DNA from: Brachyhypopomus gauderio
Taxonomy: Eukaryota; Chordata; Actinopteri; Gymnotiformes; Hypopomidae
Direction: 5' to 3'
NCBI RefSeq assembly: GCF_052324685.1
Contig: NC_135220.1
Span: 2,834,716 to 2,898,715 of the forward strand
Length of the DNA stretch: 64,000 bases
Below are positions 1-64,000 of the stretch, in pieces. Made by a program: the position numbers and the translations under genes. Every line of letters begins with the position of its first letter. The stretch's first letter is position 1. The notes under the pieces are model-generated. The model did not search any database. It had not been told where the DNA came from and was given only the letters and a program-made list of their open reading frames with translations.

Positions 1-765
1 CCCTAAGTGAAGGTAACAATTCCATTTCTTGAACACACGGATTGTTAAGGAACTCGTCTTTGATAGTAGCTGATGTTGGTAACGCTATGCAACCATTTCT
101 CACAGAGCTGGGGAAGTTGGACAGGGGGACCAGAGAGAGTGGGACTACCTGTGGTCCTGATCCCGCACATCCCAGGGGGGATAACCAGCGGGACACCTCA
201 GGACACTGGACAGTAAGCGTTGCTTCATACGCATTTCTCATCCTGCTGCTGTTCTCAGAGGAAACAGATGAACGTTTTCAGAGTGGGTGGAAGTGAGTCC
301 TTCTGATGTTCCAGAGAGACAAAAAGTTGGAGGGAATGTCGGGAGGAAGGTTTGTGTCCCGAGAGACCAGAGGAGAAAAACCAGAAGACTAAGCAACCAC
401 AGCAAGAGACCTGTGGCAGAGTGCAGCTCAATGTGGTTCTCAATGTTCTCTGTCTCACACACACAGACACACTTGCTTGTTTTGGCTATTAAAATCTAGC
501 AGCATTATTTTAGTCTCACTGCTTATGGTCACAAAGCCATAATTTTTATATAAGCCATGTTTTTATATAAACATATAAAACATTTAAGAGGGATGCAGAC
601 ACAACAGTTAAGAGAAATTCAGACAGCAGTCAGTGTCCGTAAGTCATCTCCTAATCAACATACAGACCTGATCCCAGATCAACACTACAGGCTCAGGGCT
701 TTCCAGCACATGCAAGCTCGCGTCGTCTTGTCATCACCAGCCCTCTCTCTGGTTGCCCTTGGCAG
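1..765. other. Upstream flank of the kinesin exons, no supported exon
   Basis: This stretch should lie inside the kinesin gene whose last exons follow on the + strand. I looked for coiled-coil exons flanked by AG and GT and found none that match the family. A short candidate around 595-641 followed by GTAAGT is too small and has no recognisable match. The region is otherwise AT-rich, probably intronic sequence. Confidence 0.4.
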
Positions 766-1579
766 GACTCCTTAGTCTCCTCCACTGAGAATGAGAAGGA
801 TAACCGCTTCCCCAAACGGGAGGTGGAGATCAGCCTCAAGCCCAACCACATCAATGTCCGCAGGACCGGAGGCAAAAAGTCCATCAAGGTCAAAGTCCAA
901 AACAGCTCAGAAGAGTAAAAGCACTGAGGGGGAGGTGTGTGGCTCCCAGAGGGCTCCCGACAGAACCTGCCTTTTAAAAATAATAATAAATGTTTGAATT
1001 TTTTTTAGAAGTCACTCACAATTAGCTGGTTGAATAGTATTCTCGTAACCTGGCCTGAACCTGTCGAGGTGTTGTCTAGAACTCTGTGCCGTCCAAGAAC
1101 GGGAAGAACCTGCGGCTGCCGAGGACCTCCAGAGTCAATGTGACACCTGTGGAGGTGTGTGTCTGCACGGCAGAGCTGCTCTTATACCTGTGGCTCCAAG
1201 GTCGTGATCACGGCAGTAATGAATGCTGATCGCTTCTACCAGGGCTGTAATTACAACTGCAGTTAGACAGGGTATTATGAAAATAATAAAACTGCAGGGT
1301 ATTATGAAAATATTTTTGATTTGTCAGTCTAAGACAAGGGAGGACGGAACCCTACAGAAGATCGGTGACTTCATCCAGAGTTCACCGACCCTGCTTAGGA
1401 GCAAAGGTCAGTGCTGGCTCATTTCAGGCTTCCGCTCAGCCAAGAAGATCGTGGCCATGGTGAAACCCCCAGAGCCCCAGTCCTACACGGAGATGAGCAG
1501 CAAACCCAAGAGGTTAAATCAAGCTGTTCCAGTCCCAAATCTCAGCCCCGTTGGATACGCCTTCTCATCCGGTCAGTAG
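766..1579 (+). CDS. kif20b: KIF20B-like kinesin, C-terminal exons (5' part outside the window)
   Basis: KIF20B (MPP1) is a plus-end directed mitotic kinesin of the MKLP2 subfamily acting in cytokinesis; its C-terminal tail binds partners rather than carrying the motor. Exons read as 766-934, 1080-1154, 1328-1406 and 1440 to the stop at 1577-1579. The first exon resembles the vertebrate tail segment containing STEN....RFPK; the third and fourth give EDGTLQKIGDFIQSSPTLL followed by SKAKKI, very close to the human tail. Acceptors at 765, 1079 and 1327 and donors at 935 and 1155 fit the consensus, and phases agree. Two oddities: the first exon needs a one-base frame correction near 898, and the last two exons are separated by only 33 nt (1407-1439). 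The terminal residues after SKPKR do not match the family, so the true last exon may be elsewhere. The family call is fairly firm; paralogue and integrity are not. Confidence 0.62.
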
Positions 1580-2590
1580 GGTGACAAGTGTTTCCCATGT
1601 GTGTCAACCGCTCTTCCAGTTACCTGACCAGCTGACCTCTTTATTTTAATTTGAGCCCCTCTCTGTCCCTGTTTCTGCACGTGTCCCTCTGTGTGTATGA
1701 ATGCTTGTCACAATCGTAAACATAATCTCAGTATTATTATTTTTTATTTATTATTTTATGCTAAACATTCTGGCTTTCCTGAAGCTAAAGTTAATCTATC
1801 AGTGAAGCACGTCCTGCTTGGCTTTGCTCCCTGCCGTCCAGTGATGGATGAACATCTTCACGTCAACGCCGTTCTTCAGCCAGCTCCATGTCCTGTCGGC
1901 TAATTATGACTTTTGTAGAAGGCAACTGGGCAGCAACAGGTTCATCACGGGGTAGTAAAACACTCTTCAGTGTCACCCAAGGGTCTTGGATTCAAGTCTG
2001 GTTGGAGTTTCCGTGTTCACCCCGTGTGTGCGTGGGTTTCTGGGTTTCCTCCCAGTTGAAGAACATCGAGTTGTGACCCAAAAAGCACACATGTCCATCC
2101 CATTCATGTTTTTTTTTTTTTTTTTTGCAAAAGTGAAGGGATGGTAAGCCTTTAGTCAAATGTTGGTACGTGTAAAATGCTGTAACGAAACATTCTTCTT
2201 TAAGTACATTTATGTAATTAAGAGAAGATTAAATGTAAATGCAAGCATCTGTCATCTTTTGTGGTCACAAAACTCGACGGTCATTGAATTCTGTGTAACA
2301 CCTGATGAATTTACCTGTGATTTATTGCTGACACGCGATTTCAAGTTTGTTAGCTGTACGCTCAGAGCACCGTTTCAATATTACTTTTTAAAACTACTCT
2401 CGAAATTCCTTTTTATCTCATCTCAAACATTTCGGCACATAATAATCACCATAAAAAAAAACCACCCCCCTGGATAGCGTCGAGACCGTTTTGTAGAATT
2501 TGTTAAAGCTAACTAACCTAGCAAAATCGACTTCCGCCATACTTTTTCTTTTACGACCTTTTTGCGAAAATTTCCTGCCACTCAACGAAC
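1580..2590. other. Intergenic, kinesin 3' flank
   Basis: No gene is seen here. The stretch holds a SINE-like remnant (about 1975-2075), a T18 run near 2109-2126 and AT-rich sequence leading to the gtsf1 promoter. Confidence 0.5.
1975..2075 (+). repeat. SINE-like remnant
   Basis: A phrase of the type TTGGAGTTTCCGTGTTC..CCCGTGTGTGCGTGGGTTTC..GGTTTCCTCCCAG is the hallmark body of a very common fish tRNA-derived SINE. The tRNA-like head and the tail are not clear, so this is an old fragment. Confidence 0.6.
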
Positions 2591-2686
2591 CCGCTTAGGT
2601 TTCGGTGATCACGTGACACACCAGCCGTTTAATAAATCACACTGAAAGCTGGTCGGCGTCTTTACGTATTTGAACGAAGCCAAGTT
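2590..2686 (+). promoter_or_regulatory. gtsf1: Probable gtsf1 promoter and noncoding first exon
   Basis: The gtsf1 start codon lies in an exon that begins after TTGTGTTGTAG at 2941, so an upstream noncoding exon is expected. A good donor (GTAAGTATT) sits at 2687, giving a first exon ending at 2686. No TATA box is obvious. The boundary is inferred from splice signals only. Confidence 0.4.
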
Positions 2687-2992
2687 GTAAGTATTCGCGT
2701 ACCAACGGTTTCATTTCGTGCGCAAAACGGAATGTAAAAAATATTTTTAGAATTAAGAAAAAAGTCTAACAATTATAAGGATCTTACACTTGATTATAAA
2801 GTTAACTGGTGTATGTTTACGCTAGCTGGCTAAAGTAGCTAAGTGCTTGGCAGTAGTTAAATTAGTTTTTCGCACACATATTTAATATTTTTTAAAAGGG
2901 GGATTTAACATTTTGGTGTCACTATTTAATCTTGTGTTGTAGGTTTCATCAAGGGTAGTTCAGGAGGCCCTCCACGCTGTAGTCCATAAAAA

Positions 2993-4162
2993 ATGTCTAC
3001 AATAAAATTTGGATCTAGCCTTGGCGCTTCAAATATCAACTCTACAGGTAATCATCAGTCGGGCTGGGAGGACGACGCAGGTACGTGAATATTCAACTAT
3101 ATTAAACATGTAACAACGTATTTGTAGAGTTTTCCTCTTTTTTCGTGAGTTGCGAGCCAATGTGCGCTCAGTAGTGATGTTATGAGCAAGTTGCATGAAA
3201 GATTTGCTGCACGTGTCCTCAAACACTTGCAGGAAAATCCGATGATGCCATTGACCCTAACAAATTGCTGCAATGCCCTTACGACAAAAATCATCAGATT
3301 CGAGCCTGTCGTTTCCCATTTCATCTTCTAAAATGCCGGAAGGTTAGTACTAGTTTGCCAGCGTACCTGAGTTGAGTAATTGGTAACAAGTCAAATTACT
3401 ACGCGTTAAGACTTCTGAATGTATTTTGTAAGCGAGTGTAATTGGTTGACCTTTTTTTCCTGCTTTCAGAATCATCCCAAGCTAGCAAGTGAACTTAAGA
3501 CCTGCCCATTCAATGCCAAGCACCTAATGCCAAAGCACGAGCTGTCTCATCACGTTGAAAACTGTGAGGACAAACCACGACCCGTCAGTGCTGAGGAGGG
3601 TAAGGTTTAGATCCTAATGCACCTCTCCCCTGTTTCTGTTCTGTTTTGTTTGTCTTGATAAACTGGGACTACGAACGTGTATGTGGTCCTGTCTCTTCGT
3701 CCTGTTGATTACGTCTGCGTGTACAATGTTGGGTTATAGAGCCCAGCAAAGAGATGCTCCGGAAGTTTCAAGTCCCTGTCAGCACATGGAGGCAACCCGT
3801 AAGTGAGGACTGGGATAAAGGTTAGTAATTCCACTACCCATTGGCCTCTGTGTCGCTGCCAAACCCATTTGCAGGTGCTGAATGCTCATTTTGTTGTTTC
3901 AGAGGTTGATGACCAGGCCGATACGTTTGTGTGGGGCGTGTCTACCAATAAGCTTTCCCAAAATAAGTGAGTTGGCAGAAGTGTTGTGTGGGTATACTTT
4001 GGATTTGAAAATTTTCATTTTTAATGTTCTTCACAGTTCAAAGATTTGTAATTGCAGAATTGCAGTAATGTTTGTTTCCTTTTCCTTAGGCCTGTGCCTT
4101 CCACTATTAACCATTTGACACCTGGACTCCGTGCACCTCAAACACTCCCTTGGAAACTCTGA
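2993..4162 (+). CDS. gtsf1: Gametocyte-specific factor 1 (CHHC zinc finger, piRNA pathway)
   Basis: GTSF1 proteins bind PIWI proteins and are needed for piRNA-guided transposon silencing in the germ line; the CHHC fingers bind RNA. Coding exons: 2993-3080, 3233-3342, 3470-3599, 3740-3820, 3903-3966 and 4090-4162, all with GT-AG borders and matching phases, giving 181 residues plus TGA (mammalian GTSF1 is about 167). Two CHHC (U11-48K type) fingers are complete: C44-H50-H60-C64 and C78-H84-H94-C98, both with the x5, x9, x3 spacing. The acidic/aromatic C-terminal half contains three tryptophans (TWRQP, EDWDK, FVWGV), as expected for the PIWI-binding tail. The ATG is the first in its exon and starts [10 protein letters not shown] 3' UTR runs to AATAAA at 4758-4763. 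I see no defect. Confidence 0.93.
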
Positions 4163-4757
4163 GTTCTGAAGTCAAGCATTCCCAGTCTGGTTAATGGAGG
4201 TGAGGCTTTAAGTGTTTGGTTTTGCTTTTTTGAAGCTTCCACCTTTAGCTTGTTTTGAATTTAAGAACTACTGTCCTGTTCCACTAGGTGGCAGCAATGG
4301 GCTGATGAACTATTTGTTGATTTTAATTTTAGGTAAATGTCTGAAGTGATAAGTATTTTAATTTGGGTGTTTTGACAGGAAAAGGGGGAAAATGCTCATT
4401 TGCATTAGTGGACTGCATCTTTACTGCTCTTCGATGTGACACATTCTTATTCTTAAAGTTAAGTTTTAATATTGCATGCTTTCTAGCCACTTGAGTTTGA
4501 AATTTCTTTTAAAAGTGTGACCATTTTTGTCTTGATAACAAATTTCTTAACGTTCTTAACATTATGGGTATGTTTTGTAAGCTCTGAAACGTCCTCTGAA
4601 ACATTCTTCTAGAGACTTTATTGCACTGCCTGCATTTTGTATTGGAGCATCATGGTTCTCTAAAATGTCTAATCCCAACAGTTAAGCTCTAGTGTAACAT
4701 GCTTATGGACAAATGTGCAAGTCTTTTGTTTGAATGAGCTGGAATCCTTTTTATTTC

Positions 4758-4763
4758 AATAAA
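4758..4763 (+). terminator. gtsf1: gtsf1 polyadenylation signal
   Basis: AATAAA about 600 bases after the gtsf1 stop codon, followed by GT-rich sequence. It is the first canonical signal downstream of the stop that I noticed. Confidence 0.6.
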
Positions 4764-6652
4764 ACACATTGTGTGGTTCCTGCCTGGGGTGCTGTGTTCA
4801 GTTCAGTCTTTCTGCTGCCGTGGTCATCATGGGGGCACTTTCTCTGCTGGACTCGTCCATGCTGCATTCCAGCCCCTGTGGTCCTTGTACTGCGCTCATC
4901 ACGGTTTGTGAGGGTGTGTAGGCACGACGGTGCTGCCAGCGCCCGCCCCCCCCCCTTCACCTTATTTCCTGCGCTTGGTGTGACCCGTGTGGACAGCTGG
5001 CTGCTCTGCTGTTGTACGTTCCTTCCGGTCACTGCTGCCATTATTAAATCCTCACACATCCCTTCTTTGGGAATTAGGCCACTTGTGTAGAAGGTGTAAA
5101 TGCTTAAGCATTGGTGCCTACCATCTCTACATGCACTTCTACTGACGTTTTGGTAGGAGAGTTTATGCTGCACTCGTAGTTGCATAATGATTTCTAGGTT
5201 GTGCTGTTGTGCAATGACCTCAGCATGCTCGCTGATTATGTACACTTGAATTCCACATTGTGTACAAGGTTTAAATGATGTGCAAGTATATAAGGTTTCA
5301 AAGCATTAAGAATTGGTACACCGCTTTAGCATATATTAAACATAGGTTTAAGGCATTCAGCACATAAGTGCCTTACTGAATTTTATCTCTGAATGAAAAA
5401 TTTAACAGTATCTATAAAACATAATACAATACAACAACAAAGTCAAAATAATAGTTAAAAACAAATGCAGTATTCTAAATCGCTCTTGTAATGCTGGTCC
5501 TGTGTAGATTCCATATGTGGATTTCCAAATTTGAATGCAAAAGGTCTTAATTACACGGGTCTTCCCAGTCAGAGACTGCATTTTAGTAAGCTCTCATGCA
5601 GTGATACCTGTTTAAAAGAGCACATTGATGTTTTACAGCATGCAGCCATGTGATGGGGTTTTGAGCAGAAACAAGCCTTAAGGTTTAGGGCTTAAGCAAG
5701 TAAGATGGGTGTATTCAATGATACAACCCTCAGGCTCTTCCAGGTCCACTTAAAAAAATGACAGTCGCTGACAGTCCTAAAATGCTTATTCAAGACTCAT
5801 TAAAAGTTAGTCAAGGTTAATGAGTTATTTGATTCCAAGTATGTCCTGCTCTCTGCTCTCCATGTTCTGTTTATGGCTCAGACTGGGAGGGGTAAGGAAT
5901 ACCTTATGTTTGGGTTTTGGTATGCTGGTCAGTTTTTGTTTTGGTATTTTTAAGCTTAAAAAGAAGTCACATTCACATTTGCCAGCATAAACCTGAGGAG
6001 GTCTTATGTCTATAAGCATTGTACGTGCATATTTTGGCTTTGTGCCAAAAAAAGACAGCTTTAATCACCAATAACATTCACTCTGTAGCCACTAACCTAT
6101 TGCCCCTGCCCATGGGGGGAAGTGATGTGTTATTGCAGTAGTGAGCCCTCAGCTCAGGTTGTCCAGTCCCACTGAAGTCTAGTGTGGTTGGCTGCACTTA
6201 GAATGTCTTTTACTGTCAATCACGTTTTAGAATTGCTGGACAGTGTAAAAAAAGGGGGGAGATGGCGGGAAAAGTGGCCTGTCACTTCCTGTTTCTTTCA
6301 AACCGCTGCACAGACAGACATGGAGGGTAATTTCTAATGGGGCATTTGCAGCTGTTGCTCCCGAACACAGAGCTTAAGATGGAGGCTCTTGGGAAAAGCC
6401 CAAGAGGAGGGAGGAGGGGAGCGTAAGTAACACACACACACACACACACACACGTGAGTTAACTGGGGCAAGAATAATGGAACATGAGCAGCTGCTGGCC
6501 TGAATGGGCGGTGGTCTTGCCGTCTCTGAACATTTTGACTAACTTGTGGGCAAAGCGTGAATCTGTATGAACCTATCTCTGAAGGCAAAACACTAGTGAC
6601 TGCTGTTGGTCAAGTGAATGTCATTGAATCATTCTGAAACTTGAACAATTTA

Positions 6653-6850
6653 ATACAAATTTATTTATATAGCGCTTTTTACAACAGTTGTTGTCACAAA
6701 GCAGCTTTACAAGTGTCCGAGTCCAAGCCCCCAGTGAGCAAGCCAATGGCGAGAGTGGTAAGGAAAAACTCTATAAGAGCATGAGGAAGAAACCTTGAGA
6801 GGAACCAAGACTCAAGGGGGAACCCATCCTCCTCTGGCCAATTCAGAGCT
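6653..6850 (+). repeat. Dispersed teleost repeat
   Basis: Begins with TTTATTTATATAGCGCTTTT and continues through GTTGTCACAAAGCAGCTTTAC to AAGAAACCTTGAGAGGAACC and GGGGGAACCCATCCTCCTCT. These phrases are a familiar high-copy interspersed repeat of fish genomes. Shorter relatives of its first part appear at 18885-18940. The repeat class is not certain. Confidence 0.65.
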
Positions 6851-7325
6851 TGTTAGGCAGGTGGTTGCTGGCCCAGGGTGGGCAAGCTGATGTATACAGA
6901 AGAGGCTGCTGTTGACATAGAGGGTGATGTTGACAGAAGAGGCTGATTTCAGGAGAAATGGCTGCTGTAGGTAGTGGCTTAGTGCTGGCCCGTAGCTGCA
7001 GTGGTGAGCCTTGTTATTTGGGATCCATTAGGCCTTCACAGGCCTAGAGAAAAGCTGTAAAAATAGGATCTGATTGTTTTCTCAACACAATAAGGACAAT
7101 AGACCATAATGTTTATGGTGAACTACATACTAATTACTATCTGAACTCCTTTCAGGTTTGTTGTTGCCAATGATCTCCTGGCCTAACATTCCCCTTGTCC
7201 TGGTGGAGCAGTGGTTCTGTCCGCTCCAAACCCTTCACCGCTCAGGCTGCTCTGCTCCATGACAGCCTCTGCCGTCGGGAAGGACCTATTCCTACGTTCA
7301 ACATTTTCTCTCTTTCTCTGGGGGA

Positions 7326-7480
7326 GTGTCCACACAGGTGCAGGTGCACTCTGGGGTAGTGTCCACACAGGTGCAGGTGCACTCTGGGGTGGTGGCCACA
7401 CAGGTGCAGGTGCACTCTGGGGGGGTGGCCACACAGGTGCAGGTGCACTCTGGGGGAGTGGCCACGCAGGTGCACTCTGA
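7326..7480. repeat. 33-bp minisatellite, about 4.5 copies
   Basis: Units begin GTGTCCACACAGGTGCAGGT; the first two starts are 33 bases apart (7326, 7359). Because 33 is a multiple of three, several frames stay open across it, so open frames here are not evidence for a gene. Units differ by a few substitutions. Confidence 0.85.
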
Positions 7481-8201
7481 AGCCCACATCTGTTGTTCCC
7501 ACTCAAAATTATCCCTTCTTCCTGATTCCAAGGCATAATTTTTTATCTCGGTTGACATTAGATATTGATATGGTGAGACCATCTAATTTACATGGGAGTC
7601 ATGTCATTTAAGGTGATTGTAATCAAAGGTGACTACAATAGTGTGATGTACTACAATCTTGAGGACATATGAATGTACAGTGTGAAGTTTACAGTGTTTC
7701 TGAAACTAAGCCGCTATATTGTAATCATGATAATGTTGGGGATATTCATATGCACATGCTTCTGGGGCTACTACAGTGTGGTTGTCCCTGGATTGAGGTC
7801 AGTAATTTTGAATAGGGCTGTAATCCCTAATTTGGATTATTGCCCTTTGGTGTCTGTTACATATATCTCCACTACCATCTGTTTTAGTCTGCTTAAAAGT
7901 AAGACCTCTGACACTTTCCATTAGTTGCTTACCAAGTCATACATGTCATCTGGCTGGTGCTAGTGAAAATGTTTGTGAAATATTACCAGCTACTGCATAA
8001 AATCATTTAATGCATATTTGAGACAGCAATGAGAAAATACTGATAACAGTATATACTGATGCTGATAATTCAAAATAAGTGCAGGGAGAGTTATGTAAGG
8101 ACATACACAGGAAGATATTGCACAGGGTCGCAAAACCTGTGGCTTCTGCAACAAAAATGGAGTGTACGTGAAATACAGAGAAGTACTGTAGTGATCTATA
8201 C

Positions 8202-8511
8202 CAGCGGTCACCAAACACCAGGCATTTGGTCATTTGGTACCAGGCCACACAGAAAAAATATACATTTTATCGGCGATCAGAGTCCGAGTGATGTTTTATT
8301 TTGAAAAATGAAAATATTTGGGATTCTCTTCCCGACATCCGTCGGTGCACCTGGTGACTTGTTTTTATTTATATTTGTTTTTATGCCAGACCTTAGTGGA
8401 CCTTATAGTTTTATTTTGTCATATTTACCCCTCACACTTTAAAGGCCGGTCCGTGAAAATATTGTCTGACATGTAACCGGTCCGTGGCGCAAAAAAGGTT
8501 GGGGACCGCAG
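8202..8511. mobile_element. Non-autonomous hAT element (MITE, 310 bp)
   Basis: The left end reads CAGCGGTCACCAAAC and the right end, on the other strand, CTGCGGTCCCCAACC, so the termini are imperfect inverted repeats of the hAT CAGNGGT type. The flanks ATCTATAC (8194-8201) and GTCTATAC (8512-8519) form an 8-bp target duplication with one mismatch, the length typical of hAT elements. The 310 bases encode no transposase. An internal GGTCCGTG-type phrase repeats near the right end. Confidence 0.8.
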
Positions 8512-9602
8512 GTCTATACCCCCTACTGGGATTAGGATTGGGAGATTCCTTTGCTAGATTAGCTATGTTGTTGAAGTTCACTTCACTGGGTTATGAGAGC
8601 GTGGGATCTGCTGCCTTTATCTTCACCTCCTTCACACCCTGGTCAGTTCATCCACTGTATGTTTGAAGTATGACTGAGCTGTGGACACCACCAATCATTT
8701 ACATTACATTTTGGTATTTGTATGATTTTGTTTTTGTTTGTTTTGGGAGGATGGAAAAGTCTCACACAAATATAAATATATTTTACATATACTTTTTTCA
8801 CACAGTTTTTGTTTATTTTACTATAAATGTTATATTAATTAAAAAAATCTAGATGATCAACTTTCATATTAGAATGTTACATCAAATTTAAAAACCTGCA
8901 AAGTTTTTCTTTCTGAACTGTGTGTAAAAATGAATGACTGGAAAATGAAAAAATCTCAGCATCCTGGCATAACTTCTCTGGTCAGCGTCTACATTCTCTA
9001 CTCTGTCAGGATCGGAAGAGCTGATGAAATTAAAGCTAATTTAGATTAGATTCAGCAAACGATGTGCAAGGTGAACAGAACGTTTATTATGCGATTGGAA
9101 GCGACATAACGGAAATGACATCGTCGACGCTTGTTTAGTATTTTACAATGCAGTTAATCTACGGACACAAAGCAGGCTTAGGACTAATGGTCAAGACTCA
9201 TCTTAATAATGATACTGAATAACTATTTTAATTGGAAAGGGTTTGTTTATTTTACAATAAACAAAATATTTTAGTGGAAAAATTGTTTAAATGTTTAAGC
9301 GTTTAGAAAACTTTTCGACGGCGCTGTTTCGTTTGCGGTGACTAACCTAAAAACCACTTTGCTCACATCTGCTCACATTTGAAATAAAACAATATAGGGT
9401 GTAAAAACGGTTTCAATGACATTCTTACTTCAACGTGCTTGTTGGGAGACGTGTACATGTTCTCTTTAGATTTTGGAAGAAAATATACAAGTTTCCTCCT
9501 CCGAGTATAATAATTAACATTCAAGAATAGTCTACAACTTGCTACTAATCCGAATAAAAATCATGTATGATTTGATTGCAAGATACGGACTGCTCAGCAA
9601 TG

Positions 9603-9890
9603 TTACGCGGTCATGATTTCCGCTTCTTTCGACGGTCTGCGGTCCTCCACTAATAAATGTATCATACTTTGCGACTTAATTAGAAGATTACAAGCAAGGA
9701 AAAAAATGCCAAACACAACAGTCAGCGACAAGACACAAAGCACGGCAATTTGTACCACGCACATGATAAATTGTTGTCGGTCGTCCATAAAAGGCGCTCC
9801 AAACGCGTCGTTTGTGGAAGGCGCAGCAGAGACGTTGCAGCATCCTGGCCAAGTCAGAGTCCGGTTAAGGAGTCCGTGAGAGGCGTTCAT
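9603..9890 (-). CDS. Reprimo-family single-pass membrane protein
   Basis: Reprimo proteins are small, intronless, N-glycosylated single-pass proteins; RPRM is a p53-induced inhibitor of the G2/M transition. The ATG at 9890 opens 95 codons. Residues 45-70 form one hydrophobic segment containing QIAVLCVLSLTVVFG and CNLLIK, followed by DRRPSKE: the strongly conserved family core. Three N-glycosylation sequons (N2, N9, N19) precede the membrane segment, and C17-C18 match the paired cysteines of relatives. The frame stays open for eight codons upstream without another ATG, so this start is preferred. Unlike RPRM and RPRML, which end near G-P/L-Y, this protein stops at EIMTA. The family is clear; whether it is the rprm, rprml or a third vertebrate lineage cannot be settled here. 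Confidence 0.88.
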   Translation of the reverse strand: MNASHGLLNRTLTWPGCCNVSAAPSTNDAFGAPFMDDRQQFIMCVVQIAVLCVLSLTVVFGIFFLACNLLIKSQSMIHLLVEDRRPSKEAEIMTA

Positions 9891-9956
9891 TCCGGCTCGG
9901 CTCCTTGCGACCAAACAAGCCGGTGAAGATTGTTAGTTTGCCAAAGTGGCCGCAGC

Positions 9957-9968
9957 ACCTTTTAAACG
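9957..9968 (-). promoter_or_regulatory. Possible TATA-like element of the reprimo-family gene
   Basis: On the - strand TTTAAAAGG lies about 70 bases before the ATG. If used, the 5' UTR would be roughly 40 bases. No other core element is visible. Weak evidence. Confidence 0.25.
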
Positions 9969-10370
9969 AAACGGGCCATTTACTTATAACGGTCAGTAAA
10001 AATCTTCTAACATTTGTCCTTTCATAAGTTTTGATGTTCAGATATCTCTTCAGCAGTCGGTGAGTCCATAGTATATAATGAATGGATGCTGAGAAACGCG
10101 GTCGCCGGGGTTTCAGCGCGTCTTGAACAGCACAGAGAGATTGAGGCAAATGATGGACCACTGACAGCCAGAGGAAGAAAAAATCTGGAGCCGTATTTGG
10201 GGCGGGTGTGATCCTGCTTATGACCGCCCGATGGCGCTGTGGTGCTATTTATGGAAGTATGTGCATTACACAACTGATGCTTGAATTTGTCTGACCAAAT
10301 GAGCCATAATTATTTTAGTTAAGGTCCACTTGATTTTACAACTGCTATTATATATATATATAATGTATAG

Positions 10371-10381
10371 TGTGTGTGTGT

Positions 10382-10412
<31 letters not shown>

Positions 10413-10417
10413 GGGGG
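10371..10417. repeat. (GT)n joined to a G22 run
   Basis: About 25 bases of TG repeat run directly into 22 consecutive G (10396-10417). Confidence 0.95.
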
Positions 10418-10940
10418 TTAATTTTGTAATTCAGAAAGCTTTTGACAATAACTTGGATTTTGCTTTAATAATTAATAGTCTTAATATTTAGGCTATGCCT
10501 TGATTTTTCATCTTTTTAGATTTAAAGAGTGTTGGAGTGTAAGATTACACTTTACACACTTTACACAGCTAAAAAGATTTAACATTTACATTCCGAATTC
10601 ATCATTCTGTATTTTGCCTCAGGGGGTGGCGCTGTGTCTCTGCCTGGCTTGTTCTGAGTGTCACTGTGAATTACCACGGCAAGGCGAGAAACACTGTGTC
10701 AGCTGCAGTCGCCATGAGTGATAATCCCAGCGAACACTGAGTTTGCCAGCGCGCTCTCCATCATGTCTAAGTGGCATTAGTGAATTCGTTCGGCGGGGCC
10801 AATTTTTAAAGCCAGAAGCTGATGTGGAAGGCGTGGCATTTAGGGCCGGGCTGCAAGCACCGCCCATTTCTGCAGTTTTATAGCCTAAAGTGACAAGTCC
10901 CACAACACAGTCTACAACGGCTTCCTTGGTGCTATACTAT

Positions 10941-10942
<2 letters not shown>

Positions 10943-10979
<37 letters not shown>
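10943..10979. repeat. (GT)n microsatellite
   Basis: About 18 uninterrupted GT units. Confidence 0.95.
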
Positions 10980-10980
<1 letters not shown>

Positions 10981-13900
10981 CTCATTTGACTGTTTCCACA
11001 GTAACAGCAAGATATGAGATGACTGGTATTATTGTTTTGAACTTTTAGAATAACTACACTATATAGAACATCCTATATATTTACATAGCATTTTAATTTA
11101 GGAGTAGGGGTTTTGTCGAAATAGCAGGAGTATCATATTAATAGCTATATTAATATATTAAAAATTAATATATTTTTGTCATTAAATTCAAAGACCATTA
11201 TTTGTGTGCCATTCTTGTGGGTTTATCAATGACCTGTTCTATGGTCTGTCAACTTCCTTAAAACTGAAATAAAAGTGAATTTGTTTTACAATAGTTTGTT
11301 CTGTGTCCTTCACCATCAGTTCACAAAACAGAAAATGATCAATTTCTGGCATTGGGATCACTGAAAGCTATGGTCATATTTTCATCCTTATTTTTAAGCA
11401 ACTACACTTTAAATGTGGTGATTGTGTTTCCTTCAGGACACATTTAGAGTGAGGGACTGATACAGAGCTGGTTTCTCAGATGCAGATTTGTCTTGTAGAT
11501 TTGATAGCATGTTGGACATCAACATGTCTCCACATAGGAACAGTCACTTTTAACCTTGGTTCAAAGCTTTAGTCCCTTCATAGGATGCATGGTTCTTAGG
11601 TGAAATCACATCGGGTACAAGCTGCTCTGCCACTGGTCTCCATGATTCCAGTGTTTCAAAAGGTGTTTTCCCAGAAATGGCTGGATAATTTCCCAAATGT
11701 TAAGAGGTCCCTTCTTAGCTAAAGGAAGGGGGTGTGTTTTGTCTGTAGTTTGTGTGTTTGAGGAGGGTATGTGGGGGGGTATTGAGCCACTTCTCTGCGT
11801 AATTGCAAACGTCACTGCCAGATTCTGTAGCCATGCATCAAGACTTTTCTCATTCTTGTGACTGTAGCTGAGCTGAAGGCTGCTTCTGTCTTGTGGTGTT
11901 CTCATGCCCAGAAGCTGCACTATGATTCTTTATCATCTGCTCTAGTGTGAATGGTGTAATTGTTTGAGAGGGAACTGATGGGGGGAACAGGGAGCAGTCA
12001 TAACCCTCCTAGCTGGAGAGGCTCTCCTCAGAGAGGAACACCTCCTTTCAGCTCTGTAGCAAGACAACCATCATCTGTTCCTATTGTCTTTCTACTATCA
12101 TTTCCCCCTGTCACTCTCCATGTATATACTGCATTAGCTGCCTATACATAATCTTACAGGTCAGTGCACGAAATATGACCAGGTGTTTGTGTCAAGAAAA
12201 AAATGATTGATTGCTTTTATGTCTTTGCCCTGCAGTCTTTGCCACCGAGATGGAAATCCTCAGCTATTTGCATAAATGGCTTTGCATTAATGAGATTCAA
12301 ATAGGTTTAAATGTATTTAATATTATCTAAAGATTAGATAATGTAGCTTTGTATGGGGTCAACCTGAATAGGTTTTCTCTTTGTGTGTGTGTGATAATTG
12401 TCACGTAATAAATCTCAGATGAAGCAACTAAACTGAAATGTAGAAAGTCAATTTTGCTTTGGTGCAGTCGCTCAGCTATAAAGATAATCACATGGGCGGC
12501 ACCTGGTGTGTAGGTAGATCCTGCTTGAGTGTGACTGGCGAGATGTCTGGCTTCGGCTCATGGCGCCTTGAATGACCCATGGGGTTTAAGCCCTGAGCTC
12601 ATTTCAGGCCCAGGGCAAAACTCCAGGCCCATCTCAGAGCGCTCAGATTTGATCCCTCCATGCCCACCCCCCATGTCCCCAGAGGGTGTGCGGGAAGTTC
12701 CCCTGGGTGTGTGTGAGAAGAGGCTTCCACTGTAATTTCATCCCTTTTCAGAGGACAAGTCCTGTTTGTGGCCCGCATGCAACGTGTGTGCTTTTACTTT
12801 CAACACGCCTGCCCGGCACAGTGCGAACCAGACGTGCAAGCCACAGGTTTATTCTTGGAGTGATAGTGACTTTATCCAGTTACATCCTTCTGGAAGAGCT
12901 GTAGTATTTTTTTTTTAAATGAATGCAGTCGTGACCTTCAGATGTTCTTCAGACGTTCTTATTAGGTCGCTGCAATGTTCAGCAATCTGCAAGTTTAGCG
13001 TGCAAATATAGATCAACGACATAGAACATAAGAACTGTGAGCCTTTGTGTTTCCTTCAAGTATAAAATTTGCATAGACATACAGTGAATCTATTGTGTGC
13101 TGTTTTCTTGGTTTGCATTTAATAGCAAAACCGTAAGGAGCAAATTTATTTATTCGTTTATTATCGGCTTTACTCTTTGTCTTTGCAAACATCTGAGTCT
13201 TGAAGCGATTTTATTTTGCTGAGGAATCACTACTGCTGCATGACTTCTTGAAGAGTAGCTTTCTGGATTTTGAGCAAGTACAAGTTTTGATGATCATTTG
13301 AGAGGAATTGTGCTTCTTGGAACCACAGCTTTCAGTATGGCCATGAACACCTTTCGTTGTCAAAGTTGCTCTCCGCTGCTTTGAAAGAACAGCTGATCGA
13401 GTTACTGAATCACAAAGATGAGCTATAAATACACACCACAGGACTTCCTCCGTCACGCCCCTGTCTTGGAGCAGAGGGTACAACTCTCACTGATTCTTAT
13501 TCACAAAAGGACAACAGCTCTGAGCCAAACGACAGCGTTTCTGTGAGCCTGGATGCTTTTGCCTCTTACATAATTATATCCACTTATACTGTAAAATAGG
13601 CTCAAGCAGTTGCAGTGACAAATACCAATAATGATTTTTTTATTTTTCTAAATGCGATTTTATCATACAATTTCAATATAAACAATATGGTCTGTGTTAG
13701 GGGGGGTACAGAGGCAGTTCCAATTCTTGTGTTTATAGTTATAATAGACATACATTCTCAGATGGTGGAGTATTTTTGGTGGATATAAAGCCAGAGTGTG
13801 TTATAGGATGGTTTGTTTTGTTTTGTCGTTTGATTCTGTACTTTATCTCAGAAGCTTCCAGTGTGAACAATTCTGACCTGCAGTTCAGCCGGTGTAGCTG

Positions 13901-14307
13901 GTGGAGTGTGACGTCTTCAACACCACCATCATGGGTTTGGTTCCCAGGACACACACACACTAATATACTGACAAATATGTGAGTTGCTTTGGATGGGAAC
14001 AGCTTCTGAACGAGGAAAAGTAATGCAAAGAGAAGTGAGAGGAGATTTCAGCAAGAGCGGAAGTACGCTGATGTGAATATTGATCCCACACCTTAAACAC
14101 CGTATTCATGAACTGAAAACAACAAAACGCCAATTGACACAAGCATTTAAAACCCATGAACCGGACAGGAAGGAAAAATATGTTTATACACATATTGTTC
14201 GTGAACTCCGTAGATAAACTTCAGTTGCAATTCATGTAAATTAATTATTGTATATGTATCAAACATCTATTTTGAATTAGACCATATACCACACCAGTTA
14301 TTCTTGC

Positions 14308-14570
14308 TTTGCTGGACTTCACAGTCCCCAGATCTTAATCATATAGAGCATCTCTGAGACGAGGTTGAACGGGCTGTTCAGTGCATATCGGTGCCTTCAT
14401 CTAGTTTGCTGTAACTGCGAGAAGATATCCTGTCCGCATGGGCCAAGATTCCTGCCAAATGATTTCAACACCTACTGGAATCTATGCCACGATGAAGTGC
14501 TGTGGTTCTGAAGGCTAAAGGAGGTCTAACGTCCTACTGGGTCTTGTTAATAAAGTGGCCATTCAGTATG
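14308..14570 (+). mobile_element. Tc1-like transposase 3' remnant
   Basis: Translates, with stops, to a Tc1 transposase C-terminus: SPDLNHIEHL followed by DEVERAV, REDILSAWAKIPAK and LKAKGG-type motifs. The E of NHIEHL is the last residue of the DDE triad. It ends with AATAAAGTGGCCATTCAGT, typical of the 3' end of such elements. The 5' half is missing. A near-identical copy of about 235 bp lies at 28147-28388. Confidence 0.85.
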
Positions 14571-15302
14571 TGTGTGTGTGTATAAATATATAACACACTT
14601 TGCTTGAACAGCTGATGAAAGTCTGAAACGTCATGCTTCTCTGGAAACTTTGTACAACAACAAATTTAAGTGGCCTAAGACTGTATTTGTTTCCTCCGTG
14701 TACTTTTAACCAACACTTTTGCAGAAAATGAAACCCAGGCCGGCATCGTGATTTACATAAGCTCATACACCTCCCAGCATCCCCTGTAACACCGAGGGGT
14801 CCTTTAAATGCCCCTGCCATGTGGATCCACACCCCCCACCCATACCCCCGAGACTCTGCTGTAGTTCCTTTATAGATGACATTCACGGCATACAAGGACA
14901 GGCACACCCCCCTCATCAGGTGTGGTGTCATGGGTGCAAATTACAGTGGCCCAAAATTAGGCCACAGAATTTTGTGTTCCAGAGGGGATATGTGACACCA
15001 GTCAGCTTATGCTGCATAGCGTGACTAGGTCAGACACCAGAGGGGTCTGGATTGAAATCACCTGTGTGAGTTTTGAAGTTTTGTTTTTTTTTTCTAATGC
15101 ACAAACACAGCAACAGGCTTGTGTAAGGTGACACCCGGCCTGTGAGTATGGGGGCCCGTCACTCCAGATCTGTATGTTTCTCTGTCTTAGTTGGGTCCCA
15201 TGGACCAGCCCTCCCTGCCCAAAATCGATGCCTGTGACACGGTGACGAAATGCTGTGGATGAAACCTGAGAAGAGGAACGTCCTTCCCTTACAGCCATGT
15301 GG

Positions 15303-15350
15303 GGTGTGTGTGTGTGTGTGTGGGGTGTGTGTGTGTGTGGAGGGGGGTTG
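15303..15350. repeat. GT-rich simple repeat
   Basis: Two GT tracts separated by GGGGTG and ending in a G-rich run. Confidence 0.85.
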
Positions 15351-17436
15351 CTCAGCCTCTTCCCAGCAACTGCAGCAAACTCACTTCTCTCACTGAGTCA
15401 CTTCTTATGACATGAAGAGAGCTCATTTTTGTGTGAATTGCTAAAACATGTCAAATGAGTAAGGCTTGTCAAGGCATATATTATCACCCATGTCTCTTTG
15501 ATATTCACTGCTAATCATGATTCCAGTGGGCAAAAAGATACATTATATCATGTGAATAAAATGTAACATGCACACAGGGACTGTAAGATGCTCAATCATC
15601 CTAACACGTATTCGTGTAAGCAACAAGAGGGCACTGGTTTTTCCCCGAACACATCTGGGGTTTGGAGTGTGTTGAGTGTAATACTGCCAGCCTTGACTCA
15701 GATGAATCCAGCTTCAAGCTGGTTTCTTTCGTGAGGGAGACAGACAAGACTCCTCCAGAAAAACCACCTGCATGCAGCCAGTGTGGCAGCTACGCACACA
15801 CTGGAAGGCACCGCATGAAACTAGCTGAATATTCACCACACAAGCTAGATCGGGACATGCGTTTGGTTCTGGAGAGCCTGGTAGAACGCTTGCTTCTCCT
15901 CTCATCTGCACCTGATGGCCAGAAAGTGTTCTAGACTGTTCTAGAAGTGAGTCTGGAAGTGTGAAGGGCATCGTGGGGTTATTTGTGGGTGGAGTAAAGA
16001 TGATGAAATGCATCACACTGATTCTTCATCATCTTTTATATATAGTGCTTGACAACAATAGTAATGAAAGATAAACAATATCTAAGAATATCAAAAATAT
16101 TATATCAAAAAAGGAAAAAAAAAAAAAGAAATCTATAATGCCCAAACTTTCTCGCTATTCCAATATGCGGACAAAATATGCAGCCATCTCCATAATACAG
16201 TACATACAAAAGTGCATACCCCAAAATCTGTCACACTAAATAAATGAATCAGTGCTAATACTCAGAGAAACGAATGCTTGAATACAGAGGTCGTCTGTAA
16301 AGTACCTGCACTGGCTTTCAAAAAGTATATCAAACATTTAACTCACAACTACTAGAAGGAAATGTATAGTCACTAATGTAACCTGCTCCATTCCTGCCCT
16401 CTCAACATGTACCGCTTCATCATGGAGATGTGAGCCTGTGTACCAAAGCCACTTATTTATGTGATGTAAGCACAACGTTTATGGGGAAACACCTGGAGGC
16501 CCCATTCCGTGTACCTCCTTATGCTCCTGGTATTAAAGCCTGTACAGCTGGAGTATTGCTAAGCAACGAAAGGTCAAAGGGCTCCTACTGTCCTCTCCAG
16601 GTAGCATATCTCACCTGTAAATCTGTCTCCCACGGCGATGTGGAATACAGTACTCAATCGCATTCAGCTTTCAATCTGCAGCCTAATGCGTTATTGCCAA
16701 TAAATGTGAATTATTGAAGTGATCGTAGCTTTTTTTCCCACTCAGGCATTGTTTTAAGTTAAGGATGGTTAAGGCTGGATTTGTAAATCATTAGTAAACA
16801 TTATTGGTTTGGTCCATGGCCTCTTGAGCTTCTAATAAACCACCGGTGTGTGTTTTAAGCACCATTGAGTTCTGTCGATGTCATCGACACGTATGCCTGG
16901 AATATACAAAGTTGTAATACTGTTTAAATAGGATCTGTGTATGTTTGCTCTGTTTAAGCTGTCCTGACACCACGTGCTGTGAGTGTGGTCACCCACGTAT
17001 CGTGATGAGTATGGTAGAGAAGTCAGGAAGCAAAATGTCTCAACTCCATAAAAAAGGCAGAGAAAGTACAGTTGCCAAAGCACAGGGACAAATATTGGCA
17101 ATCCTGTAGGATCTTCCAGACTGTTCCAGCAAGACCATTTAACTTCTTCCAAGTGTGTAACGTTGTGAGAAAGAGATCTGGGCCTTCTGGCAGGAAGATG
17201 GTAGTGGTACACCATTATCATTCATTAAAGTCATTCCAAGAAAGTGGAGAGGAGTAGACGTTAGAATCCTTTAACAGGAAGCCTCAGGTGCTCCGTGTTT
17301 GTACACATCTACTCAGAGTCTTTAGTCAAGCTCACATAATCAGACGTCTTTAGCGCATGTGACATGCTGCCCCCACACAACACCCACACCACCCAAACCC
17401 CTGGGTGTCCCCCCCCCTCCCCTCTCCTCCCACCCT

Positions 17437-20580
<3,144 letters not shown>

Positions 20581-21801
20581 CTGTGGAACACAAGCACAGC
20601 AGCTGTTTCTCAGTAACCCGAAGCTGAGACTTATGCCTGGTTGGTCAGGAAACCCCATCTCAGAGCTAGGGCAACGTACAGCATACAGGAGGTTTTGTGA
20701 CCCTCAAACACCTTCAATACTTATTCCTTGTGTACTTCTGGCTAGAGCAGAGCACATTCTCTGAAAGCCTGAAGAGCAGTTTTGCCGAGCAATACTTATT
20801 TATACTCCCCATATGGGTCAGCATAACTCAGGGTTAAGACTCTAGACTCCAGGCTTTCACATGTGTGCCTGCGCTAAAGAGGCATAACGTAGACAAAATG
20901 GACTAATACCACCTAAGAGATGATGAAAAGCAAAAGAAAATGTATCACTCTCAAGTTGGCTAATCCCATCTCTCACATTTTAAATGTTTTAAATTTTGAA
21001 TTAAGATTAAGAAGGTTATAATAAAGAACGTTTATTATTAGGATGTTTTATTTGGGTTAAGGAATGATCGAGTTAGAATCATCGACATCCATCCGACTTC
21101 TGTTCCTTACCTCGGGTTTTTACAATCACTTACTTTAGCGAAAACTACAAATGGAAGACACCAAGTATCCCAACCTAAACGACGTAAAAACTACGTAACG
21201 GACGTAACGCGCTCCGTTAAACTCAAGTTACCAGCGCGACGAGCTACAAATATGCACGGACGAACAAATCACATAACACTGCCCAAGCCATTTCCCGAAT
21301 TCACACAGACGGCGGGTTGTGGTCGCCGACGGCCTGCAGGTTGAAGGAACCAGTGACCAATTCTGAGCGTGCGGCACCTGTTGCAGCCTAGCGCTTCACC
21401 AGCCTTACGGCTACTACTGGACTACGAACCGCTAAGAGACACAGAATATGTCAATTTCCTTTTCGCAGTTGCCTCAGCTAATAAAATACTAGTTTATCCT
21501 TTATAAATGCAACCCTTCGTTTTATCACGACTGAAGCGATTGAGCAGCTTATATGTCTGTCTGCAATCGTGTTAAAAATACGGATCGACTTCGTTTTCTT
21601 CACTATAGTATAGCACTAAAATACAACTTAGACAACTATCAAAACCACATATGGTTCATTACATTGAGTCATACTGTGATTTACTCTCAAGTAACTAGTG
21701 TTGTTCACTGATTCGAACTGATTTCTGTCTTAAGCGATAGAAATGTACGCAAGAAGTAAACAGAAAAGTTAAACCTACAGTCAAATTAAATATCAACCTA
21801 C

Positions 21802-21895
21802 CTGATTATTAATTCTTCTGTGGGGTTTTTTTTTTTGGAATGCCCGTATTCCAAATAGTAGATCACACCATCTATACTCTCTTCAGTCGCAACAA
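21802..21895 (-). other. nr4a1: Probable noncoding first exon of nr4a1
   Basis: On the - strand AATCAG|GTAGGTTG is a strong donor at 21802/21801, lying 25-30 bases plus an exon length below a TATA-like box. NR4A genes normally have a noncoding first exon. The 5' limit is estimated from the TATA position. Confidence 0.5.
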
Positions 21896-21921
21896 GACGT
21901 TTTCTCAAATTTCTCCAGGCA

Positions 21922-22129
21922 CTTTATATTACTAGCGCAGTTTTGCCGTGACGTAAGAGGTGCATCCTCTCAAGGCGTTCCACTCGCAAATATGGCCATG
22001 CAGGGGCGGAGAACTTTTGCGAATATTTCCGGACGCTAACCAATCAGACAACTTTAAGTCACACTGTGTGACGCACACGCGGGATTCCATTGACGCAAAC
22101 AATCCGCACGTTTATTGTTCTAAATATAG
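21922..22129 (-). promoter_or_regulatory. nr4a1: nr4a1 promoter: TATA, CRE-like, CCAAT and MEF2 sites
   Basis: Reading upstream from the inferred first exon: a TATA-like TAATATAAAG (about 21922-21931, - strand), TGACGTAA (21949-21956), CCAATC (22040-22045), TGACGCAC (22069-22076), TGACGCAA (22091-22098) and CTAAATATAG (22120-22129), a full match to the MEF2 consensus YTAWWWWTAR. CREB/AP-1 and MEF2 control of Nur77 is well established in mammals, so this cluster fits calcium and cAMP-induced transcription. Use of these individual sites is inferred. Confidence 0.55.
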
Positions 22130-24211
22130 TCGCGCAACCACTGGGTAACTCACTGAATTTGGTTAAAAATAGTTAAGGGGAAGATACAAATAACTAAGTG
22201 ATAAGGAAAGAATAGCGTAAAATCCCTTTATGGACCATGTAAAGCGTTTACTTTGGCGATGTAACTTGACCAAGTGACCAATTAAAATAGATCAGGATAA
22301 TTCATTTCCAACATTATCCAGAACATATTTAAATTTAATGACCACTTAATTTTATTAAACATATTAACATATTTTAGGGCTGTTACTGTAACTGGCGTCA
22401 CATCTTTTCAAGATACTTAAAGAAAATTATCAGTGCTATGAAAAACATTAAATACTTAACAGAGATCTAAGACGTTTCGTTCTGCTAATCTGCTGTGAGG
22501 TGCTGCTAAACTAAAGTAAGAATAGGCTATATCTGTTATAATATAAAGTTACACCTAGCGCCTCTCACTACCTAAGGACACTTTAAACACACTGGACAAT
22601 GGTATTCCATCGAGCCAACATAACCGTGAGACACTAATTATTACCAACAAACCAATATCAATTCACAGCATCACGCCCCTCCCTCAACAGTGATTCATCC
22701 ATTTAAATTAATATTTTAATATTACAAGAATGGAAGTGCTCAACAGACAACCTGTCAGATGATGAAAAGCCCCCCACCCCTTGTTTAAACCTACACATAG
22801 GCGTCTCTTCTGCACCGGATAGCTCAGTCGGACCGTAGTTTGGGTTTCCACATCATAGCAAATAATGTACTTAATGCTGTCAAAATCAGTCCTTCGATTT
22901 TAGTTTTATAAATCGCTGCTTCATGACCTTACTGGGGATTTGACTTAAAACAAGGTCAGAGTTCCAGTCAAAGGAAGCCAAATAAGTGTCCGATGTCGCA
23001 TGTCGCTCCACGCGCCTGTAGACTTCAATGTTAAACTTTGGCTGACGTTGCATGTTATCTTTTTAGTCCGAGAAGTGTTTGTAAATCATTTTGTCAGCAG
23101 TTAAATGTAGTTTAACTGCCGTTACAACTTTTGTGTCCTTTGTTGAAAAAAGCAGAGTATATACGTAGATTTTTTTTGTCAACAATCGTCTTGGTTGAAT
23201 GGTTGAGATGGTAGATATCCCAGACACTTAACAAAAACACCCCTTCGACATTTCTCCGTTGCGCCAATAGTAAACTGATTTCTGTCCTCGTGGACCTTAC
23301 TCCTACACATCTTTGAGTCCTTCATCTTCGCTGTGGTCACGAATTTTCACGAGTTTCCCTTGTTCGTTCCATTTACGATGCCAGCCCCCTAAGTCGCTCC
23401 AGCATCCTGTTCCTCTTTAAAAGTGGTGCGGTTTGAAAGATGAAAGGAAGCTTTCTCCGACCGATCAACAAGCGGTTGTTTACCCGATGACGTCGACCAG
23501 GGTTCTGGGTGACGTAGAAGGAATCCTTCAAATGGGGAAGCCCAGCAGATTACGGTGAAAAGAAGACTCTCCTTACTAGAGGTCTGTCGCTGGTAAATGA
23601 CGCGCTAGTCTTCGTTGGTTACATATCTAACGATGTCGGTAAATGCTACAAATTAACTTTGAATGTTTAAGCACTCAGGGCATTAGTTACTTATAGTTAC
23701 TAGTAAGCTATAATACCCAAACGTTACATTCAAGACGTATTTTATACCACTAAAATAAGACCATCATCTTGCAGGCTTTAGGTTTGACGTTTGTGTTATT
23801 TGTCACTTAATGGTGTTTGTACAACGATCGTTTTTTTTATTGACAGCGAACAATCCCGTCAATTGATGTAAAGAAAGTCACGTGAGATGCCTATACTAAC
23901 GTACAGTTGTAGTCTCTGAATAATGAATTTTGAGCTTAACTCTGAGGTTATACAAACGCTAACGGTGTTATACCGATTTTCCCAAACGTTTATGGTTACT
24001 TAAGTATTCTGCATGTAGCCTACATATAGGCTATGCAACATTATCTTTGGCACACTGTTTAAGTATAGTGTTTAAGGTCAGTGTTACTTTATAAACTCAG
24101 CACAGATAATCACAGTTAAAATAAGACTAGATGAGTGTGGTCTCAAAGGACTGTTCCTCTGCAAGCACGTGAGCAGGATGAACATTCACTGTGCACTAGT
24201 TATCTCTTTCA

Positions 24212-24219
24212 AACACACA

Positions 24220-24256
<37 letters not shown>
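24212..24256. repeat. (CA)n(GA)n compound microsatellite
   Basis: A CA tract passes directly into a GA tract. Confidence 0.9.
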
Positions 24257-25315
24257 TAGCTAGGCCAAGTCTGCTAGTCACCTGTAACTGAGACAGAATA
24301 ATTTGGCACCTGTCTGGTGTCCCAACAGCACTAGTGTGCTGGTTTCTTTTGCATCTCATGCTCTTTCTGCCCGGTTCTGCTGACCTGCAGCATGTTGGCA
24401 GACCCTGGACCAGCCCTGAGTCTGTGCATCAAGCATGCTCCTGCGCTCGGCACTGCCATGCATGCTGTCTGTTGCTATGGTTGAATTGCTGAGCATCAGT
24501 TTGGCATAAGCAGACTTGTAAAAAGCACAATCATGAAATCATTTTATGGTACTTCTAGAGAAAACACAAGATAACTGTAGTTAAAGATTATGATTTTAGA
24601 TCAGGCCAGGGTTAAGATTGATGTCTGTCTTCTACCCAGCTAAAGTTTCATTGTTCAAAGTCTGGTCTGAAGGCACATGTCTCTTCAGAAGGACTAGATT
24701 CACTTCCACAGATCATGTTATGGTATCACAGGAGGAGGATGTGGCCTCTGAGTCAACATCTCATTTTTGTGAAACTGAAATCTTCTCAGCCAAGGTGCAA
24801 AGCATGAGATTTTCAGATACTTTGTTAGAAGGCCACATAGAAATGTGTTCTGGTGTGCAGTTTTCATTTTCATTCCAAAGTTTCAAAAAGACCCGAGTCA
24901 GTATCTGTACACTGGGAGAAATGGGATCAGGTTTAACTTTCACTGCTGCTTTTAGGTCACTGACTACGTGACCAAACTGGACATTTTCCCCTTAGCACAG
25001 AGATACTGAATCTCACCTCACTGAAGACAGAGGAGACCCCTGCTTCAAGAGTGACCAGCTTCAGACTCCTCAGAGTGCACACTGCTGATGACCTCTCGTT
25101 CAAGACATCACACATGTTGAAAAAGATCCATCGCTGTCACCCCCTCCCCCCACTACAGCGCTGGTACATGCATGTGACATGGATCGTGCACACAAATGGG
25201 TATTGTGAATTTTCTAATACTGAACACATCTACTGTAAAGATACCTGTAGCCACTTTAGCCTGCACATTGGCACATACAGAGAATAGCTGAGACTAATTT
25301 AGAGCCTACTATACA

Positions 25316-25320
<5 letters not shown>

Positions 25321-25354
<34 letters not shown>

Positions 25355-25366
25355 TGTCTGTGTGTG

Positions 25367-25440
<74 letters not shown>

Positions 25441-25442
25441 TG
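25321..25442. repeat. (GT)n microsatellite, about 120 bp
   Basis: Long GT tract with two GTAGTGT interruptions. Confidence 0.95.
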
Positions 25443-26117
25443 TCACTAAGCATTGACTGACCTGTCACAGGCCTGTGAGGCAGTGTTGCAGTAGATTCTA
25501 GGGCTTCAAAAGCCTTATGGGCCAGTTCACCTTATCCTGTTTCACTTCTTACTGCAGAGTAAATAGACAGTAAATAGACAGGATGCCATATTTAAATATA
25601 GCCGACATTAACCCTATAACGCCATACGTATCATATTTGATACATGAGTTTTTGAGAGCCCTATATCATTAGCGTGATAACTTTTTTCCTTTAAAACCTG
25701 ATGTATATAATTTGATACTTGTCTTTTGCCCTCTGGTGGCTAATCTGTGTACTGCAAGCACCGGCGGACCTTAATTTCCGACATCCAAAATGGCCGTTTT
25801 CAAAAACTGACTCACCTGTGATTTTGACTCGACATTTTTACCAATTTTGGAAAGGTTAAGGTAAGAAAAACATTCAAACAGTTGCTTTTACTTCAATATG
25901 AATATTTAGTGGATTTATACAACTTATAATTATTTAATATTTCATAATTTATTTTATTGTAAAATCGTGTTGAAATTGTGTGTATCAAATTAGATACATC
26001 CGTTATAAAAGGTAATTTATCTGTAAATCATTATTTTATTGCATTTCATGCATTATGCATTGAATAAAGCAGCATACATTCTTGATTATTTTAGTAAACT
26101 AACTAAGGGTTTAAATG

Positions 26118-26162
26118 ATTTCATTGGTTATATTTAGAGTAGAAACTGAAATATTTACAGCC

Positions 26163-26231
<69 letters not shown>

Positions 26232-26271
26232 GCTGTAAATATTTCAGTTTCTACTCTAAATATAACCAATG

Positions 26272-26275
<4 letters not shown>
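26118..26275. repeat. 48-bp perfect inverted repeat around an AT tract
   Basis: The arm 26118-26165 (starts ATTTCATTGGTTATATTTAG) is the exact reverse complement of 26228-26275. The space between is a pure TA repeat, itself self-complementary, so the whole 158 bp can fold into one hairpin. A further long (AT)n follows to 26365. Confidence 0.9.
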
Positions 26276-26368
<93 letters not shown>

Positions 26369-26433
26369 ACCTGCTGTATTTATATATAATATATATATAT
26401 TGATATATAATATATATATATATATGCAACCTG

Positions 26434-26663
26434 CTGTATGATGGTGATTGGAGGAACACCACCACCTCGCAAAAGGCCAACCTCAAGTGTGCCCCCTGAT
26501 GTGAGAAAGGATGGCATTGGCCATTTCCCAACATGGGAAACCCGACAGAGATGCAAGCACTGCACAGGCAATCACTTCTCCCATGTCTACTGTTGTAAAT
26601 GTATGGTCCATCTTTGCTTGAACAAGGACAGAAACTGTTTTCTCGCTTACCACAATGCAAAAT
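26434..26663 (+). pseudogene. piggyBac transposase C-terminal fragment
   Basis: Residues resemble the end of PGBD/piggyBac transposases: a basic PPPRKRP stretch, DGIGHFPTW, then a cysteine-rich domain RCKHC..YCCKCMVHLCL....NCFLAYH before the stop. The C-x2-C, C-x2-C, LC and CF..YH pattern is the family's C-terminal zinc-binding module. The DDD catalytic core is not present upstream, where AT repeat intervenes. Confidence 0.85.
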
Positions 26664-27815
26664 AAAGATGCTGTGAACCAAACTAACTGAAAGATTACTC
26701 CTCCAGCCTACCAGTTCCATTTATGTTTTTGTCTTTGCTGAACTTGGCTCAAACCCACAAGTTATTTCAGGATTTTGTGGCGATCCCAATGTTTTTTAGG
26801 GTCTTTTGGAGATACTAATTGTTATTTTCTAAGTTTGAAATTAGCTGAGTAAAACTTTAAAGGAAACTCAGAGTGTAAAGGGTAAAACAGAATGATGTTA
26901 TGTTTGTTTTTGTTCATAACGCTGTGAGCAATAATTAGCAAGAAAGGTCCGGATGTATCAAATATGATACAAAACAAAACTCATATATGCAATGGGTTAT
27001 TTACTTTTTTTTTATATGTATTTGATAAATGGTCAAATAAACACTCCAGTTTCAAAAATTTAGAATTTTCTGGCAATTTCTTGGATGGTTAGGCTTTACA
27101 GGGTTAATTGTGGTGAGCAGCGTGCAGGAATTTCTGCCCCCCCCACCCCCCGACCCATTGGGCATGGCAGTAACTTGCACCGTCATTCAGATGTCTGCAG
27201 TTTAAGGGGTGAGTGGTCGTATTTTCACTGAATCTGTTGCATAGCGTTCTAAACCCAGAGCTAGCGTACATCTGGTATGACAACAGGGATTATGTTAGGA
27301 TTATACTGCAAGTTCTTTATGCCATTCAGAGCGCATCACAGGGGAGGTGGCCCAGCCAGTGAGCATAGCGCACATAGAAGACATCTATTACAAAACAAAC
27401 CATGACACCATGAATACAATAACCGATAAAGACATGCTGCAAACACTAGTGTTTAAATACCTACATAAAATACGATGAGATAACAGGGTGCAGGTGTCAC
27501 TTGTCAGTGACTAACCAAGAGGGGTGTGGTTACAAAATGAAACATAACATGTGGGTGTGTTGACCCAGAAGCACAACACGGGCAGTGCCACGTGGAGCAG
27601 TTGGTGGGGCAGGGGGAGGGTTTGCAGGGGGGCAGGAGGGCAGGAGGGCGGGGACGGGGACGGGGGCGGGGAGAGGGTGGTGCATGATGGAGCTTCCCTG
27701 ATCCCTGAAGCAAAACATCAGGTGATCAGTTTCAGTGCAATTCCAAATTACAATGGCAGATTTGGTTGATCTTGGAACAAGACATGTTCAAGCTGGTGCC
27801 AAATAAGAATTTTAA

Positions 27816-28395
27816 AATCTAACAGTTCCGATTTGTGGTGTGCCATGCTCACAGGAGGGTGACAATCTGGCGGAAGAAGCATGAATCAATGAGCTATTCG
27901 TGTCAGGTGTCAACAGTTCAGACTGGTGCAGATGAAGTAATGGTGTGGGGAATGTGTTCTTGGCACACCGTGGGTCCTTGGATATCTGAGAATGGATGTC
28001 TGGTCCATGTCTGGTAGGGCTCACCTTAGCTGACCAAGTTCGTCACTTCATCACAGTTTTTTACACTATAGAAGAAGAACACCTTCAACAAGACAATGCA
28101 CAATGCGGTCGTATAGTCATGGATTGGTTCTAGGAATAAGACTGAGTTTCCTTGCTTTGCTGGACTTCACAGTCCCCAAATCTTAATCATATAGGTCATC
28201 TCTGAGACGAGGTTGAACGGGCTGTTCAGTGCATATCGGTGCCTTCATCTAGTTTGCTGTAACTGCGAGAAGATATCCTGTCCGCATGGGCCAAGATTCC
28301 TGCCAAACGATTTCAACACCTACTGGAATCTATGCCACGATGAAGTGCTGTGGTTCTGAAGGCTAAAGGAGGTCTAACGTGCTACTAGATGAGTG
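27816..28395 (+). mobile_element. Tc1-like transposase remnant
   Basis: 27855-28010 translates to pieces like RKKHESMSYSCQVSTVQ and VMVWGMCSWHTVGPW, typical of the central part of Tc1 transposases; 28147-28388 gives the C-terminal part (SPNLNHI, DEVERAV, REDILSAWAKIPAK, VLKAKGGLT). Frame changes and stops show it is dead. The 3' part is nearly identical to 14308-14541. Confidence 0.85.
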
Positions 28396-29875
28396 TTTAT
28401 ATAAACCCACTGGCAATTTTTTATGCCGCCTGAAATGGATAATTTTGTTATTCACATTTGTGTTGTATGAATGCAGCTGTCCGTTAGAACATACTGATAT
28501 TAGTTGTAAAAGGATTGTTCGTACATGTAGATATTGGTTTGTAATGAAATTAACTGCAGCACAGGTACATTGTGACCCATTCTAATCTGTGGAAATACAT
28601 GCTTAAGAAACTTGTACTGTAATGAAGATTATTTTGTGTTGTTAATGTTACATTCATTCGACAGTCCACCGTTGAATTAGCGGCATGGTGCCAAGCCAGT
28701 AAACGTTAGGAATGTACGCAATTTATACTCACATATCCCACCTACTGGTGACTCGTGAAATAGGCTGAGTTAAACCAGTAATTCAAACTGTTTTGCAATG
28801 TAGCCTACCGTTTTGGTCTATTGTATATGCCAAAAAGAGCCCTTCTTGAATATAGAAACAAGTTAAGATTCACCTGTTTTGCCGAAACCTTTAAAACGTA
28901 CACTGGCAGGATGTATGTCTAGTTTGATTAAACAGACCCTATGACTTCAGCATCAGCGTCAACCCTGCTCATGTTGCGAAACATTGCGTTGAGCGCGTCG
29001 AACATAAAGCTAAATTCACAGCAGAACTCAGTTAAAAACAAACAAGACGTGCGGGGAAGAAAACCTTCATTATTAAACACATTCATGAAGCATGAACTGG
29101 AAACTAACAATGACCATTTGTAGCCAGACATTTTGCTACACGTGCAATGCACGTGTTGCGATAAAAGTACTGCAGAATGCCCAGTTTCGTGTGGTTCATG
29201 ATACACATTCGGGTAATCCCAAGGTTACTTATTAAACGCCAAAACGTTAGCATGCTGAATTTCAGTTGTGAGCTGTATTTCACTTGTGATAAAGGTGTAA
29301 ATTTACACGCAATTTACGCCTAACCTTCCTAAAGTGATTTTGGATTCATGTTTTAAACTACACTAACATACGTCAGCGTAAATATATTTTACTTTGTAAT
29401 TGGACACGTGCGTTTATTCACTAGTCGTGGCCGAAGTATAACTTTCTGGAATACGCACAGTGGCGATGAACATCCTCGCGTGGATGTCTTGGTCCTAAAT
29501 TGCCACTCGTCAACTTTAATGACTACAATTTCCCCCCACAAGAGGGCGCTCTTCGACCATGTGATAGGCCTACAGCCTATATGCACAAGACTCTTGTATA
29601 ACAAACCCAAATTCATAGCCGTTCATATAGGCTACCCTCCATTTCAAATCGGAATTATATTCATATTCTATAGTGCATATCAGTGCTAATTTTCCACTAA
29701 TTATTAAACAATCAGTTATGTTGTTTGCACAAATTAGTACAATTTCATACAGTAGGACAATGCTGTGTTAGAGCACAGAGAGCCTTGTCTCGTTGCTCTG
29801 CTCTGAGAAGACCTTATTGAGTGTGCCCACACTCGCATTCTCTTGCCTAGTAAATTACCCACTCATACCCCCCCC

Positions 29876-29948
29876 CAACACACACACACACACACACACA
29901 CACAAATGCGCAGATGCACTGTTTCTCATTGTGCGCCCCCCCCCCCCC
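29876..29948. repeat. (CA)n and C12 run
   Basis: A CA tract at 29878-29903 and a run of about twelve C at 29937-29948. Confidence 0.9.
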
Positions 29949-30954
29949 TTTTTGCTCGTGTTCCACTTTGGCAGACTGTTTTCCACCACATAAAACACAT
30001 AAAATGTGCTTCATTGCGTTTGGTCTTATGTAAGACGTTTTTCCAGAAGCACGATCCACTTTGTCGGCTGTATGTATGCATTAATGAGTCCACTGCCACG
30101 TATGACTTCATCTATGATTCATCTAATTAAGTTTGTGCTTGGGCTTTATAAGTGTAATGCACCGAAGCCCCGCGTGCCCAGCACGTGAGGCCGTATTCGG
30201 CAGGGCTGGGTGGGGAGCTGTTGTCTGCTTTCCCCGAACTGCACAGGAAAGCGGGCAGGAAACACGCAGCTCCGGGCCCAGTCAGGAAAAGAGGCGCAGC
30301 TCCGCGTTCCACACGGGCCCGGACGCACGCGAGGCCTTGCAGTCTGATAATGCAGTCTCGCTCTTGAGCACGCTGGCCTGAGCAAGGCATTTCCCTCATT
30401 CTGCACATTTGTTGGAACACGTGCCCACCCTGAACGCAACAAAATACCGCTCACAAACATACTGTTTTATTGCTTACTTTAGATCAAGTGGCGTTGTGGT
30501 GCAGAGCGGCGCATAATATAGATCTCGTATTTGACACACGGTGGAGTTGATGCTGAAACCGCAGTATTGTTGAAGGATTTTTGAAATCCCTGCAGAACGG
30601 ACTGGAAGTATGCTAGACCTCATTAAATTCAGGCCTCACAACGCATAAGCGACCACATTTGAAATATCCAAAATTTTCAGCATTGTATGCAAAAGTTGCA
30701 AAGGTTTGTGCTAGTTTGTCCACGGTGCGCTGAAGCAGCCAGTGAGTTTAAATACAGATTTATTTGGAGATTATATATATATTTGGTAATGAAAATCTTT
30801 GATTTTGTATTTGGCTAGTCCATTTCACTTTCATATGAATTTTCATATGAAACTTCTCATATGAACGTAGACTTCTTAACTGTAACTTAAATGATCTTGA
30901 GGTCAATGTATAAGTGTGAACAAACTACGTGAAAGTGTATAACCTGGGGCATCT

Positions 30955-31090
30955 AACAATCTAGATCACCTAAAGACTCTTAAGCATAAGAAAGTCTAGA
31001 TCACCTCTAGGCTCTTAAACATATAATAGTCTAGATTGTCTCTAGACTCCTAGGTATGTTATCATCTAGATCATCTGTCTCTAGATTTCT
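30955..31090. repeat. Degenerate tandem repeat with TCTAGA core
   Basis: About four diverged units each containing TCTAGAT..C followed by (C)TCTTAA or similar. Old minisatellite; spacing is irregular. Confidence 0.6.
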
Positions 31091-32299
31091 TTCACAAACA
31101 CAAACATTGGTAAAGAATCAGTAGTGATGTGTTTGATGGCTCAAGGACTGTGGTGAAAGCAGGAATAGAAATCACCACCTAGGTAAACCACAATCATTCT
31201 GAATGTGATTGTACTCGTTTCATAAAACCTTTTTTTTTTCTCCCAATTTCAGAATGAAAAGCACAAGAATACATGATGCCTGTGGCACCACACCATAGTG
31301 TGTTAAGATTCCAGTAACACACTATTAGTAAGTGTTAAACACTGAACCTGGAACACAACCATGGGCTGCACCAGGACAGTAAACCTGGATGCTACATGCT
31401 CCACACGACCCAGTGGTCTACAGAGACAATGGTAAGCTCAGCGATCTACTAAAGGAATTGTGGGTGTGGTGCTTGCACAAGTGTGCATGTTGAAGTGCGT
31501 ACACACATGCGTGTCACTCAGTGCTTCAGACAATCACGAGAGTCTGAAGCTAACGGAAAAACTGGCAGGAGAGAGACTGTTAACCACGCAGCTTCCTCCT
31601 TCTCCCCACAGTACCCACCGCCCCAGAGCCAAGACACCAGAGCGATTGCATCAGTGCAACACTGTTCCTTCACTACAGACCTTTCAGCATCTTCACAGAT
31701 ATCTAACAACATACAGTTTGCACTTGGGAAAAACCTACTCAGAATATCCATTCATAGATGAGTGGGGCTGCTCCCCTCACAAATATGACTGATGTATTCA
31801 ATTTATTTAAGCACATTTGTCACTGTTGGTTCCCAGTACACATGACTGAATGTTTTTTGGAGAAGCATCATCGTTCTTTCCAGAGGAATGACTGATTTTG
31901 TCAGGGGAATATGTTGCTTATCATATGCACTAGAAATACCTTGGTAAACTCACTCCTGTTTAAAGGTCGGTCACCAGGCAGGGGTGTAGTAATGGTGTGG
32001 TAATTGACGGGGTTTGTGCTTAGTGAAGGAGTGTCAGGTACTCCCATGCAGCCCGAGCAGGGAAATATGACCTGCCAGTGGCAGGAATTTTCACAGCTGG
32101 ATGCCATAGCATTCCAGGCACAGGAAAAATGCGAGAACACTGTACAGTATCTTGGAGCTCCATCCTGTGACGCTGTCTTCGCAGTCTTGGAACGCTGTGA
32201 TAGGAGTCCTGGAAAATCTGATGAGTCAACATCCTGACCTCTGCTGAAAAACACATCAAGGAGCATGGACTTGCAGACTTGGAGTGCCAAGCTGTTTAA

Positions 32300-32358
<59 letters not shown>
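32300..32358. repeat. (CA)n microsatellite
   Basis: CA tract with two CGCA interruptions. Confidence 0.95.
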
Positions 32359-32359
<1 letters not shown>

Positions 32360-32552
32360 CCAATCCTGGCAGAACAGTGTGTTCTACCTGGTCTCTGATG
32401 TTTTTGGAAAATACCACTCAAACCAGTAACAAAAGTAGTACACATAAAATAAATGTGTGTGTGTTCTCAATTCTCAGTTAGTTCTCTATAGGGCCCATTT
32501 GCATCCAGTACATGGGCAGATTTAGGGTATTTAGACTATGAAATGGATTTTT

Positions 32553-32690
32553 GGAGTGATGTTGAATTCTTGGTGTGATCTCGAGTGTTTGGTATGATCT
32601 TGAACGATTGGTGTGATATTGAATGCTTAGTGTGTTCTTGAATGTTTGGTGTGATCTCAAGTGTTTGGAGTGTTATTTAATTCTCTAAAA
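32553..32690. repeat. Degenerate ~20-bp tandem repeat
   Basis: Six or so diverged units of the form GTGTGATCTTGAATGTTTG. Confidence 0.7.
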
Positions 32691-32997
32691 TGAAGTTGTG
32701 AGAATAGGTATGAATGTGAAACCTGACACAAGCCATAACCATAAAAGTTCAAAGTTGTCATTCAAGCTGGGCTGTGGAAATTCATGAGGTTATGTTTTAC
32801 TTTAAATGTAGATGCAGTGACATACCATAAAGTAACACATTTCCCTTGGCTTGACATAGTGTGCATATCAAATATAACACCAAAACATGATCTCAGTCTG
32901 AAAGATACAACACCACAGTAGCTCAAGGGTAGCAGAGCACACTGACTTGAGGTTTTTCTGTACACCACTTGTAAATGGTTTCTTTGCAATGAGTCAA

Positions 32998-33002
<5 letters not shown>

Positions 33003-33087
<85 letters not shown>
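33003..33087. repeat. (CT)n microsatellite
   Basis: About 42 uninterrupted CT units. The apparent Arg-Glu repeat protein on the other strand is only this repeat. Confidence 0.95.
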
Positions 33088-33089
<2 letters not shown>

Positions 33090-33911
33090 ACCAGCTCTTT
33101 ATTCAGCCACATGTCTACATTAGTGTGAATGTTCTGGTCTTGGAGGTAGTGTGATCGAGGTAGTCTGAGGGAGGTCTTACTCTGGTTTCATCTTGTCCTT
33201 CTTCTTGTGTAAGACTACATGGTAACATAACTCATACACAAACATCACTCTTGCACACACTGTCACATTTTCCTGACCACAGGCCAGAGAGCTTATGTAA
33301 CTCACAGTGGTGGTAATAATGGATTTATACCGTGGAACCTAATTTTTGAATGGTTATTAGTAATCACTGCAATCTTTTAGGCAGATGCCCTGTAACTTAA
33401 AAATGAGAAATTAAAGAGTATTAGTCCTAGGATGGGAAGCACACACAAAGACTAGAAGGGTAGGCAGATGGTGTCCATGTAACGGGTGACGTCTGCAGAG
33501 ACACTTTATCAGAGTACATATCTGGTAGCAAACATCATAAACCACAGAGAAAGAGGAACAAGCTCTAACCGAAACTTTAGGGCGGAAGGCCACTTCGATA
33601 GCCTGCTGTTCACATGACCCGCAGCTGCCCGACGCGGTTCCCGACACTGCGATCCACTGTGCGCATGTGGAAGTGTGCTGGCTGGGGGACGTGTGTGCCG
33701 AGTCCATGTGAAGCCACAACGCCTTGGCCTTGCTTCCCCCCCCCTTAAGGCCTGTTCTGCTCATTTGGTCAGCAGGTGGAGGCGTGCCTGAGGCTTTTCC
33801 TTAAAACCAGGCCTGAGTTGACCAACTGTCCTCTGGATGCCTGATCCCAACCTCCACACACACTGAACCCAGCACCACTGCACAGCACCTGTTTCACACT
33901 GACGCACGGAA

Positions 33912-33912
<1 letters not shown>

Positions 33913-33958
<46 letters not shown>
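33913..33958. repeat. (GT)n microsatellite
   Basis: About 22 GT units. Confidence 0.95.
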
Positions 33959-33960
<2 letters not shown>

Positions 33961-34739
33961 AATTATAGTTTGTAACAACTGCTGCTACATTTTTAGTTCT
34001 ATGTTTTGGCCAGAGAAAAAAAAAACAATAAATTTGATCTTTTTCATCTGTGATGGCTGATGGTTTATTATCAGTATCACATTAAAGTTGCGGCATATAA
34101 ACAGTAACTATAAATGCAAAGAGTTCAACAAGGGGCAAACAAAGCACAAAAGAAGTTTCATTAAATGTCTATTTATTACATTGAATCTTTATTGTATTCT
34201 ATTCTATTTATAAATAGAAACTTTAAGAGCTCAAGTCTAAACATATCCGCACTAGAGTAAACGTGAAGAGGTGTCCGCTCCTCACGTTTCATGTCTCCCT
34301 AACAACGCAGCACACGCAGCTGCTTCTGTTTGGACTCAGTCTCACGCGGCCAGAGTGGTAGTGCTCACGTCAGGTGGCCATCCCTGGGCTAAATCCAGAC
34401 TGAACCTGTTTCGCACAGAAGCACTTTGATATGCAGCCAGCAGTCTCATGGGGAGACTGGGACCAATGTCCAGTCTGCTGTGGTGAAAATGGTTCGTGTT
34501 TTGCTTAAACAAACCCAGCTTTGCTCACAGGCTGTTTGGGATTTTCAATTAAGTTTTTTTTTTTCTGAACACTGAATGAGTGGATTGAGCAACCTACTGA
34601 TGATCCTTCAATGGATGCTCAGAAACCCGCCCAGAAACGAGGATGTGATGTGAAAGCTGGTGTCCTGGTGAGCTACGTGAGCAGAGGTGGAAGTCCTGGT
34701 GCTGCAGCACTTTGGGGAGGGGTCGCTGGGGCAAGTGTG

Positions 34740-35058
34740 CTCTAATACCCCAGCTCTAATACCCCAGCTCTAATACCCCAGCTCTAATGCCCCAGCTCTA
34801 ATGCCCCAGCTCTAATACCCCAGCTCTAATGCCCAGCTCTAATACCCCAGCTCTAATGCCCCAGCTCTAATACCCCAGCTCTAATACCCCAGCTCTAATG
34901 CCCCAGCTCTAATACCCCAGCTCTAATGCCCCAGCTCTAATGCCCCAGCTCTAATGCCCCAGCTTTAATGCCCCAGCTCTAATACCCCAGCTCTAATGCC
35001 CCAGCTCTAATACCCCAGCTCTAATACCCCAGCTCTAATACCCCAGCTCTAATGCCCC
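34740..35058. repeat. 14-bp minisatellite, about 23 copies
   Basis: Unit CCCCAGCTCTAATR, where R is A or G. The order of A and G variants is irregular along the array, one unit is a base short (13 bp) and one has CTTTAAT. The copy number and near-identity suggest a variable locus. Confidence 0.93.
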
Positions 35059-36289
35059 TGAAGGAAGGGCTGACCACAGAGAGGGGATGTACATACACGC
35101 TGCTGTTTAGAAATCACTGTTTGCTCACCTGCTGCATGATGGATTAAAAACTGAAACTGTGCTTACACAAAATCAATATTGTTCCATTGTGTGTGTGTGT
35201 GTTTGTGTGTGTGTGTAAGAGAGAGAAAGAGGCATGCAACTGTGTACGAGCTCACACAGATGGGGTTTAGTGTGTTTGCTTTATCATGCTGATGTTCACC
35301 CTTACCTGTTCTCATCTATTTACAGTGGTAACTGTAGTTTCTTTGGCTGGCTGGGATCTCACATCTTGCCTAGTAAAACAGAGACGTCTAACATTGACTC
35401 TGAATTGTGAACACCTGTTTAACTGAGAAAGTCTGACCCTGTGTTTTTTCAGTGGGCAAATGGTCAAATCTTGTTAAATTTGTCTGTTTAAATTATTTAG
35501 AACATTTAGTGTCTTTGTTTGTTTGTTTCAAAATATCAGGTCATTTGAGATAGACAGCTTTGTGGACAGCATTTGGGCAGACACACCCAATATCCTGAGT
35601 TTTGGTTTGTTTAGCAATAAATACTGACTGATTCCAAATTTTCATGTAACTGGGCAGTATACTAAGGCTTCAAATTCAGTCAGTGTTTGAATGGCAAATT
35701 ATTACTAAAATCCCTTAAAGCATTAGATCTCCAACCTGCTGGAGCAGAACTTCTAGTGCCAGCTGAATGCTCCATGTGCTTCTACAAAGACCACCCCTGG
35801 TGCTGAAACAACATGTCTGTTATGTGTCTAGCACGGTCTCTTAATGTATCTTGTGGTTCTATTAGCTTTGAGTTTCTCTTTGTTTCCCACAGTAGGCACC
35901 GGGACTAATTACCATCAGCAGATGGTCCACGGCTTCTGCAGGAACCACTGCAGCTCGCCTGGTAATGTCAGGACTGGGCCTGAAGCATGTGGAGGTACTC
36001 ATCAAAACCCCCAGAAGTCAATCTCCGAATTATTGGGGAATTACTGCAGACGTGGAGTTCTGAAGGGTGGGTTTAGGGGGAATTTAAACTAAGAGTGCTG
36101 GTAAGTAAGAAAAATCAGTGTTTGTTTCCACTGCTAAGCTACGCTCTTAGTTATACCTGTTTTAACAGGGCATGGAACAGGCAGAGCAATTCAGGAAGGA
36201 GACAGAGGTCAGATGGAATGACCTTACTGTGTCAAATAACCATATGCAGTACACTGAAAAGCTTCTCTTTGTATAACCCAGCTTCTGTG

Positions 36290-36460
36290 AGCGCTGGGGT
36301 CAGGGCACACAGGCACAGTCATTGTACAGGACCCCTGGAGCTGAGTAGACCGATCAAGGACCCAGCAGTGGCTGTATTGTAAAGCCAGGATTCAAACCCC
36401 GCAACCTTCCGATTGATAGCTCAAAGACCTGTCCCCTAGACTACCACCGCCCTGCCTCAG
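36290..36460 (-). repeat. tRNA-derived SINE
   Basis: On the - strand GGCGGTGGTAGTCTAGGGGA is a pol III A-box-like head, and GGTTTGAATCC (36388-36398 on +) is a B-box at tRNA-like spacing. The remaining body continues to lower coordinates. The tail and target duplication are unclear. Confidence 0.65.
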
Positions 36461-38323
36461 GAAGCACTGATTCACCCAGCTGGTGGTTTGAGGGTCACAA
36501 GGCCCTTTTTTAGCAGATGTCTGATGGGCTGTGTGATCAGTAGTGGCCTCATAATGCACAAGTGATTACAAACCACAAACATGCTTCTTCTCAATCTGTG
36601 GGGTTCTACCTGTATGGATTACAACAACAGCAAAACTCTAGATCAATATGGCCTTATTTACAGAAAATCGCTATTTGTGACTTATTTTAGCCTAAAAGTC
36701 CAAATTTAGCCCATGCTTAGTCTTGGCTGTCCCTGGGTATACCCTCTTCAGGATCACCATGCCATGTTTGTGGTTCTGGAAAGATCTGTTTGCATGCTTT
36801 GTCTTTTTTTAACTCATAGAAATTGCCATTGTGATGCATTTCCTGTTCAATCTCTCCACCACATCCTGTCAGTAGATGTGGCCCACATATCTCTAACCGT
36901 TTTCTCTTTCCCTACAACACACATGCTCAAACTGCACCCACCAAGACACCACCCGCTTCTAACAAAACAGAAGTCCTATGTGAAGACATGCGTATTAGTA
37001 TGTATGAGACTTCTTGTATGTTAGATTGATACTTTTGAATGAACTGGGTTTTATTCAGCACAAAAGCACCATAGAGCTGCCCCAGACATCTGAGGGTGTG
37101 TGTCCCATTCACAAAGGTCTGGGATTAAGAAAACCCCTCTGCCCCAAGACAAAAGACACCAAAAAGCTGATCTCAGATCAGTACTAAAGAAGAAGTGCAC
37201 ATGAAGGTCTGTTGCAATGTTCAGAGGAATGGAGCAATATGTGTGTTCTGGTGGCTTCTCTATGTCTAGACAGAGCATTGGTTTTACTATACAAGAGATA
37301 ACTAATCTAAAGGACTGTACAGAATGACATGTCTAACTAGTGACTGGTGATCTGTCCTCAGTCACAGACTTGCTCGTGGTGGTCTGGGGAGACCTCATCA
37401 CTTGCTTTGGAATCCGACACGGGCATCTCACCGCGGCTGGATAACACATTTACTCCTTCAAGGTCCGAGAGGAAGAAAGCCGTTGAACCACGGTGACATC
37501 AGGATATCAGGATGACGTGACACAGCTGAGCCGTGCTGGTTTCAAGCACGTCACTGTTTAGAGAAGTGAGAGTTTTCACGACAAAGCGGCAGCAGTGACG
37601 CAGAAACGAAAGTGTACTTAATTCTCAACGTTTGTACACAGAACAAACGTGTCCTGGGCAAAGACAAAATGCAAAACATTGTGCAGGTCTGAGCCCAACG
37701 TTGTCGTTGGCGTGTCACACAGGCAGCAGTGTTTTCCGGTGGAAGTAGTGCGAGCACACAGCACGCATCTCTCCTCCACAACCACAGCACTACGGCCATA
37801 AGCGTCAAACGTACTGCGCAGCCTGCGCCGAAAACGAGCAGGACGCAGGACGCAGGACGCGTCATGGTGACGGTGGTGAGGTGCAGCCATGGTGGAAACA
37901 GGTGCGGAGGTGTGTGTCTAGGGATGTGCCGTTGCAGAGTCAGTGGGTGGATGGAGCAGGAAGCTCACTGCAGCCCCCGGCTTCTCCACCCGTCCCCACC
38001 CTATACCAGCTCAGCCAGAAAGCGTCACTCGCACCATGGACTTCTGATTATGCTTCCGATTTGTCCAGCTGCACTATCCACTTACCACATGAGCATATAA
38101 ATGCTGTAAATTTATATGTATATATTTATATATTTTACAGCATTAACTAGGAGTATTAAAAATACCCTTAGCCGAGTATGCCACAAATGTCAATACTGAA
38201 CCTAGAATTAGAGCCAACCATGATGTAAAAATAGTGTGTGTGTGTATACACACACAACTACCCACACTATAATTATAAATATGAATCATTAATGGTCCCA
38301 CCCTCAGTGTACTCTTAACACCC

Positions 38324-38327
<4 letters not shown>

Positions 38328-38355
<28 letters not shown>
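38328..38355. repeat. (CA)n microsatellite
   Basis: About 14 CA units. Confidence 0.9.
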
Positions 38356-38357
<2 letters not shown>

Positions 38358-39285
38358 GCTAATTACCCTACGTCAACTGCCTGCCCATTGTTAATCGACG
38401 TCTTTTTAAAGGTCCCATTGACGCTCCTCCTTTAGGCCTGCACAGTGCTCGTCATGCATTGGCACCTGTGGAATTCTGAGCTCTACTAAAGACCTCAGCA
38501 TAATCGTCCTCACCCACATCAGTCCCCCCCGCCACTTAGCACAAACAATGGAGCAGTTAAACAAGGGATCCTCCACACCATAGCCAAAGAAAGGCCTCCG
38601 GTAGACATCCCAAGAGCCTCTGGGGCAAGCACAGCCCACCACGGGTGAACATAATATGGGAATGACATAATGACATGCAGCCTGAGAAGGGGGGGTGGTT
38701 GTCGGGGGTGGATGCCCTCCCGTGTCAGGCACAACACTGAGGTGAAAGTCCTTCTGAATCCTCTCAAAGTGTCATGGAAATGTAGCATTGTGTGTGCACC
38801 AAGTCCAGTGGGGTTCAGCTCTGGTCCGGAGCAAGAGAATAGCAGAGTCAGGGCCTGGAATCTGGGGGTCACTCTGTTGATCACACATTCCAACCAAGCA
38901 GATTGTCAATAAGACAGGGAGAATGGGCAGTGTCTGCCTCAACAACCTCATCTCTCTCTACCCACAGGCCTTCTGAGTCCTGACCTCCAAAACAAAGGAT
39001 CACAATCAGCTACCTTAGGTCTCTCTCCCTCACACACACATACAAGACAGTGAGAACATACAAGTTGACTGTGAGAACATAAATAGATTATAAAAGCACA
39101 AAAAATGCACTGTTGCAGACGGACAGCTACTGTGGTGAGAATGCCTGTGAAATATGTGCATAACAAAAGTATTTTTTTGCATCAGCCAAAGAAGGTTAAA
39201 GTTTTTTGCATACATGCGAACACACGCGAGTGTGAAGTAGTGAAGTGTGACGTGAGGTCAGCAGATGGAACAGACAATTCCACAT

Positions 39286-39291
39286 GTTTAT
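39286..39291 (-). terminator. tamalin: Possible tamalin polyadenylation signal
   Basis: AATAAA on the - strand about 600 bases after the tamalin stop. Several other AATAAA motifs lie in the AT-rich 3' UTR between, for example near 39490, so the site used is uncertain. Confidence 0.4.
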
Positions 39292-39888
39292 TTTCAGATG
39301 TTTTAGCTCTCCATTTGCAAAGTAGAAAAGACACTAATGAAGACTAACACATGTCCAAAGAGGCCGTTGTATAATGTTCTCGGGTCACTAAATGGTCCCT
39401 GGAATTCTTCCATTTGTAAGACAAAAGATAAAAAAGAGAAAAAAATATATCCTTCATTTTTACATCTTAAACAAAGAAAGCAAAAATAAATAAATAACTT
39501 AAAAAATGACATTGTAGAAACAAAAAATATATACAAAAATGTTCACTTATTTACCAAGAACACGGGAACACAAGGGAGCCAGAGATGGAAGTTTGAGGGC
39601 ACTTGATAATGCAGTGAATTATATTTAAACACTTCCAAAAAATATAAGTATATTTTTACAGTTTGTTAATAGATTGAGATGCAAAGTTAAATAAAATCTA
39701 ATGAAAATGTTGAACACAAATTTAAAATCTATTGTAAAAACCTCAACAGGTCAACAATCGTCTCTTCTGGTGACCTGACCCCTTTGCCCTGAGTTTAGAT
39801 GGACAGAAGGCTTTGATGTTTTTGGCCACACTGGCCTCCATGTTGTCTCGATGAGATCTCTCTTTCTGAGCCGTTTCAGTGGCGTGGA

Positions 39889-49229
<9,341 letters not shown>

Positions 49230-49450
49230 GTTCTTCATAATTCGGTGTCCCCCGAGTAAAACGGACAGAACCGTGAACGATAAAAGATCTATCTGTGCCA
49301 CTCACTCTCGCTGGTACGAGAGCAAACGCCGCTGGCTCCACTACACGCAACTAACCCTCAACTTCACTCCAACTTCAGGTCGGCGAACAAGCGGAGGACG
49401 CGCCACGGGGGGCGGGGCTTATGGGCCAAACGCGCCGATTGGCTGCCGAT
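49230..49450 (-). promoter_or_regulatory. tamalin: Probable tamalin promoter
   Basis: CpG-rich sequence directly upstream of the first coding exon. It contains a GC box (GGGGCGGGGCTT context, about 49408-49420) and, on the - strand, a CCAAT box (GCAGCCAATCGG, about 49436-49447). No TATA box. Start site not determined. Confidence 0.5.
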
Positions 49451-49459
49451 GTTTTTGTT

Positions 49460-51019
49460 TTCTTTTGTTTCACTGAACTTTATTATTTTACACACAAATC
49501 AGATAACATTTACAGCTCAACTTCCACGGAGCCCAAGAAAGATCAGAAAAAACGACCCATGAAGCGTGTTTTCTTTACTTTCATTTTTAAAACCTTTTTT
49601 TTCCATGAGACAGTTTGATACATCAACTTAAGTTACCGTATAATGACCATAATAACAGTTAATCATCAGAGTAAACCAACCATGGTAATAATAAGTAAAA
49701 TAGTTTGTATAATTAGAATAACGTGTTAAGAGTCCACTCCAGACAGTGGCACAAGTACATTCAGTGTTTACCATGTCAATTGTTGCATTCAGATAATGAA
49801 CGAATTTCGTGTCCTGGTAATAATAGGTATTCGTGATATACAGCAGCCTATCCGGTTAATACTTAATCCGAATCAGACTGCAGCTTAGACACAGAATTGA
49901 TGTGCCTTGGGTCTATTTTAAACGAATCGCGCCATCTAGTGCGCACAAATATGAGACCATAAGTCATATTTCATGTACCTCAGATAAGCCTTAATTACAT
50001 TTGCACGCAAATATCCTGCGGGTATGAAAGACGAATAGGACGTCAGTTAAACACTTTTCTATATTTATTCAGTCACAATAAGGCCAGCATCTAAAAACGT
50101 CTCACTGTCAGTAGCTAAGTAAAATTCACATGCTAAACAAAGTCTCGATATAAGTTGTAATGCTCGACTCGAGAAGATGCGCATTACACGCGAGTACTCA
50201 CACTACTTTTGCAAGGAGCATTTATTTGAGCATACACACTTTGAGTTTAATTGTACATAACCCAAGAGTTACCATAGCCTATCAGAAGCAGGAACACAAT
50301 AGCTTATTATTATTATTATTATTATTAGCATTATAATTATTCCTATACAAACATTCAAACTATTAAAATGTATTAAACAACATGGTATGACGGTCAGTTT
50401 CAACAGAGTGAATCAAGAATTTCTTGCTAGCAAAGTTACCAGGCGAAATGCATTTAGAACATTCAAGTTAAAATGATCAATGTTGTCTAAATAATACACC
50501 ACACATTTCAGGTGTAAACATAAGTTAAGAAAAAATAAATTACTGGCTGTGTTGGCAATCTATCCAGACTCTCAAAGTGCCTGAATTCAGTGACCCCAGT
50601 GATCTCCACTGACCCCATGACCTCCACTGACCCTTACTTACAGCCGGTCTAAACCTTGATGTTAATAATGATTCCTATGTGACAGAGCCACAGAAGATTT
50701 AGGTCATTGTTTCAGAGTTAAAACACAAAAGCGTGCAGACATGTGCACACATGTCGGAGCGTGTGCATGTCGCCACGGTAACTCCAGAAGTACTGTGCAG
50801 AGCAGCAATGCATGTGCCATGTGGTATACAGGCTGCCCATTGGGAACTCAGACACATGCTGTTATAATGGCACCATGGAACTTAATTTAAACTAAATGCA
50901 CCACTACGTATGAATGTACAACAGCTTGCAAAGGAGATAAAAACTCTTCAGACAGAAAGGATTAAAACTGAAATGAAGCTTTGCTGAGCATATTTCTTTC
51001 CTATATACACATGTACAAG

Positions 51020-51086
<67 letters not shown>

Positions 51087-51180
51087 CCTTTAGGCCGCAC
51101 AGACGCATTGGTTTCAGTGTCCATGCAAGTTGCTATTCATGGACCATGCAGACCCAGGCCTCAGCCACAGGGCCCCAGAC
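49460..51180. other. Intergenic / dgka 3' flank
   Basis: No gene is supported between the tamalin promoter and the dgka stop codon. The right part should be dgka 3' UTR. It holds an ATT repeat near 50306-50327 and a (CA)n at 51031-51084. Confidence 0.5.
51031..51084. repeat. (CA)n microsatellite
   Basis: About 27 CA units, preceded by CGCGCG. Confidence 0.95.
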
Positions 51181-51187
51181 GGAGGCT

Positions 51188-54100
51188 CTACTTCAGGTTG
51201 AAGAAGCCCGATTTGGCCTGGGGAGCCATCAGCATTCTGGCTTGGTTCTTGTGTGTGATATGAATCTGTGGAACAGAAGTATGACATGACTCATCACAGC
51301 AGATATGTGGTTCTGCATGGCACACTAAGGCCTGGTGCGGTCTATAATCATGTGAGGGAGTGACTACAACAACCTTCATTAGATATAAATTGCATATAAT
51401 GCATAAAAACTCTGGGAGCATCACATGCAGCTCCTGTACTTACAACTAGTTATAACAAACATGGCTTCATTTCTCAAAATAAAGACACTGCAAGTCCCTC
51501 AAACACTTAAGAAAGCAGTTGTGACTTTAAACAAAGGGATGGAAGGTTACACTGACCGTACACGGAGGCTGCATCCACGGCTCCCCGTCGATCTGCATGG
51601 GTAGGGGCTTCTTCGTCCTACGGCAGAGTTAACATTAGAACAGACATGCAAAACAGAGCCATCGAGGCCATTGTCGAAGTGGTGGACCAGAAGATCTGCT
51701 ATCCATGACAAAAGAGAAGTGGCCTTTCACATGGCCTCACGTGTGAACGAACGCCCCTTTGGTGTATGCGCATGAGGAGAGTGGAGGCTGGCTCACGTGT
51801 AGGGCATGAAGACCCCTGGACGTGCCAGGACACGTTTGCTCTTTAAACACACAGAGAGGTGCACCTTCACCTCAGCTTGATTTCTGACGTACATTGCCTC
51901 AATCTTGAATCTGATTTCAGGTGCCTTACCACACTAAGGGACTTTTATAACAACTAATACTTCTAATACTAATATAAAAAGTGCAGTCCAAAAGCCTTGG
52001 TAAGACACCCCAGCCAGCAGCTGATGACCAAATACACTGCTCTGCTGGACTGTTATTTTGGAGTGTGGTGCGTGTTGTGGCTCGGTCCACCATGCCGCTC
52101 ACCTGATGGTGATCTGGGAGGTTTTGGCGAGTCGCACGGCACTCTTCAGGCCCGTGTAAATCTGACCCATCTCCATGGCTCCCTCCAATCCCACCAGCTC
52201 CACACGCTTGTCACTCATATCTACAGGCACACGCACATTCGTTGTAATTATACAACAGGGGATTGTTATTTACAAATCTAACCACCACTGTAGACACTGA
52301 GAACAAACCTGATTGTGAAATGCTATGATGCAACATTCTTTACTGGAAAGTTCTCATTTCTTAAGTACATTGTAAGGGAGTTTTTTTTCTTTTTTATTTT
52401 GATTGAGAAACAAGAAATCCTTGAAAGCATTATATTATATTCATGTCTCAAATAGTTGCAGAATGAGAAGTATGACAGGAGCACAACCCAAGCCTTCCAA
52501 TCAAACCTTGAGGGCTGACTTTTAAGACTTCTGGATCCACGATGACCTCAGGAACATCCTGGCCTGCTCGGTCACCTTTTTTGGCTTCTCCCCATAGGTT
52601 CGAGCCACCGTGCATGCTGGGAATGTTGAGAACAGCTATGCCCTCCAGGGACAGGTTGCTAAGGTCCAGCTGAATGCCACAACACTAAACAACACCGGAC
52701 AGACAGTAGTTGATGCTCTGGCTCTCTGTAAATACTCAGTTTTTGTGTCATATTTTTGAAGATAATAACAGTTAATTACATTTCTGCCTTCCTGGACGTC
52801 TGGCATTATGGGTAATTCAGAAACACCTCACCAAAGTGTCGTCCTTACCTCGATGGTGAGGCACTCCTTGAGTTTCTTGCAAGAGGCTGAAATTGTCTCT
52901 GTTGTGGCGAACTCAAAGTACCACAATTTGTTCTTCATTCTGAAGAAGGGTATGTAAACATGAATAGAGGGCATTTACACGTGAATAGAGGGTATGTAAA
53001 CATGAATAGATGGCATTTACACGTGAATAGAGGGTATGTAAACATGAATAGTAGGTCATGTAAAAAAGAAAAGCAGGTCATGTAAAAATGAACAGAAGGG
53101 TATGTAAACATTAAAATGGCATTTAAATGTGAATCAAAGAGCATACAAACATTAACCTTTAACCTTTATCTCATGGAGAGATGCAACACATCATGCAGTG
53201 CCCACTGTAGGGGCACACTTAGCCTCCCACTGCATCTCAACACGCAAGGCGGGAGTTAACTAAATTACACAACAAGAAAACCTGACAAGTGCTTCTATTG
53301 TCCAGTAAGTCTCTGGAGTAAAATATTATTCTGGTAAAATGCAATGACAAAATCACCAGTTGATGTATTAATTTCTTGCAAGTCTTGTGCTTTATACTTT
53401 GTAAGTGGGTAGTGAATGAATGGACAGTTTATGAATCATAAATTTTTTAGTAACAACACATAACAGCAACTTGTTTCACGTGGGAAGACATGGATAGAAA
53501 TAAAAAAGAATGACCTCAGGTACACAACACACCACCCACAATACAACTGAAGAAGAAGACAACATTGCCTATGCAGAGTGGAATGTAAATGCACAGTGTA
53601 AGATGATCTCAGCTGACGTGTTGTCCTGAATGGTGTGAAATGAGATGCTCACCTGCTGTTAAACTTCTGTGGATGCTTTTCTCTCATAGTGTGAAACCTG
53701 TGAGCAATCGATGCATCCTACAAAGCAGAGATGGAGCAGAGAGATGTTCTCAGTTACAGATAAACACAGATGGAGCAGAGAGATGTTCACTGTTACAGAT
53801 AAACACAGAGAGGGACCAGAGAGATGTTCTCCGTTACAGATCATTCATATATAGATAGTTCATATGTCCTACAAGCGTATCTGCTAAATCCTTATACGTG
53901 ATAGAACGTTTCGACTTTTTGCACAGCCACACTCCTGTATGTCTCATTGTTGCTACATGTTGGGGTGTTTACTGGTTATGTATTTTGTAATAATGGTTGT
54001 CTGCACTTGTGTTCTTTCCTGATGCACCGTGGCCATGGCACCGTAGCCATGGAGGACTGAGATTCAAGGTTCACTCTGCACTGGAATGACAGCGAGGCCT

Positions 54101-57100
54101 CTTGACCGTCTGTGGTGGGGTGTGTGTGGTGGCGGCCGGCCCTCACCACTCCGATGGAGAAGTAGTTGTTGATGATCTCGTACGGCACGGGATCCCCCCT
54201 CTCCTGACTGTCCTCCAGCTCTACCTCCACTCTCCAGCGGTCCATCAGCACCGGAGTGCTGTACTCTATCTCCTTCAGAATACGGCTCAGGTCCACACCG
54301 TCGTAGCCTGCACAGGGGGGTACCAGCCACACACGCTTACTGCACAAGGCTGCATGCAAACAGAAGTACTATAGTTTGGTGTTTTTGGTTATATAACATG
54401 CTAGTAAAAAGTACAAGGGAGAGAGATGCCCAGACAGACGTCGAAGTCAGATTGTAAAAGGTTTCCACATTTTAACACAGTACTTCCCAGTTTGTCATAG
54501 AAGACCCCTGCATTCTACATTTTAGTCAAATTCATCATATCATTGAAAAATACACAGAGGTACTCCAGGATTAGGGTTGTGAAACACTGAATTAAACCTC
54601 AAGTACTAAAATGTGAAATATTTAGTTCATAATCTTGTAATCCCATGTTACAGCCATGTACATTACAGAATGTAACAAGGCACATGCCGAATTGTTTGAC
54701 CCACTGAGCCAAGATTTCCCTTATAAAGACAATATCAATACAGCAGTGATCACAAGACTTTCAGTGTAACATAATTTATATGATTATAAAATTATATGAT
54801 CAAGATTATAAGATGTCACACATTTCTATTCGCTCATACGGGCGTAGGGCCAGCATGTAGACTTCGTTACAGCAACGGAAAAACAGACTGAGGAATGAAA
54901 ACCCACTTTCTTAACTCAATGAACTCAATCAGTTTTTCTCAATGTCGACATATTTTGGGTTTGTTTTCATTGTTCATACCTCCTCCCCATCTTAGACATC
55001 GTGCGAGGTCATTTCCTGTGCCAAGAGGAAGTACAGCCACCGGGGGACAGACCGGCAGACCGGCCTTGTCTGCAAGGTGTGGGTGGAGCAAAGGGAAATA
55101 AACGGGCAGAAATTATAAGCATATTCACACAACGACACAGAGATTGTTTTTGTTAAAGGATGTTGTACTTCAAACGGGTGCCCAGGGGCTTCAGCTCGTC
55201 ATGAAAGTAAAATGTCTGGCAATTCAAAAATACCTAGACTATGCCTTAACCCTTTTCCAAGGATGCCTGATTCACACAATGTTTTATTAAATTTTTCCAG
55301 ATGAATTTGGAATTTTGCATCTAAATATTGATTTTTTAAATATAGATTTACATACTTCTGCATATATGTAATAGATGAAGTTTCCAACAACAGTCGGGCA
55401 TTTATTCAAGTATTTACAACAGGTCTCGTACAGAGTGCCGCCTAGTGGCCAAAATAAGTAACGGTTCTCCCGCAATACAAGCAAGCCACACTTGAGTGTT
55501 ATAATAATCCCTATGAAATACTATTAATGAAAAAACACTTAATTCCAACCTATGGCCTCTAGGATCCAGCCCACAGTTCCGTCACCTCCACAAACCAATA
55601 TTCTGTACTCCTGAAGGTCCCTGAAGAAACACAACCTGGTGAAAGAAAGCAAATGAAAAAGGCAGACATGAGTGATACGGTATAACACACATCTTCCATT
55701 CGTTGTTCTAAAAGCAAGAAAAAAAGAAAAACACACAGAGAAACACAAGACTTGGCTGAGATTTGCTCTTTAAATAAAAGCAAAAAAAAAATTTGCTCTT
55801 TAAATAAAGCGTCTTTGAGCATTGTGGAAAGCGCTATATAAAAAAAATTTGTTATTATTATTATTATTATTAATAAAGGTAAAATTGTGAATTACTTAAT
55901 TAATGTTGTGTAAATGAAGAAATGTGTAATTCAGTAAAGGTTCTAGATTCAGTGTGTGTTCGCCTGATGAACCACAAAAGGTAGAGTAGACCAGTGGACA
56001 ACCAGATCATACCATGGGGGAATAATGATGTGTGGATAATCCAGATACTAATAAAGCATCTCTTCTCAGTTATATGCCCTTTCTGCATAACAGATATTGT
56101 CAGGACCAGCACATGATCGCCGTGTGATGCGGTTCACCTGCCACTCATGGCCCCTCCCCTTCGCAACTATTTAAGCTTCCCCCTCACTCTTCCGGGTTGC
56201 CAAGTATTGTTGCCATGCCACATACCAAGCGTTCTCTCTGTGTCTCTGCTTTCCCGTGTACCGACGTCTGCTCTCCTCCTAGACCTCGTTCCCCGCCTAG
56301 TCCTTCTGTACCTCCTGGCTTCTGTCTCACCGGCGTGACCCTGGACTGTCCTGACCACGATTACTACACTCCTGCACAGCACACCTTGAACGGAGTAACT
56401 CACCTGTTTGATAGCTCTGTGATCATTGTTTCAATAAAGACGGCTATTATCAGCACTTGGATCCTTGTCTGCATGATTAATACATTACAGATATATTACT
56501 GTTATAATCACCTCATGTTGAAATTTATTTAATTTCTGAAATTCACTGTTATGGAAAACATAACTGAGTTATAATTAATCCCACAACTCTTCAAATCAAA
56601 TAATGATTTCACATGCTTCCACATATACAAGCATAAGCAGACACTGTTTAATGTAACTTCACATCTTCCAGGCACTGCAAATGTGCTCGATACAATCCAG
56701 CACCCTCGGATTTAAGCATCTCCATCAGTCATTAAAATGAGTGTGGTCACGCACGGTGCTGCACAAAGTTCTCATGTGCTTTAGCACTAATGAAACTGCA
56801 TCCAGAACAGCAGATGGGCTTGTGTGAGGCCAGGTCTCCTGGCTACTAGCAGGCTTTGATGGACACACTGGTTGCCGGATCTGATTACTGAGGTGATGGG
56901 GGTTGTGGGTTTTGGGGACGGTCTGGGCCTAGATACGATGTGCCAGAACTCTCATATGTACTCATGACTCTCATATGTTGCCTTCCAGTCAGACAACGTT
57001 TAGATTTATCTTAAAGAAATTATGTAAAATGTAAAGTTGCATCCTCGGTTATATCGAAGGCAAGCTGACAATAAAAAAATTAATCAATCAAATGTGCATG

Positions 57101-60100
57101 TTTTTAGACTAAGACAACAGGTGCTACTCATCAGTCTCTTGTGTAGTCTGTACTGGTAGAGAGTGAGAGAGTTTGACCTTTCCAGTGGTTCCAAACTACC
57201 TCTTTTTGAACAAACACTTTCACTCGACGTGTACACAGTTTCATTTCATGCAAAGGCTTCTGCGTGGTCCTGCCACACTGACCCTTCATCTCATATGGTT
57301 TGTCAGTATCTGAATACAGAGCTACGTCTGTATAGAGTACTGAATAAACTGAATTAGGCAATGCGACCTTTCACATGCAGAGAAAACTTTGAACATTTAC
57401 TTTGTTGTGTTGTTTCTTTCATGTCTTTCTCGGATTTAGCTTAATATAAAGTTAAATACAAATCTCAGTGGGGGAAATTCTTACCCTGGTCCTGGTCCAC
57501 CACTTGATAGGTTGTAAACCTGTCGAGGGTTTAACAAGTACTGGAATTTGCGAAGAACTCTGCAATGGAAAAAGTGATTCAGTGATTCATAATATCTCAT
57601 TTTATATTGAGGTCCTCTCCATAATATAGTCTTGCCAATAGAATAACACCACCAATGTTCTCAGGTTGTTTATTCTTGGAGCAGGTGCCAAGTATAGTAT
57701 AGTAAAATGAACTCAGGTGGCATATTAAATTAGTCCAAAAAGTTTGATCTTGTCTGATATTGTGGATTTCCAATCTATGGCAGTGCATTCATATGAATAA
57801 AATGGCAATCACCCTTGTAGTTCCCTGCAAAGTGGACCACACATTTTAAGAGAGATGAAAGCTTTCAGTTCAAAGGGAACTTCAAACTGCACATGGAGAA
57901 GTGGATAGGGTTTCATAACTATACAGGAAGCTCACACTTTACTGAATGTTATGTCAATATATTACGACGAGTTAAACCTGCTGGACGGTTGATTATCCAA
58001 GGGTAACAAATAAATGGAATAACGCCAGAATGTGTGTGTGTGCGCGCGCGCGCAAGTGCCATTAATATTTCATACGTGTTTGTTGAAAACTATCAGTGAT
58101 GTGGAAGTAACCTGTTCATAAAAGGTGCCAAATTAGCCTGGAAAACTAATTTAGTCTGTTTACTTTGACCCAGTTAGCAAATATTAGTTATCCCGAGGAA
58201 AATATTGGCTTTATGCAGCCGTCAAAAGAAATGAAAAAAAACCACAATGTCTTCTGTGTGATGTTGTTGCATGACATTGTGAATGAATGTATTTAATCAG
58301 CTGCGCTTCCCAGTGCCCACATTGTTTGATTAGTGTGTAGGGAATAAGGGCACCACAACGGCACTGCACAGTGACTATGAGGAATGGAACGCAGCCCGAG
58401 AGATCAGAATCATTTGCCGTATCAGTGCAGCAGCCGAGATGAGGATCATTTTCAAGGCCTCCTCACTTTAGTTTTCTCTGTGTTCAACGTTTTCCCCCTA
58501 CGCTACTGTCTACTATTTCTGCCTCATACCATTTTGTCATATCCTTGATATATTCACTGCATTTCCTGCATTACCAGTTTCTTAAGTGAACTAATTTTTA
58601 ATTTCATATAGCAGGTTTTTTTTATATCTGGTGTCAAGATCCATTTTCAAAAAGCAAAATTCACAAGCTGTTGTTTAAAAGTCTCAATACGTTTCTCAGG
58701 TTAGACTAGTTTGACATCTCTACACAACAAATTGGATATTCTGACAGGTGCCAAAATTCCTAGAGCAGAATTCACACCCCATTTATTTAACATTATTAAA
58801 TTAAAATTCAGAATTGTTTACTTTGCATTACATACAACAATCCACGATGCAAATGAATGTCAATATTCACATATGAACATGATATGTAGGCCAATGGAGA
58901 CCCCTGACTGACAGTCTTAAGCCCATAGCATACCAAGTACTACAGTGATGTTTGGACTTAAAGATATAGTTTTATCTAAAATATTTTCAAAAATATATAG
59001 ATTATTCCTTTAGAATGATTAATATGGAAGAGTATTCTGGAATTCCAGCAGGCTTGCAGAATTTTATAGCTATATAGCATAAATTATTAATCCAGATTAC
59101 TGTTTAAATTGACCATTAAAAAGGTGTAAAAAAGATACATGCAAAATGGCCTCACCTCTCACCCTGTTTGCCTCCACTTTTAGGGTTCACAAACACCAGG
59201 AGGGGATGAGTGTCACGAATAGGAATGATCTGTGTTAAGACAACAGGCATTCAGTTATACGACTCAGGCTGTGCTGACTCTGGCTAGGAGAGCCCAAAGA
59301 TTTTGCATTTGTTGATAATAATTGTTGATAATCAACATCTAATTACTTGCAAATTGTATCATTACCAACTGCACACAGCTGAAATCGGTATGATCATACT
59401 AATTTATTATTGATTCCATTGTGTACAGCGCTTTGGTCAACTTTGGTTGTGTAAGGTGCTATATAAATAAATGATGATTGATTGATGATTGATAATCCAA
59501 AACAAAGAATGAACACTGTATTCCACAGTTAGAGATACTTTATTTCACTGTAAGTAGGCTGAATATCACCGTGGACTGAGAGGTGCAGACAATTTATCTT
59601 TCCCGTCATTCAAACTGACATCTGCTTAGAGCTATGAATATGATTCCTCCCCCCAACATTTAATCTGTTACTAAATAAATACTTAAGCAAACAATTGCTG
59701 TTCCTTCCAGCCGTGGTAACACACCAAGTGCAGAGTGGCTGTAATCTAGGGGAGTTTGAATGCTGAGAGGTACCTGCAGCACCTGGCCATCAGGTGTAGT
59801 GTTGTAATCTAGGGGAGTTTGAATGCTGAGAGGTACCTGCAGCACCTGGCCATCAGGTGTAGTGTTGTAATCTAGGGGAGTTTGAATGCTGAGAGGTACC
59901 TGCAGCACCTGGCCATCAGGTGTAGTGTTGTAATCTAGGGGAGTTTGAATGCTGAGAGGTACCTGCAGCACCTGGCCATCAGGTGTAGTGTTGTAATCTA
60001 GGGGAGTTTGAATGCTGAGAGGTACCTGCAGCACCTGGCCATCAGGTGTAGTGTTGTAATCTAGGGGAGTTTGAATGCTGAGAGGTACCTGCAGCACCTG

Positions 60101-62720
60101 GCCATCAGGTGTAGTGTTGTAATCTAGGGGAGTTTGAATGCTGAGAGGTACCTGCAGCACCTGGCCATCAGGTGTAGTGTTGTAATCTAGGGGAGTTTGA
60201 ATGCTGAGAGGTACCTGCAGCACCTGGCCATCAGGTGTAGTGTTGTGCTCAGAGTCGTCTGCCCCCCCTGAGCAGCCGTTCTTTATGCAGTTTGCCCTCT
60301 CCTGAAAACCAGAAGAAGAGCAGTAAGGTAGTATGTAAATGAGATGAATAACAGGAAGTGGTATTAGCAAGACAGAGTAATTCAATACAGTTGTCCATAT
60401 CATGCTATACGAGTACTACTTCTCTTGTTATTCAAGCAAGTTTTTTTTTCCCTTTCCCACAGCCTTAAAAAAGAACTGACGTCAGCATTACGCATTGAGA
60501 CCTCCATTAAGTTATACACAGGGGGGCTTCAAACACAGGGCATCCTTATATTATGAGGACATACTTCTGTACCGCTCATATCCCCTAGCTAGTCTACTAA
60601 AATTACTTAAGTTTACTGGACACTTTCAGCATGGTGTCTGGATATAAAGTCAACCTCGAGAAACATGAGCTAATACCTATAAATATGGAAACCCAGAAGA
60701 CTGTCTATAATTCATAGCCTTTTAAAATAAACAGAACATTTAAATACTTAGAATTTGGCTTACACACAAGTTAATAAACTTTTACATTCTTTACAAAGCC
60801 ATTTTTTGCACAAACAAAACTTCCACTATCATATGGAGATTGGCTAACTATTACAATTGATGCAGTGTCCAGATCTTTGTATTTGTTTCAAATGTCTCCA
60901 TTTCTTTGAGAAAATCATTTTTTATTTATATAGATAAACCCAATTTTCATGGAATACATAAGGATATATTACACAGACACTGTGTTGGACACATGACAGA
61001 TTAGCTGCACCCAACTTTCAACATCACTACTATAATATTACTACAATAACATTAGGGTTTCTTTGCAGTATACATATCCCAAAATGTTCAAGTAATCTCT
61101 AGGTGGCCGACACTGGAGATGTCTGCCCATCCTGTGACTCGGCCTCTCTGAAGGCATGGCGGCTCACCGAGTTGCCCTCGTCTGAACCCATATACCCGTC
61201 TACTCCCCAAAATACAGCTGTGAAACATCTGCTCAAGAGAGCAATTTCACGTAATGGCTTCTCTGCTCATAGCTCAATAATGAAAAATTCCATGTTTGCA
61301 ACCTCTATTACTGGTTCTGCCTTCAAATGTTGGGCTGGGCAATGATTTACTGCATTAATAAAGACTTGGGCATTGGTGACACATCCTTCAAGCAGTGAAG
61401 ATAACAGTTCAAGATTCCCCACTCACATTTGCTCAGGTACTTGCAGCTTTACAGTGTTCATCATTAGGCTACACTGAATTCCCATGTCTACCACCCTTAT
61501 TCCTCCTGGACAAACTACTGAATGTTAATACTCTGTCAAAGATAGTCACAGAGCTTAAGTCATAGAGTTTGCACTGGTCCAAGGCAAGACTAAATAAAGT
61601 CTTAACTTAAAGTCTTGAGCAAGGTGGTGACGTGAACCGATGTGTGATACGTATAACATGACAGCAGATACTCTCTCATGTATCATTAGTTTTGTTTCCG
61701 GGGATTTCAGGATATCAGTTCAGGACAACTGAAGTATTATAAAATTAAGGAGTGTGCTCTTTCAGCAGGCATGTATTGGTACTGAAACACAAAGGAACCT
61801 CCCACCTAGGCTACATTTAAACATTTTGGAAAATGTTTCAAAAAGCTTATGAAAACTGTGACATACTTTTTTGATAATGTTGTTGTTTTATGTCTCTTTT
61901 TTTTTTAACAACAAATGGGTTTGGTGGAATAACCCTAGCATTTTTTGCTAATGAGTAGGCTACTGATTGTTTGGGGAGCGGACTCTGAAGAAGCAGAAAT
62001 CCTTGCAACCCAATTCCTGAAATCCTTTGATTTCAGGAATCCTTAGACGAAGATAAAGAAAGAGGTATGTTTTATTTATCTGGTGTAACACACACTTCTA
62101 CTTTCTAATATTAAAGGAGATCACTAGCCGGGTGGTTAGATTTGTAGTTTTTAGACATTTAGCTCAGCCTCGTTCATTGAGGACTTGTTCGTCGGTGCCC
62201 TCTGGTGGTCTGCAGTGGGAGACCAGGGTCAAGCCTGGCATAAAGCAGCTCTAGCGGTACCTTCATGACAGGGTATACGGCCCATGGTGGTAAAATGTGA
62301 TCTCTCAGCGGGCCGCAGTTACACTCTGACGGCTTCTGGTTAGCACACTCCCCATGTCGCTGTGAAAAGATGGCCAAAAATAATCAGTCATTGATGAATG
62401 CAAACATAGCTTCATTTGTCTTCGGCTGAACTGTGGCCGTATAAAACAGGAAGAGGGAGGGAAGTGCAGTTAGTTCTTTACATTGCTAGACCAAAGTGCT
62501 TGGAGCGTTGCACGTTGGCGCGTGTTGACGGCTGCTCTGTGGTTGTGTGTACGACTCCCCCTACAGGTGAAAGGGAAGCAGTGCACTCACCATTGTGTGG
62601 CACCACACGCAGCGTTTGCCTGTGAGACCCTGCAGACTCTTAATCTTCTTCTGACACCTGTCACACTTCCCAGAGTCACAGTTCCCACTCACCCAGTCGT
62701 GAGATGAAACCTTGGCAAGC

Positions 62721-62774
<54 letters not shown>

Positions 62775-63316
62775 AGTGTACACTTCATTTGCAAGCTACA
62801 TGCACCCTGGTGTCACAGGAAGTGGTGGAGTGATGACATGCTGTCGTTTAGTAGGGACACTCCTACTGGGGAAAATGAAAACACACTTCCACCGAGTGCT
62901 CAAATTCAACAGGAAGGGCTGCACCGCTCGGGCATCCTCACCCCAGCGTCCTTCTTGGACTTGACGTAGGTGCGGATGCACGGATCCGGGTTCCGGTTGG
63001 CACAGCGCCCGTGCACGGTGTACTTACAGCCTGCAGAAGGAGGAGACAGAGATGATCGGGAGGTGAAGTGGGGCGGGGCAGGGTGGGGCATGGGGGTGGG
63101 GTTAAGATATCTGGGCAGGGCTACACCCAGGTGGGAGGGGCATGCTTTGGATGGAGGACGGAGGTGGGGGGGGGGGGGGGGGACGTCGGGGTACTGACAG
63201 GTGCAACAGAGGCCCTGTTTGCGCAGTCCCAGTAACATGCTCTGGCACACGTTACAATAGACGGGCCGGTTGAAATGCTTCATCCTCCACAGGTGCTGTC
63301 CATCCTTGTGGGTCAC
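51188..63316 (-). CDS. dgka: Diacylglycerol kinase, type I (alpha-like), 3' sixteen exons
   Basis: Phosphorylates diacylglycerol to phosphatidic acid at membranes. Exons on -: 63316-63199, 63030-62942, 62710-62591, 62359-62261, 60301-60215, 59229-59156, 57559-57485, 55635-55550, 55069-54980, 54307-54147, 53717-53653, 52939-52849, 52684-52507, 52220-52103, 51617-51557, 51265-51188; all phases agree, 529 residues to the stop. Two C1 domains come first ([17 protein letters not shown].., [20 protein letters not shown]), then a linker, the catalytic domain ([37 protein letters not shown]) and the accessory domain ([47 protein letters not shown]). The EF-hand part should lie past the right edge. 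CDRCQKKI and the 12q13-like neighbourhood favour DGKA over DGKB/G, although the C-terminus is intermediate. The exon ending at 60215 carries eight tandem donors. A solo LTR and L1 fragment lie in introns. Confidence 0.88.
52948..53150. repeat. 21/42-bp minisatellite next to a dgka acceptor
   Basis: Alternating 21-bp half units GGGTATGTAAACATGAATAG(A) and GGGCATTTACACGTGAATAG(A); full units start at 52948, 52990 and 53032, then decay. The array starts eight bases upstream of the exon that begins at 52939. Confidence 0.88.
53726..53842. repeat. 39-bp minisatellite, three copies, next to a dgka acceptor
   Basis: Units contain GAGCAGAGAGATGTTCTCAG followed by TTACAGATAAACACA. The array begins about nine bases upstream of the exon starting at 53717. 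Confidence 0.85.
55745..55875. repeat. Retroelement tail fragment
   Basis: TCTTTGAGCATTGTGGAAAG followed by CGCTATATAAA and an ATT repeat is a common fish LINE/SINE 3' end. TTTGCTCTTTAAATAAA is duplicated just before it. It lies in a dgka intron. Confidence 0.6.
56098..56489 (+). mobile_element. Solo LTR (392 bp)
   Basis: Starts TGTCAGGACC and ends ATTACA (TG..CA), flanked on both sides by the 5-bp direct repeat GATAT (56093-56097 and 56490-56494). A TATTTAAG box near 56168 and AATAAA at 56433-56438 are where an LTR promoter and poly(A) signal belong. No internal retroviral or retrotransposon genes adjoin it, so it is a solo LTR left by recombination. It sits in a dgka intron in antisense orientation to the gene. 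Confidence 0.85.
58027..58054. repeat. (TG)n(CG)n tract
   Basis: GTGTGTGTGTG then CGCGCGCGCGC: alternating purine-pyrimidine sequence able to adopt Z-DNA, in a dgka intron. Confidence 0.85.
59395..59490. repeat. Retroelement tail fragment
   Basis: GTACAGCGCTTTGGTCAAC through GGTGCTATATAAATAAATGA to a GATT repeat: a common fish LINE/SINE tail with short tandem target-like repeats. Confidence 0.6.
59741..60244 (-). repeat. dgka: Eight-copy 63-bp tandem repeat carrying the dgka splice donor
   Basis: Eight units, with no difference I could find by eye, start at 59741, 59804, 59867, 59930, 59993, 60056, 60119 and 60182. On the transcribed strand each unit holds the last 30 exon bases, the donor CTGCAG|GTACCTCT, and 33 bases that would normally be intron. 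Candidate exon ends are therefore 60215, 60152, 60089, 60026, 59963, 59900, 59837 and 59774. Read through, every unit encodes the same 21 residues, [10 protein letters not shown] plus [11 protein letters not shown], with no stop, and 63 keeps the frame, so all eight donors are compatible with the next exon at 59229. Confidence 0.95.
60600..61625 (+). mobile_element. Degraded L1-type LINE fragment
   Basis: Translation with frame changes and stops gives [20 protein letters not shown], then [26 protein letters not shown] and later [19 protein letters not shown]: the order of motifs at the C-terminal end of L1/Tx1 reverse transcriptases. It lies in a dgka intron in antisense orientation. Confidence 0.72.
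62727..62771. repeat. (CA)n next to a dgka acceptor
   Basis: About 22 CA units; in the transcript (TG)n, ending about 17 bases before the acceptor of the second C1 exon (62710). Confidence 0.95.
63166..63182. repeat. G17 run in dgka intron
   Basis: Seventeen G about 17 bases inside the intron after the first C1 exon (ends 63199); poly(C) in the transcript. Confidence 0.95.
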
Positions 63317-63887
63317 CTGGGGCAGAAGAGGGGAAGGGTCACAGAGGAAGAGATGCATGACCTTTCCCTCAAAAACGCTCCAATTTGATTCGCTCAGATT
63401 ATCAGCCTGTGTGTTTCAGACATTCCTTTTGAGGGGTTTATATAACCCCACACAACCGCGGCCATTTTGTGTTTGACCCAGTGCTCAGAGCCTGCGTGGG
63501 CATGGCGCAGTTCACAGTGCCGGCTCCCACCACTGCGGGTGTCCAGAAATCAAAGAGCAAGCATGACCCATCGGGCTGGCACACACAAGAGAGCGGTCCA
63601 CTTCATCCAGAGCCATTCTCAGTCACGTCAAGGGCCATCAACGGCGCTCCATCCATAACGTAGCTATTGTTCGTCCGTATAGGCGTGGGAGAGCTTCAGA
63701 GATATGCTGCAACCTGCTTAATTGAGCAGTGGTCTTTTTATAGAAAGCAGACCGTTACTTGTGTGACTCAGACAGAGCTCAGGTCCAGGCCAGACGGCCG
63801 GGGACAGATTATGAAACTGAAATCACAAAAATAAACTAGGCAACCCTGAGAGACTCATGCAGGGCCGTAACCCTCACCCTGCAACGC

Positions 63888-63918
<31 letters not shown>

Positions 63919-64000
63919 CCAAACTGTGATGGAAATAGACCAAGGGGAAGTCCTTACACTTGATATGCGGTTTAACAACGTTTTGATGCCAAGATCTCGC
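63317..64000. other. dgka intron to window edge
   Basis: Expected to be intronic. I see no EF-hand exon. It contains C30 at 63887-63916. Confidence 0.5.
63887..63916. repeat. C30 run
   Basis: Thirty consecutive C; poly(G) in the dgka transcript. Confidence 0.95.

Follow-up and report, generated by a model that had tools for sequence, protein, structure and literature searches.

At the locus described here eight identical splice donors occur naturally in one gene, and the question is which of them ends the exon and whether the others alter the protein. The gene, dgkaa, encodes a lipid-signalling enzyme of the weakly electric fish Brachyhypopomus gauderio, and it lies in a stretch of 64,000 nucleotides of contig NC_135220.1, the whole of which is called the window below. 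The arrangement is a natural experiment on the choice of the spliceosome among eight donors of identical local sequence, all of which are read in frame. Because of this common frame, nonsense-mediated decay would not hide the use of any donor, unlike in human ABCA7. The locus bears on whether cross-exon proximity alone fixes donor choice and, should the copy number prove variable, on whether a kinase linker can be extended stepwise by a repeat. The array is probably a young minisatellite that arose from one donor-spanning duplication, in which donor 1 dominates, copies 2-8 leave as intron and the protein is unchanged at 724 aa.

The gene and its linker exon

The gene on the minus strand is diacylglycerol kinase alpha a (dgkaa, or dgka). 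Its model consists of 16 exons running from 63316 to 51188, the first of which ends at 63199, and the joined translation is open to the stop codon. The reconstructed protein has 529 aa, in which Pfam recognizes C1_1 (two stretches), DAGK_cat (residues 180-285) and DAGK_acc. In a protein search, all 529 reconstructed residues matched P0001, diacylglycerol kinase, alpha a, of B. gauderio (724 aa), with 100% identity. The comparison with the window covered P0001 from its C1 domains onward. The search scored 7980 proteins, of which 5373 passed the threshold, and the best 120 of these 5373 were examined. None of the solved structures matched the linker; all 22 structural matches are in the C1 part.

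The first-pass annotation had assigned this strand to dgka, with exons starting at 60301 and 59229, and had placed the exon in question in the linker that joins the C1 domains to the catalytic domain. The gene and the strand are correct; the two exon starts agree with the rebuilt gene model and with P0001, and the description of the exon is right. The features of this region are given in Table 1.

Table 1. Coordinates of the dgkaa linker exon, its introns, the 63-bp array and the splice donors within the window.
Feature	Position	Strand	Description	Basis
Linker exon	60215..60301	-	87 nt, both ends in phase 0; terminates at donor 1	Gene model; identical in P0001
Next exon	59156..59229	-	74 nt, last codon split, start of catalytic domain	Gene model; Pfam DAGK_cat
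Upstream intron	60302..62260	-	1959 nt	Coordinate arithmetic
Downstream intron	59230..60214	-	985 nt when cut from donor 1; 544 nt from donor 8	Coordinate arithmetic
63-bp array	59740..60246	-	Eight identical units + 3 nt (507 bp)	TRF; unit comparison
ACA common to both array edges	60244..60246, 59742-59740	-	Microhomology	Edge sequence comparison
Donor 1	60209..60217	-	CAG/GTACCT, first base of GT at 60214	Junction present in P0001
Donors 2-8	59768..60154	-	First base of GT at 60151, 60088, 60025, 59962, 59899, 59836, 59773	Sequence positions

With donor k the exon would measure 87 + 63(k-1) nt, and the protein would gain 21(k-1) residues. Donor 1 has a sequence of its own, GAGCACAACAC, within ~40 nt upstream of its junction; the later donors are preceded by GATTACAACAC. 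A second in-frame GT, which is weaker (CAG/GTGCTG), occurs 9 nt upstream of each donor, at 60223 and every 63 bp from there down to 59782. Their predicted accessibility is far below that of the main donor.

Structure of the array

Tandem Repeats Finder (TRF) describes the array, 59740-60246 on the minus strand, as having a period of 63, 8.0 copies, 100% matches and no indels. Direct comparison of units 1-8 likewise found no differences from unit 1. The length of the array is 8 x 63 + 3 nt. Each unit is made of the last 32 nt of the 87-nt exon and the first 31 nt of the intron, and is thus neither wholly exonic (32/63 nt) nor wholly intronic (31/63 nt). The units extend to the exon's own donor, and both the donor GT and AGGT (in CTGCAGGTACCT) are found in all eight. 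The donor string CTGCAGGTACCTCTCAGCATTC, a 22-mer sought with up to three mismatches, occurs eight times in the window, always perfectly, always in the array and always on the minus strand; at the same tolerance the maximum in 100 dinucleotide shuffles was 0 per shuffle. The TRF table of the window has 43 rows, 25 of them with a period of at least 10, and among those 25 the dgkaa array alone has more than three copies at 100%. The reading frame across the array is open and stop-free, each unit reading as 21 residues.

The first-pass annotation had seen an eight-copy, 63-bp array that straddles the exon-intron border, has an identical donor in each copy and is built of a unit that is a multiple of three and lacks a stop. 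The array is real and each of these properties was borne out. The range of 0-147 residues given for the possible products is also arithmetically correct (7 x 21). The coordinates, 59741-60244, did locate the array, but its ends were misplaced by one and two bases.

The units were also considered as mini-exons, and this was rejected. The best AG available to them, CAAACTCCCCTAG (TAG, 0.65 pyrimidine), is within the range of the gene's real acceptors (0.47-0.94), on its weaker side, but the resulting pieces of 35 nt would be out of frame, and only 28 nt separate a donor from where the following AG of this kind ends.

Origin of the array

The array is preceded by ...GAGC, begins with ACAACAC and ends with ...GATTACA, after which comes GCCACT. 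The three bases in excess of eight units are there because both edges share ACA. The shared ACA and the length of eight units plus three bases fit a tandem duplication at a 3-bp microhomology, which would have been followed by unequal exchange or slippage. The founding step would have been one tandem duplication with breakpoints in the shared ACA, spanning the donor of the linker exon by chance. Later, the young minisatellite would have been amplified to its eight identical units. The lack of divergence among the units means that the expansion was recent or that the units were homogenized, unless the assembly is in error; the first reading of the sequence had proposed a recent expansion, which is a fair inference from this lack of divergence. 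A dN/dS comparison among the copies is impossible with 0 differences.

The open frame is not evidence that the repeat has been selected for coding, because 16% of simulated duplications across dgkaa donors (n=200,000) had a length divisible by three and were also stop-free, the length alone being divisible by three in 33%. In-frame openness was rejected as a selection signal, since about one in six simulated duplications has the same property and since seven of the 210 retrieved proteins described below also continue in frame beyond the end of this exon.

Protein evidence for donor 1

P0001 joins TTPDGQVLQ straight to IIPIRDT, which is the donor 1 junction, and its listed name carries no isoform number. 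The entry may be a computed model; the cluster to which it belongs has 10 members, and the junction was read in P0001. Among the best 120 of the 5373 relatives, the exon-end motif TTP(D/E)Gx(V/I)L(Q/R/V) in its strict form is present in 90, and nine have ITPDG or NTPDG instead. Donor 1 therefore looks like the ancestral exon end. As for the remainder of the 120, two skip the linker exon cleanly and 19 are models with a differing stretch. P0047, the one Electrophorus model noted among the best 120, lacks the linker exon and is uninformative on the array.

Eleven 5-mers are specific to the repeat, and none of them occurs in any of the 210 retrieved proteins, comprising these 120 and another 90 obtained with a short one-unit query; the 90 taken by themselves likewise contain none. 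The unit 5-mers YNTTP and QVLQV are present in seven of the 120 listed relatives, at ordinary exon-end positions. A search scored on the repeat alone covered 7998 candidates, limited to proteins of ~479-1524 aa and run with no positive control, and gave none at E <= 0.001. These negative results carry moderate weight because of the missing control and the limited lengths of the candidates, and because short-read assemblies may break at a 63-bp repeat. Seven of the 210 proteins (P0017, P0121, P0124, P0127, P0188, P0193 and P0198) read past the end of the linker exon into an apparent in-frame intron.

Splicing context

The introns of 1959 nt before the linker exon and 985 to 544 nt after it suggest exon definition, which according to PMC9225289 takes over at introns of 200-250 nt; both flanking introns exceed this range. 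The same source reports that the upstream donor is preferred where near-equal donors are flanked by long introns, and that in minigenes with a pair of identical strong donors all splicing went through the upstream member (PMC9225289). Where the donors were not matched for strength, each of the four intron classes showed greater use of the downstream one. When the identical donors were weak, the exon was preferentially skipped in the larger constructs L and XL, whereas M and S retained use of the upstream site (PMC9225289).

The dgkaa donor CAG/GTACCT is middling to weak. It is the fifth lowest of the 15 donors of the gene by a simple matrix, and the seventh weakest of the 15 in its pairing with U1. 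Given this strength and the behavior of the weak-donor constructs, skipping of the exon, which would be in frame, is a real alternative.

The predicted accessibility is highest at donor 1 (5.2e-3), which has hardly any lead over donor 8 (4.9e-3), and ranges from 1.1e-3 to 2.8e-3 at donors 2-7. RNA structure was rejected as a donor selector, the eight donors differing less than 5-fold in predicted accessibility. The sequence AGGUACCU within the donor is self-complementary, and in the predicted folds pairing joins the donor of unit 1 to that of unit 2 when two units are folded, and to that of unit 3 when three units are folded.

As the best explanation of the observed sequence, gene model, unit identity, open frame, shared ACA and P0001 junction, we infer the origin given above, exon definition and the predominant use of donor 1. 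The 87-nt exon would be recognized by cross-exon definition starting at its own acceptor, and copies 2-8 would be removed as ordinary intron. Use of donor 2 (+21 residues) or exon skipping (-29 residues, in frame) may account for a minor share of transcripts, and it is favored that the +21-residue isoform is minor at most. The structure is most likely neutral at the protein level, with one working donor and seven intronic look-alikes.

Alternative explanations

The first-pass annotation regarded the copies as a dial for both protein length and splicing. Several donors would then be used appreciably, the linker would gain 0, 21, 42 and up to 147 residues, and copy number would tune the mixture. 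The eight donors are indeed identical, in phase 0 and joined by an open frame, and the resulting isoforms would be spared nonsense-mediated decay, unlike those of ABCA7, because there is no frameshift. Moreover, the length of the linker exon varies among fishes (25-30 residues in 17 of 20 examples, with two reading 53 and one unparsed). However, the use of donor 1 in P0001, the failure of the repeat-targeted search and of the 210 retrieved proteins to yield a repeat-bearing isoform, the preference of exon definition for the first of equal donors and the share of simulated duplications with an open frame all speak against appreciable use of the others. Thus the 0-147-residue dial is possible but unsupported, and we consider it unlikely. 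Predominant use of the intron-proximal donor 8 would make the entire array coding and lengthen the principal protein by 147 residues. This agrees with the open frame and with the intron-centric proximity rule that PMC9225289 attributes to Reed and Maniatis. It is very improbable, given that P0001 lacks the repeat and no repeat-bearing protein came from the repeat-scored search, and that a 528-nt exon between introns of 1959 and 544 nt is outside the range of intron definition described in PMC9225289.

The array might instead act mainly by cutting splicing efficiency, copy number tuning the skipping of the linker exon or of the next one, either through donor-donor pairing by the self-complementary AGGUACCU or through U1 being drawn to dead ends. 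This would accord with the mutual pairing of donors in the predicted two- and three-unit folds, with the lower predicted accessibility of donors 2-7 compared to donor 1, and with the ABCA7 VNTR, the length of which is reported to raise skipping of the next exon (PMC5954066). Skipping of the 87-nt linker exon keeps the frame, and the 120 listed fish models include two from which it is cleanly absent. Both of these, however, are unverified models from Hucho hucho, a species not known to carry the array, and the predicted accessibilities of the array donors are within the range of the other donors of the gene (4e-7 to 4e-2); such a dosage effect is unlikely. A combination of these ideas, in which the copy number of the eight in-frame donors sets both linker length and, by mutual AGGUACCU pairing, exon inclusion, would make the array an evolvable splice dial specific to the individual; it is improbable. 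An erroneous copy number in the assembly, with a different true number of units, could overlap with any other explanation, and a copying error would also produce perfect identity over 507 bp. The B. gauderio protein is listed on a 25-Mb contig, though, which suggests a long-read assembly able to span the 507 bp, and the 3-nt remainder and the shared ACA are of the kind expected from a genuine tandem duplication. Such an error is also judged improbable.

Neighboring repeats

Two more minisatellites are situated close to dgkaa exons. One, at 52947-53111, is a 21/42-bp repeat (~7.7 copies of 21 bp) located 7 nt from the acceptor end of exon 52939; the other, at 53726-53841, is a 39-bp repeat (2.9 copies) located 8 nt from exon 53717. 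Three of the four TRF arrays in dgkaa with a period of at least 10 overlap an exon or are within 10 nt of one, and a post hoc placement test gave ~1.3% for three or more arrays at exon edges. Elsewhere in the window there is a 33-bp array at 7316-7474 (4.8 copies, 95% alike), which is open in several frames on both strands, and a 14-bp array at 34739-35058 (~23 copies, 94% alike).

Comparison with known systems

Tandem duplication of a whole donor with in-frame intronic coding had been called unusual in the first-pass annotation; a repeat with a splice donor in it is not without precedent. In intron 18 of human ABCA7, a VNTR of 25-bp units, present in about 12 to 427 copies in people, starts at the donor GT of exon 18 (PMC5954066). 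As in dgkaa, the tandem repeat includes the exon's donor GT, and in ABCA7 splicing also takes place at the donor of the following unit. Such splicing, which retains one unit, amounts to 2 +/- 1%, the product being lowered by nonsense-mediated decay (PMC5954066). Since this figure refers to an out-of-frame product, the true use is probably higher. VNTR length and skipping of the following exon are correlated (PMC5954066). ABCA7 shows that a natural donor array can leave the first donor in charge. The units of the two arrays are different in their makeup. According to the description in PMC5954066, the ABCA7 unit is wholly intronic, 25 bp long, out of frame and slightly variable, whereas the dgkaa unit has 32 exonic nt in its 63 bp, is in frame and is identical in all copies. 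Thus the dgkaa units resemble an ABCA7-type array in reaching the exon's own donor and in having a GT each, but not in being wholly intronic.

Three other systems have features in common with dgkaa. The duplicated segment in a potato RdRp gene, as reported in PMC4974935, also extends over an exon-intron border and takes in a splice site; there, however, it was the acceptor side that was duplicated and the outcome was a new intron, whereas in dgkaa the donor side is present in eight copies. Intron gain in fission yeast, as reported in PMC3629103, likewise involves tandem units that each have a potential splice site (proto-splice sites), but these were exonic repeats that turned into introns, and the units are not fully identical, in contrast to those of dgkaa. 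The Rogers model of intron gain has AGGT in the duplicated segment, which is found in dgkaa, and a wholly exonic segment, which is not, 31 of the 63 nt being intronic. For a new intron between copies, which the model also expects, the TAG mentioned above would again give out-of-frame pieces of 35 nt. In the minigenes of PMC9225289 identical donors vie for one acceptor, as they do in dgkaa, although those are two artificial donors and these are eight natural ones. A search of the open-licence literature found no report of the dgkaa array in fish or of any in-frame donor array. Among known systems the human ABCA7 VNTR comes nearest, and from it the dgkaa array differs in that it straddles the exon-intron border, is in frame and is perfectly uniform.
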